NCBI GenBank assembly: GCA_027449685.1
Contig: DAIDLC010000004.1
Coordinates: 62,001 to 126,000, forward strand
Source of the DNA: Ferrovaceae bacterium
GTDB lineage: Bacteria; Pseudomonadota; Gammaproteobacteria; Burkholderiales; Ferrovaceae
Length of the DNA: 64,000 nt
Reading direction: 5' to 3'
Made by a program: the position numbers and the translations under genes. The notes below the pieces were generated by a model, which was given only the letters and a program-made list of their open reading frames with translations, was not told the DNA's origin and did not search any database. Positions 1-64,000 of the stretch are shown here, one piece after another (position 1 is the stretch's first letter; each line of letters begins with the position of its first letter).

Positions 1-2
1 AT

Positions 3-728
3 GATCTGCTCATCTATGCCTCGGACCCCAAGGCCATTCGCTACGCCTTGTGCAGGAATGTCCTGATTTCAAGTGACCGGCTATGCCCGGGTACCAGAGA
101 TCTGGAGCATCTGGTGGAATGGTATTCCAATCAGGAGTACAGCCAACGCTTTGGGGGCTTGAACAACTGGCTACAAGCAAAAAACAACGCTCAAATACAA
201 CAGGCGCTCAAATCCATTGCGGCAAGTATCCGTACCATCCATTCCGGCATCCCCCAGGTCATCCATTGGTCAGAAGTGGCCCTGGCAAGGCAAAAACATG
301 AAAGAATCTTCACAGATGACCTGCTGAAAATCATTGCAAAATATCCAGCAACCCGGTTTTATTTGTTCTTTCCGCCATACTCCCGTCTCAATTATGCCAT
401 CAAGGCGCAAAGTGCCCCCCAGAGTTATGAAGAGTACCTGGACATCATCCGCTTTGTGATCAACGACTGTGCGCCCTACCGCAACGTCCGGGTTTTTGGC
501 TTTGACACCGAGTCATTTGTGGATGATCTGGCCAACTACAAGGATACAGAACACTATCATCCAAGGATCAATTCGGAAATCCTGCATTGGATGAAAAATG
601 GTGAGCACGAATTGATTCCGGCAAACCTGGAGGCGTACATTCACGACATCAGCGGGCGTGCCCAACATTATCCGCTCAGGGATATTGGGGCGGAAATCGA
701 CGTCTATTTGCAACGTACGCCAAACTAA
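3..728 (+). CDS. Hypothetical protein, 5'-truncated by window edge (C-terminal portion; possibly SGNH/DltD-like)
   Basis: Frame is open to the left edge (DLLIYASDPKAIRYAL... precedes the listed TTG start at 48); ends TAA at 728. Confidence 0.55.
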   Translation, partial: DLLIYASDPKAIRYALCRNVLISSDRLCPGTRDLEHLVEWYSNQEYSQRFGGLNNWLQAKNNAQIQQALKSIAASIRTIHSGIPQVIHWSEVALARQKHERIFTDDLLKIIAKYPATRFYLFFPPYSRLNYAIKAQSAPQSYEEYLDIIRFVINDCAPYRNVRVFGFDTESFVDDLANYKDTEHYHPRINSEILHWMKNGEHELIPANLEAYIHDISGRAQHYPLRDIGAEIDVYLQRTPN

Positions 729-1158
729 TTCGGTGACACGCGGCGGCGATATCCCGAAACCGCCAGAAAACCAGTGGCAGCCTCATCTTAACGTTTAGAA
801 AATACTGTGGAAGACTCAGCCCCGGGCAGAGGTCTTGAGGTGGATCAGGGAAGATGACTGGGTCAGGCGACGTCCAATCTTCACTATCCCGTTGCATCCA
901 AAGGCCGAACGTGGTAGTTTTCGCGCTAACACTTCGACACATTTGGGGCTGACGGTAAGGCCGGTTTTTGTGGGGAAGTTGCGGTCAAAGTCGAGAATTT
1001 CTGGTTTTCCTGGAATTGGCCAGAACAAAATCCAGGGTTCCACCCAATAATAATAGTCAATCTGATGATTTGTCGAAATAAAATTGATAAGTAATCCATC
1101 GCGGTCATGTTACACTTCGTTCCAGGTCGGCCACCCAATCTTTTTTTAGGAGTACTCC

Positions 1159-2166
1159 ATGAAGAACCCGATTGTTAAGCGTATCCGGATCCTGGCGGTC
1201 AGCGGGGTTTCGGCTCTTGTGTTGACTGCCTGCGGAGGCGGAGGGGGTGGTTCAGCCCCGGTTCCGCCACTAACCATATCGGGGGTGGCCGCAACTGGGC
1301 CTGGCCTGGTGGGTGCTACGGTAACGGTCACTTGTCCGGCGGCCAGCGGGGTGGGTACGGTAACGGGTACGGCCACCACCAATGCTGCCAGCGGCACATC
1401 ACCGGCAGGGAGCTATAATGTGACTGTGAGTGGCGCCAAGGCCCCCTGTATCATCGTGGCGTCTTCCCCGGCCGTTGCGGCTACGGCCACGACCCCAGCC
1501 ATTCCTGCGATCACTTTGACCTCCATCGTGCCTGCCCTGACCACCTCAGCTAATGGCACAGCCACCGCCACGGCGAACGTGACGCCGCTCACCACCACCG
1601 TTGTGAATACGCTCGTGGCCGCCAAGGTGAATGGAGCCACCAATACCACCACCGCCACCACCACTGTCACGCCCCTGGCGTTGCTCAATAGCGGGAATGT
1701 ACCTACAGTCGCTCAGGTGAATACTGTGGTAGCCACGACGGTTGCGACCTTCAATCAGGTGTTGGCTGCGACGAACCCCACTGCCACTGCCTTGCCCGTG
1801 ACGACGAACCTGTTGTCGGGCAGCTTTACGCCCACCTCGAGCGATCCGGTCAACACTGTGATGGATACGCTCGCCAGTTCAGGGGTGATCACCTCTGCCG
1901 GTACAGTGGCGCCTGAAGTTGTTCAGGCGATCACAGCCACGGTCACGACCGGTACGCCACCTGCCACCATCGCGGTACCTGTCACGACCACTGTCAATGG
2001 CCAAACAACCCAAACTACGGCCACCGTCACTACTTCGACTGTAATTACAGCAGTCACAAGCGCTCTAGGTACTACAGCCGTCACCCCGATCACAGTGGGG
2101 ACCGGTCCCAGCACGGCACCTACGGCAACAAGTACCACGGGTTCGGGAACAGGCGCCACGGGTTGA
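1159..2166 (+). CDS. Thr/Ala/Val-rich low-complexity lipoprotein
   Basis: Signal peptide with lipobox LTAC followed by GGGGGG linker; SD-like aggagt upstream; rest is Thr/Val/Ala-rich. Confidence 0.75.
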   Translation: MKNPIVKRIRILAVSGVSALVLTACGGGGGGSAPVPPLTISGVAATGPGLVGATVTVTCPAASGVGTVTGTATTNAASGTSPAGSYNVTVSGAKAPCIIVASSPAVAATATTPAIPAITLTSIVPALTTSANGTATATANVTPLTTTVVNTLVAAKVNGATNTTTATTTVTPLALLNSGNVPTVAQVNTVVATTVATFNQVLAATNPTATALPVTTNLLSGSFTPTSSDPVNTVMDTLASSGVITSAGTVAPEVVQAITATVTTGTPPATIAVPVTTTVNGQTTQTTATVTTSTVITAVTSALGTTAVTPITVGTGPSTAPTATSTTGSGTGATG

Positions 2167-2213
2167 TGCCGGTATGATCAGACGGTGGAGTTTCACCGTC
2201 TGGCATGAACCTG

Positions 2214-2243
2214 AAAAAACCGGGAGATTTTCCCGGTTTTTTT
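2214..2243 (+). terminator. Rho-independent terminator
   Basis: aaaaaaccgggagattttcccggttttttt: GC stem followed by T7, just downstream of the lipoprotein ORF. Confidence 0.85.
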
Positions 2244-2314
2244 ATGGGCGCTCGCTCAGAACGTGATAATCTGCCAAGCGCTTTCTTCAATTCACCCGTT
2301 ACGTTTTCCCTGCC

Positions 2315-3154
2315 ATGAATAAGCCGCAACTTGTCCTTGCCACCAGCCTGACCATGCTGGCTTTTGCCGGTAATTCCCTGTTGTGCCGCATGGCCCTGAA
2401 GGACACGCCCATCGACGCCCAGAGCTATACCACACTGCGCCTGGTGTCTGGCGCCCTGGTGTTACTGCTCCTGCTGGGGTGGCAACGCAAGGCCCCCTTG
2501 GCCCGGGGCTCCTGGCGCAGTGCCTGGGTGTTGTGGGTATATGCGATTGCGCTTTCCTTTGCCTATCGCACCATCAATGCCGGAGCGGGTGCCCTGATGC
2601 TGTTCTGTGCGGTGCAACTTACCATGATCCTGATGGGCTATCGGGCGGGTGAGCGCATGCGGGGATGGCAAATCCTGGGCTTTGTGGGCGCCATGACGGG
2701 CTTTGTGGTGCTGGTATTTCCCAAGGCCCAACCCCCTTCACTCGTCGATGCAGGTTTGATGTTGATCAGCGGCGTGGCCTGGGGCATCTATTCCCTCCTG
2801 GGGCGCGGGCAGAGCGATCCGGTGGGGGCCACGGCGGGAAATTTTTTGCGGGCCGCGCCCATCACCCTGGGGGTGTCGCTGCTCACCTTGCCGTGGATGC
2901 ATCTCGACGCCTTGGGGGTCTATTATGCCCTGTTGTCCGGAGGAGTCACCTCGGGTTTGGGCTATGTGCTGTGGTATCGGGTGTTACAGCACATGCGCGC
3001 CATGACCGCCTCCACCGTGCAACTGTCCTCTCCTCTGGTGGCTACAGTGGGCGGGGTGGTTCTGTTGGGCGAACCGCTGACCAGCGAGTTGTTTGTGGCC
3101 TCCTTGCTGATTTTGGGCGGAATCTGGCTGGTGCTGCGCTTTGAGCGACGCTAG
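2315..3154 (+). CDS. EamA/DMT-family transporter
   Basis: Ten-TM-like hydrophobic protein with paired EamA-type repeats. Confidence 0.8.
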   Translation: MNKPQLVLATSLTMLAFAGNSLLCRMALKDTPIDAQSYTTLRLVSGALVLLLLLGWQRKAPLARGSWRSAWVLWVYAIALSFAYRTINAGAGALMLFCAVQLTMILMGYRAGERMRGWQILGFVGAMTGFVVLVFPKAQPPSLVDAGLMLISGVAWGIYSLLGRGQSDPVGATAGNFLRAAPITLGVSLLTLPWMHLDALGVYYALLSGGVTSGLGYVLWYRVLQHMRAMTASTVQLSSPLVATVGGVVLLGEPLTSELFVASLLILGGIWLVLRFERR

Positions 3155-3186
3155 GGCCACAGAATTGCTGGGTGCTCGGTGCGGTG

Positions 3187-4536
3187 TCAAGTGGCCTGGA
3201 CCGCCAAGACCGGAGCAAAACCACCACCCGGGGTCCTGAAATTGGTGGTTTGCCCCTGATACAGGCGTGCGGCTACCAGCAGGATCTGCCCCCGATAGAC
3301 GTACAGCCTGAAATCGATTTTTCGGGTGGTCGTGCTTCCCTCCAGTGGGATGATGCGCTCACCCGGAGGAGAAAACTCCTGCGCCACATACTGGCCTTGC
3401 AGGATGTGGGACCACACACTCCGGGTCAGTTTGTCGCCACGATACACGGCCTTGCTGCCATGCCCCCCCGCGGGTTTGAAGAACAGGGTTTTGCGGGCTT
3501 CCCACAGCGCTGCGGCGTTTTCTGCCGACACCAGTGCGGTGGGCAGCACGGCCTTCAAGGCTTGGGTCTGCGTGGGGGAAAGCCCCCACTCTGCTAGCAG
3601 GGACTGCTGGGAGAGCAATGACAGGTTGCGCTTGTCGGCCAACAGGGCATGCAGATGCGGGTTGGGGGTGAGCACCACAGCCCCCTCCAGATAGGCGGCA
3701 CGCAGGGCTGCATGACGCGCTTGCTCGAGGGAAAAATCCACCAGCCGGTTGTACACCAGATCGATGGGCGCATCCTGGTAAAGAAGCCGTCCCCCGGCGT
3801 AGTGCAAGTCCTGGGCATCCACAATCAGGGTAGTGAAACCCTGGCGCTGCAATACTTTCCGGGCCAGGATGAATTCCGGATACAAATACTGCGCCTGGGG
3901 CTCGTCATCCACCAGGGCGATGCAGCGCGGGATTCCCGCGCGGCCCTGCAGGGCCCATTCCTGCCGAAACATGTCGCCCACAGCCCCCTCAAAATCCTGC
4001 CCGTTCCAGGGGTTGGTGTGCGCCTGGACCTCCGGGCAGCAGGCGCTTTGAGCCCGGGCCAGGAGGGCGTTGAGAAAGGCGCCACCGGCATTGGTGTTGA
4101 TTTCGATGAGTTTGGGGCCGGACGGTGTATGATGAAAATCGTAGCCCATGAACACGCCTGCAGGGCCAAAGTCTGGTTGCGCCGCTGCGCCCGCCCAGGC
4201 CAGCACCTGCCGTTGGTAGGCGGGAAGGCGAGTGGCTGCCTCGATGGCCAGTACGGTCTGGTGCATGTGCTCCAGGGCTTCGCGGGGCGCAAACACCGGG
4301 GTGTGGGCAAATAAATGCGGGTGTGATTGCAGCAGTTGCGTGCAGAACACCGGGTCGCCCACCGCCTGTTCCAGGGCAGAGCATAAAGCGCTCCGGTCCA
4401 GGGTTACACACCGGCACTCGCGGTTAAACCGTTGTGACAGATCGGTGGGTGGGGGGCCGGGGCAGACCGGGACGGAAGCGTTCAACAAGCAATCATACCG
4501 GCCGTATCGGGTGCCATCATGCCCAGAGCGCAACAA
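3187..4536 (-). CDS. ATP-grasp-like protein of unknown substrate
   Basis: Motifs GYDFHHTPSGPKLIEINTNAGG and FFKPAGGHGSKAVYRGDKL resemble glutathione-synthase/ATP-grasp folds; exact start uncertain. Confidence 0.65.
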   Translation of the reverse strand: MLRSGHDGTRYGRYDCLLNASVPVCPGPPPTDLSQRFNRECRCVTLDRSALCSALEQAVGDPVFCTQLLQSHPHLFAHTPVFAPREALEHMHQTVLAIEAATRLPAYQRQVLAWAGAAAQPDFGPAGVFMGYDFHHTPSGPKLIEINTNAGGAFLNALLARAQSACCPEVQAHTNPWNGQDFEGAVGDMFRQEWALQGRAGIPRCIALVDDEPQAQYLYPEFILARKVLQRQGFTTLIVDAQDLHYAGGRLLYQDAPIDLVYNRLVDFSLEQARHAALRAAYLEGAVVLTPNPHLHALLADKRNLSLLSQQSLLAEWGLSPTQTQALKAVLPTALVSAENAAALWEARKTLFFKPAGGHGSKAVYRGDKLTRSVWSHILQGQYVAQEFSPPGERIIPLEGSTTTRKIDFRLYVYRGQILLVAARLYQGQTTNFRTPGGGFAPVLAVQAT

Positions 4537-4629
4537 AAAATCGTTCTTGGGGCAGCGTCCGGTGCATCAACCAGCCAGTCAGGAGCCTCATGACGATCAT
4601 CCAGAAATAGACCACAGGTTAAAGCACTC

Positions 4630-6066
4630 ATGACAGCGCATTCTACGCCCTCGATGGATTCCTGCCCACTGTTGACCACGCTGCAACGCCAGCGCCAGGA
4701 TTATTTGCTGACAGGGCCCCCGGGGGTGCAAGAGCGCATTGCGGCACTGCACTCATTGCAGCGCTTATTGCGCGAACACCAAAACGCCTTCCTCACGGCC
4801 GTCAGCCAGGACTTTGGCCACCGTTCCCGCCATGAAACCCTGCTGGGTGAAGTGTTCCTGATTCAGGAGTCCATCCGGCATGCCATCCGGCATTTACCCC
4901 AATGGATGCGCCCGCAACGGCGTCGGGTGCCGCTGCAATTGTGGCCCGCCAGGGCGCAACTCCGGTTTGAGCCCCTGGGTGTGGTGGGCATCATGGCGCC
5001 CTGGAATTACCCCCTCAGCCTGGCACTCATGCCGCTGGTGGCGGCTCTGGCCGCGGGCAACCGGGTCATGCTCAAACCCTCGGAATACACCCCGGCCTGC
5101 AGTGAATTATTGGCGCGCCTGTTGTCCACTGCCTTTGACCCCCGACAGGTGAGCGTGGTGACCGGAGATGCCCAGATTGGTGCCACTTTTGCGGCGCTGC
5201 CCTTCGACCACCTGTTTTTTACCGGGGGAACGGCCACCGGGCGTCTGATCATGCGCGCCGCCAGCGAGCACCTCGTACCCGTCACGCTGGAATTGGGCGG
5301 GAAATCTCCGGCACTTCTCGATGCACCTTGTTTGCTGGAGCAGGCCGTTCAACGGATTGCCCGCGGAAAATTGTTCAATGCCGGACAAACCTGCATTGCG
5401 CCCGATTATGTGCTGCTCCGCCCGGGTCAGGTGGAACCTTTTGTGGCGTTGTACCGCAAAGCGGTGGAGCGTCTGTACCCCAGTGTGGTAAACAATCCGG
5501 ATTACACCTCGGTAGTCAATGAGCGCCACTATGTGCGCCTGCAAGGGTTGGTGGACGATGCCAGGCGCCAGGGCGCGCGGGTGGTGGCAATCGATCCGCA
5601 GTCCGAACATCATCAAGCACCGGCGCAGCGCAAGTTCCTGCCCACCGTGCTGCTGGATGTGACCGATGACATGCAGGTGATGCAGGAAGAAATTTTCGGC
5701 CCCATTCTGCCCCTGAAGACCTATACGGACCTGGACCAGACACTGGCCTGGATCAACGCCCGTCCCAAACCGCTGGCGCTGTACTATTTTGGAACCGATC
5801 GAGGACGGCAGAATCGCGTCCTGGCACGCACCAGCGCAGGCGGGGTGAGCATCAACGATACGCTGCTGCATGCTCTGGTGGAGGACTTGCCCTTTGGGGG
5901 GATTGGTGCCAGCGGGATGGGGGCCTACCATGGTCACGACGGTTTCCTGACCTTCAGCCATCGCAAGCCGGTGGTATGGCAGGCCCGCTGGAGTGGGGCT
6001 GCCCTGGCCGAGCCGCCCTATGGCCAGTTGGTGGAGCGCCTCATGGCCCTGTTGATGGGGAAGTAG
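4630..6066 (+). CDS. calB: Aldehyde dehydrogenase, coniferyl-aldehyde-dehydrogenase-like
   Basis: ALDH motifs VTLELGGKSPALL, FNAGQTCIAPDYVL, EEIFGPILP; overall pattern of short (about 475 aa) coniferyl aldehyde dehydrogenases. Confidence 0.75.
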   Translation: MTAHSTPSMDSCPLLTTLQRQRQDYLLTGPPGVQERIAALHSLQRLLREHQNAFLTAVSQDFGHRSRHETLLGEVFLIQESIRHAIRHLPQWMRPQRRRVPLQLWPARAQLRFEPLGVVGIMAPWNYPLSLALMPLVAALAAGNRVMLKPSEYTPACSELLARLLSTAFDPRQVSVVTGDAQIGATFAALPFDHLFFTGGTATGRLIMRAASEHLVPVTLELGGKSPALLDAPCLLEQAVQRIARGKLFNAGQTCIAPDYVLLRPGQVEPFVALYRKAVERLYPSVVNNPDYTSVVNERHYVRLQGLVDDARRQGARVVAIDPQSEHHQAPAQRKFLPTVLLDVTDDMQVMQEEIFGPILPLKTYTDLDQTLAWINARPKPLALYYFGTDRGRQNRVLARTSAGGVSINDTLLHALVEDLPFGGIGASGMGAYHGHDGFLTFSHRKPVVWQARWSGAALAEPPYGQLVERLMALLMGK

Positions 6067-7603
6067 CCGGGCCGGTTGGCGGGAGATTGCCTCGGGATTT
6101 GATATAGTCGCCCAGGTCCTTGTCGGCACCTTGCACGTGATCCACCACCCAGTTCTTCAACAATTGGGAGGCCAGCATCTCGTTGGATTGACTCAGGGAT
6201 TCCCGGATGCGCGCCAGGGTGTTTTTCATGACTTCATGCCCATGCTGGTGCGCGACGCGATCGGGGTAGTCCAGCTTTTCCATGAGGGCATCTTCGGTGG
6301 CAAAATGCTGGTCCACACGCTGAAAGATTTCCTCAAAGATGGTCCAGACGCCGTCCCGATTTTCGCTTTTGAGTGAGCGATTCATTTCGTTGACCAGGGT
6401 AACCAGCTCCTGGTGTTCCCGGTCGATGTCGGTCACACCCACCAGATGACTGGCGTCCAGGGTAATCCAGTCGCTTTGGGCAGGGTGGATGACTGGCATG
6501 GCCTGGGAAAAGCTGAACTGGTGCTTGCCCTGCTTTTTACTTTCGTACATGGCGCTATCTGCCGCCGAGAGTAAGGTATCCATTTCAAAACCGTTGTCGG
6601 GATATAGACTGATGCCGATACTGGCGCTGACCTGGCAGGCGGGGTGGGCCGTGAGGGGAATGGGGGGCTGCAGGGACTGCAGGATCTTTTGGGCAATGGG
6701 AATGGCCTGCTCGGGGCGCTCCAGGTCGGGCAGGACCAGGGCAAACTCATCCCCCCCCAGGCGTGCCACGGTATCGCTTTCACGCAGGCAGCTCAACAAG
6801 CGGTGGGCCACTGTTTTGAGGACCACATCCCCGGCCTGGTGGCCGAGTTCATCATTGATGGCCTTGAACCCATCCAGGTCGATAAAGAAGAGCGCCACTT
6901 TCTTGTTGCTGCGCATGGCCTGAAGAATTTCCCGGGACAAGCGGTCAAAGAACAGGGAACGGTTGGGCAGGTTGGTTAGAGGGTCAAAATTGGCTTGACG
7001 CCAGATGAGCTCTTCGGCGCTTTTTTTGCGGGTGATGTCCACGAACTGGGCTACATAGCGCTGAATTTTTCCTGTGGTGTCGCGGGCCGCATTGATGGTG
7101 AGCCATTCCACATAGGGGGTGCCATCCTTGCGCCGGTTGATGATTTCTCCTTCCCAGTGGCCCATGGTGGTGAGGCTATGCCACAGGTTTTGGTAGAACG
7201 CCTGATTTTGCAGTCCCGAACTCAACAGGTTGGGTTTCCGTCCAATGGCTTCTGCCGCCTCAAAGCCGGTGATGGCGGTAAAGGCCGGATTGACGTCCAG
7301 AATCGTCCCGAGCGCATCGGTGATCAGCATGGCCTCGCTACTATGGTCAAAAACCAGCGCGGACAAGCGCAGGGACTCCTGGGTGTTGTGCAGGCGATTC
7401 AGGTTGAGCGTGTAGGGCCGATAGACATAAAAATAAAAAATGGGAAAGAGCAGGATGGTGAGCAACGTGGCATCCAGCAGCGTGGCTGCTCCGTCGGACA
7501 TGGGGGGCAGCCAGCCCAGCAAGACCATGGCCAGGGATTCGATGGCAAACACCGAGACTGACAGAAGGGTCAGGATCCTCCAGGGAGAGAGATTGGAATT
7601 CAC
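6041..7603 (-). CDS. Diguanylate cyclase: 2 TM, PAS, GGDEF, C-terminal hemerythrin domain
   Basis: PAS (ILDVNPAFTAITGFEAAEAIG), RLGGDEFALVL, hemerythrin-like DIDREHQELVTLVNEMN...FEEIFQRVDQHFATEDALMEKLDYP...HQHGHEVM. GTG start directly follows a poly-G tract. Confidence 0.9.
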   Translation of the reverse strand: MNSNLSPWRILTLLSVSVFAIESLAMVLLGWLPPMSDGAATLLDATLLTILLFPIFYFYVYRPYTLNLNRLHNTQESLRLSALVFDHSSEAMLITDALGTILDVNPAFTAITGFEAAEAIGRKPNLLSSGLQNQAFYQNLWHSLTTMGHWEGEIINRRKDGTPYVEWLTINAARDTTGKIQRYVAQFVDITRKKSAEELIWRQANFDPLTNLPNRSLFFDRLSREILQAMRSNKKVALFFIDLDGFKAINDELGHQAGDVVLKTVAHRLLSCLRESDTVARLGGDEFALVLPDLERPEQAIPIAQKILQSLQPPIPLTAHPACQVSASIGISLYPDNGFEMDTLLSAADSAMYESKKQGKHQFSFSQAMPVIHPAQSDWITLDASHLVGVTDIDREHQELVTLVNEMNRSLKSENRDGVWTIFEEIFQRVDQHFATEDALMEKLDYPDRVAHQHGHEVMKNTLARIRESLSQSNEMLASQLLKNWVVDHVQGADKDLGDYIKSRGNLPPTGPATSPSTGP

Positions 7604-7614
7604 CCCCCCCCCCC
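7603..7614. repeat. 12-nt homopolymer (C on +, G on -) adjoining the start codon of the diguanylate cyclase gene
   Basis: cacccccccccccc at 7601-7614. Confidence 0.95.
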
Positions 7615-7916
7615 AGTGAGATGGAGGATGGGCGGCGTAAGCGATTCAGTAGCCTGTTGTGCATGGGTTGAGGGACGGGACGGTCTTTGGTTTTTATAAT
7701 TTGTAATAAATATTCTCAAAACAATAACCGTCTGCAGTCTAGCATCGAATGGCTAAAGCCGTCCAATGCTGTCGTGTCATGTGGGGAGCGGATCAGAAAT
7801 TGGCACTAAACGCCTAATGTCGTCCCAATGCTGCGGTGCCAAACGCAGGGCAGATCAGGAACGAGCGCTGAGGGCCGTCAGAGCCGCAGGCCCGGGCAAG
7901 CGCGTTGCCAGACTCT

Positions 7917-8255
7917 TCAGGGGAGGGGACAGTGATAGACCCCGAAGGTCTGTTTTCCCAATTCCGGGCGATCCCCGGGCACTAGCGCGTTGCCACCAGC
8001 GTCCAGGGCTGCGTTGCGTGCCAGTTGCAATAAATCGCCATTGATGGCTTCCACGCTGCGACTGACGAAACCGACCTGGGCCAAGACCGAGACGGTGGTG
8101 TTGCCTTGGAACTGGCACTGGGCCACTTGATTGGCGGCCAGTAGCGGAATGTTTTGCGAGCCTGGGCGAACATCGATCAACTCATTGGCACAGCCAGCCA
8201 GAAGCACCAGTGACGTGGCGTATAAAAAAAAGGGACGGGCAAGGGGAGAAGGCAT
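7917..8255 (-). CDS. DUF4156-like lipoprotein
   Basis: MPSPLARPFFLYATSLVLLAGCANELIDVRPGS...: lipobox LAGC; body resembles DUF4156 (YjeI-like). Confidence 0.6.
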   Translation of the reverse strand: MPSPLARPFFLYATSLVLLAGCANELIDVRPGSQNIPLLAANQVAQCQFQGNTTVSVLAQVGFVSRSVEAINGDLLQLARNAALDAGGNALVPGDRPELGKQTFGVYHCPLP

Positions 8256-8302
8256 GAGCAGAGACTCCTGAACAAAAAAAGACCATGCGCCCTCAACCAA
8301 GG

Positions 8303-10219
8303 CTAGGGCGCAACGCATAGGCAATGGGCCAGCACCAGGCTGCCCGGGCGCTGTTGATCCGAATTCACCCGTTCACCCAAAAGGCGCAAGAAATCCAGTG
8401 ACCCCTTCGTGCTCAGGGCAGGGGGGGTAGACCAGAGGTTCTGGGCGGCTCCGGGTGCTCCGGCCAACCACTGCCAACGCTGCGCTGCGGCCAACAAAGT
8501 GCGCAGGGCTCGGGCATTTTGCAGCAGAGCCAGCCAATGCTCCAGGCCACGGGGTGGTGGGTCCCGATAGTCCACCTGATAGGCCGAACCCAGATGAGCC
8601 CGCTGGGCGGCTGCCTGGATGGCGTCCTGAAGAGAGCCCAGGCGGTCCACCAGGTGCCGCTCCAGGGCTTGTTGTCCAGTCCACACGCGCCCCTGGGCCA
8701 CGGCTTCGATCTGTTCCCGAGGCTGTTTGCGTGCCACGGCAGTTTTTTGGGTGAAATCGGCGTAGAGATGATCCACGTTGCTTTGGATCATGGATTGCAG
8801 CCGGGGGTCCAGGGGGCGCAAGGGATTGGAGGCATCGCTCAGCCAGGTGGTGGTGACCCCGCCGGGGTGAATGCCCAGCTTGCCCATGAGCTTGTCGGCC
8901 GTGGGGAGCAGTGCAAATACCCCGATGGATCCGGTGACCGTGGTGGGGTCGGCAATCAGTTCGTCGGCCCCAAGGCCCATCCAGTAGCCCCCCGAAGCGG
9001 CCAGATTGCCCATGGAAACGACCACGGGCTTACCCGCGGCGCGGGTAAGCACCACTTCGCGTCGAATCAGCTCCGAGCCGTAGGCACTGCCACCCGGAGA
9101 GTTGATCCGGAGTACCAGGGCTTTCACCTGGGGGTCTTCCCGGGCCGTGCGGAGGAGGTCTGCAGTGCTCAGGCCCCCAATGGTTCCGGCTGCTGCTTCT
9201 CCGTCGTGGATTTCGCCCTCGGCCACGACCATGGCAATGTGCGCCCCCGCGCTGTCTGGTTTCAACTGGTCCAGATAGTCGTCCAGGGAAATCTGACGAA
9301 AATCATGCCCCTCGGAGTCGGCCACTCCTTCCTTGATTTGCGCCTGGCGCAAGTCCGAAGCCGTCTTGAGGACGTCCACCCAGTGCAGATCCAGGGCCAG
9401 ACGGGCTTCATCGCCGCCGGCTTGTTCCAGTAAATGGGGTAAGCGGGCAATCTCCTCGTTCAGAGTACCGGGGGCCAGATGGCGGGCCTGTTCCACCGTT
9501 TGGGTGTAGGAGAGCCACAGCGCGTCCAGCAACGTGTGATCGGCCTCCTGCGCCGCAGGCGAGGGCTCGTTGGCGATGAACGGTTCGCCAAAGCTTTTGT
9601 AGGTGCCCACGCGCACCAAATGCACGGTTACCCCCAGCTGGTCCAACGCGTCCCGATAGTAATTGCGGTAATGACCAAAACCCTCCAGTTCCACTTGCCC
9701 CATGGGGTCCAGAGCGACTTCGTCGGCATGCACCGCCAGATAGTATTGGCGCTGGTCATAATGACTGCTCCAGGCAATGACGCGCTTGTGATGAGCCCGA
9801 AAACGATCCAGTGCTGCCGCCACCTCGTGCAGGATGGGCAATCCGGTTACCCGCAGATCGTCCAGATGCAGGATGACGCGGGTAATTTTGGCGTCCTGCC
9901 CGGCCGCATCCAGAGCCTGCAGCACATCGCGCAATTGAATATCTGCCTGCTGCTGAGGGTTGTTGGCCATTTGCGAGAGCAGCAAGCCATCGGCACTGGC
10001 TGCATGCTGTTCCACCAGTTGGCCACTCAAATCCAGGACCAGGGCTGTGTTGGCTTGCAAGCGGGGGGTACGATGCAGCAGGGCGTAGGTCAATACGCCC
10101 GCCAGAAGACACACAAACAGGAGATTGAGGGTTAGCCGTCGGGTAGCGTCCAGAGCGTGCCATAAAAACACCAACAACGCGCGTAACACGGTGAATAAGC
10201 CACGAAGAATCGGTTTCAT
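8303..10219 (-). CDS. sppA: Signal peptide peptidase SppA, 67K type
   Basis: Duplicated protease domain; motifs LRINSPGGSAYGSELIRREV, MGNLAASGGYWMGLGADELIADPTTVTGSIGV. Confidence 0.92.
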   Translation of the reverse strand: MKPILRGLFTVLRALLVFLWHALDATRRLTLNLLFVCLLAGVLTYALLHRTPRLQANTALVLDLSGQLVEQHAASADGLLLSQMANNPQQQADIQLRDVLQALDAAGQDAKITRVILHLDDLRVTGLPILHEVAAALDRFRAHHKRVIAWSSHYDQRQYYLAVHADEVALDPMGQVELEGFGHYRNYYRDALDQLGVTVHLVRVGTYKSFGEPFIANEPSPAAQEADHTLLDALWLSYTQTVEQARHLAPGTLNEEIARLPHLLEQAGGDEARLALDLHWVDVLKTASDLRQAQIKEGVADSEGHDFRQISLDDYLDQLKPDSAGAHIAMVVAEGEIHDGEAAAGTIGGLSTADLLRTAREDPQVKALVLRINSPGGSAYGSELIRREVVLTRAAGKPVVVSMGNLAASGGYWMGLGADELIADPTTVTGSIGVFALLPTADKLMGKLGIHPGGVTTTWLSDASNPLRPLDPRLQSMIQSNVDHLYADFTQKTAVARKQPREQIEAVAQGRVWTGQQALERHLVDRLGSLQDAIQAAAQRAHLGSAYQVDYRDPPPRGLEHWLALLQNARALRTLLAAAQRWQWLAGAPGAAQNLWSTPPALSTKGSLDFLRLLGERVNSDQQRPGSLVLAHCLCVAP

Positions 10220-10662
10220 TCCGGCGAATCACTCAGGGGAGTGAAGTAGATGGCGGCGATGCGTGCTCCCACCAGAACGGCCAGCAAAAAACCCAAGGCC
10301 AGAATGTCGCGCCAGTCCATGGAATGACTGTACAAGCCCATGAAAATATCCCGCAAAATAAAGACGATGGCCACCTCGGAAATGACCCGCATGCGAATGC
10401 GGTGAAATTCCAGATAATCGGTAAAGGTACGGAACAGTTCGATAAGCACGAAGACCGACAAGATGGAGCTGACCAGAGTTTGAATGGCGAATTCGTGGCG
10501 CAGGTTTTTAAGGGCGTCATACAGATCGAACAGGACGCCCAAAAAAGCCACGCCCAGGGTGATCAGCATGACTAGAATGAGAAACACGATGATCAGATCG
10601 ATGATGGTTCCATAGGAGCGCATCACCTGACCCTTGATGCCGCGAATGTGCGCAAAACGCAT
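10216..10662 (-). CDS. PsiE-family (phosphate-starvation-inducible) membrane protein
   Basis: Small multi-TM protein with YLEFHRIRMRVISEVAIVFILRDIFMGLYS; overlaps sppA start (ORF up to 10713). Confidence 0.75.
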   Translation of the reverse strand: MRFAHIRGIKGQVMRSYGTIIDLIIVFLILVMLITLGVAFLGVLFDLYDALKNLRHEFAIQTLVSSILSVFVLIELFRTFTDYLEFHRIRMRVISEVAIVFILRDIFMGLYSHSMDWRDILALGFLLAVLVGARIAAIYFTPLSDSPE

Positions 10663-10807
10663 GACTTCAAGCTCCCTTGTGGACGGGGGTGTTGATGATC
10701 TTACTTCCGGCAAACGCGGCCGCCATGGCCACCATGCCTTGCCAGAGGACCGATGGCGAGGTGCTATTATAGCCGTACTGCAGGTTTACGCCGGAATTGC
10801 CCCCAAC

Positions 10808-11917
10808 TTACCCCATATGGGTGCGAAAGCGCCAATGGGCGGTGCTCATGCTGGCCACTGCCAGCAGGGCCAGGGGCCAATACTGGGGCCAGAGCAGGGC
10901 GAGGCCAGCGCCCTCCAGAAAAACGCCCCGCACAATCACCAGAAAATACCGCATGGGATTGAGGAACGTGAGCCATTGCACCGGTTCTGGCATATTGGCA
11001 ATGGGGGTGGAAAACCCGGACAGGATGACTGCCGGAACCAAAAACAGGAATACCCCCAGCAGCCCCTGTTGCTGGGTGTTGGCCAAAGAGGAAATCATCA
11101 GGCCAAGGCCGATGGCCGCCCATAAAAACAGGATGATGCCCAATATCAGGGCGAGCAGACTGCCGGTGAAGGGGACATGAAACCAGACCACCACCAAGGT
11201 GGAAATGAGCCCGGCTTCCAGTAGGCCGATGATGAACCCTGGCAAGGCTTTTCCCAGCAATATTTCCAGCGGACGCAACGGACTGACCAGCAATTGGTCC
11301 AGCGTGCCCATTTCGCGCTCCCGGGCCACCGACAGGCCCGTGACCAGCAAGGTCACCACCAGTGTCAGCAAGGCCACGATGCCCGGGACGATAAACCAGC
11401 GCGAAATCAGATTGGGGTTATACCAGGCTCTGATTTCCGGGAGCGCGGGAGGTGCCGCCCAACCGTATTGGGCCATCCAGTCCTGATTGAACTGATTGAT
11501 GATGGCACTGACATCATTCAGGGCAATGGTGGCCGTATTGGAATTACGTCCATCGATGAGGACTTGGATCTGGCCCGACTGATGCTGCAGGATATTTTGG
11601 GTAAAGTGCGGCGCCACATGCAGTACCAGCAGGACTTTCTGGTTGTCGATCGAGGGCGCAATCTGGGATTCATGGCTGATGAAGACGGTTTGATGAAAGG
11701 TGGGCGAGCCTTCAAAATAAGCCACAAGCGTGCGCCCCACGGCCCCGGCATCTTCGTTATACACCGCGTAGGGAATCTGGTTCAAATCGAAAGTGGCCGC
11801 ATAACCAAACACCAACAATTGAATGAAGGGCGGGCCGATGAGCACCACCCGGCTGGCTTTGTCCTTGAGCAAGGCCAGGAATTCCTTGATGATCAGTGCC
11901 CAGATGCGTGCCAGCAT
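10808..11917 (-). CDS. ABC-2 type exporter permease (YbhR-like)
   Basis: ABC2 membrane topology, VAREREMGTLDQLLVSPLRPLEILLGKALP; operon context. Confidence 0.88.
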   Translation of the reverse strand: MLARIWALIIKEFLALLKDKASRVVLIGPPFIQLLVFGYAATFDLNQIPYAVYNEDAGAVGRTLVAYFEGSPTFHQTVFISHESQIAPSIDNQKVLLVLHVAPHFTQNILQHQSGQIQVLIDGRNSNTATIALNDVSAIINQFNQDWMAQYGWAAPPALPEIRAWYNPNLISRWFIVPGIVALLTLVVTLLVTGLSVAREREMGTLDQLLVSPLRPLEILLGKALPGFIIGLLEAGLISTLVVVWFHVPFTGSLLALILGIILFLWAAIGLGLMISSLANTQQQGLLGVFLFLVPAVILSGFSTPIANMPEPVQWLTFLNPMRYFLVIVRGVFLEGAGLALLWPQYWPLALLAVASMSTAHWRFRTHMG

Positions 11918-13035
11918 CAGTCCAGCCTTTTGCGCGATTGTCGCCAGGTCAAACCAAAGAAAATGAGCGCCATGAGCAACAGGGCAGCGGCGTTGGTAAG
12001 GATGACTTCTGGCACATTACCGGCCAGAAACAGGGTTTGCAACAGGGCCACAAAGTATCGGGCCGCAACGATATGGGTCATGAACTGGATGGGTTCGGGC
12101 ATGGAGCCAATGTCAAAAATGAAACCGGACAAAATGAAGGCAGGCAGAAAAGTGACGATGATGGCGATTTGCCCGGCCACAAACTGATTGCGTGCCACGG
12201 TGGAAATCAACAGTCCCATCCCCAGGGCCACCAGCAAAAACAGGGCCGATGCCAGAATCAGCAGGCCCAGACTGCCTTCCAGGGGAACCGCAAAGAGCCA
12301 CAGGGCCATGCAGACGGATAGGGCCATGCCCCCCATGCCCAGGAGAAAATAGGGGATCAGTTTGCCCAGTAACAGTTCCAGGAGCGATACCGGGGTGGCC
12401 ATGAGTGCTTCCATGGTCCCGCGCTCCCATTCCCGAGCCACCACCAGGGCGGTCAACAGGGCCCCGATCAGGGTCATGATGACAGCGATCAGACCGGGTA
12501 CCAGATAGTTTCGGCTGCGTAGGGCCGGGTTGAACCAGATGCGGTTTTCCAGCGTGGCAGGCAGGTGCAGGATTTGACCCGAACGGGTGGCGCGCTGTTG
12601 CAACCAGGTTTGCCATACGCCTTGCAGATAGCCCTCCAGCAGGCGTGCGGTATTGGCGTCCACCCCATTGACCAGGATGCCGAAGGGCGCAGTGCGTTGT
12701 TGCAGGAGCGCGCGGGTGAAGTCGCTGCGTAACCATAAAACGCCATCGACCTCATGGCGCATCAGGGCAGCGCGGGCCGCGGTCAATTGCGTGAAGGGAT
12801 GGATCTGAAAGTACGTGGACTGACTCAAACCGGCCACGAATTCATTGGTTTCCTGGGTGGGTTGTTCCACCACCACGGCCACAGGGACATGATGGGCATC
12901 CAGCGAGACGCCATAGCCAAACAGAAACAGCAAAAATACCGGCAGCACAAAGGCAATGGCAATGGCGGAAGGATCCCGCAGGATTTGCAAAAATTCCTTG
13001 CGTACCAGGGCGTGCAAGCGTTGGGCAGTGATCAT
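11917..13035 (-). CDS. ABC-2 type exporter permease (YbhS-like)
   Basis: VAREWERGTMEALMATPVSLLELLLGKLIPY; ATGA overlap with upstream ATPase gene. Confidence 0.88.
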   Translation of the reverse strand: MITAQRLHALVRKEFLQILRDPSAIAIAFVLPVFLLFLFGYGVSLDAHHVPVAVVVEQPTQETNEFVAGLSQSTYFQIHPFTQLTAARAALMRHEVDGVLWLRSDFTRALLQQRTAPFGILVNGVDANTARLLEGYLQGVWQTWLQQRATRSGQILHLPATLENRIWFNPALRSRNYLVPGLIAVIMTLIGALLTALVVAREWERGTMEALMATPVSLLELLLGKLIPYFLLGMGGMALSVCMALWLFAVPLEGSLGLLILASALFLLVALGMGLLISTVARNQFVAGQIAIIVTFLPAFILSGFIFDIGSMPEPIQFMTHIVAARYFVALLQTLFLAGNVPEVILTNAAALLLMALIFFGLTWRQSRKRLD

Positions 13036-14846
13036 GAGGCGCGCCGCAAGGGGGATTCATGCTGCTGAATGAGGGTGATGAAGGCCTCTTCCATGGAGGG
13101 CTGGGCTTGATCCGGGCGTGCCGCCAGAGCACGCACGCTTTGTGGGGTGCCCTGGGCCAGAATTTCGCCCAGGGACATGAGCACCAGTTGATCGCAATAT
13201 TCTGCTTCCTCCATGAAATGGGTGGTGATCATCACCGTGACCCCGCTGTCGGCCAGCTGGTTGATGCGCTTCCAGAAATCGCGACGGGCCAAAGGGTCCA
13301 CCCCTGAAGTGGGTTCATCCAGAAACAGGATGAGCGGTTGGTGCATCAAGGCACAGGCCAAAGCCAGACGCTGTTTGAAGCCCAGGGGTAGATCCTGGCT
13401 ATTGGCCAGGGCGAAGGGGGTCAGTTCGAATTCGTCGAGGGCCCATTGGATGCGCGCTGTTTTATGTGCTCCACGCAATCCGTACAGGGCGGAGAAAAAG
13501 GCAAGGTTTTGCAATACGCTTAAATGCCCATACAGGGAAAACTTTTGGGCCACATAGCCGATGTTGCGACGAGCTTGGGCTGCTGCTCGGCCCAGTTGCT
13601 CTCCCGCCACGCGCAGGGTGCCCGCAGTGGGGGATAACAATCCGCAAAGCATGTTGAAGGTGGTGGTCTTGCCCGCCCCATTGGCCCCTAGCAGACCGAA
13701 AATCTGTCCCCGAAGCACCGTGAAACTGATCCCCTTCACCGCCACGAATTCCCCAAAACGTCGAATCAAGTCATGTACCTCGATCACCGGTTCGGGGCTG
13801 AAGGTGGGTCCAGTGGCCTGAATGGGCTGGGTCAGTGGTTCGGGCCGGGGGGGTGATACGCTGGGGACGGCGCTGGGGATGGCTTTGGGGGTGGCTTTGG
13901 GGGTGGCCTCAGAGGCTGCGCCGCTGTGCTGTGCCTGATACAGGCGCACCACGAAGGCGTCTTCAAAGCGGGGGGCAATGGGCATCCATTGCTCGGGGGG
14001 CTGTGGGAGCGCCTGGGGCTCGCGGCAGACCACCCGCACGCCCTCTGCCTGAATCGTGGCATCCAGCACCCCGGTGCGCTGCCGCAGGCGGGACTGCAAG
14101 AGGCGGCGCGACAGGCCCGGTTGGGTCACCAAAAAACAGCACCCCTGCAGAGGAGCCGTCAGCACGGGATGCGGCGCATGCTCCAGGAGTTGGCCTTGGT
14201 GCAGCAGGAGAAGGTCATCACAGCGTTCGGCCTCGTCCAGGTATGCGGTGCTCACCAATACGCTCAACCCCTGGTGGCGCAGCCCCAGAATGATTTGCCA
14301 CAACTCCCGCCGCGAGATGGGGTCTACGCCCACGGTGGGCTCATCGAGCAACAACAGGGCAGGGGCCCGCAGCAGGGCACAGGCCAAACCCAGTTTTTGC
14401 TTCATTCCTCCGGACAGTTGGCCCGCACGGCGCGCTCCAAAGGGCCCCAGAGCGGTCAGAGCCAGCAATTCCTGTTGCCGGGCCCGTTGCCGGGATGGTT
14501 CCAGGCCTTGCAGGGCCGCGTAAAGATCCAGATTTTCTTGCACCGTCAATTCTTCATACAGCCCGAAGCGTTGTGGCATATAGCCAATCAGCTGCTGAAT
14601 CTGTGCCCCTTGGGTGCGGCTGTTCAGGCCCAGTACCTGGACTTCTCCCTGATCGGGATGAAACAGGCTGGCAGCCAGGCGCATGAGGGTGGTTTTGCCC
14701 GCTCCATCGGGCCCCAGCAAGCCGGTAACGCGCCCCTGGGCCACCTGGGCCGTGACCGCATTCAGGGCCAGAACCCGCTGTCCCGCACGTTGAAACCATT
14801 TGCTGCAGCCTTGCAGTTCTACCACTGCCGGGGTGGCGCTACTCAT
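13032..14846 (-). CDS. ABC exporter ATPase with two nucleotide-binding domains (YbhF-like)
   Basis: Two Walker A motifs (GPDGAGKTT, GANGAGKTT) and two signature regions (LSGGMKQKLGLACALL, LPLGFKQRLALACALM). Confidence 0.9.
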   Translation of the reverse strand: MSSATPAVVELQGCSKWFQRAGQRVLALNAVTAQVAQGRVTGLLGPDGAGKTTLMRLAASLFHPDQGEVQVLGLNSRTQGAQIQQLIGYMPQRFGLYEELTVQENLDLYAALQGLEPSRQRARQQELLALTALGPFGARRAGQLSGGMKQKLGLACALLRAPALLLLDEPTVGVDPISRRELWQIILGLRHQGLSVLVSTAYLDEAERCDDLLLLHQGQLLEHAPHPVLTAPLQGCCFLVTQPGLSRRLLQSRLRQRTGVLDATIQAEGVRVVCREPQALPQPPEQWMPIAPRFEDAFVVRLYQAQHSGAASEATPKATPKAIPSAVPSVSPPRPEPLTQPIQATGPTFSPEPVIEVHDLIRRFGEFVAVKGISFTVLRGQIFGLLGANGAGKTTTFNMLCGLLSPTAGTLRVAGEQLGRAAAQARRNIGYVAQKFSLYGHLSVLQNLAFFSALYGLRGAHKTARIQWALDEFELTPFALANSQDLPLGFKQRLALACALMHQPLILFLDEPTSGVDPLARRDFWKRINQLADSGVTVMITTHFMEEAEYCDQLVLMSLGEILAQGTPQSVRALAARPDQAQPSMEEAFITLIQQHESPLRRAS

Positions 14847-14849
14847 GGC

Positions 14850-15938
14850 TTATGATCCGCAACCATGGGGGGGCGTATTCTCCTGGACGGCATCGAGGGG
14901 TATGAGCACGGTGGTGGGCATGCCCAGACGTAGGCGATGGCCTGGGTTACAGGCATAAACGCGCAAGCGATACATGAGTTCGGTGCGTAGTTCGGGAGTT
15001 TCTACGGTTTTGGGCGTGAATTCGGCGGTGGGGGAAATGAAACCGACCCAGGCTTGGATCCGTTCGCCGGGCCATGAGTCACTTTCAATCCAGGCGCGCG
15101 TACCGGATTTGACCCGGCCCAGGGCCTTTTCTGGAAGCCAGGCCCGTATCCATACGGGATCATCCAGGGCCAGGGTGAGTACCGGTGTTTGCGGCGAGGC
15201 CATATCTCCGGGTTCCATGATGCGGGCCTGGACGATTCCGGCTTCGGGGGCCACCACCCGGGTGTCCACCATGTCCCTTTCGCTCAGAGCCAGGCTGGCC
15301 CGGTCGGCTTCCAGCGTTTGCCGGGCACTGGCAATATCCTCTTTGCGAGGACCCAAGAGAGCCAATCGGAGCGCTTGCTGGGTATGGTCCAGGGTGGCCT
15401 GGGCGGTTTTCAGGGTGGTTTCAGCGTTATCCAGACTCTGTTGGGGTACGAAGTGTTGGCGTTCCAGCGCCCGTTGGCGCTGCGCGCCAAGTTGCGCCAC
15501 GTCCAGATTGGCCTGGGCTGCAGCCACATCGGCCCGGGCCTGGGCAATTTCTTCCGGGCGCGAGCCGGCCAGCAGGCGCGCCAGGATCTGGGCCTGGGCT
15601 TCCACCTGGGCCTGGGAGCGGCGCAGGGCCTGGCGAAACCGTTCGGGCTCCAGTTCGGCCAAAACCTGACCGGGGCGCACCGTATCGCCCTCTTGCACCA
15701 GCACGCGGGCAATGCGCCCCGAATCCTGAAAGGCGATTTGGGTTTGCCGAATGTCCACGTTGCCATACAGCTTGATGAAGCCGGAAGGGGCCGGATGAAG
15801 CTGGGGGTAGATGAACCGGGCCAGACCGACCAACACAACCAGCAAAATGGGTAGCAGCAGAAGGCGTTTCAGTTTTTTCCGGCGCTGGGGGGGCGGGGTC
15901 TTGCTGGGGGCGGACGCCTCGCTGGGGGGTTGGTTCAT
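14850..15938 (-). CDS. HlyD/MFP-family periplasmic adaptor (YbhG-like)
   Basis: N-terminal TM anchor, biotinyl-lipoyl-like region, Ala/Gln-rich coiled coil, EAGIVQARIMEPGDM. Confidence 0.88.
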   Translation of the reverse strand: MNQPPSEASAPSKTPPPQRRKKLKRLLLLPILLVVLVGLARFIYPQLHPAPSGFIKLYGNVDIRQTQIAFQDSGRIARVLVQEGDTVRPGQVLAELEPERFRQALRRSQAQVEAQAQILARLLAGSRPEEIAQARADVAAAQANLDVAQLGAQRQRALERQHFVPQQSLDNAETTLKTAQATLDHTQQALRLALLGPRKEDIASARQTLEADRASLALSERDMVDTRVVAPEAGIVQARIMEPGDMASPQTPVLTLALDDPVWIRAWLPEKALGRVKSGTRAWIESDSWPGERIQAWVGFISPTAEFTPKTVETPELRTELMYRLRVYACNPGHRLRLGMPTTVLIPLDAVQENTPPHGCGS

Positions 15939-16009
15939 GGGAAGAAGTCCTTTCAGGGATGAGGCCACCGGAAAAGCAGCACGGCAGATGCTTCGGAAGT
16001 GACCAAAGA

Positions 16010-17365
16010 TCAGGGCGGGAGCGGATGTGTTGGGTCGTGCAACAGCGCGTTGACCGATTCCAGATCGGCCACGGTCAGGATGCCGGCGGCGGCTTTGAGG
16101 GTGATGCGCGCCATGACATGGTTATACAGCGCCTGATTGTAGGTCTGCTCGCTGCGGATATAGTCGGTGGCGATATTGAGGACGTCCACAATGGAACGGG
16201 TTCCCACTTCATAGCCGGTGCGGGTGCCTTCCAGTGAAATCTTGCTGGAGGCCACTTGCGTCTTGGCCGCTTCCAGTTCGGCCACGCTATCCTCCAGATT
16301 CAAAAAGGCCGTTTGCGTGTTGAGCGTGACCTGATCGCGCACGCCCTGTAATTCTTGCAGGCTGGCGCGCGCCTGGGCCTGGGCCTGGTCCACGGTGGCG
16401 CTGATCTGGCCCCCGTCAAACAAGGGCATGGTCAGGTTCAGGCTGGCCCCCTTCTGGTTGATATCCAGATTGGGAAAGGGCGCGCCCATCACATGCTGAG
16501 AGATACCCTGCACATTGACCACCGGCCAACGCGCCCGTCGATTGAATTCCACCTGTTCCTGGGCAATGCGCAGTTGCGCTTCGTTTTGATGGATGAGGGG
16601 CTGGTTTTGCAGTGCGGATGCTACCCAGTCCGCACTCTTGTCGGGCTGGGGAAGCAGGGGTTGGAATGAGCCCAGATCGGCCAAGGTGCCGGTTTCCTGA
16701 TGGGTTAGGCGTTGTAATGCGCGCCGTGCCACGGTAACGGCATTATGGGCCCGGATGCGCTCGGAGCGGGCAGCGTCGAGCCGCGCCTGGGCCTCGTGCA
16801 CGGCAATCACATCTCCTGTGCCCACTTCCAGGGTGGCACGGGTTTGCTGATTGAGGGTGTCCAGCAACTTTTCCTGCTCTTCGGCCACGCGATTTTGCGC
16901 CTCGGCCTGCAATACGCCAAAGTAGGCGTTGGACAATTTGAGCGCTAACTGTTGCTGACTGTAGACCAAGGCTGCTTCACTGGCCTGAATCCGGTTGTCG
17001 GCCTGGGCCAGTGCGGTCCAGGCCTGGCCGTTGAATACCGTCTGCGTCAAATTGACGCTGAAGTTGTTGGAAGGGTAACTTTGTGAAATGGGGTTTCCCA
17101 GGCCGGTTATGCCTGCAGTGTTTTCACCAAAGCCGGCGCTCAAGCCCATGTGCGGCCACCAGGCGGAACGAGCCAGCGGTCGGCTTTGCAAATCGGCGTC
17201 GAGATTGGCTTGCGCCTGGGCCAGGGTGGGGTCGGAGTGCAGGGCCCATTGCCAGCTTTGTAAAAGGTTTTCTGCCTGGCAAGAGACGGCCCCAAACCCT
17301 GTTAGAAGGATCAGCAAAGCTGCCAGCCCGCGGGCGGGGCACCGTGTTGTTGAACACCAGGACAT
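16010..17365 (-). CDS. TolC-family outer-membrane efflux protein
   Basis: Signal peptide; two TolC repeats (ALAQADNRIQASEAALVYSQQQLALKLSNAYFGVLQAE; QTAFLNLEDSVAELEAAKTQVASSKISLEGTRTGYEVGTRSIVDVLNI). Confidence 0.9.
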   Translation of the reverse strand: MSWCSTTRCPARGLAALLILLTGFGAVSCQAENLLQSWQWALHSDPTLAQAQANLDADLQSRPLARSAWWPHMGLSAGFGENTAGITGLGNPISQSYPSNNFSVNLTQTVFNGQAWTALAQADNRIQASEAALVYSQQQLALKLSNAYFGVLQAEAQNRVAEEQEKLLDTLNQQTRATLEVGTGDVIAVHEAQARLDAARSERIRAHNAVTVARRALQRLTHQETGTLADLGSFQPLLPQPDKSADWVASALQNQPLIHQNEAQLRIAQEQVEFNRRARWPVVNVQGISQHVMGAPFPNLDINQKGASLNLTMPLFDGGQISATVDQAQAQARASLQELQGVRDQVTLNTQTAFLNLEDSVAELEAAKTQVASSKISLEGTRTGYEVGTRSIVDVLNIATDYIRSEQTYNQALYNHVMARITLKAAAGILTVADLESVNALLHDPTHPLPP

Positions 17366-17609
17366 GTCAGAAAACCATCGTGTAGGGTCAGGAAGAAGCA
17401 CTTACCGCTTCAATTCTACCTCAAGCAGGTGCTCTCTGGAGAAGAATGCCACGCGTTGCAGGCAGCCCGGGTGCAAGGGCAGCATGGATGGCAGGACCGC
17501 GGGGATGGGTGCATGGCTCTCGCAAAACGGGGATTTGCCGTACAATGCCCGTTGGAGTGTAGGCAATCTTTTGTCCAAACGGGTGACGGGATTTTCCGGG
17601 GGCTGGGCG

Positions 17610-20201
17610 ATGTTTGAGATGGATCCGTATCAGTTGTTTTTGCAGGTAGCCCCGGATGCCTTCTTCGTGCATGACGGGCAAGGCCGTATTCTGGATGTGA
17701 ACGAGATGGCTTGTACCAGCCTGGGTTATACCCGTGATGACTTGCTGGGCATGAACGTCCTGGATATCGAGCAGGATTTTGACCGGCTTCAGGCGTTGGC
17801 CCTTTGGGCACGTATCCAACCGGGGCAGATCAGCGAATTCAACGGCACCCACAGGCGCCGCGATGGGACCACCTTCCCGGTGCAGATTCATGCCAAAGCC
17901 CTCCTGTATAACGGGACGGTGTGCCTGTTTACCTTGGTGCGGAATATCTCGGCACAAATAGCGCTACAGCAACAATTGCAGCGGCAAGTCAGGCTGTATT
18001 CGGCCCTGAGCGAAATCAATCAGGCCATTGTTCGTTTGACTTCCGAAGAAGATCTGTTTCCTCTGGTGTGCCGTATTGCAGTGGAATTTGGCGGCATGAA
18101 GCTGGCCTGGATTGGCCAGTTGTCTGCTTCCGGTCAATTGGTTCCCAGCTGTTGGTATGGCACCGGACAGGAATACCTCACCCATCTACACCTTTCCCTC
18201 GATCCTGCAGTGCTTGAGGGTCAGGGCCCGGCGGCCACCAGCTGGCGCGAGCAACGCAGCGTGATCGTCAATGATTACCAGGCGCATGCGCTAACCGGGC
18301 CTTGGCGCGCAATGGCCGCCCGATACGGGTGGCGTTCTTCCGGTACTTTCCCGATTCTGCGGGCCGGAAAGTCCGTTGCCACCCTGGGCATGTACCACGA
18401 CCTTCCGGGAGCCTTCGATGCTGCCGCTATTGCGCTGATGGAGGAAATGACGCGCGACATCAGTTTTGCATTGGATCAATTCGATCGCAACACGGACCAT
18501 CTCCAGGCGCTGGACACCGTGCAGCGCCAGAAGGACTTTTTGAACGCCATTCTGGAGGCCGAACCAGAATGTGTGAAGGTGCTGGATTCCGACGGCAAAC
18601 TGTCGCATATGAATCCAGCAGGACTGGCCATGCTGGAGCTCGATTCCCTGGAGCAGGCACAGTCTTTATCGTTGCTCGATTTTGTGCATCCCGATTACCG
18701 CGATAAATTTCTTCAGTTTTATAAAAATGTTACTGCTGGACAACGGATCATCCTGGAGTTTCCGGTGGTCGGGGCCAAGGGCACCTTGCGCTGGCTGGAG
18801 TCCCACGGCACACCGCTGCCGGATGCCGATGGTCAAGGAACAGCCTTGCTGGCTGTGACGCGCGATGTGACCGCGCGCAAGATGGCGGAAAATCTGATTT
18901 GGCGCCAGGCCAACTACGATCTGCTCACCGAACTGCCCAATCGGCTGATGTTTTATACGCTCATGCGCCATGAAATTCGGCGTGCGAAGCGCGATGCGGT
19001 TGGTTTGGGCCTGTTGTTCATCGATCTGGACCAGTTCAAGGACGTCAATGATACCTGGGGGCATCAGTTTGGCGATCAGTTGCTGCAGGAGGTGGCACGG
19101 CGCCTGACAGCCTGTGTGCGTCAATCCGATACAGTGGCGCGTCTTGGCGGGGATGAATTCACCGTGATTTTACCCCAGATCAATGACAGCCTGGCAATGG
19201 AAAAAGTGGCCGTATCCATCCTCCAGGGTTTGGCCGAACCTTTTCTGTTTTCCGACAAACCGCCCGTGCATGTTTCGGCCAGCATTGGCATTACCGTGTT
19301 TCCCCAGGATGCCACCGAGGTGGATGCCCTGCTGAGCAATGCTGACCAGGCCATGTATGCCGCCAAGGATGCCGGACGCAATCAGTATGGGTTTTTTACC
19401 CGCCAATTGCAGGAGCGTGCCCATCGCCGTTCGGGGCTCTTGGCGGAATTGCGCCTGGCATTGGCAGAACAGCAGTTTTGCCTGCATTTTCAACCACAAA
19501 TTCATCTGGTTTCCGGTCAGGTGCGCAAGGCCGAGGCCTTGCTGCGCTGGAATCATCCTCAGCGGGGTCTGGTGGGGCCGCTGGACTTCATCCCTTTGGC
19601 TGAAGAAACCGGTTTGATCGTGGATATAGGCGATTGGGTGTTTCAGGAAGCGGTGCGTTGGGCCAAGCGGTGGTCGGCGCGTTGCCCGGATTTTCAACTG
19701 GCGTTGAATGTGTCTGCGGTGCAATTCAAGCGGCGTGCGGACTTGCTGGAAAACTGGGGCCAGCATCTGGAGGCCGAACAACTGTCCGGCCAACACCTGG
19801 TGGTGGAAATCACCGAAAGTCTGCTGCTGGAATCCGACCCGGAAATCAAGCGCGTGCTGGAGGGCCTTCGTTCCCGACATATCGGCCTGGCCGTGGACGA
19901 CTTTGGTACCGGGTATTCCTCTCTGTCCTACATTCACCGCTTTCCTCTGAATTATCTCAAAATCGATCGCTCTTTCGTGGCCGATCTGGGGCTTAACCCC
20001 CGGCACGTGGCCTTGTCCAACGCCATCATCGTCATGGGGCATGAGTTGGGCTTTCAGGTGATTGCCGAAGGGATTGAAACCGAAGTGCAACGCAACATCC
20101 TGCTGGCTGCCGGCTGCGATTTCGGACAGGGGTATTTTTTCTCCCGCCCCCTGGACCCAAAACAGTTTGAACAACGCTACCTGCAGCCACACTGCTGCTG
20201 A
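17610..20201 (+). CDS. PAS-GAF-PAS-GGDEF-EAL c-di-GMP signalling protein
   Basis: RLGGDEFTVILP, KAEALLRWNHP, DDFGTGYSSLSYIHRFPLNYLKIDRSFV. Listed ORF from 17088 overlaps tolC antisense; ATG 17610 (MFEMDPYQLF) fits the PAS domain. Confidence 0.9.
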   Translation: MFEMDPYQLFLQVAPDAFFVHDGQGRILDVNEMACTSLGYTRDDLLGMNVLDIEQDFDRLQALALWARIQPGQISEFNGTHRRRDGTTFPVQIHAKALLYNGTVCLFTLVRNISAQIALQQQLQRQVRLYSALSEINQAIVRLTSEEDLFPLVCRIAVEFGGMKLAWIGQLSASGQLVPSCWYGTGQEYLTHLHLSLDPAVLEGQGPAATSWREQRSVIVNDYQAHALTGPWRAMAARYGWRSSGTFPILRAGKSVATLGMYHDLPGAFDAAAIALMEEMTRDISFALDQFDRNTDHLQALDTVQRQKDFLNAILEAEPECVKVLDSDGKLSHMNPAGLAMLELDSLEQAQSLSLLDFVHPDYRDKFLQFYKNVTAGQRIILEFPVVGAKGTLRWLESHGTPLPDADGQGTALLAVTRDVTARKMAENLIWRQANYDLLTELPNRLMFYTLMRHEIRRAKRDAVGLGLLFIDLDQFKDVNDTWGHQFGDQLLQEVARRLTACVRQSDTVARLGGDEFTVILPQINDSLAMEKVAVSILQGLAEPFLFSDKPPVHVSASIGITVFPQDATEVDALLSNADQAMYAAKDAGRNQYGFFTRQLQERAHRRSGLLAELRLALAEQQFCLHFQPQIHLVSGQVRKAEALLRWNHPQRGLVGPLDFIPLAEETGLIVDIGDWVFQEAVRWAKRWSARCPDFQLALNVSAVQFKRRADLLENWGQHLEAEQLSGQHLVVEITESLLLESDPEIKRVLEGLRSRHIGLAVDDFGTGYSSLSYIHRFPLNYLKIDRSFVADLGLNPRHVALSNAIIVMGHELGFQVIAEGIETEVQRNILLAAGCDFGQGYFFSRPLDPKQFEQRYLQPHCC

Positions 20202-20443
20202 TCACCCATAAAGCTACCCCCAACCCGTTTATTCGGTTGCAGGTGGCGTGTGTGATGCAACCCAGCCCCGTAGAAGGTCTCCCCTGGCGTGGCGTGAACG
20301 ACCCTCTCCCAGACCTCCAGCATTATCGCCCAAGCACGGAAAGAGACTTGCATTATGCGCTCTGATTGGGTATATTGTTCGTGTACGTACTAAATGTGAT
20401 CCAACTGACAATTTCTCAATTACCACGACTGGAGACTCTTCCC

Positions 20444-21013
20444 ATGAAAAAAACGCTCTTGACCCTCATTACCGGAACCTTGCTGGCCACCTCGGCCTGG
20501 GCCGAACCGGCCACCTACACCACAGACCCCAATCATACCTTTGTGCGCTTTTCCTACAGCCACTTGGGGTATAGCACCCAACTGAGCCGCTTCGACAAGG
20601 TCTCGGGCACGATCACCCTGGATCAGGCCGCCAAAACCGGCTCCGCCGACATCACCATCGATACCCGTTCGGCCAACACCGGCTCGGCCCAGTTCAATGA
20701 ACATATTCAAGGGGAAGACTTTTTGAATACTGCGGCTTATCCCACAGCCACCTTCAAATCCACCAAGATGACCTTCAAGGGCGATACGCCGGATGAATTG
20801 ATGGGGGATTTGACCCTCAAGGGCATTACCCGGCCCGTCACTCTCAAGGTGACTTCCTTTAAATGCATGCCTCATCCCATGTTGAAAAAAGACGCCTGTG
20901 GCGCCGATGCAGTGGCCCATGTGAAGCGTACTGATTTCAACATGGGAAAATATGCCCCCTATGTGGGAGATGACGTGACCCTGACGGTATCGGTGGAAGC
21001 CATCAAGCAATAA
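20444..21013 (+). CDS. YceI-family periplasmic protein
   Basis: Signal peptide ...SAWAEPATYTTDPNHTFVRFSYSHLGYSTQLSRFDKVSGTI; NTAAYPTATFKS; typical C-terminus. Confidence 0.9.
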   Translation: MKKTLLTLITGTLLATSAWAEPATYTTDPNHTFVRFSYSHLGYSTQLSRFDKVSGTITLDQAAKTGSADITIDTRSANTGSAQFNEHIQGEDFLNTAAYPTATFKSTKMTFKGDTPDELMGDLTLKGITRPVTLKVTSFKCMPHPMLKKDACGADAVAHVKRTDFNMGKYAPYVGDDVTLTVSVEAIKQ

Positions 21014-21038
21014 CCCCTGACGGGGTAGCCGGATGCGT

Positions 21039-21067
21039 GAAGCCTCAGCCCCAAGCGCTGAGGCTTC
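21039..21067 (+). terminator. Strong hairpin downstream of yceI (terminator-like, no U tract)
   Basis: gaagcctcag-ccccaagcg-ctgaggcttc: perfect 10-bp stem. Confidence 0.5.
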
Positions 21068-21166
21068 GCGGCTCTGGGGGTCCTGGGTGGGCACGACACG
21101 GGTCCTCTGCTGGAGCGCACAGGGTGCGTCCCTTTGGTGCCTCCTTGAAGGTGCAGCCTCAGGGCA

Positions 21167-23044
21167 TCATCTGTGGGACCATAGCCACCAGGCCGCCACC
21201 AGAGCCAGCAATACAGTCGCCCCTGGAAGGTAAAGGCGCCAGGAGGGGCTCTTGTCGGCGTAAGGGTCGATAAGCGAGCGCTCGGCGTTTTGTGGGAGTT
21301 GCGGGAGCTGTGTGAGGGAGGTTCCGAAGGGGATGTTGATGTGGGCGCGCGCGTTGATGGCCCACCCGTTGGCATCCAGCAATGGTCCCAGGTTGCGGGT
21401 GCGCAATTTAAACCAGGCCAAGGCCACAGCGGGAGCAGAAATGGCCAGCATCAAACCCAGCAGAGCAAGGGGAATCTGCCACCACCGCAGGGCGAGGATG
21501 CCCATGATGACCGAGGCCAAGGCGGTTCCGATGGCCCCCACGGCCATGCCGATGGCCGCAAAGATGCCGGCAAACTTGGCCACATCAAAGGGCTGAGGCA
21601 AGGCAGCAGAAGCACCGGTTTTATTGGTAGAAGCCGGGGTCATGACGGGTTTTACTGTGGCATCTGCGGCCTGAGCCATGCGGGCTTCGTTGGCGCTGGA
21701 TTTGCTGGCGGCCAATTTTTGCAACTGCTCCCCCAGCAGTTTGACAAAGCGTTTGTAGGGCGACCAGAAAGCCTGGCGCAGACTGATGGGGTGATCGATG
21801 ATCTTGACGATGGTGGCATCCCAGTCCAGTCCCTGGCGATCATAAAAAACACCATTACGCCCCACCATGAGTTGATCCGAGTCCCCGGCCGTGAATGCGG
21901 CAGCAATGGAGATTTTTTTACCACCACGGGTACAGTCGCAATACACCAGGCAGATGCGGGATAGTGCGGCCAGCAGAGCATGGCGCGCCGGATCGGTTAC
22001 CGTAATGCATAACTCGCAGGAGCGCCCATCCAGGTAGAGGGTTCCGGCCTGGAAGGTGGCCTTGCCCTGGCGCGTGTAGAAGTCTTTGAAAGCCACGAAA
22101 TTGTTGGCCAGGGTCATGAGGTCGCGTTTGTAGCGTGTCAGGCGTTCAAGTGTCAGCGTGATCTCGTCTTGCGTATCGCCTACGGGTTTGCCGTTCGCCC
22201 AGGCGGCATACTCGGCAAACGCTTGCTTGACTTGCTCCCATTGTTCTGAATGGAGATGGGATCGGAATCCTAGCAGCGGGGTCAGCACCTGTTGGGTCAA
22301 GGCCTGCAGGGCCTTTTGCCAGGCTGGGTTGATTCCTTCCTCGAGGGGGAGTTCACCCGATTGCGCAATGCGCGCCAGGGGCAAAAGGGTGAGCGCCTGG
22401 GTCTCAACCAGTGACTTTAAATTTAGAGACTTGAAGTGATCCTCGGTGGGGTCCAGCAGGGGCTGTGCGCGCGTATCGAAGGCGCTGATACGACAGCGCA
22501 AAAAATAATCATCCACCTTGTCTTGCACGGCCAGCAATGTGTCGAAGGCGGCTTCCGTGGCGTCACCCAGTGCAGGAATGGTGGGGCAGGCCTCTTGCCA
22601 GGCTTGTAATTGGGCGGCATGCAAACGATCCTGGGCGGTTTGAATTTCATCCACCGACAGGGTGTCCTCGGGACTTTTACCCAAACTTGTCAACAGGGCC
22701 TGCAAGCGTTGCCGCAACGCAGGGCCCCCGGGACCGTCCATACGAATGTCTTCCTGTCTGATCCCATCTTGGCTCTGTCCGAGTTGTTCCGGGTTCGTCA
22801 GGCGCTCTCGGGCCCATTGCACTGCGGCAATCAGTTCGTTGGCGCGCACATGACCGTCTGCATCGGCATCGATCAGGGTAAGGGTGCGTTCGTCAAACTG
22901 GATGCCTGCCACGGGGCAGGAGAGAGCCATCCATAATTTCTGATCCAGCTGGTCGATGGCCAACAAATCAGACGCGTCATCCAGGCGCACCTGATCGAAG
23001 CCTCCCGCCCGAAAAAATCGCCAACGTCGCAGGGGTTCCGTCAT
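21167..23044 (-). CDS. Uncharacterised 625-aa protein with EF-hand loop and C-terminal TM helices
   Basis: ATG at 23044 (MTEPLRRWRFFRAGGFDQV); canonical EF-hand loop DADADGHVRANE; hydrophobic helices near C-terminus. Confidence 0.75.
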   Translation of the reverse strand: MTEPLRRWRFFRAGGFDQVRLDDASDLLAIDQLDQKLWMALSCPVAGIQFDERTLTLIDADADGHVRANELIAAVQWARERLTNPEQLGQSQDGIRQEDIRMDGPGGPALRQRLQALLTSLGKSPEDTLSVDEIQTAQDRLHAAQLQAWQEACPTIPALGDATEAAFDTLLAVQDKVDDYFLRCRISAFDTRAQPLLDPTEDHFKSLNLKSLVETQALTLLPLARIAQSGELPLEEGINPAWQKALQALTQQVLTPLLGFRSHLHSEQWEQVKQAFAEYAAWANGKPVGDTQDEITLTLERLTRYKRDLMTLANNFVAFKDFYTRQGKATFQAGTLYLDGRSCELCITVTDPARHALLAALSRICLVYCDCTRGGKKISIAAAFTAGDSDQLMVGRNGVFYDRQGLDWDATIVKIIDHPISLRQAFWSPYKRFVKLLGEQLQKLAASKSSANEARMAQAADATVKPVMTPASTNKTGASAALPQPFDVAKFAGIFAAIGMAVGAIGTALASVIMGILALRWWQIPLALLGLMLAISAPAVALAWFKLRTRNLGPLLDANGWAINARAHINIPFGTSLTQLPQLPQNAERSLIDPYADKSPSWRLYLPGATVLLALVAAWWLWSHR

Positions 23045-23286
23045 GTGGGGTCTCATTAATAGGATCGTGGAGGGCAAGTCAGTCCTGCATCGGGAGGCGC
23101 TGGCCCGGGTCAAAAATTTCCCGGCCAAACCCGGCGCGAGACTAGTGCTGTGGCATTGTAACCGATCCCTCTTTTCATGGGTGGCCTGGAATCAGGGAAA
23201 ACCAGCTGGCACATACCCTGCTCAGGGGCATCAAAATAATGGCAAAAGGTATTCAGGGTGTTGATTTTTGAGTAGAATGACGGGAG

Positions 23287-23302
23287 TTTGACGTAAGTCA
23301 AA
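23287..23302. promoter_or_regulatory. FNR/CRP-type palindrome upstream of fnr
   Basis: TTTGAC-GTAA-GTCAAA; matches the TTGAC-N4-GTCAA variant. Confidence 0.5.
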
Positions 23303-23464
23303 ATGGCGCTCGCCGCCTTATGTCTCGACGGGGGCGCTGGGGCGATGAGTCAATGCGCGCCCCGTAGCAGCCAGATGATCCGGGTGCATTGGGTCCCTTT
23401 GAGCAGGCTGCAATGATTTTGGAGGTCTTTGTGAACAACCGGTGCGCACGGGTTTGATGGGTGT

Positions 23465-24178
23465 ATGGATTTCTCCGAGCTGAAATCAGTCTGTTACGGC
23501 TGTAGCATTCGCGAACTTTGTCTTCCAGAAGGCTTGACCGATGAAGAGGTCCTGCTGCTGGATCAGCATATGTTGCATCGTGTTCCGGTTCGCAAGGGCG
23601 AGCCCCTGTATCGCACGGGCGATCCCTTCAAGTCCCTCTATGCCGTGAGTACCGGGTTTTTCAAAACCAGCATTCTGCATGAGGATGGTCGCACGCAGGT
23701 CACCGGGTTTCAGATGGCGGGGGAAGTTCTGGGGCTGGATGCCATCAGCACGGATCATCACATTTGCGATGCCATTGCCCTGGAAGATAGCGCCGTGTGC
23801 GAAATCGACTTCAACCAGTTTGAGCAACTGGGGCAACTCATGTCCAACCTGCAACATCGCTTCAATAAAACCCTGTCCCGGGAAATCGTGCGGGATCAGG
23901 GCATCATGCTGCTATTGGGGAGCATGCGGGCAGAAGAACGCCTGGCCGCCTTTCTGGTGAATCTGGCCAAACGCTTTTCGGCGCGCCGACAATCCGCCTC
24001 TCAGCTGGTGTTGCGCATGACCCGCGAAGATATTGGGAGTTATCTGGGCATCAAGCTGGAAACTGTCAGCCGCATTTTGTCCCGTTTTCATGATCAGCAG
24101 TTACTGGAGGTCCGGGGTCGGCATATTCGCATCCTGCAACCCCAGGGGCTCGATCGACTGCTCAACAGCAACATCTGA
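23465..24178 (+). CDS. fnr: FNR-type oxygen-sensing transcriptional regulator
   Basis: N-terminal CYGCSIRELCLP cysteine cluster plus later Cys, cNMP-binding fold, HTH REDIGSYLGIKLETVSRILSRF. Confidence 0.92.
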   Translation: MDFSELKSVCYGCSIRELCLPEGLTDEEVLLLDQHMLHRVPVRKGEPLYRTGDPFKSLYAVSTGFFKTSILHEDGRTQVTGFQMAGEVLGLDAISTDHHICDAIALEDSAVCEIDFNQFEQLGQLMSNLQHRFNKTLSREIVRDQGIMLLLGSMRAEERLAAFLVNLAKRFSARRQSASQLVLRMTREDIGSYLGIKLETVSRILSRFHDQQLLEVRGRHIRILQPQGLDRLLNSNI

Positions 24179-24264
24179 TACAGCGCTGATCGACTATGGC
24201 TGGTCACTGATGGCATACAAAAACCGCTTACTGGTCGATAAAATCACTCCTGTGTTATATCGTT

Positions 24265-24296
24265 CACTATACTTTGATCCAGATCAAAGTATAGTG
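24265..24296. promoter_or_regulatory. 32-bp perfect palindrome containing a perfect FNR box
   Basis: CACTATACTTTGATC-CA-GATCAAAGTATAGTG; inner TTGAT-CCAG-ATCAA; TATGAT -10-like at 24310-24315. Confidence 0.8.
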
Positions 24297-24431
24297 TTGC
24301 GCGCTCCCTTATGATGTTCCTTGCAGGGTGACCGTGAGGATAATCGCGGCATCTTCTGTTTTTCAAACCGGGGCCCAGCGGCGTAAGACCGTAATGGCCA
24401 CAAATCATCCATCTGAGGGGAAAATACGTTG

Positions 24432-25073
24432 ATGAAAACAAACTTGATGAAGAAGTCCGTCCCAACCGGGCTGCTGTTAGCTGTTCTTGCTGGGGTCGCG
24501 CAGTCTGCGGTGGCGCAGGCCGATGAGGAACTCACGCCCTGGCTGGTCCGGGTGCGAGCCCTGGTGATTCATACGGACACCAACAACACGGCGGGTGGCG
24601 GAGTATCTGCGGATACCTTGAAAATATCTGATGAGGTTCAGCCCGAAGTAGACGTGTCCTATTTTTTTACCCCCCATATAGCCGCCGAACTGGTGGCCAC
24701 GTATCCGGTCAGTCATAATATCCAACTCAATGGCACGAATATCGGTGGGTTGAAAGAGCTCCCCCCCACCTTGAATCTCCAATACCACTTCGATCCCATG
24801 GGCAAGGTCACCCCTTACCTGGGGGCGGGCTTTACTTACCTGCGCACCTGGGATTCCCGCGCTGCGGGCGGTTCCTTGACCACTTCCCAGAGCAACTGGG
24901 GCCCGGATGTACAGGTAGGGATGGATTATGCGCTCAATGCGCATGTGTCACTCAATCTGGATATCAAGAAGCTGTTTATTAGTGCCGACGTGCAGACCGT
25001 GGGAGGCGCCAGTGTCCTTACCGCCAACCTCAATCCATGGATCGTCGGCGTGGGTGCGGGCTACCGCTTTTGA
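24432..25073 (+). CDS. ompW: OmpW-family outer-membrane protein
   Basis: Signal peptide; VRALVIHTD...PEVDVSYFFTPHIAAELVATYPVSHNIQL...GKVTPYLGAGFTY...NPWIVGVGAGYRF. Confidence 0.9.
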   Translation: MKTNLMKKSVPTGLLLAVLAGVAQSAVAQADEELTPWLVRVRALVIHTDTNNTAGGGVSADTLKISDEVQPEVDVSYFFTPHIAAELVATYPVSHNIQLNGTNIGGLKELPPTLNLQYHFDPMGKVTPYLGAGFTYLRTWDSRAAGGSLTTSQSNWGPDVQVGMDYALNAHVSLNLDIKKLFISADVQTVGGASVLTANLNPWIVGVGAGYRF

Positions 25074-25110
25074 CCGTCTTGACGCCGACAACCCCCTCGT
25101 CGGCACCATT

Positions 25111-25147
25111 CGCCACCGCAAGGGAAGGTGCTTTGCGGTGGCGTTTT
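25111..25147 (+). terminator. Rho-independent terminator after ompW
   Basis: CGCCACCGCAA ... TTGCGGTGGCG followed by TTTT. Confidence 0.85.
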
Positions 25148-25291
25148 CATGAACACCTGTCCGCTCGTGTCCCCCGGTTTGGCACATTCCGGGCCGGATG
25201 TGCAGCACCTCAAGAACAAGCGGGCCGCTGTATTCAATGGGCCTGACTGGTCTTTTGCGGCCGGAAAGAGAATAATGAACGGTGACAATCA

Positions 25292-25305
25292 TTGATTCAG
25301 GTCAA
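25292..25305. promoter_or_regulatory. FNR-like box upstream of hemN (one mismatch)
   Basis: TTGAT-TCAG-GTCAA, 57 nt upstream of the hemN ATG. Confidence 0.5.
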
Positions 25306-25361
25306 GTCAGGTTTGTCTGCTTTCCTGCATAGTTCAACCTTTACACGAGAACCCCATTGGT

Positions 25362-26747
25362 ATGGAACGCATTACCCCCGATCTGATGCGCCGCTTCGAC
25401 ATTCCCGGGCCGCGGTACACCTCGTACCCCACGGCTGATCGGTTTTTGCCAGATCCGGAGGGTCTGGTGCTGAAGCAGGCTCTGGAGGAGCGCGCTGGCG
25501 CAGCGGCTCTGCCCATGTCGCTGTATGTGCATGTTCCCTTTTGCGAGTCGGTGTGCTACTACTGCGCCTGTAACAAGGTCATTACCAAAGACCATACCAA
25601 GGTGCAGGATTACCTGCGTTATCTGGAGCGGGAAATCCACCAGGTGTCGCAGCATTTGATGGGTCCTGGCGGGCGCCTGTCCCCCGTGTCCCAGTTGCAT
25701 TTTGGGGGTGGGTCACCCACTTTTCTCAGTGATGACGAATTAGCCGCTCTGGTGCAACTGCTGCGCGCACGTTTCGAGTTTGTGGAAGGAGCGGAATATT
25801 CCATCGAAATCGACCCGCGTACGGTCAATGCCGCCCGCTTGGCCCATGTGCGCGCCCTGGGTTTTAATCGGGTCAGTTTTGGGGTGCAGGATTTCGATCC
25901 CCAGGTGCAACTGGCCGTTCATCGGGTGCAACCCTTTGAACAAGTCGAAACCCTGATGGCGCAGGCGCGTGCCTTGCAATTTGATTCCATCAATGTGGAT
26001 CTCATCTACGGTTTGCCGCATCAGTCCCAGGCGTCATTTACGCGCACCCTGGAACAGGTTGCGGCTCTGCGTCCTGACCGCATTGCCCTTTATGCGTATG
26101 CTCACTTGCCTGCGCGTTTCAAGCCGCAACGGCGCATCGATGCAGCCCATCTGCCGGGAGCCGATCTCAAGCTGGGCATGCTGGACAGGGCCATCGACAC
26201 CTTTCTGGAACAAGGCTACGACTATATTGGCATGGACCATTTTTCCCTGCCCCAGGATCTTCTGGCGCAGGTCAAGCGCGAGGGACGGTTGCAGCGCAAT
26301 TTTCAGGGCTATCACACCAATGCCGGTTCGGACCTGGTGGGTTTTGGGGTATCGGCCATCAGTCAGGTGGGGCGTGCCTATAGCCAAAACCTGAAAACCC
26401 TGGCGGAATACTACGCGGCCATCGATGCCGGACGCTTGCCCGTGGACCGGGGACTTACGCTCACCGAAGATGATCTGCTGCGGCGCGAGGTCATCATGGG
26501 GCTCATGTGCCAAGGGAAGATGGATTTTCAGGACTTGCAACGTCGCTATGCTATCCACGTGGCAAGCTATTTTGAAGAAGCTCTGGCGCGTATGCGCGAA
26601 TTCGAACAGTTTGATCTGGTCCGGCGTACAGACTCTGGACTTCAGGTCAGCAAGGCGGGGTGGTTTTTTGTGCGGGCCATTGCCATGGCATTCGACAAAT
26701 ATCTCTGGATGCATTCAGACCACCAGCGCTTTTCAAAGGTGTTGTAG
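25362..26747 (+). CDS. hemN: Oxygen-independent coproporphyrinogen III oxidase
   Basis: Radical SAM motif PFCESVCYYCACNKVITK; FGGGSPTFLS; NVDLIYGLPHQ. Confidence 0.95.
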   Translation: MERITPDLMRRFDIPGPRYTSYPTADRFLPDPEGLVLKQALEERAGAAALPMSLYVHVPFCESVCYYCACNKVITKDHTKVQDYLRYLEREIHQVSQHLMGPGGRLSPVSQLHFGGGSPTFLSDDELAALVQLLRARFEFVEGAEYSIEIDPRTVNAARLAHVRALGFNRVSFGVQDFDPQVQLAVHRVQPFEQVETLMAQARALQFDSINVDLIYGLPHQSQASFTRTLEQVAALRPDRIALYAYAHLPARFKPQRRIDAAHLPGADLKLGMLDRAIDTFLEQGYDYIGMDHFSLPQDLLAQVKREGRLQRNFQGYHTNAGSDLVGFGVSAISQVGRAYSQNLKTLAEYYAAIDAGRLPVDRGLTLTEDDLLRREVIMGLMCQGKMDFQDLQRRYAIHVASYFEEALARMREFEQFDLVRRTDSGLQVSKAGWFFVRAIAMAFDKYLWMHSDHQRFSKVL

Positions 26748-26771
26748 TAGTCTCCTAAAGTGGTCTTTATC

Positions 26772-26805
26772 GCCCTCGTTGCTCACGCTTCGAGGGCTTT
26801 TTTTT
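26772..26805 (+). terminator. Rho-independent terminator after hemN
   Basis: GCCCTCG ... CGAGGGC followed by T8. Confidence 0.85.
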
Positions 26806-26933
26806 GGGGGGCGCACAGCACCAACCCTCTTGCGCGCTGGGCTAGCCCACGCCACCCGGCGAGATTTTGCAGCAGGTGCGGCAACAGGACATCCTAAAGC
26901 CGTATAATGAGCGCTTTTACCTCGGCGGCCTTC

Positions 26934-27977
26934 ATGAAAAAAATTCTGATTCTAGGTGTTAACGGGTTCATTGGGCATCACCTCAGCCAACGAATTCTGA
27001 CGACGACGGAGTGGGAAGTGTATGGGATGGACATGCAAAGCGATCGCGTGTCCGATCTCATCGACCATCCCCGCTTCAATTTTTTTGAAGGCGATATCAC
27101 CATCAACAAGGAATGGATCGAATACCACGTCAAAAAATGTGATGTGGTCCTGCCGCTGGTGGCCATTGCTACGCCTGCTACCTACGTGCAGCAACCCTTG
27201 CGCGTGTTCGAACTGGATTTTGAAGCCAATCTGCCCATTGTTCGCAGTTGCGTCAAGTATGGCAAACGGATCCTGTTTCCCTCCACCTCCGAAGTCTATG
27301 GCATGTGCCACGACGAGGAATTCGATCCCGAAGCCTCCGAACTCATTCTGGGCCCGATCGAAAAACAACGCTGGATCTATTCCTGTAGCAAACAGTTGAT
27401 GGACCGCGTCATCTGGGCGTATGGCATGCAAAACGGCCTGGACTTCACCCTGTTTCGCCCTTTCAACTGGATTGGTTCCGGCCTGGACAGCATTCACACA
27501 CCCAAGGAAGGTAGTTCGCGGGTCATCACCCAGTTCTTTGGGCATATCGTGCGTGGAGAAAACATCAAACTGGTGGACGGGGGCAGTCAAAAACGCGCCT
27601 TTACGTATATCGATGATGGCATTGCTGCCCTGATGAAGATGATCGACAACAAAAATGGCGTAGCCTCCGGAAAAATCTACAATGTGGGCAATCCTTCCAA
27701 TAATTATTCGGTCAAGGAGCTGGCCCACATGATGTTGAAACTGGCCCTGGAATACCCCGAATATCGTGCCACGGCCGAACAGGTTCAGTTGCTGGAAACC
27801 ACTTCCGAGGCTTATTACGGCAAGGGTTATCAGGATGTTCAAAACCGTGTTCCAAAAATCACCAACACCATGGCCGATCTGGACTGGGCACCCCAAGTGA
27901 CCATGGCCAATGCCCTGCGCTACATCTTCGACTCCTATCGCAGTCAGGTGGCCGAAGCGCGCGGGCTTGTGGACTGA
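26934..27977 (+). CDS. UDP-glucuronate decarboxylase-type SDR (ArnA C-terminal-domain homologue)
   Basis: MKKILILGVNGFIGHHLSQRIL; PSTSEVYGMC; WIYSCSKQLMDRVIWAYG; DWAPQVTMANALRYIFDSYR; upstream in-frame ATG at 26907 also possible. Confidence 0.88.
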   Translation: MKKILILGVNGFIGHHLSQRILTTTEWEVYGMDMQSDRVSDLIDHPRFNFFEGDITINKEWIEYHVKKCDVVLPLVAIATPATYVQQPLRVFELDFEANLPIVRSCVKYGKRILFPSTSEVYGMCHDEEFDPEASELILGPIEKQRWIYSCSKQLMDRVIWAYGMQNGLDFTLFRPFNWIGSGLDSIHTPKEGSSRVITQFFGHIVRGENIKLVDGGSQKRAFTYIDDGIAALMKMIDNKNGVASGKIYNVGNPSNNYSVKELAHMMLKLALEYPEYRATAEQVQLLETTSEAYYGKGYQDVQNRVPKITNTMADLDWAPQVTMANALRYIFDSYRSQVAEARGLVD

Positions 27978-28047
27978 AAACCCGGGTGCCAATCCAGGGT
28001 AAACAGCCCCCGGTTCGGTTTGTCAATACAAGTGCGGTACGTAGGAC

Positions 28048-28566
28048 ATGAGTGAGCAGGACATGCAAAAACCTCGGGTCGGTGTGGTGATGGGAAGCCA
28101 GTCAGATTGGCCGGTCATGGAGCCGGCGGCATTGATATTGGCCCGTTTTGGCGTGCCCTTCGAAACCCGGGTGGTCTCAGCCCATCGCACCCCCGACCTC
28201 CTGTTTGAATATGCCGCGCAGGCGCGCGCCCGTGGTCTGGCCTGCGTGATTGCCGGAGCCGGAGGAGCCGCCCATCTTCCCGGAATGTTGGCTGCCAAGT
28301 GTACCCTGCCGGTTTTGGGCGTTCCCATTCCCGCCACTGTGCTTCAAGGGCAGGATGCCTTGCTGTCCATCGTGCAAATGCCCAAGGGGGTGCCGGTGGC
28401 TACCTTCGCCATTGGGGCTGCCGGTGCGGCCAATGCGGGGCTATTTGCCGTGAGCCTGCTGGCGCTTACGGACCAACCATTGGCGCACGCTCTGGACGCC
28501 TATCGGACCGAACTGGCCCAGTCTGTCCTGGCCATGCCACTGCCCCCCCTGGTTTCCCGCCCATGA
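28048..28566 (+). CDS. purE: N5-carboxyaminoimidazole ribonucleotide mutase
   Basis: [46 protein letters not shown]. Confidence 0.95.
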
Positions 28567-29693
28567 ATCGCAAGGAATCGACCCTGGGCATTCTGGGGGG
28601 AGGGCAACTGGGCCGCATGTTTACCTGCGCGGCCCGCACCATGGGGTATGACGTGGTGGTGCTGGATCCCGACCCCGAAGCACCGGCGGCGCATTTTGCC
28701 ACCCGTCATCTCTGTACTCCCTTCACTGACGCGCAGGCGCTCAATGATTTGGCGCGCAGTTGCAGTGCGGTAACCACCGAGTTTGAAAACGTTCCGGCCT
28801 CCTCTCTGGACATTCTGGCCAGTGACACCGTGGTGCGACCAGCGGCACAGGCGGTGGCCATTGCGCAAAACCGGATTCTGGAGAAGACCTTTCTTCAGGA
28901 ACAGGGAATTGCCGTGGGGGCCTTTTCCGTGGCCCGGTGCCGGGAATCCTTCCGGCACGGTCTGACCCAGGTGGGGCTGCCGGCCATCATCAAAACCTCC
29001 CGGTTTGGTTATGATGGCAAAGGTCAGTATCGGGTCGATACCCTGGAGCAAGCCAACGACATCCTGGAACGGGAACCGGCCATGCTGCCGGTGGTCATCG
29101 AAGCCTTGTTGCCGCTGGATCTGGAAATTTCCGTGATTCTGGCGCGTAGCGCCGGCGATGAGCTCAGTTTTTGGCCGGTGGCAGAAAACCGTCATTCCCA
29201 GGGTATTCTGGATGTCACCCTTGCGCCGGCCCGGGTTTCTGGGGTGCTGGCAGGGCAGGCGCAGGATACGGCCGCCACCATTGCACGACAGCTGGACTAT
29301 GTGGGCGTCATGGCGGTGGAGTTCTTTGTTAGTCAGGGCCGCTTGCTGGTGAATGAAATCGCCCCACGACCTCACAACAGTGGGCACTATACGCTGGATG
29401 CCTGCATGACGAGTCAGTTTGAACAACAGGTGCGCATGCTGGCAGGCTTGCCCGCCGGAAGTACAGAGCAACTGCGTCCTGCCGTGATGGTGAATCTGTT
29501 GGGTGATTTATGGGCCGAAGGAACCCCACCCTGGGCTCTGCTGTATGCCGAACCAACCCTGAAGCTCCATCTGTATGGCAAACAGGACCCGCGTCCAGGG
29601 CGAAAAATGGGGCACTTCACCGTGTTGGGGACTAGCGTGGAGCAGGCCTTGGGCACTGCCGAAAAGCTGCGCCACGCCCTGCGGCAGAGATGA
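28563..29693 (+). CDS. purK: N5-carboxyaminoimidazole ribonucleotide synthase
   Basis: [16 protein letters not shown]-grasp [43 protein letters not shown] overlap with purE. Confidence 0.95.
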
Positions 29694-29702
29694 GTTTGGT
29701 GG

Positions 29703-30065
<363 letters not shown>

Positions 30066-30123
30066 TCAGCGGTCATCCCCAGGGCGGGGCATTACGGGAT
30101 GATAACACCTGCAGCGGATTCTG

Positions 30124-31044
30124 TTACAGTGGGCTGGGATGAACTCCTTTGGGAAAGCGCGCCTTGAAGCCAGAAGCATCCAGCAAGACGCCCCCCACTT
30201 CCAGTTCGAGCAGGTACAGTGCGCGTCCATCGCCCCCCACTGTCTGGGCAACGGCCTGGGGATGTGGATTCAGGCTGGTGCGTAAAATCCGGGCCACTTG
30301 CCCCTCCAGTTGAGTGGTTGCCCCGGGGTACGGCGGGGCCACTCCCCGCACCAGATTGTGGATTTGCTGTGCGCTTTGCCGCCAGTCGATACGTCCGTCT
30401 TCCGGACGTCGACCCCCGAAATAACTGCCCTGTTTCAGGTTTTGTGGGGTATGGGGTGCGCTGCCGTTGAACAAGGGGCCCAAGACGTGTTCCAGCATGT
30501 AGGTGGCTGCGGGGACCAGGCGTTCAAAGACTTCGAAGGCCGTGTCATCCGGGCCGATGGGAACGCTCACTTGGGCCACGATAGCGCCTTGGTCCGGTTT
30601 GACGGTCATGGCGTGCAAGGTGGCGCCGGTTTCCTTTTCGCCGTGAATGACTGCCCAATTGACCGGAACACGCCCGCGATATTTGGGAAGGAGCGAGCCA
30701 TGCAGGTTGTAAGCGCCCTGGGTGGGAATGTTGAGCAGATCTTCACCCAGCATGTGCCGGTAATAGAACGAAAAAATGAAGTCTGGGTGCAGGTCACGAA
30801 TCGCCTCGACGAGGGCTGGGTGGTTGGGGTCCTGCGGGGTGATCGTGGGAATGCAGTGGCATCCGGCTAGCCGTGCCACACTCTCAAACCAGATGGTTTC
30901 TTGCGGATTGTCCTGGTGGGTTACCACCAGTGCCACCTCCACACCGCGATCCAGCAACACCTGCAGGCAGCGGGCGCCAAAGCGGTGGTAAGCAAAGACC
31001 ACCACGCGTTTGGCAGGAGAAGAATTTTTACGGGTTAGCGTCAT
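30124..31044 (-). CDS. Methionyl-tRNA-formyltransferase-fold formyltransferase (ArnA N-terminal-domain homologue)
   Basis: VVVFAYHRFGARCLQVLL; NLHGSLLPKYRGRVPVNWAVIHGEKETGATLH; RPEDGRIDW; Arn gene context. Confidence 0.88.
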   Translation of the reverse strand: MTLTRKNSSPAKRVVVFAYHRFGARCLQVLLDRGVEVALVVTHQDNPQETIWFESVARLAGCHCIPTITPQDPNHPALVEAIRDLHPDFIFSFYYRHMLGEDLLNIPTQGAYNLHGSLLPKYRGRVPVNWAVIHGEKETGATLHAMTVKPDQGAIVAQVSVPIGPDDTAFEVFERLVPAATYMLEHVLGPLFNGSAPHTPQNLKQGSYFGGRRPEDGRIDWRQSAQQIHNLVRGVAPPYPGATTQLEGQVARILRTSLNPHPQAVAQTVGGDGRALYLLELEVGGVLLDASGFKARFPKGVHPSPL

Positions 31045-31156
31045 GGGCGGTGTCAGATTGAGTTGGAGGGGTTGAGTAGTCTGCTAGAGCGTAGCGTATG
31101 GCGCGCAGGCAGATATCGGGATTGCCAGAACGGGAACGGAAAGCGGAGCCATGCGC

Positions 31157-32116
31157 TCATCTGGTTTGGTCGTGTAAATCGGGGGCTTCCAGAATGGCCT
31201 GGATCAGGAAGCGTGGGCGATCCCGCACCTGTTGGTAAATGCGCCCCACGTATTCCCCCAGCAAACCAATGCCAAACAGCAGAATGCTGATGAGAAAGAA
31301 CGTAATGGCGAAGAGGGTGAACACGCCCTCGGCCTCGGGGCCCAGTATCCAGCGACGCACAAACAGGTAGACCACGAACAGACCGGACAGGACGGACAGG
31401 ACCATTCCCAGCAAGGAGAAGGTTTGTAGGGGGACCACGGAAAATCCGGTGATCAGATCGAAGTTGAGGCGTACCAGGCTGTACATGGAATATTTTGACT
31501 CGCCTGCTGCGCGTTCTTCGTGTTTGACCTGAATCTCTACGGGATTGGCCGAAAAGGTGTAGGCCAGGGCCGGAATGAAGGTGTTGACTTCGCGGCAGGA
31601 AGAAATGGCGCGGATGATGCGTCGGTCATAGGCCCGCAACATGCACCCCTGGTCCGTCATATGAATCCGTGTCATGCGCTCGCGCAGGCGGTTCATGAGG
31701 CGTGAAGCCCAACGCCGCCAGGTGCTGTCCTGACGCTGCATGCGGATGGTACCCACATAATCATGCCCGGCATCCATGGCCTGTAAAAGTTTTCCAATTT
31801 CTTCCGGGGGGTTTTGCAAATCGGCATCCAGGGTGACGATGCGTTCGCCCCGGGCTTGCTCGAATCCGGCCATGATGGCCATATGCTGTCCGTAGTTGCC
31901 GTTGAGCAAGATGACGCGGGTAACTTCGGGGCGCCGTTCAAACTGTTGTCGCAGCAGGGCCCCCGAGCGGTCCCGGCTACCGTCATTGATAAAGATCAGC
32001 TCGTAGGAAAGATGCAAGGCATCCAAAGCCGGGTAAACCCGGTCAAAGAGGGCTTGCAATCCCTCCTCCTCGTTGTAGACGGGAATGATGACGGACAGGA
32101 GAGGAAGGTGGGCCAT
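31157..32116 (-). CDS. arnC: Undecaprenyl-phosphate 4-deoxy-4-formamido-L-arabinose transferase-like GT2
   Basis: LSVIIPVYNEEEGLQALFDRVYPALD; DADLQNPPEEIGKLL; DQGCMLRAYDRRIIRAI; two C-terminal TM helices. Confidence 0.87.
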   Translation of the reverse strand: MAHLPLLSVIIPVYNEEEGLQALFDRVYPALDALHLSYELIFINDGSRDRSGALLRQQFERRPEVTRVILLNGNYGQHMAIMAGFEQARGERIVTLDADLQNPPEEIGKLLQAMDAGHDYVGTIRMQRQDSTWRRWASRLMNRLRERMTRIHMTDQGCMLRAYDRRIIRAISSCREVNTFIPALAYTFSANPVEIQVKHEERAAGESKYSMYSLVRLNFDLITGFSVVPLQTFSLLGMVLSVLSGLFVVYLFVRRWILGPEAEGVFTLFAITFFLISILLFGIGLLGEYVGRIYQQVRDRPRFLIQAILEAPDLHDQTR

Positions 32117-32132
32117 GATGAACAGTTCTCGG

Positions 32133-33284
32133 TTAGCCGCGCGCCTGTTGCAGGACGCTTTGTAGGGTGCTGCAGACACGATCCACATCCTGCGTGGTGA
32201 GTGCCGGGTAAAGGGGAAGTGTCAGGGTACAGCGGGCAATCCGTTCGCTATGCGGAAAGTCTCCCGCCTGATAACCCAGGGTCCGGTAGCGGCTGGTCAG
32301 GTGAATGGCCTCGTAAGAAATGCCACTGCCAATGCCTTGAGCGGCCAGTGCATCCATGATCTGTTTGCGGCTCCAGGTCAACTGTTCCAGGCGCAGCAAG
32401 GGGGCAAAGAAATTCCAGCTATGTCCCCTGTCACCCCGGGCGGGTAATTCGCACAGGGGTTCGGTGGCCAGGTTGTGAAAATAGCGGGCCACCAGTTGCC
32501 GCCGTTTTTCGATAAATTCCTCCAGACGGGCCAACTGGAGCAAACCCAGGCGGGCATTGACATCGGGCAGGTTGAATTTTCCGCCGGCCACCAGTACGTC
32601 CCGGGTGCCGTCCGGATTGCGGGAAATGCCGTGAAAACGCCACTTCTCGGCGAGTTGGGCTTCGGATTCATCGGCAAATACCAAAGCCCCCCCTTCGATG
32701 GTGGTCAGGTTTTTGTTGGGGTGAAAACTGAAACTGGCCATGTCCCCAAAACTGCCAATGGGACGCCCCTGCCAGCGTGAGCCAATGGCCAGGGCAGCAT
32801 CTTCGATGACGCGCAGATTGGTGTCTCCCGCCAAGTCGTACAAAGCCTCCATGGGCAAGGGAAGCCCGGCAAAGTGGGTGGGCATCAGGGCACGGGTTTT
32901 GGGGGTAATGACACGCTCGGCAGCCTCCAGATCCAGATTGCGCGTTACGGGGTCCACATCCACGAACACGGGTGTGGCTCCGGTGCGGGAAATGGCATTG
33001 GCACAAGAGAAAAACGTTTGCGCGGGCAGGATGACTTCGTCCCCGGGGCCCACGCCAGCCACCTGCAGGGCCACCTCCAAAGCGGCAGTGGCCGAAGAAA
33101 ACACACGCACCGGGCGCCCGCCGTGATAGGCCGACAGGGCCTGCTCGAACTCGAGGACGCGTGGACCGGAGGTGATCCAGAGGGAGCGCAAGGTGTCGGC
33201 CACGGCCTCCACCATGGCCTCGTCCAGCGTAGGCCGCGCAAAGGGCAGAAAGGGCAAAGCGGAGGGTGAGTTAGCTGCGTGCAA
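32133..33284 (-). CDS. arnB: UDP-4-keto-pentose aminotransferase-like (DegT/DnrJ/EryC1)
   Basis: PFARPTLDEAMVEAVADTLRSLWITSGPRVLEFEQAL; SFHPNKNLTTIEGGALV. Likely TTG start at 33284, overlapping the upstream transporter gene (ORF open to 33383). Confidence 0.88.
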   Translation of the reverse strand: MHAANSPSALPFLPFARPTLDEAMVEAVADTLRSLWITSGPRVLEFEQALSAYHGGRPVRVFSSATAALEVALQVAGVGPGDEVILPAQTFFSCANAISRTGATPVFVDVDPVTRNLDLEAAERVITPKTRALMPTHFAGLPLPMEALYDLAGDTNLRVIEDAALAIGSRWQGRPIGSFGDMASFSFHPNKNLTTIEGGALVFADESEAQLAEKWRFHGISRNPDGTRDVLVAGGKFNLPDVNARLGLLQLARLEEFIEKRRQLVARYFHNLATEPLCELPARGDRGHSWNFFAPLLRLEQLTWSRKQIMDALAAQGIGSGISYEAIHLTSRYRTLGYQAGDFPHSERIARCTLTLPLYPALTTQDVDRVCSTLQSVLQQARG

Positions 33285-33642
33285 TGAGGAATACTCCCAG
33301 AATGACGACAAAAATCCCTGCCAGGCGCAGGGAGGAAAGGGACTCGCCCAGCAGCCAGTAGGCGGCGGCGGCATTGACCACATAGCCTATGGAGAGCATG
33401 GGATAGGCCATGGACACGGGAACCCGGGACAAGGCCATGATCCAGATCACGACGCTGAAGCCATAGCAGCATAGCCCGCCCAGAATATGCGGCTCGCTGG
33501 CCACTTGCCAGCCGATGGGAAGCAGGTTGCGCCATTCAAAGGTGAAATGCCCGATGGCGTTGGTTCCGGCCTTGAGCAATAATTGAGCGGCTGCATTGAG
33601 CAGAACCCCGGTCAAAATGAGAGAAAAACTCACCAGATTCAT
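33271..33642 (-). CDS. Small EamA/SMR-type membrane protein (ArnE/ArnF-like)
   Basis: 123 aa, four TM-like segments, located between arnT and arnB. Confidence 0.75.
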   Translation of the reverse strand: MNLVSFSLILTGVLLNAAAQLLLKAGTNAIGHFTFEWRNLLPIGWQVASEPHILGGLCCYGFSVVIWIMALSRVPVSMAYPMLSIGYVVNAAAAYWLLGESLSSLRLAGIFVVILGVFLIARS

Positions 33643-33654
33643 GTCATGTCCCTG

Positions 33655-35343
33655 CTAGCGCGCCAAGGCGGGATGATGCTCCGGTTGCGCCGGTGTACTG
33701 AAGGGCGCCACTATAACATGGCGCGAATCCCGAAATTGCAGCTGCAGGGGCCAATGGGCACGCAGGAGATGCTCGTACATATCCGGGTTCATGATGGCTC
33801 GTGCGGCGGGGTCGCTGCGCCAAAGGGGTAAAAAATCCTCGAGCGTGGCAATGGCCCCTGTGGGCTGCAGGGTGAGCCCGAAAGCCAGTTCATCCTGAAA
33901 AGCCACCAGTGTGACGGTGCGCTGCAAGTAGTAATCCAGGACCTGATCGTAGGTACCCACGCTATACACTTGCGAGGCCTGACGCAAGGCCGTGCCTTGC
34001 TGCTGCACCAGGGCTTTGCTGGAGGTTACTGCGGCCAGCGATTCGCTACCCTGCAGCAACAGTTGGGCGCCTAGCAGGGAGGAGAGGGCCATGAGGCTCA
34101 GGGCGCTTGCCTGATGGCTGCGCTGTTGCCAGCTCCACAGGCCAGCCCCGAGAAGGACCACCGCAGCCCCGGCGATCCAGCGCGCGTACACCTGATACAG
34201 GGATACCATGTCGGGATCCACATCCAGATCGAACCCCAAGGCCTTGGCTCCCTGCGGGAACGCCAGCAGGGCAGCCACCAGCGCCAGAAAGGCCCCTCCC
34301 AGGATGCCGGTAGCGGGAACCTGCCCCGGCAAATGGGTCTGGTGGTGCAGTTGGCGCCCCATGAGCAGAGCCAGGGCAGGAAAAGCCGGCAGGATATAGG
34401 ATGGAAGTTTGGAGCCTGACAGGCTGAAAAAACCAACCACGAACAAGGCATACAAGGCCAGAAACCGTTGGGGCGAAAAGCTTTTGGCCTGCACGTGACG
34501 CAAGGGCTTGAAAACACTGGACCAGAGTAAGCCCGTCCAAGGGAACAGTCCGGCCAGCAAGACGGGCAGGAAGTACCAGAAAGGCTCTACCCGTTGATGC
34601 ACGGTACTGGTAAAGCGTTGCAGGTGTTCATGGATGAAAAAGAATGGAAGGAATTCGGGATGCACTTGCGCTGCCAGCCAAAACCAGGGGGCTGCCAGCA
34701 ACAGGAAGAGTAACCCGCCGGTGAGGGGTGTCAAGCGTTTCCAGGGAGAAAAATCCCGGGTCCAGAGGGAGTAGAGCAGCAGTGTGGTCCCCGGTAGGGC
34801 CAGGGCAATCAATCCCTTGGAGAGCAGGGCGGCGGCGGCCCCCGCCCAGGCCAGCCGCATCCAGTGGCGCATGGCGCGGGATGCTGGCTGGGCGGATTGG
34901 GCCAATAAAAAGGAACCCACGCTAAACGTCATCCAGAAGGTCAGGCCCATGTCCAGCGAATTGATGTGACCCAGTGCCGCAAAATAAATACTGCCGGATA
35001 ACACCAGCCCGGCCCGCCAACCGGCACCAATGCCAAACAGCCGGTTGCCTAGAAACCAGACCCAGAGCAGGCAGGCCAGGCCGGTCAGGGCGGTCCAGGC
35101 ACGCGCAGCGGTTTCGGTAGGGCCCAGAAGCCTGATGGCGCCCGCCGTGGCCCAATATTGCAGCGGTGGTTTCTCGAAATAGGGGATCCCGTTGAGGTGG
35201 GGTGTAACCCAATCGCCCGTGACGGCCATTTCGCGGGCAATTTCTGCATAACGTCCCTCATCCGGGCGGGTAATGCTGCGTGTGGACAGCCCCAGGCTCC
35301 ACAGCAGCAGGACGAGGAGCACCAGAGCCGTGCCGTGTTTCAT
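33655..35343 (-). CDS. arnT: ArnT-like lipid A glycosyltransferase (GT83/PMT-type)
   Basis: MKHGTALVLLVLLLWSLGLSTRSITRPDEGRYAEIAREMAVTGDWVTPHLNGIPYFEKPPLQYW; start reassigned from 35634. Confidence 0.88.
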   Translation of the reverse strand: MKHGTALVLLVLLLWSLGLSTRSITRPDEGRYAEIAREMAVTGDWVTPHLNGIPYFEKPPLQYWATAGAIRLLGPTETAARAWTALTGLACLLWVWFLGNRLFGIGAGWRAGLVLSGSIYFAALGHINSLDMGLTFWMTFSVGSFLLAQSAQPASRAMRHWMRLAWAGAAAALLSKGLIALALPGTTLLLYSLWTRDFSPWKRLTPLTGGLLFLLLAAPWFWLAAQVHPEFLPFFFIHEHLQRFTSTVHQRVEPFWYFLPVLLAGLFPWTGLLWSSVFKPLRHVQAKSFSPQRFLALYALFVVGFFSLSGSKLPSYILPAFPALALLMGRQLHHQTHLPGQVPATGILGGAFLALVAALLAFPQGAKALGFDLDVDPDMVSLYQVYARWIAGAAVVLLGAGLWSWQQRSHQASALSLMALSSLLGAQLLLQGSESLAAVTSSKALVQQQGTALRQASQVYSVGTYDQVLDYYLQRTVTLVAFQDELAFGLTLQPTGAIATLEDFLPLWRSDPAARAIMNPDMYEHLLRAHWPLQLQFRDSRHVIVAPFSTPAQPEHHPALAR

Positions 35344-35356
35344 GGGGATGGCCGGC

Positions 35357-36400
<1,044 letters not shown>

Positions 36401-36419
36401 TCAAGGCTATAATTCCCTC

Positions 36420-38741
36420 ATGTCTGCTTTGACTCTTTCTCAAAAGTTCATGCGCCTGCTGCGTGAAGCCCTGCTGGGGGTTCTTGTGCTGCTGGCGCTC
36501 TATCTGGCATTGGTGTTGGTCAGTTACCACCGCAGCGACCCGGGTTGGTCCACGGGGGCCTCTACCCAGCAGATTGCCAATGCGGGTGGCAAGGTGGGTG
36601 CCTGGTTGTCCGATTTGCTGCTGTACCTGTTTGGATATTCCACGGCATGGCTGGTATTGGCGCTGTTGATGGTGGCCTGGCAAGGCTATCGGCGCTCCCA
36701 GCGGGAGCGCGAGCGGGAAATGGGGGTGGAGCGCCCGGTGCTGACCGCCCATGGCCTATGGGTCATGGGCGGGGGCTTCCTGTTGGTACTATTGGCCAGT
36801 TGTGCGCTGGAGGCCATGCGTTTTGCCGGTGACCGTTTCGAACTACCGCTGCAGCCCACGGGCGCGGATGTGTGCAGTGGCGCAGGGGGCGTCATCGGTT
36901 GCGAATTGGGCGATCTGGTGGCTCAGTCCTTTGGGGTAACCGGCGCCCTCATGCTGTTGTTGGCTGGTTTCACCATTGGGTTATCCTTGTTGGGCGGATT
37001 TTCCTGGGTGGATGTGGCGGAATGGCTGGGGGTTCGGGTGGAAACCTCGGTGCTGTGGCTGTTGGGGCGGTATAAAACCGGACAGGACCGCAAAGTGGGG
37101 CGTAAAGCCGAAGAGGCCCGGGCTGCCGTGGTGGTGGAAGCGCGCAAACAACTGGAGACCCAGGCCCCCCTGCAGATCACGCCACCGGTCACGGAAATCC
37201 CCCAGTCGGTGCGTGCGGTCAAGGAAAAGCAGGCGGCCTTGTTTCAGGACCTGCCCGACTCCCCCTTGCCGGCCTTGTCGTTGCTGGACCAACCCGAAGT
37301 GCGGACCGAGATTCTCTCGGCCGAGTTGCTGGAATATACCTCGCGCCTGATCGAACGCAAGCTGGGGGAATTCAATGTGCAGGTGCGGGTTTTGGCGGCT
37401 TATCCCGGCCCGGTGATCACCCGTTACGAAATCGAACCGGCCGTGGGAGTGAAGGGCAGTCAGATCGTCAATCTGGTCAAGGACCTGGCACGGGCCTTGT
37501 CGGTGGGCAATATCCGGGTGGTGGAATCCATTCCTGGTAAAAGTTGCATGGGCCTGGAAATTCCCAATCCGCGCCGGGAGGTGGTGCGGTTATCGGAAAT
37601 TTTCAGTTCTGCGGTGTATGGCGACATGAGCTCCCCCCTCACTCTGGCGTTGGGCAAGGATATTGCCGGTAATCCCGTGGTCGTGGATCTGGCCCGTATG
37701 CCCCACTTGCTGGTGGCCGGAACTACGGGCTCTGGCAAGTCGGTGGCCATCAATGCCATGATTTTGAGCCTGCTGTACAAGGCTTCCCCACAGCAGATCC
37801 GGATGATTCTGGTGGACCCCAAGATGCTGGAATTGTCTGTATATGACGGCATTCCCCACTTGTTGGCGCCAGTGGTAGTGGATATGAAAGAAGCGGCCCA
37901 CGCCCTGCAATGGTGCGTGGTGGAGATGGACAAGCGCTACAAGACCATGTCGGCGCTGGGTGTGCGCAACCTGGCGGGGTATAACACCAAGGTGGAGGAG
38001 GCACAGAAGGCGGGCAAGCCCTTGACTAACCCCTTTACCCTGACACCGGATCAGCCCGAGCCTCTGGAACGCTTGCCCAATGTGGTGGTGGTCATCGACG
38101 AGTTGGCTGATCTCATGATGGTGGTGGGCAAGAAGGTTGAAGAGCTGATTGCCCGTATCGCTCAAAAAGCCCGTGCTGCGGGAATTCATCTAATCGTAGC
38201 CACCCAGCGCCCCTCCGTGGATGTGATTACGGGGCTGATCAAAGCCAATATTCCCACGCGTATTTCCTTTCAGGTGTCCAGTCGTGTGGACTCCCGTACC
38301 ATTCTGGATCAAATGGGGGCAGAGGCTTTGCTGGGCCAGGGGGATATGCTCTATCTGCCCACCGGCGCGGGCTATCCCCAGCGGGTGCATGGCGCCTATG
38401 TGGCCGACCATGAAGTCCACCGGGTGGTGGAATTTCTCAAGACGCAGGGCGCTCCCAACTATATCGACGGACTACTCGATGGCGCAGCCGTGGGCGCGGC
38501 TGAAATGGACGTCAGTAGTGGCGATGCCGCCACCGGAGAGAAGGACCCCCTGTATGATGAGGCCGTGGCCATTGTCCTGAAAAATCGGCGTGCCTCCATC
38601 TCCCTGGTCCAGCGGCATTTGCGCATTGGTTACAATCGTGCGGCGCGTTTGGTGGAAGACATGGAAAAGGCCGGTTTGGTCTCTACCATGGCCACCAACG
38701 GTAACCGCGAGGTGTTGGTTCCTGCAGGGGCAACGGAATGA
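36420..38741 (+). CDS. ftsK: DNA translocase FtsK
   Basis: N-terminal TM helices; [29 protein letters not shown]-terminal gamma winged helix. Start chosen at [10 protein letters not shown]. Confidence 0.95.
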
Positions 38742-39367
38742 AGAAACGCATCTTGATCTTATGCCAGTTGGCGGTGGGGGTGCTGGGGTTGGGACTGGTA
38801 TCTCAGGTACATGCCAGCGGCCTGGAGCGTTTGAAATTCTTCATGCAGGATACGCGCGCCGGAGAAGCGCATTTTACGCAGCAAGCCGTAAAGTCCTCCG
38901 CCGACAAAGCGCAGTCCAGTTCAGGGTTGTTTCAGTTTTCCCGCCCGGGCCGGTTTCGCTGGGAGTACCAAAAGCCCTACCCACAAACCATCGTGGGCGA
39001 TGGCCATACGCTTTGGATCTGGGATCCCGACCTGATGCAGGTAACACGCAAAAAAATGAGCGAGAGCCTGGGATCGACCCCGGCGGCCATTCTGGCAGGC
39101 GAGAACACCCTGGACAAAGGTTTTTCCCTGGAAGAAGCCCCTCCCGCCGAGGGGCTGGAATGGGTTCTGGCTACCCCCAAATCCCGCGATTCGGGTTTCG
39201 AGCGGATTCGTCTGGGCTTTGACGCCCATTCCCTGGTGCAAATGGAGTTGCTGGATAATTTTGGACATACCATTCGCATCGCCTTCAGCCAGTTCAACCC
39301 GGCACCGCACTTTGCGCCAGACACCTTTCGGTTTGTCCCGCCGGCAGGGGCCGATCTGATCCAGTAG
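38738..39367 (+). CDS. lolA: Outer-membrane lipoprotein carrier protein
   Basis: Signal peptide; [49 protein letters not shown]; downstream of ftsK as commonly found. Confidence 0.93.
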
Positions 39368-39414
39368 CGCCCTTTTCTTGATTTTTTGCGCTACACACCG
39401 GATAATTGCGGGCT

Positions 39415-39491
39415 CGGGGTGTAGCGTAGTCTGGTAGCGCGCCTGGTTTGGGACCAGGATGTCGGGAGTTCGAATCTCTCCACCCCGACCA
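39415..39491 (+). tRNA. tRNA-Pro (TGG), CCA encoded
   Basis: Acceptor CGGGGTG/CACCCCG; anticodon loop TTTGGGA; T-loop GTTCGAATC. Confidence 0.95.
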
Positions 39492-39515
39492 AAGATTGCA
39501 GGGTGTTCCTGACAG

Positions 39516-39592
39516 GTGCCCGTAGCTCAATCGGATAGAGCACCAGCCTTCTAAGCTGGGGGTTACAGGTTCGATTCCTGTCGGGCACGCCA
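39516..39592 (+). tRNA. tRNA-Arg (TCT), CCA encoded
   Basis: Acceptor GTGCCCG/CGGGCAC; anticodon loop CTTCTAA; T-loop GTTCGATTC. Confidence 0.95.
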
Positions 39593-39621
39593 AAAGCGCG
39601 CTGTTGTAAGGTTGTTCCGGT

Positions 39622-39698
39622 GGTGGCGGTAGCTCAGTTGGTAGAGTCCCGGATTGTGATTCCGGTTGTCGTGGGTTCGAATCCCATCCGTCACCCCA
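39622..39698 (+). tRNA. tRNA-His (GTG), G-1:C73 pair and CCA encoded
   Basis: Acceptor GGTGGCGG/CCGTCACC; anticodon loop TTGTGAT; T-loop GTTCGAATC. Confidence 0.94.
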
Positions 39699-39747
39699 AT
39701 GATCAATATCAATCACGCAGTAAAAAATGAGCAAAGCTTGAATACGG

Positions 39748-40152
39748 CTATCTTTCGAGCCAGTTTTCTACTTTGAGGCCAGGGATGTGGCTGAATTCGC
39801 GTATGTTATCCGTTACTAGCGTGAGGCCGCGCGCGCAGGCATGGGCGGCGATCAGCAGATCGTTCATGCCGATAGGTTGGCCAGCCCCTTCAAGCTCGGC
39901 GCGGATGTTTCCATAAGCCACATCAGCCGGAATGTCTAGTGGCAGCACTGGAATGGTTTCGAGGATGCTGGCCACCTTGGTGAACAACTTGGGGGAACCC
40001 TTCTTTGCGCAGCCATAGCGCAGCTCGGCCGCAACGATGATGCTGGTGAAAATCTTCTTCGATCCAACCAGTTCAATGCGACGTGCAGCAGACCCAGAAG
40101 GATTGCGGATCACGTCGCTGATGATATTTGTGTCCAGCAGATATCCGCTCAA
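39748..40152 (-). CDS. PIN-domain toxin (VapC/FitB-like)
   Basis: YLLDTNIISDVIR; acidic residues in AAELRYG, MNDLLIAAHA, VTDNIREF. Confidence 0.88.
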   Translation of the reverse strand: MSGYLLDTNIISDVIRNPSGSAARRIELVGSKKIFTSIIVAAELRYGCAKKGSPKLFTKVASILETIPVLPLDIPADVAYGNIRAELEGAGQPIGMNDLLIAAHACARGLTLVTDNIREFSHIPGLKVENWLER

Positions 40153-40421
40153 AATAGGTCTTCCGGTTGGGAGGGTATGTCCTCAATCGTCGGGAACTGA
40201 TCTTCTGGTCCAATTGGTATCTCCTTCCTCCAATCGGCCAGCAGCTCAACGATGTTCGCTGGCCGGGTCACTGGCTCGATGATGAGTTTGCTGCCTTCGC
40301 GGTGAATCAGTACACGATTCCCTGGTAACTCGAACTCCACAGGAATTCGCACTGCTTGGCTGCGATTGTTGCGAAAGAGTTTCGCTTCCTTGGGTCTGGA
40401 TGGCATTGATTGGGCAGGCAT
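40149..40421 (-). CDS. VapB/AbrB-type antitoxin
   Basis: AKLFRNNRSQAVRIPVEFELPGNRVLIHREGSKLIIEP; SD GGAGG 8 nt before ATG 40421; overlaps toxin start. Confidence 0.88.
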   Translation of the reverse strand: MPAQSMPSRPKEAKLFRNNRSQAVRIPVEFELPGNRVLIHREGSKLIIEPVTRPANIVELLADWRKEIPIGPEDQFPTIEDIPSQPEDLF

Positions 40422-40436
40422 GGGGCCGTCCTCCGA

Positions 40437-40458
40437 TGTATATGTCACATTGTATATG
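40437..40458. promoter_or_regulatory. Direct repeat, probable TA operator
   Basis: TGTATATG-TCACAT-TGTATATG, exact 8-mers with 14-nt period just upstream of the antitoxin SD. Confidence 0.5.
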
Positions 40459-40503
40459 CCGCACTACGTTATGTCAAAGAGCCGATCTTGGCCCTCTAGC
40501 AAG

Positions 40504-41304
40504 TCAGGCAAAGAGCTGATAGAGCATCTTGCTGGAAATCACAATCAGCAGACCGGAAAAGATCAACCGCAACAGGCGGGCCGGCAAGCGATGCGCCGCA
40601 TAGGCCCCCAGCATGGCCGTCAACAGGCTCGTGGCCAAGATGCAGGCCAACCCGGGCAGGTACACAAAACCCAGGCTCCAGGGCGGCAAGCCCGTAAGTC
40701 CCCAGCCATTGAAGACATACCCCACGCTGCCCCCCAGGGCAATGGGAAACCCGACCGCCGCCGAGGTTCCGATGGCGCGGCGCAAGGGTACGTTGCACCA
40801 TTCCAGGAAGGGTACGGTCATGGCGCCCCCGCCAATGGCTGCAAGCGCCGAGACGAGTCCAATGACGCTGCCCACCGCCGCGATACCGGCAGAACCTGGC
40901 AAGCTGCGACTGGGCTTGGGACGAAAATTGAGGACCATTTGCAGCGCCACATAGAGCATGAATCCGGAAAAAAACAGGGCCAGAAATTGTACGGAAAGAT
41001 GCCGCGCAAGGAATGTGCCTATGCCGGCCCCCAGCAGAATGCCCGGCGTGATGGTGCGTACCACGGGCCAGAGGACCGCTTGATGTTGATGATGGGCGCG
41101 CAGACTGGATAAGGAGGTAAACAGGATGGAGGCCATGGAGGTGCCCAGCGCCAGCTGAAAAATGACGTCACGGGGCATGCCAAGATGCTGAAACAACAGC
41201 ACCAGTGCCGGTACCATGATCAGGCCGCCACCCACACCCAGCAAGCCGGCAAAGAAGCCGGCAACGATGCCGATGGCCAGATACGACAGAATGATGGACA
41301 GCAT
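40504..41304 (-). CDS. TauE/SafE-family sulfite exporter-like permease
   Basis: GFFAGLLGVGGGLIMVPALVLLF; SALAAIGGGAMTVPFLEW. Confidence 0.88.
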   Translation of the reverse strand: MLSIILSYLAIGIVAGFFAGLLGVGGGLIMVPALVLLFQHLGMPRDVIFQLALGTSMASILFTSLSSLRAHHQHQAVLWPVVRTITPGILLGAGIGTFLARHLSVQFLALFFSGFMLYVALQMVLNFRPKPSRSLPGSAGIAAVGSVIGLVSALAAIGGGAMTVPFLEWCNVPLRRAIGTSAAVGFPIALGGSVGYVFNGWGLTGLPPWSLGFVYLPGLACILATSLLTAMLGAYAAHRLPARLLRLIFSGLLIVISSKMLYQLFA

Positions 41305-41394
41305 GTTGTTCCTTCAAGATCGGGGGGAGAAAAGGTTTCCCACTGTAGTGCGTGCGACAGTTTTGGGTCTGATGTTCCTGGTTACGGCGTTTGC

Positions 41395-42309
41395 CTACGG
41401 GTGCTGCTGGGCCACCCAGTGTGCCAGCCCATCGATACTCCGGAAATCCTCGCAGGCCCGGATCGGGATGCCATTGTCTCGGTCGCGCCACAGACGCGAC
41501 AGGGCATTGCCCGGCCCAATTTCCAGTACCAGATCGGGTTGCATTTCGGTCACGGCATCCAGAACCCCCGCCCAGTCCAGGGGGTGACTGATTTGGCGCG
41601 CAAGGGCCTCAAGCGCTGCAGCTGCGGTGTGGGCCGTACGGCCGTCGATGGCACTCAATACCGGCAATTCCAGGGGGGCAGTGGCGTAGGGTTGCAGCAG
41701 CGGTAAAAACGCTTGGCTGGCGGCCGCCAAAAACGGGGTGTGCGACGGGGTATGAACGGCCAGACGCAGTGCCCGCCGTGCCCCATCGTTACGCGCCAGG
41801 GTGCTGGCCATTTGCAGGTTTTCTTCCAGTCCTCCCACCACGAACTGTTCGGCGCTGTTGCAAATGGCCAGCACGGTACCCGACTGCTGGGCAATGCGTT
41901 GCACGGCCCTTTGGTTGAGGCCTGTGATGGCCAGCAACCCTGCGGGCCCGGACACGCAGCAATCCATGAGATGCGCCCGGGTGGCACATAGCGCGATGCC
42001 CTGTTGCGCAGAAAACACGCCGGCGGCACAACAGGCGGCCATTTCACCCAGGGAGTAGCCCGCCACGGCGATCGGCCGGGGTAGCTGGGCCGCCAGTGCG
42101 TTCCACCAATGCATATGCACGGCAAAAATCAGGGGCTGGGCCACCGCATTGGCCGCCAAGTCCTGGGGCGCAACGGCGGATTGGTGCCACAGCGTGGGCA
42201 GGGCCTGGTCCAGCGCCTGCTGAATCGCCGCTGGAGCATCCTGTTGCAGGCGCTGCAGGTGAGCGGGTTGTTGATCGCCTTGGCCGTTGAAGAGAATGGC
42301 CAGCCGCAT
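41395..42309 (-). CDS. mdcH: Malonate decarboxylase epsilon subunit (malonyl transferase)
   Basis: MRLAILFNGQGDQQ; AVAGYSLGEMAACCAAGV; LVLEIGPGNALSRL. Confidence 0.92.
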   Translation of the reverse strand: MRLAILFNGQGDQQPAHLQRLQQDAPAAIQQALDQALPTLWHQSAVAPQDLAANAVAQPLIFAVHMHWWNALAAQLPRPIAVAGYSLGEMAACCAAGVFSAQQGIALCATRAHLMDCCVSGPAGLLAITGLNQRAVQRIAQQSGTVLAICNSAEQFVVGGLEENLQMASTLARNDGARRALRLAVHTPSHTPFLAAASQAFLPLLQPYATAPLELPVLSAIDGRTAHTAAAALEALARQISHPLDWAGVLDAVTEMQPDLVLEIGPGNALSRLWRDRDNGIPIRACEDFRSIDGLAHWVAQQHP

Positions 42310-42310
42310 C

Positions 42311-43186
42311 TTACAGCGCATCCAAAAATAGCGTAACGCCCAGCAGGTCTGCACTGCCTCCCGGACTAAGCGCGCGCACCTCGAACTCCTGCCCAATACG
42401 CTGTGCGCGCGCCGGCCAGTCCGGTGAAAAGACCCCTCCGGCCGCCAGAAACTCGCGCGCCCTGGTTTGGGCAAAATGCAGCCCCTGGGGGCCTGCGCGC
42501 CACAACAGGTTGGTATCATCCAGCCGGGCCATCAAGGCAAACAGGCATTGCACGGCCCCCAGTTCCGGCGATCCGGTGCGGGCCTTGACCCGACGGTATT
42601 CCGGCAGGCCCACCTGGAGTACGGTGGGAAAACCCGCCGCAGCTTCGTGGCGTGCGCCTCGATGGCCATAGCGCCGACGCACCTGTGCGCCATGACTGTG
42701 GGGGGCTAAAGCTGCGGTGTCGAGAATGGCCGCTCCCCAGCGAGCGTTTACTGTGGCACAAAGGGCTTGCGGCGTGCAGGCCAGATTCTGGTGTAACAGC
42801 ACGCCTGCCGCCGCGCACAGCCATCCCAGATTGAAAATGGCGCCGCGATGCGTGTTGACGCCGCCTGTGGCCTGCAGCATTCGGGCTTCTGCGGCTTGTC
42901 CTGCCTGTCGCAAGGTCTCGAAGGGGGCCAGGCGGGCGCCCAGTCGGGTGATTTCGGGAAAGTAACTACGCAACGCCTGCAGACTGCGCACAAAAGTGGA
43001 AAAATTCATATCCGGGTGACTTCCGTTGGATTCGGGAGTGATCAGGCCGGGTTTGGGGGATAGGGCCACTTCACGATACAACGCCTGGATGGCTAGTCGG
43101 CCCAAGCGCCTGAGTGCGGGGTGGTCATCCAGAGCCGGGACCGGGTGTGGCGTGTGCCAAGGGGCGCAGAGGGTCCATTCAGGCAT
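42311..43186 (-). CDS. mdcB: Triphosphoribosyl-dephospho-CoA synthase
   Basis: LSPKPGLITPESNGSHPDMNFSTFVRSLQAL; GGVNTHRGAIFNLGWLCAAAG. Confidence 0.92.
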   Translation of the reverse strand: MPEWTLCAPWHTPHPVPALDDHPALRRLGRLAIQALYREVALSPKPGLITPESNGSHPDMNFSTFVRSLQALRSYFPEITRLGARLAPFETLRQAGQAAEARMLQATGGVNTHRGAIFNLGWLCAAAGVLLHQNLACTPQALCATVNARWGAAILDTAALAPHSHGAQVRRRYGHRGARHEAAAGFPTVLQVGLPEYRRVKARTGSPELGAVQCLFALMARLDDTNLLWRAGPQGLHFAQTRAREFLAAGGVFSPDWPARAQRIGQEFEVRALSPGGSADLLGVTLFLDAL

Positions 43187-43838
43187 GCGCCAAGCTCTCC
43201 AGAAGCGTTGTTACCGGACACAGTTCCACCCGCTGAGCGCCCTTTACCAGCACCTGGGCACTGGCGGGCTGGTTTTGAGCGGCGGCCCATTCCTTCCAGG
43301 ACACGGCACGCTGATCGGGAAAGCGAATTTCTCCATCGAGGGCACAGGGCAGTTGTTGCGCCGTATCGTGCAAGGCTTCGAGGCAAAGGATCGATTGGGC
43401 CAGAGAGTCCACGTCACAGACCAGATCGATATCGGACTGGGGGTGGCGATAACCTGGTCCGCCCAGGACTTCCCAGGCCAGGGACCCATACACGCCAGCC
43501 GTGATGCCGTGCGTCCTCAGAGTGGCATCGAGCCGTTCCAGAAGGGTGGCCTGAGCCTTTGGCAAAGTCTCCAGGCATTGGTGGATGGACAGTGGGGGGG
43601 TGAGGCGCAGAATGGCCTGCGGGGATACCAGACAATGGCAGCGCTGGCGCTGGTTTTGTACCAGGAGAGTGACCGCCAGCAAGGCCTGCGCGCACTCTGG
43701 AAGTTGACGCGCAACCACCAGGGGCCGGTGCCGGGCAACCCAGTGCTCGAGGGCCGGTTGCAGCAGCACAGAGGGCGTTTCCCCCAGGGCTTGCGGCCGG
43801 GCTGCGGAAGACAGGTAGGCCAGATCGTGACGGCGCAT
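43179..43838 (-). CDS. mdcG: Phosphoribosyl-dephospho-CoA transferase
   Basis: AGVYGSLAWEVLGGPGYRHPQSDIDLVCDV nucleotidyltransferase motif; cluster position. Start reassigned to MRRHDLAYL. Confidence 0.9.
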   Translation of the reverse strand: MRRHDLAYLSSAARPQALGETPSVLLQPALEHWVARHRPLVVARQLPECAQALLAVTLLVQNQRQRCHCLVSPQAILRLTPPLSIHQCLETLPKAQATLLERLDATLRTHGITAGVYGSLAWEVLGGPGYRHPQSDIDLVCDVDSLAQSILCLEALHDTAQQLPCALDGEIRFPDQRAVSWKEWAAAQNQPASAQVLVKGAQRVELCPVTTLLESLAHA

Positions 43839-43848
43839 GGAAAAGCAC

Positions 43849-44559
43849 TCAGGCGGCCAGGACGGCTGCGACAATTGCCGCGGCTTCCTGTCGACCGCCA
43901 CGCAGGCGGCCTTGCTGCAGACGGTTGTCGCCGCCAGGCTGTGAGGCCCGCAGTTGGGCCAGGGCTTGTTCCAGCAACTCGGAGGAAGGGGTATCCCACA
44001 GGGCTTCGATGGCTCCCATGCGGTGATAGTTTTCTGCCCCGGGGGCAAACGTGGGAGAACTGGCCGCCAAGGCCACCAGACGCTCGTGAGGGATTTTGGT
44101 GACGCGGGCCATGGCCTTCAAATCCATCACGCGCACTTGTGCTGATTGGAGCGCATACACCCGATCGGCCATCAGGCCAAAGGACAGAAATCCACCACTG
44201 ACGGCTTCGCCGGTGATCAAACCCAGGGTGACATGTCCCCGGCGTCGCGCCAGGTCCACGCAACGTGCCAGATGTGCGAGGCTCCCATTCAGACAGAGCA
44301 GCTCTTGGGCGCGCGCCAGCGCCTGGCCTTGGGTATCCACCAGAAAGATCAGGGGACGGCCGGGATGCTGGTCCACGAGGTCCAGCACCTGGCTGGCCAA
44401 ACGCAGAGCGATGTCATGACTGATGGCGGCTGCGTCCACGGTTCCCAGAAGGGCTACTGGTCCGATGGCGGTGTGGGCCGTTCCGGCAATGACCTGGCGG
44501 GTGACAGAGGCATCGTGCCCGGCCGGAAACAAGGTATCCAGAAGAGGGAAGAGGGTCAT
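43849..44559 (-). CDS. mdcE: Malonate decarboxylase gamma subunit
   Basis: Carboxyltransferase-like fold, PLIFLVDTQGQALARAQELL, GLITGEAVSGGFLSFGLMADRVYAL; cluster position. Confidence 0.92.
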   Translation of the reverse strand: MTLFPLLDTLFPAGHDASVTRQVIAGTAHTAIGPVALLGTVDAAAISHDIALRLASQVLDLVDQHPGRPLIFLVDTQGQALARAQELLCLNGSLAHLARCVDLARRRGHVTLGLITGEAVSGGFLSFGLMADRVYALQSAQVRVMDLKAMARVTKIPHERLVALAASSPTFAPGAENYHRMGAIEALWDTPSSELLEQALAQLRASQPGGDNRLQQGRLRGGRQEAAAIVAAVLAA

Positions 44560-45470
44560 AGGGATAATCCTTGGCGCAGGGTTACCAGGGCATCACGCTC
44601 CAGCAGGGGAATCTGCTGGGGATTGGGAACACCCAGTGCCGCCCAGACTTCCAGCCCGTCGCGCATTCCTGAAAATTGTTGGCAGCGTTGCGTCAGGCGC
44701 TCCTGTTCGGCGCGCAGCGCGTGAGGCTCCGGTGGGTTTTCCTGCCACTGGGCGAGCAGCGTGATGATGGTTTGCCGAAAATCTTCCACATCATCTTCCA
44801 CCAGCGCCACACAATCCCCCATCAGGTAGCGATGTTTTCCCCCAGTGACGCGCCATACCAGGGCGCGATCCCGACTGTCGAATTCTTCCACGCCCGCCAC
44901 GGTTTCGATGACCTCCGGGCCGGACAAGGCCAGGCGCCCCTGTTCCGACATGAGGATGGCCGAGCAGAGTCGAGAAACGATGCCCATCCCGCCAAAGGCT
45001 CCACACATGCCGCCGATGAGCGCGAATACCGGAATGCCAGCCGCGCGGGTGTCTAATACCGCACGCATGATTTCAGACAGGGCAATCAGACCGGCATTGG
45101 CTTCATGCAAACGTACGCCCCCCGAATCTACCAGAAACAGCACCGCCAGGGGCTTGTCCCGGATGGCGCGCTGTAACAGGCCCACGATCTTGGCACCATG
45201 CATTTCGCCCACGGCCCCACCCAGAAACTGGCCTTCCTGGGCAATGATCTGTACCGGTTTGCCGCCCAAGGTGCCAGAACCGATCACTACGCCGTCATCC
45301 AGGGCTCCTGGCAGATCCAACAGGGCCAGATGAGGGCTGGAATGTGCACTTTGGGGGGGCAGAAACTCGGCAAAGGACTGTGCATCCAGCAGACGGTTGA
45401 CCCGCTGGCGTGCCGTGGCCTCGTAAAAACTGGGGCCCCGTGAGGGGGGCGAGGGTTGTGGGAGATTCAT
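44556..45470 (-). CDS. mdcD: Malonate decarboxylase beta subunit
   Basis: FYEATARQRVNRLLD; LFLVDSGGVRLHEANAGL; GMCGAFGGMGIVSRLC. Confidence 0.93.
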   Translation of the reverse strand: MNLPQPSPPSRGPSFYEATARQRVNRLLDAQSFAEFLPPQSAHSSPHLALLDLPGALDDGVVIGSGTLGGKPVQIIAQEGQFLGGAVGEMHGAKIVGLLQRAIRDKPLAVLFLVDSGGVRLHEANAGLIALSEIMRAVLDTRAAGIPVFALIGGMCGAFGGMGIVSRLCSAILMSEQGRLALSGPEVIETVAGVEEFDSRDRALVWRVTGGKHRYLMGDCVALVEDDVEDFRQTIITLLAQWQENPPEPHALRAEQERLTQRCQQFSGMRDGLEVWAALGVPNPQQIPLLERDALVTLRQGLSL

Positions 45471-45781
45471 TGGGCACCTCCGCAATAGTCTCTGAAGGCT
45501 TGGCCCAGGCGCAAGGTGACCACTGCAGGGGTGGCGCCCATGTCATTGATGGTGATGGCGGTACCCCCCAGGGCATGTTGAGCTGCAAAATCGGCAAGAA
45601 CGGCTTGCCAGATGGGAGCAAAACCCCGGGCCGAGGTGTGGATGGACACCTCACAGCCGTTGGGTTGGCCCCCCTGGGTGATGAGCACTTCCAGATTGCC
45701 AGAACTTACCACGCCACAAAGAGAGGCTTTGGCGCTGGGTTTACAGGGCTGCGCGGGGAATTGAAATGTGAGTTGGTCCAT
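45467..45781 (-). CDS. mdcC: Malonate decarboxylase delta subunit (acyl carrier protein)
   Basis: Start at MDQLTFQF; CGVVSSGNLEVLI includes the conserved prosthetic-group serine region; about 104 aa. Confidence 0.9.
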   Translation of the reverse strand: MDQLTFQFPAQPCKPSAKASLCGVVSSGNLEVLITQGGQPNGCEVSIHTSARGFAPIWQAVLADFAAQHALGGTAITINDMGATPAVVTLRLGQAFRDYCGGAQ

Positions 45782-45786
45782 GCGGG

Positions 45787-47442
45787 TCACCAGTTTCTGA
45801 AGCGGGAGGGAGGGGTATACAAGCCGCCCGAGCAGCGCACCAGGTCCTTCACGGAGCGGGCGGCCAGCAGATCGCGAGTTGCCAGGCGCGGGTCGATACC
45901 CAGATCGTCCACACGACGAATCACACCGCGTGCCCGCAACTGATCCACCTGGGCCTGGTCGCGGGCCAGGCCCACCGGGGTGAATCCGGCCACACCGCGA
46001 ATGGCCTGTTCGCGTTCTTCGGGCGTACGACATAACAGCAAGTTGGCAATGCCTTCTTCGGTGACCACATGGGTGACATCGTCCCCATAAATCATGATGG
46101 GGGGCAACGCCATACCCAGACTTTCTTGCATTTTCCAGGCATCCAGTTGCTCCACAAACACAGGGGTCATATGTTCCCGAAAGGTTTCCACGCATTGCAC
46201 CACCAGTTTGCGCCCCCGGATGGCTTGGGGGCCTGCGGCTTCCCGGCCGGCCTTGAGCCAGGCTGGCGAGGCATGCCGGCGTCCGTGGGGGTCCGAACCC
46301 ATGTTGGGTGCGCCGCCAAAACCCGTAATGCGCCCCAGAGTGGCCGTGGAACTGTTACCGGCCAGATCGATTTGCAGGGTAGACCCGATGAAGAGGTCAC
46401 AGGCATACAGTCCGGCAGTCTGGCTGAAGGCCCGATTGGAGCGCATGCTGCCGTCCGCGCCGGTAAAGAACACATCGGAACGCGCGGCAATGTAGGCGTC
46501 CATGCCGACTTCCGAGCCAAAGCTATGCACGGATTGCACGAAACCGGATTCGATGGCAGGAATGAGCGTGGGGTGCGGGTTCAGGGCCCAGTGGGTGCAA
46601 ATTTTGCCCTTCAGCCCCAGGGCAGTGGCATAGGTGGGCAGCAACAGTTCGATGGCTGCGGTATCGAAACCGATGCCGTGGTTGAGGCGGGTGATGCCAT
46701 ATTCAGCATATATGCCCTTGATCGTCATCATGGCCATGAGGATCTGGATTTCCGTGATCTGCGCGGGGTCGCGGGTAAACAGTGGTTCGATGTGGTTGGG
46801 GCGGGGAGCAACCACCACGTAGTCTACCCAATCTCCGGGCACATCCACGCGGGGCAGGTGTTCCAGCCGTTCATTGACCTGAGCGATGACGATGCCGCTT
46901 TTGAATGCGGTGGCTTCCACGATGAGCGGGGTGTCTTCGGTATTGGGCCCGGTATACAGATTGCCGGCGGCATCGGCCGACTGGGCCGTGATGAGGCACA
47001 CGTCGGGGGTGAGATCGACGAAGTAGCGGCCAAAGAGTTCCAGGTACGTATGAATGGCGCCAATTTCGATGCGCCGGTCCTGTACCAGACGGGCCAGACG
47101 CCCACCCTGGGGGCCGGAAAACGAAAAATCCAGGCGGCTGGCAATGCCGCGTTCAAAGAGGTCTACATGGCTGGGCAGTGCCAGTACCGATTGCACCAGA
47201 TGCAGGTGATGCAGTTGTTGGGGATCGCATTCGGACAGGGCTTGGGCCAGAAAGTCCGCCTGTTTTTGGTTGTTGCCCTCCAGACAGACGCGATCACCCG
47301 GTGCGATGACGGTTTCCAGCAGGGTTTTGATGCGCTCGGCTGGTACATGGCGGCCAATGCCGGCCTGCGTGGCGCGCTGCAGACGTGCTTGGCGGCGCTG
47401 GCGGCGGGTGTCCCAGGTGGAGGAGGGGAGCGAAGTGGGCAT
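45787..47442 (-). CDS. mdcA: Malonate decarboxylase alpha subunit (acetyl-S-ACP:malonate ACP transferase)
   Basis: VCLEGNNQKQADFLAQAL; GIYAEYGITRLNHGIGFDTAAIELLLP; GRITGFGGAPNMGSDPHGRRHAS. Confidence 0.94.
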   Translation of the reverse strand: MPTSLPSSTWDTRRQRRQARLQRATQAGIGRHVPAERIKTLLETVIAPGDRVCLEGNNQKQADFLAQALSECDPQQLHHLHLVQSVLALPSHVDLFERGIASRLDFSFSGPQGGRLARLVQDRRIEIGAIHTYLELFGRYFVDLTPDVCLITAQSADAAGNLYTGPNTEDTPLIVEATAFKSGIVIAQVNERLEHLPRVDVPGDWVDYVVVAPRPNHIEPLFTRDPAQITEIQILMAMMTIKGIYAEYGITRLNHGIGFDTAAIELLLPTYATALGLKGKICTHWALNPHPTLIPAIESGFVQSVHSFGSEVGMDAYIAARSDVFFTGADGSMRSNRAFSQTAGLYACDLFIGSTLQIDLAGNSSTATLGRITGFGGAPNMGSDPHGRRHASPAWLKAGREAAGPQAIRGRKLVVQCVETFREHMTPVFVEQLDAWKMQESLGMALPPIMIYGDDVTHVVTEEGIANLLLCRTPEEREQAIRGVAGFTPVGLARDQAQVDQLRARGVIRRVDDLGIDPRLATRDLLAARSVKDLVRCSGGLYTPPSRFRNW

Positions 47443-47465
47443 GAGTTCTCCTGGACGGGGTGGGT

Positions 47466-48227
47466 TTAACCCACGAGGGCTTTGGTGGCCAGAAACAACA
47501 CCGAGGGCCCCATCAGGCAACCCAGTCCCGTGTGGAAGGTGGCAATCAAGGCGCCGTAGGGGACCAGGCGTCGATCCGTGGCAGCCAGACCTGCGGACAC
47601 ACCGCTGACCGTTCCTGCCAGGCCACCAAACACCATGGCTGAACGGGGATTGTTAAGCCCCATGAAGCCTGCCGCCAGGGGAGTAAACACCATCACGATG
47701 ATGGCCTTGATCAGCCCCGTGCCAATGGAGAGGGCCATGAGATCGGAACTGGCGCCAATGGCGGCGCCGGTTACTGGTCCCACGATATAGGTGACGGCTC
47801 CGGCGCCGATGGTGGTCATGGAAACGGCATCCCGGTAGCCCATGATCCAGGCCACGGAGGCCCCAATGATGAAGGGAATGATGGTTCCCAAAAACAGGGA
47901 GATCACCCCGATCAACCCGGCTTTTTTGGCCTCATCCACGTGCACTTCGAAGGCGGTGGCCACAATGGCAAAGTCCCGCATCATGGCCCCACCCATCAGG
48001 CCAATACCACCAAATAGCTTGATGTCCGCCAAGCCTTTGCTGCCACCGGTTTTGATGCCGCCCCAGTAAGCCAGCGCCAGGCCGATAGCAATGGCGATGG
48101 CCGAGCCGTGAATGCGCCCAAAAGTGAGCCAGCGCGACAGATACACCGAGATCCACATGATGATACCCACAAAGGCAAAGGCCGCTACCAGGGAGTTGGC
48201 ACGAAGGGCGTGTTCGATCATTTCCAT
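47466..48227 (-). CDS. madM: Malonate transporter MadM subunit
   Basis: Multi-TM; GLADIKLFGGIGLMGGAMMRDFAIVATAFEV; paired with MadL-like gene. Confidence 0.88.
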   Translation of the reverse strand: MEMIEHALRANSLVAAFAFVGIIMWISVYLSRWLTFGRIHGSAIAIAIGLALAYWGGIKTGGSKGLADIKLFGGIGLMGGAMMRDFAIVATAFEVHVDEAKKAGLIGVISLFLGTIIPFIIGASVAWIMGYRDAVSMTTIGAGAVTYIVGPVTGAAIGASSDLMALSIGTGLIKAIIVMVFTPLAAGFMGLNNPRSAMVFGGLAGTVSGVSAGLAATDRRLVPYGALIATFHTGLGCLMGPSVLFLATKALVG

Positions 48228-48245
48228 GAGGTGTATTCCGGGGGA

Positions 48246-48644
48246 TTAAAGGGTATCGACGCTGGTACCAGACTTCCAGGCGTCATCCTGTTTGGGTCCG
48301 GTGCGATTGATGAGGGCGATGACACAGGCGCAGGCAATGACCGCGGTAATGGCCGAGATCACGGCCACCGGCCCGCCTTTCAGGGCCGCCACCACGTTTT
48401 GCTGAGCGGCCATGGCCACCACCACGGGAATATACAGGGCCGCCCAAAATCCAACCCCGTCTTCGGTACGGGCCGGCATCCACCCCCGCCGCTGCAACGC
48501 GGTGCGTGCGCTGATCAACAACAGCATGGCGATCCCGACGCCCCCTACATTGGCCTTGACACCAATGAGCTGTCCCAGGACATCGCCGATATACACACCC
48601 AGCAAGTGGCAAATGGCCAGAATGGCTGTTCCGTAAATGATCAT
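48246..48644 (-). CDS. madL: Malonate transporter MadL subunit
   Basis: MIIYGTAILAICHLLGVYIGDVLGQLIGVKANVGGVGIAMLLL; adjacent to madM. Confidence 0.88.
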   Translation of the reverse strand: MIIYGTAILAICHLLGVYIGDVLGQLIGVKANVGGVGIAMLLLISARTALQRRGWMPARTEDGVGFWAALYIPVVVAMAAQQNVVAALKGGPVAVISAITAVIACACVIALINRTGPKQDDAWKSGTSVDTL

Positions 48645-48739
48645 GGGTTATCTCCTCGGCATGGTTGTGGTTGTGATGGATCTGTCTATGGGTCACGATA
48701 CGGGCGCGGCGCCCGCAATGCAATCAATCTGGCCTATAA

Positions 48740-48762
48740 TTCGTTAACTACAAGTTAATGAA
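48740..48762. promoter_or_regulatory. Inverted repeat in madL-lysR intergenic region
   Basis: TTCGTTAACT-ACA-AGTTAATGAA, 9 of 10 bp symmetrical. Confidence 0.5.
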
Positions 48763-48927
48763 CAATGGCCCTGGTCCGTACCGGTTTGGACGCGGTCGCA
48801 GGGTACGGCCCTGCAGACTGGCAGAGGGCACGGCTACTGCACTGAGGGGTGAGAACGTATCACGGGCAACGCCCTCTGGATGGGTGACGCACGGTTACGG
48901 CACTCAGGGGAGACAAGGGGATGCAGG

Positions 48928-49845
48928 ATGATTCGTGAAGATTTCACGCTCAAAAAACTGGAAGTGTTTCTGGCCTTCATGCGGGTCAATCATCTGGCTC
49001 GTGTGGCCGAGGAAATCGGGCAAAGCACGGTGAGCGTGCACCGGGCCTTGCATTCCCTGGAGCAGGCCCTAGGATGCCCTCTGTTCAAGCATGAGGGGCG
49101 CAACCTGATCCCGCTGGATACGGCTTATACGCTGGCCAAACATGCCTCGCGTGTGATTGCGGAATGCGAAGAGGGCATCAAAAATGTGCGCGAACAGGCG
49201 GGCATAAAAGCTTCGCGGCTTAGAATCGGGTCGTTGTACTCGCTTACCTTGCACTGTATTCCGCGCCTCATCGTGGGGGTCAAACTGCGCAAGGTAGGGC
49301 TGGATGTGGATTTGACCCTGGGTTCCAATCAGGATTTGTTGCGCCAGCTCGAGGAAAGACGTCTGGATGCCATCGTGATCGGACTCGATGCGTCCACCAC
49401 ACTGCCGCGCCATCTGGTGGCCGTGCCCCTGTTCAGGGACGAAGTATACTTGGCGGTCCCAGCCGATTCGCCCTATGCGCATCACACCCTCATCGACTTG
49501 AAAGCGCTGCGGGAGGAGAATTTCGTGGCACTTGGCGAGGGTTTCATCACGTCCCGCAGTTTTCAGCAGGCCTTCGAGCAGGCCGGTTTCAAGCCCAAAA
49601 TTGGCATGCAGGTGAGCGACATCTTTTCGCTCATCAATCTGGTCAGTGGGGGGATGGGCTGTACCCTGCTTCCTGGGCGGGTGGCGGAGTTTACGCCCCG
49701 CATCCGCCTGATTCGACTCGAATCCCAATATGTGACGGCTCAGCATATTACCTTGCTGTTCGATAAAAGCCGCGAACAGGAGGCCACTATCCTGGCCCTT
49801 GCCGCCGAGTGTCGCATGTACGCACGGCGGGCTACGCCGGCATGA
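48928..49845 (+). CDS. LysR-family regulator, probable malonate-utilisation regulator
   Basis: N-terminal HTH LEVFLAFMRVNHLARVAEEIGQSTVSVHRALHSLEQALG; divergent from the mad/mdc operon. Confidence 0.9.
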   Translation: MIREDFTLKKLEVFLAFMRVNHLARVAEEIGQSTVSVHRALHSLEQALGCPLFKHEGRNLIPLDTAYTLAKHASRVIAECEEGIKNVREQAGIKASRLRIGSLYSLTLHCIPRLIVGVKLRKVGLDVDLTLGSNQDLLRQLEERRLDAIVIGLDASTTLPRHLVAVPLFRDEVYLAVPADSPYAHHTLIDLKALREENFVALGEGFITSRSFQQAFEQAGFKPKIGMQVSDIFSLINLVSGGMGCTLLPGRVAEFTPRIRLIRLESQYVTAQHITLLFDKSREQEATILALAAECRMYARRATPA

Positions 49846-49932
49846 AGGCAGTGTTCGGTGCGGGCACGCGGTGCACCGCGCCCTGCGCAGCGGCATGATA
49901 CAGTGAATACCCTGCGCTCGAGGAGGCTTGCG

Positions 49933-50913
49933 ATGACCAACATTTCAGACGACACTTTTCCGCGCCTGCTGGGGGATATTGGTGGGACTCACGCGCGTTT
50001 TGCTCTGCAGTGGCGCTTTCAGGGCCCGCTCACCGAGCCGGTGAGCTTGGAGAGCAAGGATTTTCCGGGACCCCTTGAAGCCATCCGGCATTATCTGCGC
50101 AACCAACACGCGCCGACTCCGCGCTGGGCGGCACTGGGCCTGGCAACACCCATCACGGGCGACGCAGTGGCCTTGACCAATCATCCCTGGCGATTTTCTG
50201 CCCGTGCCTTGCAGCAGGATCTGGGGTTGACGCGCCTTGAACTGCTCAATGATTTTACGGCGCTGGCCCTGGCCTTGCCCCTTCTGGGTCCGCAGGACTG
50301 CACCCCCATCGGTGCGGGTTGTGCGGTGGTCGGTAAAGCTCTGGCGTTGCTGGGCCCGGGCACGGGTCTGGGGGTTTCGGGATTATTACCCGCTGCCACG
50401 GGTTATGTGGCCATCGAAGGGGAGGGGGGGCATGTAACGCTGGCTGCGGCCAGCGCGCGGGAAGCAGAGATTCTGGCGCGTGCCTGGACACACTGGTCCC
50501 ACGTTTCTGCCGAGCGTCTGCTCTCCGGGCCCGGTCTTGAGTTACTCTATGGTCTGTTGAGTGAAGACTCCGGTATGCGCCACGGATGGTTGAGCGCGGC
50601 CGAAATTGCTCATCGGGGGTGCCAGGGGCAGGATGCCCTGTGCCGCGAAACCCTGGATGTTTTCTGTGCCTTCCTGGGCACCGTGGCAGCCGACTTGGCC
50701 CTGACGTTGGGAGCGCGGGGTGGAGTTTATCTGGGTGGTGGAATTTTGCCCCAATGGGGTGATTATTTTCTGCGCTCTCCCTTTCGGGCCCGCTTTGAAA
50801 GCAAAGGGCGCTACGGCCCCTACCTGGCATCCATTCCCACCTGGCTCATTCAAGCGCCTTGGCCCGGACTTCTGGGTGCCGCCCAGGCCTTGAACGAACC
50901 CTTTGCCGCTTAA
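49933..50913 (+). CDS. glk: Glucokinase
   Basis: FPRLLGDIGGTHARFAL; LLNDFTALALALPLL; GPGTGLGVSGLLP; GGVYLGGGILPQ. Confidence 0.93.
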   Translation: MTNISDDTFPRLLGDIGGTHARFALQWRFQGPLTEPVSLESKDFPGPLEAIRHYLRNQHAPTPRWAALGLATPITGDAVALTNHPWRFSARALQQDLGLTRLELLNDFTALALALPLLGPQDCTPIGAGCAVVGKALALLGPGTGLGVSGLLPAATGYVAIEGEGGHVTLAAASAREAEILARAWTHWSHVSAERLLSGPGLELLYGLLSEDSGMRHGWLSAAEIAHRGCQGQDALCRETLDVFCAFLGTVAADLALTLGARGGVYLGGGILPQWGDYFLRSPFRARFESKGRYGPYLASIPTWLIQAPWPGLLGAAQALNEPFAA

Positions 50914-50929
50914 TAACGAGGAACCACCC

Positions 50930-51757
50930 ATGTCCAACCGCTTTGCACGCCTGCTACTCCTGCTGCTGTTTTACTGTGCAGCGGCTTTTTCGGACGATCC
51001 TGTCCAATGGAGCAAGGAGGAAATCCTGCATAACCCCACCATTGGAAATTACAAGGGTTATGCCGAATTCAAGATGGCTCATTATGCTGCGGCCCGTTTC
51101 ATCTGGGAGACACTGGCCGGCGTGGGAAACCCCGAAGCCTTGTTCAATCTGGGTATTTTGGCCGAAGATGGTTTGGGTCAGCCCAAGGACCTGCAAAAAG
51201 CCGAAGCCTTGTACATCGCCTCGGCTGATGCGGGAGGGTTCAAGGCCCAATATCGTTTGGGGGTACTCTACAGTACGCCTTCTGCCCTTCCTGAAAATTT
51301 GGAACGGGCCCGGCATTACCTGGGGTTGGCGGCTCAGGGTGGCGATGCCGATGCCGTGGCCAGACTGGCGGCCCTGGGCCAACCCGGGCATCCGCTCAGT
51401 GATTTCGACCGGGCCGAAAACCTGGCCAGCGGTGGCCAGTACACACAGGCCGCAGCACTCTACAAGACCCTCGCCCAGGCTGGAAATATGCGGGCCAGAA
51501 CTCGCCTGGCCTGGCTGTACGAGGCCGGTCAAGGCGTGGAGCGCAACCTGGATGAGGCGGCCACCCTGTTTATGGACTCGGCGCGTCAGGGCGATGCCGA
51601 GGCCCAGTATGCCCTGGCCGTGATGTATAAAACTGGCAAAGGCCAGGTGCAGGACGATGCGGCCAGCCGCTATTGGTTGCAGCGCTCGGCGGCCCAAAAA
51701 TATCCGGCCGCAGTGGCGGCGCTGGCCGCGCAGGATCAGCCTGATCCCGTGGAATGA
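50930..51757 (+). CDS. Sel1-like repeat protein, secreted
   Basis: Signal peptide; repeated A-x2-LG-x2-Y/Y-x-x-G-x-G units (ALFNLGILAEDGLGQPKDLQKAEALYIASADAG, AQYALAVMYKTGKGQVQDD). Confidence 0.85.
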   Translation: MSNRFARLLLLLLFYCAAAFSDDPVQWSKEEILHNPTIGNYKGYAEFKMAHYAAARFIWETLAGVGNPEALFNLGILAEDGLGQPKDLQKAEALYIASADAGGFKAQYRLGVLYSTPSALPENLERARHYLGLAAQGGDADAVARLAALGQPGHPLSDFDRAENLASGGQYTQAAALYKTLAQAGNMRARTRLAWLYEAGQGVERNLDEAATLFMDSARQGDAEAQYALAVMYKTGKGQVQDDAASRYWLQRSAAQKYPAAVAALAAQDQPDPVE

Positions 51758-51782
51758 CCCCTGGGTTGCGGCGGATTTTTTG

Positions 51783-51802
51783 CTGAACTGAACTGAACTG
51801 AA
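51783..51802. repeat. (CTGAA)4 pentanucleotide tandem repeat
   Basis: ctgaactgaactgaactgaa, 15 nt upstream of the gabD ATG. Confidence 0.95.
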
Positions 51803-51817
51803 CAGAATGAGGACATC

Positions 51818-53272
51818 ATGCAGGTACTGAAGGACGAAGGGTTGTTGCGTCAAGCGTGTTTGGTGGGTGGTGAGTGGATTGGGGCCGATGAGGGAGCGAC
51901 CTTTCCCATTCACGATCCCGCCACTGGCCTGCATCTGGCCAGCGTGCCCTTGTGCGGGGTACGGGAAACCGAGAGGGCCATTACCCAGGCGCAGAGGGCC
52001 TTTTCTTCCTGGAAGCGCACCACGGCGGCACAGCGTGCAAAGATTTTGCGCGCCTGGTTTGAGCTGATGCTGCAACACCAGGAGGACCTGGCGCGTTTGA
52101 TGACCGCCGAGCAGGGAAAACCCTTGTCCGAAGCGCGCGGCGAAATCGGGTATGCGGCCTCGTTTCTGGAATGGTTTGCCGAGGAGGCCAAGCGGGCTTA
52201 TGGCGAGATCATTCCCACCACGCACCAGGATCGTCAATTATTGGTTACCCGAGAACCCGTGGGGGTATGTGCGGCCATCACGCCCTGGAATTTCCCGGCT
52301 GCCATGATTACGCGCAAGGTGGCGCCGGCCCTGGCTGCGGGCTGCACCGTGGTGCTCAAACCGGCCGAGCAGACGCCCTTGTCGGCCCTGGCGCTGGCAG
52401 AACTGGCGCAGCGCGCCGGAGTGCCTGCAGGGGTGTTCAATGTGGTGACGGGTGACGCACCCACCATTGGAGCGGTTCTGACCCAAAGTCCCGTGGTGCG
52501 TAAACTCAGTTTTACCGGCTCCACCGAAGTCGGCCAGTTGCTCATGCGCCAATGTGCGGGAACCCTCAAACGGCTGTCTTTGGAGCTGGGTGGGAATGCG
52601 CCCTTCATCGTGTTTGATGACGCCGATCTGGAGGCGGCGGTGGCTGGTGCCGTGGCCTCGAAATATCGTAATGCGGGACAAACCTGCGTGTGCAGCAATC
52701 GCTTGTTGGTGCAGGCGGGTATTTACGAGCGGTTTGCCGCAGCGCTGGCACAGGCGGTGGGGGCCTTGAAGGTGGGGAACGGGGTGGACGAGGGGGTTGC
52801 CCAAGGGCCCTTGATCGATGAGGCGGCTGTGACCAAAGTGGAGCGGATGATCGAGGACGCTTGCCAAAAAGGGGCACGGGTGGTCTTGGGAGGCCGGCGT
52901 CACTCCTTGGGCGGTACCTGGTTTGAACCCACCATACTGGCTGATGTGACGCCGCAGATGCGCCTGGCGCGCGAAGAAATTTTCGGCCCCGTGTCGCCCC
53001 TGTTTCGTTTCGACACCGAAGAACAAGCCCTGCGCATGGCCAATGATACCGAGTATGGGTTGGCAGCCTATTTCTACACCCGGGATCATGGCCGGGTTTG
53101 GCGCGTGTCGGGCGCACTGGAATACGGCATGATTGGCGTGAACACGGGCCTGATTTCCAATGAAGTGGCCCCTTTTGGAGGTGTCAAATTTTCCGGGATG
53201 GGACGGGAGGGCTCCCGTCACGGGTTGGAAGAGTATCTGGAACTCAAATATTTGGCCCTGGCAGGTTTGTAA
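51818..53272 (+). CDS. gabD: NAD(P)-dependent succinate-semialdehyde dehydrogenase
   Basis: ALDH family; LSLELGGNAPFIVFDDADLEAAVAGA; NAGQTCVCSNRLLVQ; EEIFGPVSPLFRF. Confidence 0.87.
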   Translation: MQVLKDEGLLRQACLVGGEWIGADEGATFPIHDPATGLHLASVPLCGVRETERAITQAQRAFSSWKRTTAAQRAKILRAWFELMLQHQEDLARLMTAEQGKPLSEARGEIGYAASFLEWFAEEAKRAYGEIIPTTHQDRQLLVTREPVGVCAAITPWNFPAAMITRKVAPALAAGCTVVLKPAEQTPLSALALAELAQRAGVPAGVFNVVTGDAPTIGAVLTQSPVVRKLSFTGSTEVGQLLMRQCAGTLKRLSLELGGNAPFIVFDDADLEAAVAGAVASKYRNAGQTCVCSNRLLVQAGIYERFAAALAQAVGALKVGNGVDEGVAQGPLIDEAAVTKVERMIEDACQKGARVVLGGRRHSLGGTWFEPTILADVTPQMRLAREEIFGPVSPLFRFDTEEQALRMANDTEYGLAAYFYTRDHGRVWRVSGALEYGMIGVNTGLISNEVAPFGGVKFSGMGREGSRHGLEEYLELKYLALAGL

Positions 53273-53275
53273 CCC

Positions 53276-54175
53276 ATGAAATTGTTACTCACGGGAGGGA
53301 CAGGACTCATTGGCAGGGTGCTGTGTCGCGCCCTTTGCGCCCAGGGTCATCAGGTTACCGTATTGACCCGCAATCAGCATCGGGCGCAAGCCATCCTGGG
53401 CCCGAACATCTCCTTGATGACCTCGCTGGAACAATGGACCGAAGAACAGGAATATGCTGCCGTCATCAATCTGGCCGGTGAGCCCATCTTTGATCATGCC
53501 TGGAGTGAACGACAAAAGCGTGTGCTCCTGGCCAGTCGGGTGGATTTGACGCGGCAACTGGTGCAGCAAATGGCCCTGCGCTCTGTCAAACCGCGGTATT
53601 TTTTGAGTGGCTCCGCGGTGGGTTACTATCCGGACGGGAGTATGCCTGTAGATGAATCCCAGGCGCCTGGCACCGGGTTTGCCGCCCGGCTTTGCGTGTC
53701 CTGGGAGCAAGCGGCACTCCAGGCGCAGTCCTTGGCGGTTCCCGTGACCCTGCTGCGGACTGGTTTAGTCCTCAGTGCCCGTGGGGGGCTCTTGCAGCGC
53801 ATGGTGTTGCCGGCCCGGTTGGGGTTGGGCGCGGTGGTAGGTGGCGGACAACAATGGATGAGCTGGATTCATCTGGAGGATTATATTCAGGCGCTGCTCT
53901 GGATGCTGGAGCGCGCCCCTGTGGCGGGCCCTTATAATATGACTGCACCGGTTCCGGTGACCAATCGGGAGTTTATGGATCGGTTGTGTGCGCAACTGCA
54001 TCGCACCTGCCGCTTTGCCATTCCCGCCGGGTTGTTGCGTCTGGGTTTGGGCGAGCGTGCGGCCTTGTTGACCGAGGGGCAGCGCGTGGTTCCCCAGCGC
54101 TTGCTGGCAGAAGGGTTTGCTTTTTGCCATGACACCCTGCAAGCGGCGCTGCAGGATCTGCTTGCGCACCAATGA
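53276..54175 (+). CDS. TIGR01777-type NAD-dependent epimerase (YfcH-like)
   Basis: MKLLLTGGTGLIGRVLCRALCAQGHQVTVLTRN; INLAGEPIFDHAWSERQK; SAVGYYPDG; SWIHLEDYI. Confidence 0.88.
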   Translation: MKLLLTGGTGLIGRVLCRALCAQGHQVTVLTRNQHRAQAILGPNISLMTSLEQWTEEQEYAAVINLAGEPIFDHAWSERQKRVLLASRVDLTRQLVQQMALRSVKPRYFLSGSAVGYYPDGSMPVDESQAPGTGFAARLCVSWEQAALQAQSLAVPVTLLRTGLVLSARGGLLQRMVLPARLGLGAVVGGGQQWMSWIHLEDYIQALLWMLERAPVAGPYNMTAPVPVTNREFMDRLCAQLHRTCRFAIPAGLLRLGLGERAALLTEGQRVVPQRLLAEGFAFCHDTLQAALQDLLAHQ

Positions 54176-54200
54176 CATCTTTGACAACATGGGGTAATTC

Positions 54201-54971
54201 ATGAAACACAAGGTGGGGTGGGGCCGGAGTCTGGTTCTGTTGGTATGGCTGTGGGGTGTGCAGGGATTGGCGCATTCCCAGGACTTACTGGTTTCTGCCG
54301 CGGCCAGCCTGGCGGACGCCCTCAACGCCATCAAGCCACGTTTTGAGGCTGCCCATGCAGGGACGACGGTACATTTCAACTTTGGGGCTTCGGGCGCACT
54401 CTCCCGGCAAATCGAAGCAGGCGCACCGGTGGATCTTTTTGTCAGTGCCGCCCGTGGGCAAATGGACCGGTTGCAACAACGGCAATTGATTGTGCCAGGA
54501 ACGCGCGTGGATCTGCTCTCCAACGAACTGGTGCTGATTGCTCCGCTCAACGCCCCGTCGGCTCTGGCCGGTTTTTCGGATCTGCCGCGCACATCCCGCA
54601 TCGCCCTGGGGGATCCGGGCTTCGTTCCCGCAGGAGAGTATGCACAACAAACCCTGACGGCACTGCAATTGTGGACAGAATTGCAGCCCAAGTTCATTTA
54701 CGGTCAGGACGTGCGCCAGGTTCTGGAATACGTGGCACGCGGCGAAGTAGACGCCGGCCTGGTATTTGCAACGGATGCGGCCTTGCTCCCCCAACAGGTA
54801 AAAATCCTGGCCAGGGCCCCGCAAGGTTCGCACGTGCCCATCGTGTACCCCGCCGCACAGATTGCGGGTGCAGCACATCCCGAACTGGCTGCTGCGTTTT
54901 TACACATGCTGGGCCAACCCGACAGTTGCCACATCTTTCAGCACTATGGTTTTGTCTGTTTAGCCCCATGA
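54201..54971 (+). CDS. modA: Molybdate ABC transporter substrate-binding protein
   Basis: LLVSAAASLADALNAIKPRFE; FNFGASGALSRQIEAGAPVDLFVSA; VARGEVDAGLVFATDA. Confidence 0.92.
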   Translation: MKHKVGWGRSLVLLVWLWGVQGLAHSQDLLVSAAASLADALNAIKPRFEAAHAGTTVHFNFGASGALSRQIEAGAPVDLFVSAARGQMDRLQQRQLIVPGTRVDLLSNELVLIAPLNAPSALAGFSDLPRTSRIALGDPGFVPAGEYAQQTLTALQLWTELQPKFIYGQDVRQVLEYVARGEVDAGLVFATDAALLPQQVKILARAPQGSHVPIVYPAAQIAGAAHPELAAAFLHMLGQPDSCHIFQHYGFVCLAP

Positions 54972-55041
54972 CTATTGCCGGAGGTCGCCTTGAACCACTT
55001 GATCCTGGTTGTAGCGGTTTTCCTGAGCGGGTGATTGCCTC

Positions 55042-55704
55042 ATGGATTCTGTAGTCGACGCCTTGCGTCTGTCCCTGCTGGTGTCGTTCAGCGCCACCGC
55101 ACTGCTATTTGTGGTGGGGTTGGCGCTGGCCTGGGTGCTGGCCATGCGTCAGTTTCCGGGCAAGAACTTCCTGGATGCCCTGATCTCCATTCCCCTGGTG
55201 TTGCCCCCCACCGTAGTGGGGTACTATCTGGTGGTGCTGCTGGGTAGAAGGGGCTGGATTGGTGCCCCGCTGTATCGCTGGACCGGTTGGAGTGTGGTGT
55301 TTACCTGGCAGGGAGCGGTGCTGGCGTCTTTCGTGGTGGCCTTGCCCCTGATGGTGCGGGTGGCGCGCGCAGCCCTGGAAGCTGTAGATAAGGATTTGGT
55401 GCAGATCAGCGCCACCCTGGGGAAGTCGGAATGGGAAACCACCTGGCGCATCCTCTTTCCCCTGGCTTGGCGGGGAATTCTGGCGGCGGTCTTGTTGTCT
55501 TTTGCCCGAGCCATGGGAGAGTTTGGCGCCACGCTCATGCTGGCCGGGAATATTCCCGGGCATACCAGCACCTTACCTTTGTCCATTTATTCGGCTTTTC
55601 AGTCGGGGGATGATGCTCTGGCGCAACAGATGGCCGTGCTCCTGACACTGGTGTCGGTGGTGGTGATGATTCTGGCCAACCGCTGGGCCGGGCAGCGGCT
55701 ATGA
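55042..55704 (+). CDS. modB: Molybdate ABC transporter permease
   Basis: IPLVLPPTVVGYYLVVLLGRRGWIG; FARAMGEFGATLMLAGNIPG. Confidence 0.93.
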   Translation: MDSVVDALRLSLLVSFSATALLFVVGLALAWVLAMRQFPGKNFLDALISIPLVLPPTVVGYYLVVLLGRRGWIGAPLYRWTGWSVVFTWQGAVLASFVVALPLMVRVARAALEAVDKDLVQISATLGKSEWETTWRILFPLAWRGILAAVLLSFARAMGEFGATLMLAGNIPGHTSTLPLSIYSAFQSGDDALAQQMAVLLTLVSVVVMILANRWAGQRL

Positions 55705-56456
55705 GCACTGCCCCCGTGTTGTCGCTCTCCCTGCGCAAAGCTCTGCCAGGAGGGTTTATGCTGGATTTTTCCTGGCACTGCCACCCAGAGGTCGTGGTCT
55801 TGTTTGGCCCTTCAGGGGCGGGCAAATCCATGACCTTTCGCATGTTGTCGGGTTTGGTTACGCCCGACTCCGGAGAAATCATTCTGGGCGGCAAAACCTT
55901 GTACAGCCACGCCAAAGGGATCAACTGCTCTCCCCAACAGCGCCAGGTGGGCTATTTGTTTCAGCACTATGCCTTGTTTCCGCACATGACGGCAGCGCAA
56001 AACATTCTGTATGGGCATCCCGCGCCGCGCACACCGGCGGCGCTCAGCGAATTGCAGGCGCTGTTGGGCCAGTTTCAATTGGAAGCGGTGGCCTGGGCGC
56101 GCCCGGCTGCCCTCTCGGGGGGGCAACGCCAGCGGGTGGCCTTGGCGCGGGCCCTGATGCGCAAACCGGCCTGGTTATTGCTGGACGAGCCACTCTCTGC
56201 GGTGGATTTGAGCGTGCGCCGCAGTATTCGTTCCGAGCTCAAGCAATTGCAACGGCGCTTGAATATTCCCATGATTCTCATCACCCATGATTTGGGAGAA
56301 GCCTTTTCCATGGCGGATCGCCTGATCATTTACGATCAGGGGCGCGTGGTGCAAAGCGGCTTGCCCGAGGAGATTCTGGCCAATCCACTAAGCCCCATCA
56401 TCTCTGAGTGGGCAGGACACTGCCCGCCGGCCCATTCCCCGGTATTTTCCTTTTGA
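55701..56456 (+). CDS. modC: Molybdate ABC transporter ATPase
   Basis: LFGPSGAGKSMTFRMLSGL; LSGGQRQRVALARALM; overlaps modB. Confidence 0.92.
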   Translation: MSTAPVLSLSLRKALPGGFMLDFSWHCHPEVVVLFGPSGAGKSMTFRMLSGLVTPDSGEIILGGKTLYSHAKGINCSPQQRQVGYLFQHYALFPHMTAAQNILYGHPAPRTPAALSELQALLGQFQLEAVAWARPAALSGGQRQRVALARALMRKPAWLLLDEPLSAVDLSVRRSIRSELKQLQRRLNIPMILITHDLGEAFSMADRLIIYDQGRVVQSGLPEEILANPLSPIISEWAGHCPPAHSPVFSF

Positions 56457-56629
56457 GCGTGGTAATGGGACCTTCCGGCCGCAAGGCGCCCAGAAGAAAC
56501 ACAGGCAGATCGATTGCGTTTCTTGAGAGCGCTGGCTGCAGGTTTGGATACACCAATCCTCCAATGCGAATACGCCAAGCCTCCAATTCATGAATTTCAT
56601 TGTTTTTAATTCTCTGCAGCTTGACTAGA

Positions 56630-59017
56630 ATGGCGCCTTTGCCTTTCTTCCGGCCCATGTCGCTTTTTCGCTGCTTACTGTGTGCTTTGATGGGTTGGGC
56701 CAGCTGGCTGGTATGTGCCGCAAACCCGGTTTGGGCCGAGGAAACGGACCCTGTAGTCAAAACACCTCTCAACCCCGCCACGGTGTCGGAGCTGCCCTCC
56801 ATCGAAGTCATCTCCACCACGCCCATTCCAGGATTGGGGATGTCCCTGGACAAGATTCCCTCCAATGTTCAGAGTATTGGCATCAGTCGCATCAAGGATC
56901 AGTACGTTCCCGATTTTGCCGACCTCCTGAATCAAAACCTGGGAAGCGTCAATCTCAACGACACGCAAGGTTCTCCGGTGCAAATGGATGTGAATTTTCG
57001 GGGATTTACGGCTTCGCCCGTGCTGGGTACCCCGCAGGGGCTTTCCGTGTTCGTGGACGGGGTGCGGGTGAACGAAGCCTTTGGCGATACCGTCAACTGG
57101 GATCTGCTGCCCCAAAACGCCATATCCAGTATCAATCTGATGCCGGGTTCCAACCCGATTTTCGGGTTCAATACGCTGGGAGGGGCCATCAGCATCAACA
57201 CCAAAAGCGGCTTCGAATTCCCTGGAACACAATTGACTCTGTCCGATGGCTCCTTCAATCGACGCAATCTCGCTGTGGAAACGGGTGGGCATGGCGAGAC
57301 GATGGATTATTATCTGGCCGCAAATTTCCTGAACGATACCGGTTGGGCCTGCTGTAATCCTACGCAGGTCAAACAGCTTTTTGGTAAAACAGGCTATCAG
57401 GATGACCAGAGCGACATCGATCTCACCTTCATGTACGCCGATAATCAATTCAGCGGCAATCAAACCATTCCCCTGTCCTTCATGGGCAATCCCTCTCAGT
57501 CCTATACCTGGCCGGACATCAATACCGACCGGCTCTCCAGCCTCAACCTGCGCGGTACGCATTTTCTTGATTCCGAGTTATTGCTGGCGGGCAATGTGTA
57601 TTACCGCAGCGTGGCAACCACCGTGTTCAACAGCAACGCGGGGCCTTGCAGTACCAGCACAAACGCTACCGGGGCATTGATTGGGGCGGCAGATGGTATC
57701 GTCATCAATCAGGCTCTGCCCGGTGATCAGGGCTGCAACATTTCCAGTGTGGTGGATCAGGCCCGCGTGGGGTCCACCTTGCAACTGACGTCCACCTCCC
57801 CCTGGTGGAATCATGACAACAGCCTGACAGGAGGGGCTAGTTATGACCATGGTGCGACCGGATTTACCGAGTCCAACCAACCTCTGGCGGTCATGCCGGC
57901 ATCGCGCAACACCCTCTCCAATGAAGCAATTACTCAAATCGTCAATCTGCATGGTTATACCGTCAATCAGGGTGTGTATCTGACCGACACGTATAGCGTG
58001 AATGGTAAAACCCATGTCACCCTGTCTGGTCGCTATGATCATGCGCTGGTAGCCATGGCAGATCAATTGGGGAGCGATCTGAACGGGGGACACAGCTATA
58101 ATCGCGTGGATCCCTCGGCGGGCGTGACCTTCAATCCCAACAAAACGCTCACGACCTATGTGAATTACAGTCAGGGCATGCGGGTCCCCACTCCCACCGA
58201 GCTGGGATGCGCCAATCCCAACGCGCCGTGTGCCCTGCCGAATGCTTTTGCCTCCGACCCCAATCTCAAGCCAGTCACCTCTGCCACCTGGGAGTTAGGT
58301 GCCCGAGGCACGCTCACCCCAGGGTTGCGCTGGAATTCGGCCCTGTTTAGCAGTGTGCTCAACAATGACATTCAGTACCTCATCAGCCCCACCAGCCCCA
58401 CCCAGGGGTATTTTTCCAACGTGGGGCAAACCCAGCGACGCGGCGTGGAACTGGGGGTGGATGCGGGCGCCGAGCCCTGGCACCTGTTTGTCAACTATAC
58501 CTTTCTGCAGGCCACCTATCAGAGTGCGTTTCAGCTAAACGGCGCAAACAGTTCGGCCAATGCCAATGGCGTCTATGCGGTGCAGCCGGGAGACCGGATT
58601 CCGGGTATTCCGCAACAAATCGTCAAGGTTCGGCTGGATTACAACCCTCTGCAAAGCATCAAGGTGGGAGCAACCCTACTGGCACAAAGTAACAGCTACG
58701 CGCGCGGTGACGAAAACAATCAGGATGTGAATGGGCCCATGCCAGGGTTTGCGGTGTTGAACCTGGATGCGCGTTACCACCTCGACACCCAGTGGGAGGT
58801 ATTTTTGCGGGTGGATAATGCCCTGAATCGGGGCTATGCTACCTACGGACAGTTGGGTGTCAACGCTTTTTCCAGTGGTGCGTACAGTGCCACGGGTACG
58901 CCGGAGCAGTTTCGTACCATGGCTCCGCCCTTCGGGATCTGGGCCGGAGCTACCTGGCATTTCGGTACCAAAGAGCAGAATCCGAAAAAGTCATCCAACT
59001 TGCAGAATTCAGATTGA
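56630..59017 (+). CDS. TonB-dependent receptor
   Basis: Plug domain (DLLNQNLGSVNLNDTQGSPVQMDVNFRGFTASPVLGTPQGLSVFVDGVRVNEAFGDTVNWDLLP) and beta-barrel; C-terminal aromatic WHF region; start 56630 or 56657. Confidence 0.9.
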   Translation: MAPLPFFRPMSLFRCLLCALMGWASWLVCAANPVWAEETDPVVKTPLNPATVSELPSIEVISTTPIPGLGMSLDKIPSNVQSIGISRIKDQYVPDFADLLNQNLGSVNLNDTQGSPVQMDVNFRGFTASPVLGTPQGLSVFVDGVRVNEAFGDTVNWDLLPQNAISSINLMPGSNPIFGFNTLGGAISINTKSGFEFPGTQLTLSDGSFNRRNLAVETGGHGETMDYYLAANFLNDTGWACCNPTQVKQLFGKTGYQDDQSDIDLTFMYADNQFSGNQTIPLSFMGNPSQSYTWPDINTDRLSSLNLRGTHFLDSELLLAGNVYYRSVATTVFNSNAGPCSTSTNATGALIGAADGIVINQALPGDQGCNISSVVDQARVGSTLQLTSTSPWWNHDNSLTGGASYDHGATGFTESNQPLAVMPASRNTLSNEAITQIVNLHGYTVNQGVYLTDTYSVNGKTHVTLSGRYDHALVAMADQLGSDLNGGHSYNRVDPSAGVTFNPNKTLTTYVNYSQGMRVPTPTELGCANPNAPCALPNAFASDPNLKPVTSATWELGARGTLTPGLRWNSALFSSVLNNDIQYLISPTSPTQGYFSNVGQTQRRGVELGVDAGAEPWHLFVNYTFLQATYQSAFQLNGANSSANANGVYAVQPGDRIPGIPQQIVKVRLDYNPLQSIKVGATLLAQSNSYARGDENNQDVNGPMPGFAVLNLDARYHLDTQWEVFLRVDNALNRGYATYGQLGVNAFSSGAYSATGTPEQFRTMAPPFGIWAGATWHFGTKEQNPKKSSNLQNSD

Positions 59018-59110
59018 CCGTGTCGATGCGGGCGGTCAAAACGCCTCTGAAGCGCGAAAGGTGGACGTATCCCACAGGAACGGTGGGGTGTGAACCGGCT
59101 GGTCTCCAGA

Positions 59111-59530
59111 CTACCAGCTTCCCACATTGGGCATGGATATCCAGGGTTCGGCGGGGGCCAAAGGCTCTCCCTGCTGGAGGAGTTCGATGGAAATGGCGTC
59201 GGGCGAGCGCACGAAGGCCATATGTCCGTCTCGGGGTGGGCGGGCAATGGTCACGCCATGGGCCATGAGACGGGTGCAGGTGGCATAAAGATCCTCCACC
59301 GCGAAGGCGATATGTCCAAAGTTTCTGCCGCCCGTATAGGTTTCAGGATCCCAGTTGTAGGTCAATTCCACCTGGGCCTGCTCGTCTCCTGGCGCGGCCA
59401 GGTACACCAGCGTGAAGCGTCCCTTGGGGTATTCGTTTTTCCTGACCACCACCAAACCCAGCGCCTGGCAGTAAAACGCCAGGGATTGCTCCAGATCGGT
59501 GACACGAACCATGGTGTGAAGATACTTCAA
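59111..59530 (-). CDS. gloA: Lactoylglutathione lyase (glyoxalase I)
   Basis: [58 protein letters not shown]. Confidence 0.93.
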
Positions 59531-59553
59531 GATTATCTCCTAGTCTATTGTTT

Positions 59554-60444
59554 TTAAGATTTCTTGCTGTTTAGCCAGCCCAGAAAGGCGAGAAACGCCA
59601 ACCCGGCACCAATCAACAAAATGCCCGAGACCTCTGGCGCGTGAAAGCGTTCTCCGGTCACCCACCGGGAGGACAGGATGGCGACCACGGGGGTTCCCAG
59701 CACGGACAAACTGGCCTCCCAGGCGGGAACGCGATCCAGAATGTAAATCCAGAGCCACCAACATAAGGCGGTGCTGGCGATGGCCATGAAGCCCAGAATG
59801 GCCAGATATTCGCCATTCCAGCGGGTGTCGTGCTGATGGGCCAGAAGGGCTGCCACAACAAGGGGCACGGCACCCGCCACCATTTGCCAGGCGGTAAGGT
59901 TGAGCAGGTCCACGGTGTGGTGACGGCGCAATTGTTTTACCAGAATGGTCCCCACAGACCAGCATAAGGCCGCCAGAATGCCCAGACCCTTGCTCAGTGC
60001 ACTGGTATGCATGTCCCAGGGTTCGATGATGAGCACCAAACCCAGCAGGGTGCTGGCTGCGGCAATCCACTGTGCGCCCCGAATGGGTTCGCGCAAAAAT
60101 ATTGCGGAAAGCAGCAAGGTCCAGATGGGCATGGTAAAGATCAACACGGCCGTTTTTCCAGGGCCTCCTTCCACCAAAGCCCAGGTTTGAAACAGCATGA
60201 ACCCGGCCACCTGGACCAGGCCAATGAGCAGCGTTGCCCGCGGCACTTGCCAGCGGAGGGAGCGGCCCGTCAGGGGAAGTAACGCCAGCAAGGCCAGCGC
60301 TCCCAATACGGCCCGTTGTGCGGCAAAGTCCAAGGGGTCGGCAAAGGTGAGCCCTTGTTTGGCGACTACCCAGCTATATCCCCAGGTGAGGGACAGTATC
60401 ACCAGACCCACACCTGGGCCCCAGCGATGCCATTTTGATTCCAT
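59554..60444 (-). CDS. EamA-family transporter
   Basis: LILSLTWGYSWVVAKQGLTFADPLDFAAQRAVLG; ten TM-like segments. Confidence 0.85.
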   Translation of the reverse strand: MESKWHRWGPGVGLVILSLTWGYSWVVAKQGLTFADPLDFAAQRAVLGALALLALLPLTGRSLRWQVPRATLLIGLVQVAGFMLFQTWALVEGGPGKTAVLIFTMPIWTLLLSAIFLREPIRGAQWIAAASTLLGLVLIIEPWDMHTSALSKGLGILAALCWSVGTILVKQLRRHHTVDLLNLTAWQMVAGAVPLVVAALLAHQHDTRWNGEYLAILGFMAIASTALCWWLWIYILDRVPAWEASLSVLGTPVVAILSSRWVTGERFHAPEVSGILLIGAGLAFLAFLGWLNSKKS

Positions 60445-60473
60445 GCGGCTGCTCCAGTTCTTTATGGGAAGAC

Positions 60474-61019
60474 TCAATCAGCCAGCTGCAGTGGCGCGTA
60501 GTCCACCAGGACGCTGTCAGTGGCGTTGGAGATCCACAGGCTTCCATCCTGAATGGTGCAGCTTAGATTCATGGTGCGTGCGGTGAGTCGGGCCAGTGCC
60601 TGGCTGCTGCTTTGGGCCACGGAAAACAGGCGCAGGTTTTTAAGCCGTTTCGTTCGGGCACTCAAATTGTCCCACCAGATTTGCACGCCATGGCCCCCAT
60701 AGGCATAAATCACCACTTGCTGCGCCCGTCCACAGGCTTTGAGGAGTCGTTTTTCTTCCGGCAATCCCACATCGATCCACAATTGGATGGTTCCGGTCAG
60801 ATCCTTGAGCCATACATCGGGCTCGTCGGCCTCCGACAGACCACCGGCAAACAGCAAATGTTCCTGAGCATGGCAACAAAATGCCAGCACCCGCATCATC
60901 ATGCGCTCATCCGTTTCGGAGGCGTGACGCGCAATCGTCACAGCATGGTCGCCATAGTAATGGCGGTCCATGTCGGAAATTTGCAGGGCGATCTTGAAGA
61001 TCGTCGGTTTGATGGCCAT
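60474..61019 (-). CDS. YaeQ-family protein
   Basis: IFKIALQISDMDRHYYGDHAVTIARHASETDERMMMRVLAFC; DLTGTIQLWIDVGLPEEKRLLKACGRA. Confidence 0.9.
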   Translation of the reverse strand: MAIKPTIFKIALQISDMDRHYYGDHAVTIARHASETDERMMMRVLAFCCHAQEHLLFAGGLSEADEPDVWLKDLTGTIQLWIDVGLPEEKRLLKACGRAQQVVIYAYGGHGVQIWWDNLSARTKRLKNLRLFSVAQSSSQALARLTARTMNLSCTIQDGSLWISNATDSVLVDYAPLQLAD

Positions 61020-61078
61020 GGATAAAGGTCATGCCGGTTGTGAACAACCCCTGACTTTACAACAAATTTTGCCTTCCC

Positions 61079-62308
61079 CTACAATTTTTGTTGCTGATAC
61101 CACTGACTGAACAGATTCCATTGGGCATTGGTGCGGGTTGCCAGGGCTGTGGCTGTGTGCAGCATTTCCTCAGCCCAGTCTGAGCGCAGCCCAAAGGCGA
61201 TCAACGCATCGGCATTGGCCGAGCCGGAGCGTCCGGAGGCGCGCAGCTGGTCCCAGGCCAGAAGGCAGCCCATGGTTTCCACCACTGCAGTGAGATGCTC
61301 CAGTTTTTTGCCCCAGGAGCCAATGGCCACCCGGTCTTCAGAAGGCTGCAGGCCTTTCAGGATGCAAGGAAGATCCCCCAGATGCACGGCATGCAGAAAA
61401 GCGTGGTCGATGGCCTGCATGCGCTTTTGCACGCTAACCACGCGAGTGGCCTCATCCGGCCAGGAGGGCTGGGCAACGCCCAGGCGGTTGAGATGCGGCA
61501 CCAGGGCCGATGGTTTGGCCTCTTTGATATCCAGCAGATAATTTCCGTCCGGACTGCCCTTGCCAGCAATCAACACCACGAAGCGCTCCACCCCCAGACT
61601 ACCGGTTCCGGCAATGCGTCGGCCCACGTCACACACGCGATAGAAATCGGGGTTGGGTTGCGTGCTGGCAAAACGCTGGACGAAGGTGGTGACCAGATGT
61701 TTTTGGGCTTCGGATGCCGGCAGGGCTTTGAGGCCATCCACCTTCAAAAGGCGTTGCGGGCCTTTGCGCACGGTGCGCTTGTCCAGAAACGCCGCGCGTT
61801 GACGCTGGTGCAAGGTGCTCAGGAGTTTATTGACAAGCCCTACCGAGGTTTCGGGCTCGACCCATAAGGGTTTGCCGTGAGCCAAGGCTTGCCGATAGGC
61901 CTGCAGGCAGCTTTGGCTGACGCTCAGCGCTTGTTCCCGGGTGGCACTGAGGGCATCGGCTCCACACTGGATGCTGGTGAGCAGCCGGACCAGATCCCAG
62001 GAAGCCGGAGCCAGGGCAGCTTCATCATAGTCATTGATGTCAAAGTAGACCAGACGATTGTCCCCTTTGTAGCTGCCGACGTTTTCGAAGTGTAAATCAC
62101 CACAACACCAGGCCAATGGGGCTTCCAAAAACAGCGGGGAGTCGGGTAAAGCGGCATAGAACAGGTGGCAGGCGCCGCGCAGGAACACGAAAGCGCTGGA
62201 AGCCATCTTGGCATATTTCATGGACAGGCGTTCGGGGTCGCGTCCGGCATTGTGCTGTTGGATCTGTACGATGAGATCCGCGTCATTTGGGCTGTTTGGG
62301 TGACTCAT
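61079..62308 (-). CDS. DUF2252-family protein
   Basis: RMSMKYAKMASSAFVFLRGACHLFY-type start; CCGDLHFENVGSYKGDNRLVYFDINDYDEA. Confidence 0.85.
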   Translation of the reverse strand: MSHPNSPNDADLIVQIQQHNAGRDPERLSMKYAKMASSAFVFLRGACHLFYAALPDSPLFLEAPLAWCCGDLHFENVGSYKGDNRLVYFDINDYDEAALAPASWDLVRLLTSIQCGADALSATREQALSVSQSCLQAYRQALAHGKPLWVEPETSVGLVNKLLSTLHQRQRAAFLDKRTVRKGPQRLLKVDGLKALPASEAQKHLVTTFVQRFASTQPNPDFYRVCDVGRRIAGTGSLGVERFVVLIAGKGSPDGNYLLDIKEAKPSALVPHLNRLGVAQPSWPDEATRVVSVQKRMQAIDHAFLHAVHLGDLPCILKGLQPSEDRVAIGSWGKKLEHLTAVVETMGCLLAWDQLRASGRSGSANADALIAFGLRSDWAEEMLHTATALATRTNAQWNLFSQWYQQQKL

Positions 62309-62568
62309 GGGATGGGTTCGGTGGTTGGTGGGTTGTGCTCCAAGGGGCTGAGGATGGGAGCAATCCTGTTAGGCCACTGATTATGGCACAGATAAAGTGT
62401 CGAAATTTGAGGTATTCTCCCAGTGCCTCGTGGATTTGCACCTGTGGCTTGACCTCTTTTCATCGCGCTTGCTTGTTATCAGGAGCATTGAAACCACTCT
62501 GTCTTGCCGGACTGCTGCCGCGACTTTGGCCATTACTGACCCCCTCGAATGTATGGAGGAGTTTGTCC

Positions 62569-63471
62569 ATGAACTATCTGGAAGATTTACTGCAAACCCT
62601 GTTCGTCATGGCCTCGATGGTGGAGGCGCGTGACCCCTACACCGGTGGTCACTTGTGGCGGGTGGCCCAGTTTTCACACCTGCTGGCCGAGGCTGCGGAT
62701 CTTCCGGAAATGGACACCGCGCGTATCGCTTTGGGAGGCTTTCTGCACGATCTGGGTAAGATCGGTGTTCCGGATGCCATCCTGAACAAGCCCGATCGTC
62801 TTACAGATCATGAGTACGAAGTGATCAAAACGCATCCGGAGGTTGGGTTTCGTCTGATTTCCGGGCACCCCCTGGCCTCTCTGGTGCAGGCTGCGGTGCA
62901 CTCGCACCATGAAATGCCGGATGGAAAGGGCTATCCGCAGCATCTGGCCGGGGCGGACATTCCCATCGATGCGCGCATCATTGGGATTACCGATGCCTTC
63001 GATGCCATGACCAGCACGCGTCCCTATCGGCGTGGAATGCCGGTGGAGCGGGCCTTGACCATTATCGGCGAACATTTGGGGCGGCAGTTTGACAGCTCTC
63101 TGGGGACGCGCTTCATGGCCTTGGGTGCATCGGGTGCGTTAAACCACATCGTGGGGCACTCCGATGCCGGGATTCCGATGCAGGAGTGCCCTGAGTGTGG
63201 GCCCATCATTGTCGTGCGTCGTGATCAGGATACAGGGGCCTATGTTTACTGCCGCAATTGTGGCTACAAGACAACCGTCATCCGGGAAAACGGCCAGATC
63301 AGCCTTGCCGAAACCGATGATCATGGAACACCTGCCGAACTGGAACCAGAAATCGATCATGCGCTCATCGGTCAGTTGGTGGAGGAGGCTGCTCGCAGTT
63401 TGGGCGATGCCCCCGAAATCGTGGGAGAGATCGGTGATCGCAGCCTGAACGCATCACGGAACAATCAATGA
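62569..63471 (+). CDS. HD-GYP phosphodiesterase-like protein with C-terminal zinc ribbon
   Basis: HDLGKIGVPDAILNKPDRLTDHEYEVIKTHPEVG; HSHHEMPDGKGYP; CPECGPII...YCRNCGYKT. ATG 62569 chosen. Confidence 0.88.
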   Translation: MNYLEDLLQTLFVMASMVEARDPYTGGHLWRVAQFSHLLAEAADLPEMDTARIALGGFLHDLGKIGVPDAILNKPDRLTDHEYEVIKTHPEVGFRLISGHPLASLVQAAVHSHHEMPDGKGYPQHLAGADIPIDARIIGITDAFDAMTSTRPYRRGMPVERALTIIGEHLGRQFDSSLGTRFMALGASGALNHIVGHSDAGIPMQECPECGPIIVVRRDQDTGAYVYCRNCGYKTTVIRENGQISLAETDDHGTPAELEPEIDHALIGQLVEEAARSLGDAPEIVGEIGDRSLNASRNNQ

Positions 63472-63503
63472 TCACAGCCTGAACGCATCACGGAACAGTC
63501 AAT
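63436..63503. repeat. 34-bp tandem duplication spanning the stop codon of the HD-GYP gene
   Basis: gatcgcagcctgaacgcatcacggaacaatcaat / gatcacagcctgaacgcatcacggaacagtcaat; two mismatches. Confidence 0.9.
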
Positions 63504-63574
63504 GATCAAGAGCTCTGCATGGCGATTTGTCTGCTGCGCCGTAAAACTCCGTCGTTCAGCGCAGGGGATATTTA

Positions 63575-63588
63575 TTGATCTAGATCAA
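63575..63588. promoter_or_regulatory. Perfect FNR box upstream of pseudoazurin gene
   Basis: TTGAT-CTAG-ATCAA. Confidence 0.8.
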
Positions 63589-63702
63589 GAACTTTCGGTT
63601 TGTGTGCACACTCCAACCAAGTAGGAGAAAGATCAATTTATGGTGGCGACGGTTGCCGTTGTTGCCCCTGGCGTCTTTGTCCGTTTTGCTTAGGAGTCCG
63701 CC

Positions 63703-64000
63703 ATGAAAAAATTTGCATTATCAATGGTCGCGGTGCTCACCAGTCTCAGTTTTAGCGCGTGGTCAGCTGATCATGAAGTGAAAATGATGACACAAGGCAC
63801 GGAAGGGCAGTCACTGGTTTTTGAGCCTTCCTATCTCAAGGTTGCGGTGGGTGACACAGTAACATTCAAACCCATGCAAAAAGCAGGCCACACCAGTTAT
63901 TCCATTTTTGAGCCTTCTGGTGCCACACCCTGGAAGGCCCAGCCGGATACGGAAATCAAGGTCAAACTGGATAAGGAAGGGATCTATCTGGTGGAATGTT
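63703..64000 (+). CDS. Pseudoazurin (type I blue copper protein), 3'-truncated by window edge
   Basis: Own translation: MKKFALSMVAVLTSLSFSAWSADHEVKMMTQGTEGQSLVFEPSYLKVAVGDTVTFKPMQKAGHTSYSIFEPSG...KLDKEGIYLVEC; copper-ligand-type GH and C positions. Confidence 0.85.
   Translation, partial: MKKFALSMVAVLTSLSFSAWSADHEVKMMTQGTEGQSLVFEPSYLKVAVGDTVTFKPMQKAGHTSYSIFEPSGATPWKAQPDTEIKVKLDKEGIYLVEC

Follow-up and report, generated by a model that had tools for sequence, protein, structure and literature searches.

In an uncultured genus that appears to belong to the Ferrovum family, a run of 12 G on the minus strand of the window (the whole stretch of 64,000 nucleotides that was analysed) is proposed to act as a simple-sequence contingency tract where translation of a hemerythrin diguanylate cyclase, probably controlled by Fur, begins; this reading is given a probability of roughly 0.45. 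The arrangement suggests that relatives of an iron oxidiser turn the enzyme on and off at random by means of the slippery tract; slippage within populations, use of an upstream ATG and an effect of tract length on enzyme output are what we infer from it. The position of the tract relative to two possible start codons, its presence in a second species of the genus and the make-up of the encoded enzyme bear on this reading, and three other explanations are weighed against it below.

The G-run and its reading frames

The 12-G run occupies positions 7603–7614 of the minus strand, where ATCTCACT is followed by the 12 G and then by TGAATTCC, and the letters around the tract read CCCATCCTCCATCTCACT-GGGGGGGGGGGG-TGAATTCCAATC. 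The earlier note described 12 G followed by a GTG start codon; the run of 12 is confirmed, but its twelfth G is itself the first base of the codon (7603–7601), so that 11 G precede the codon. Since TG follows directly on the last base of the tract, a GTG arises whatever the number of G. As had been claimed, an ATG upstream of the tract, at 7664, is one base out of the enzyme frame at 12 G, which is evident from the ORF list and the sequence, and frame arithmetic confirms that it would fuse in frame to the cyclase at 11 or 14 G. The distance from ATG to GTG is 61 nt, and therefore the two frames fuse only when the number of G (n) equals 2 mod 3 (11, 14 G). The assembled length of 12 G is out of frame from the ATG, which at this length opens an ORF of 105 aa (7347–7664, minus strand) present in the ORF list. 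The unusual placing of the tract at the enzyme start, also remarked on in the earlier note, is borne out: judged from the sequence, the tract separates the upstream ATG from the enzyme frame, at a point where gaining or losing G would alter the frame.

Runs of this kind are uncommon in the source genome (G000, 1.86 Mb), which contains 22 G/C runs of at least 9, four of at least 10 and a single one of at least 11, namely the 12-G tract; the remaining runs of at least 9 lie mostly within long ORFs. In shuffles of the window, a 12-G match occurred with a mean of 0.08, at least one match being found in 6 of 100 shuffles. When the decay of run lengths is considered, about 0.3 runs of at least 12 are expected per genome, and therefore the mere existence of a 12-G run is weak evidence, being only mildly unusual for the genome; the strong evidence lies in the position of the tract together with the orthologous G-run of a sister species.

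About 30 further runs of at least 11 are present in other metagenome-assembled genomes (MAGs) of the family, and their contexts are varied. For instance, G015 contig C31 (L167:2020-2032) carries a 13-G run inside a gene that looks fliM-like by eye (flagellar motor switch), with the frame open across the run, and G017 contig C67 (L134:1501-1511, minus strand) carries 11 G just ahead of an ORF with an exported-protein-like start (MTASQSLGFVAILTVTIAAMPIVQA). In G019, contigs C87 and C84 (L169:1-140, L234:1-140) hold a 12–17 G run directly after the lipobox cysteine of a lipoprotein-like gene; these contigs were considered as a length variant (12 vs 17 G) and rejected, since the two contig ends overlap and one of the runs is broken by an A (12 G, A, 5 G vs 17 G). 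Similarly, the 13-G tract of G003 contig C4 (L173:1406-2094) was rejected as a start-site tract, as about 640 bp separate it from a related 2-TM PAS sensor downstream, a protein with a similar N-terminal domain; even the nearest PAS ORF, a small one that precedes this sensor, is about 300 bp away from the tract.

The encoded enzyme and its control region

Read from the GTG, the gene (6041–7603, minus strand) encodes a 520-aa 2TM-PAS-GGDEF-hemerythrin protein that matches Pfam PF00990, PF13426 and PF01814 and scores above the cut-off of TIGR02481, and the PAS-GGDEF-hemerythrin content named in the earlier note is upheld by these matches and by motif alignment. The two predicted TM helices are already included in this reading. 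The GGDEF signature and an RxxD I-site are present (RESDTVARLGGDEF; PF00990 E 2e-51), and the hemerythrin domain is C-terminal, where the motifs REHQ, HFATE, HQHGH and HVQGAD align with DcrH (2avk) and make up a complete set of di-iron ligands, that is, five His, one Glu and one Asp. The genus comparison comprised the source genome and two other genomes, G001 (LL7.bin71, JAJZHV; 1.2 Mb), which is the nearest relative, and G002. Third-position substitution bias relative to G001 indicates coding constraint, and since the coding part is under purifying selection, the gene is taken to be functional. The product is predicted to be a membrane-anchored hemerythrin diguanylate cyclase that senses iron and oxygen. 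A search of viral contigs for the protein gave no match. Elsewhere in the window, a 449-aa ORF (3187–4536, minus strand) had no Pfam or NCBIfam match, and parts of it look ATP-grasp-like by eye.

A possible promoter, TTGGAC-N19-TAGACT with TGC before the second hexamer, lies at 7736–7766 (minus strand) and can be aligned with TTGGAC...TGCTAGTAT of G001; since it was read by eye and was not listed by a consensus scan, in which the allowed spacing was 16–18 nt, it is treated here as putative. A degenerate Fur-box-like site (TGAGAATATTTATTA) with three mismatches is found at 7704–7718 (minus strand) and is aligned with an exact core in G001; it is the sole match that good in the 64-kb window, yet 0.69 such matches are expected by chance. 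The G001 leader contains GATAATCATTATC, which agrees exactly with the 6-1-6 Fur core, as no other site in the 1.2 Mb of that genome does. In addition, GAGAATGATTATC, one mismatch from the Fur core, precedes a cupredoxin-FTR1 iron permease pair in three of three genus members (L238:1500-2855, L240, L241), Pfam having been run on the G000 copies of the pair. The FTR1 iron permease is a typical kind of Fur target. For Fur-family regulators, the source genome has two PF01475 matches above the cut-off. From these sites, the cyclase gene is a candidate for control by Fur.

The sister species and competing explanations

A comparison of tract length with sister genomes, proposed earlier as a check, supports a tract that persists in G001 at a different length, with 12 G in the window against a nominal 23 G at the orthologous site, which is the only run of at least 11 in G001. 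Upstream, an S49 peptidase gene and then a DUF4156 gene stand in the same order on G001 contig C3; after the DUF4156 gene come a promoter region that can be aligned, an ATG, a 17-codon leader and then the 23 G. The leader from ATG to tract, which is the proposed start region (7615–7664, minus strand), is of nearly equal length in the two species, being 50 nt in the window and 52 nt in G001 (MHNRLLNRLRRPSSISL vs MGIRLYQRFIHQLSATS); the flanking intergenic DNA is otherwise diverged, with 302 nt separating the tract from the DUF4156 stop in the window, against 161 nt in G001. The window intergenic region (7615–7916, minus strand), about 140 nt longer than that of G001, appears to contain a pair of similar TTGG(G)AC...TTTAG segments, which may stem from a partial duplication.

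Past the tract, G001 contig C3 continues into sequence of 71% G+C without homology to the cyclase gene, and the contig is likely chimeric right after the 23 G (L131:1-330), a join through poly-G in a public MAG; therefore 23 is an unreliable, nominal length, and the downstream frame is unseen on this contig. One frame of the 71% G+C segment looks NmrA-like by eye, and the frame tested had no Pfam match. The second half of the G001 gene (76% aa identity) begins at the edge of contig C116, with the same convergent downstream neighbour as in the window, and protein and DNA searches of the bin did not find the N-terminal half, aa 1–254. The locus was not found in G002, where it is either absent or missing from that incomplete bin, and when further tract-bearing orthologs were sought among 32 family genomes, only G001 had one; the locus is present in two species only among the family genomes compared. 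Finding a G-run at the same site in assemblies from two species speaks against coincidence, and also against an error private to one assembly. A frame switch initiated at the ATG is favoured because the ATG and leader are kept upstream of the tract and long pure G-runs are otherwise absent from both genomes.

A different account, which we regard as unlikely but serious, is that the GTG is the true start and the poly-G its ribosome-binding region, so that tract length would at most tune expression via spacing or RNA structure, without a frame switch. The poly-G upstream of the GTG pairs with the anti-Shine-Dalgarno sequence at -10.5 kcal/mol, while the window ATG shows no pairing (no Shine-Dalgarno), and it is this difference that makes a GTG start with a G-rich ribosome site a serious rival; the GTG and its G-rich Shine-Dalgarno are re-formed at every tract length, a start there already yields both TM helices, and a related sensor begins about 10 residues ahead of its first TM helix. 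However, the pairing lies only 3 nt from the GTG, 12–23 pure G's are not needed for a ribosome site, and the upstream ATG and leader are alignable between the two species. The predicted folds also speak against an effect of length through RNA structure, as they change little from 10 to 17 G; RNA folds computed at 8–17 G revealed no sharp length dependence past about 10 G.

It is rather improbable that the run is prone to slippage but neutral, its length having drifted in the lineage without a regulatory role. Such drift would fit with a run of 12 being only mildly rare genome-wide and with the roughly 30 other long runs in family MAGs, but the tract is the sole such run in either genome, it occupies the same start-proximal site in both, and its length there changes the frame of the ATG. 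Finally, a sequencing or assembly artefact, for example poly-G calls of two-colour chemistry, is a very improbable source of the tract or of its length. In its favour, several of the long G-runs in family MAGs are found no more than about 130 nt from a contig end, and the G001 contig is chimeric at its tract. Against it, the window tract is embedded about 65 kb deep in a 135-kb contig, flanked by unique sequence on either side, and the assembly of the other species has a G-run at the same site.

The proposed switch and its relation to known systems

In the favoured reading, that of a contingency tract acting on the frame of the upstream ATG, translation would most likely start at this conserved ATG. 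Once slippage has brought the tract to n = 2 mod 3 (11, 14), the ATG frame would encode a short run of glycines and then the complete enzyme (ON). Any other length, the assembled 12 among them, would end this frame after about 105 aa and leave only the ever-present GTG for initiation (low or OFF). Iron, via Fur, would govern transcription, the redox state of the hemerythrin would govern cyclase activity, and the length of the tract would decide which cells are able to respond. The repeat is long, pure and exceptional for its genome, and it is kept in a relative at a different, nominal length. It is a more tentative proposal that homopolymer slippage acting as a switch on a Fur-controlled, redox-sensing diguanylate cyclase would give a heritable and reversible mix of attached and motile cells.

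In the available portions of the literature on the subject, homopolymer contingency loci mostly concern surface structures of host-adapted bacteria (PMC8355987, PMC5084427). Like the poly-G/C loci of Neisseria and Campylobacter, the tract described here is a long pure G-run in a start region, one base out of frame, at which indels would join or break the upstream-ATG frame. Unlike those loci, as far as the available portions describe them, it belongs to a c-di-GMP enzyme of an environmental lineage, is present as one such tract per genome and is only proposed to vary. As for the enzyme, it has been reported that Bhr-DGC of Vibrio cholerae and Bhr-HD-GYP of Ferrovum sp. PN-J185 are hemerythrin-linked c-di-GMP enzymes, both active in the diferrous state, and the window protein resembles them in having a hemerythrin domain on a c-di-GMP enzyme; unlike Bhr-DGC, in which the hemerythrin is N-terminal, it has a C-terminal hemerythrin, two TM helices and a PAS domain, and the accessible part of the same source describes no contingency tract for either of the two known enzymes (PMC9388753).

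Where a 2025 review names phase-variable c-di-GMP enzymes, these are phosphodiesterases (PDEs) that switch by inversion or epigenetically (PMC11868660). The proposed stochastic switching of a c-di-GMP enzyme is shared with pdcB and pdcC of C. difficile and with the sfa-linked PDE of E. coli, in which invertible promoters or epigenetic control act on PDEs, unlike the homopolymer slippage and the cyclase considered here (PMC11868660). Meanwhile, in biostalactite populations of Ferrovum myxofaciens, no genes are hit by mobile elements as often as those of diguanylate cyclases, a pattern proposed to be adaptive microdiversification (PMC8899612). The on/off variation proposed for the window gene would similarly take place in populations, in a lineage related to this iron oxidiser; there, however, mobile elements disrupt the cyclase genes, and here a homopolymer tract would be responsible. 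Such variable inactivation of cyclases in a related iron oxidiser was counted in favour of the contingency reading (PMC8899612). No homopolymer-switched cyclase was found in the open-access papers covered, most of them judged by title and abstract.

If the reading is true, no earlier case of simple-sequence phase variation in a c-di-GMP synthase is known to us or was found in the open-access literature, to the extent that titles and abstracts represent it. In an environmental lineage related to iron oxidisers, bet-hedging would then be linked with biofilm decisions as well as with the sensing of iron and oxygen, and the tract would be a slippage counterpart to the mobile-element-driven loss of diguanylate cyclases in Ferrovum populations.
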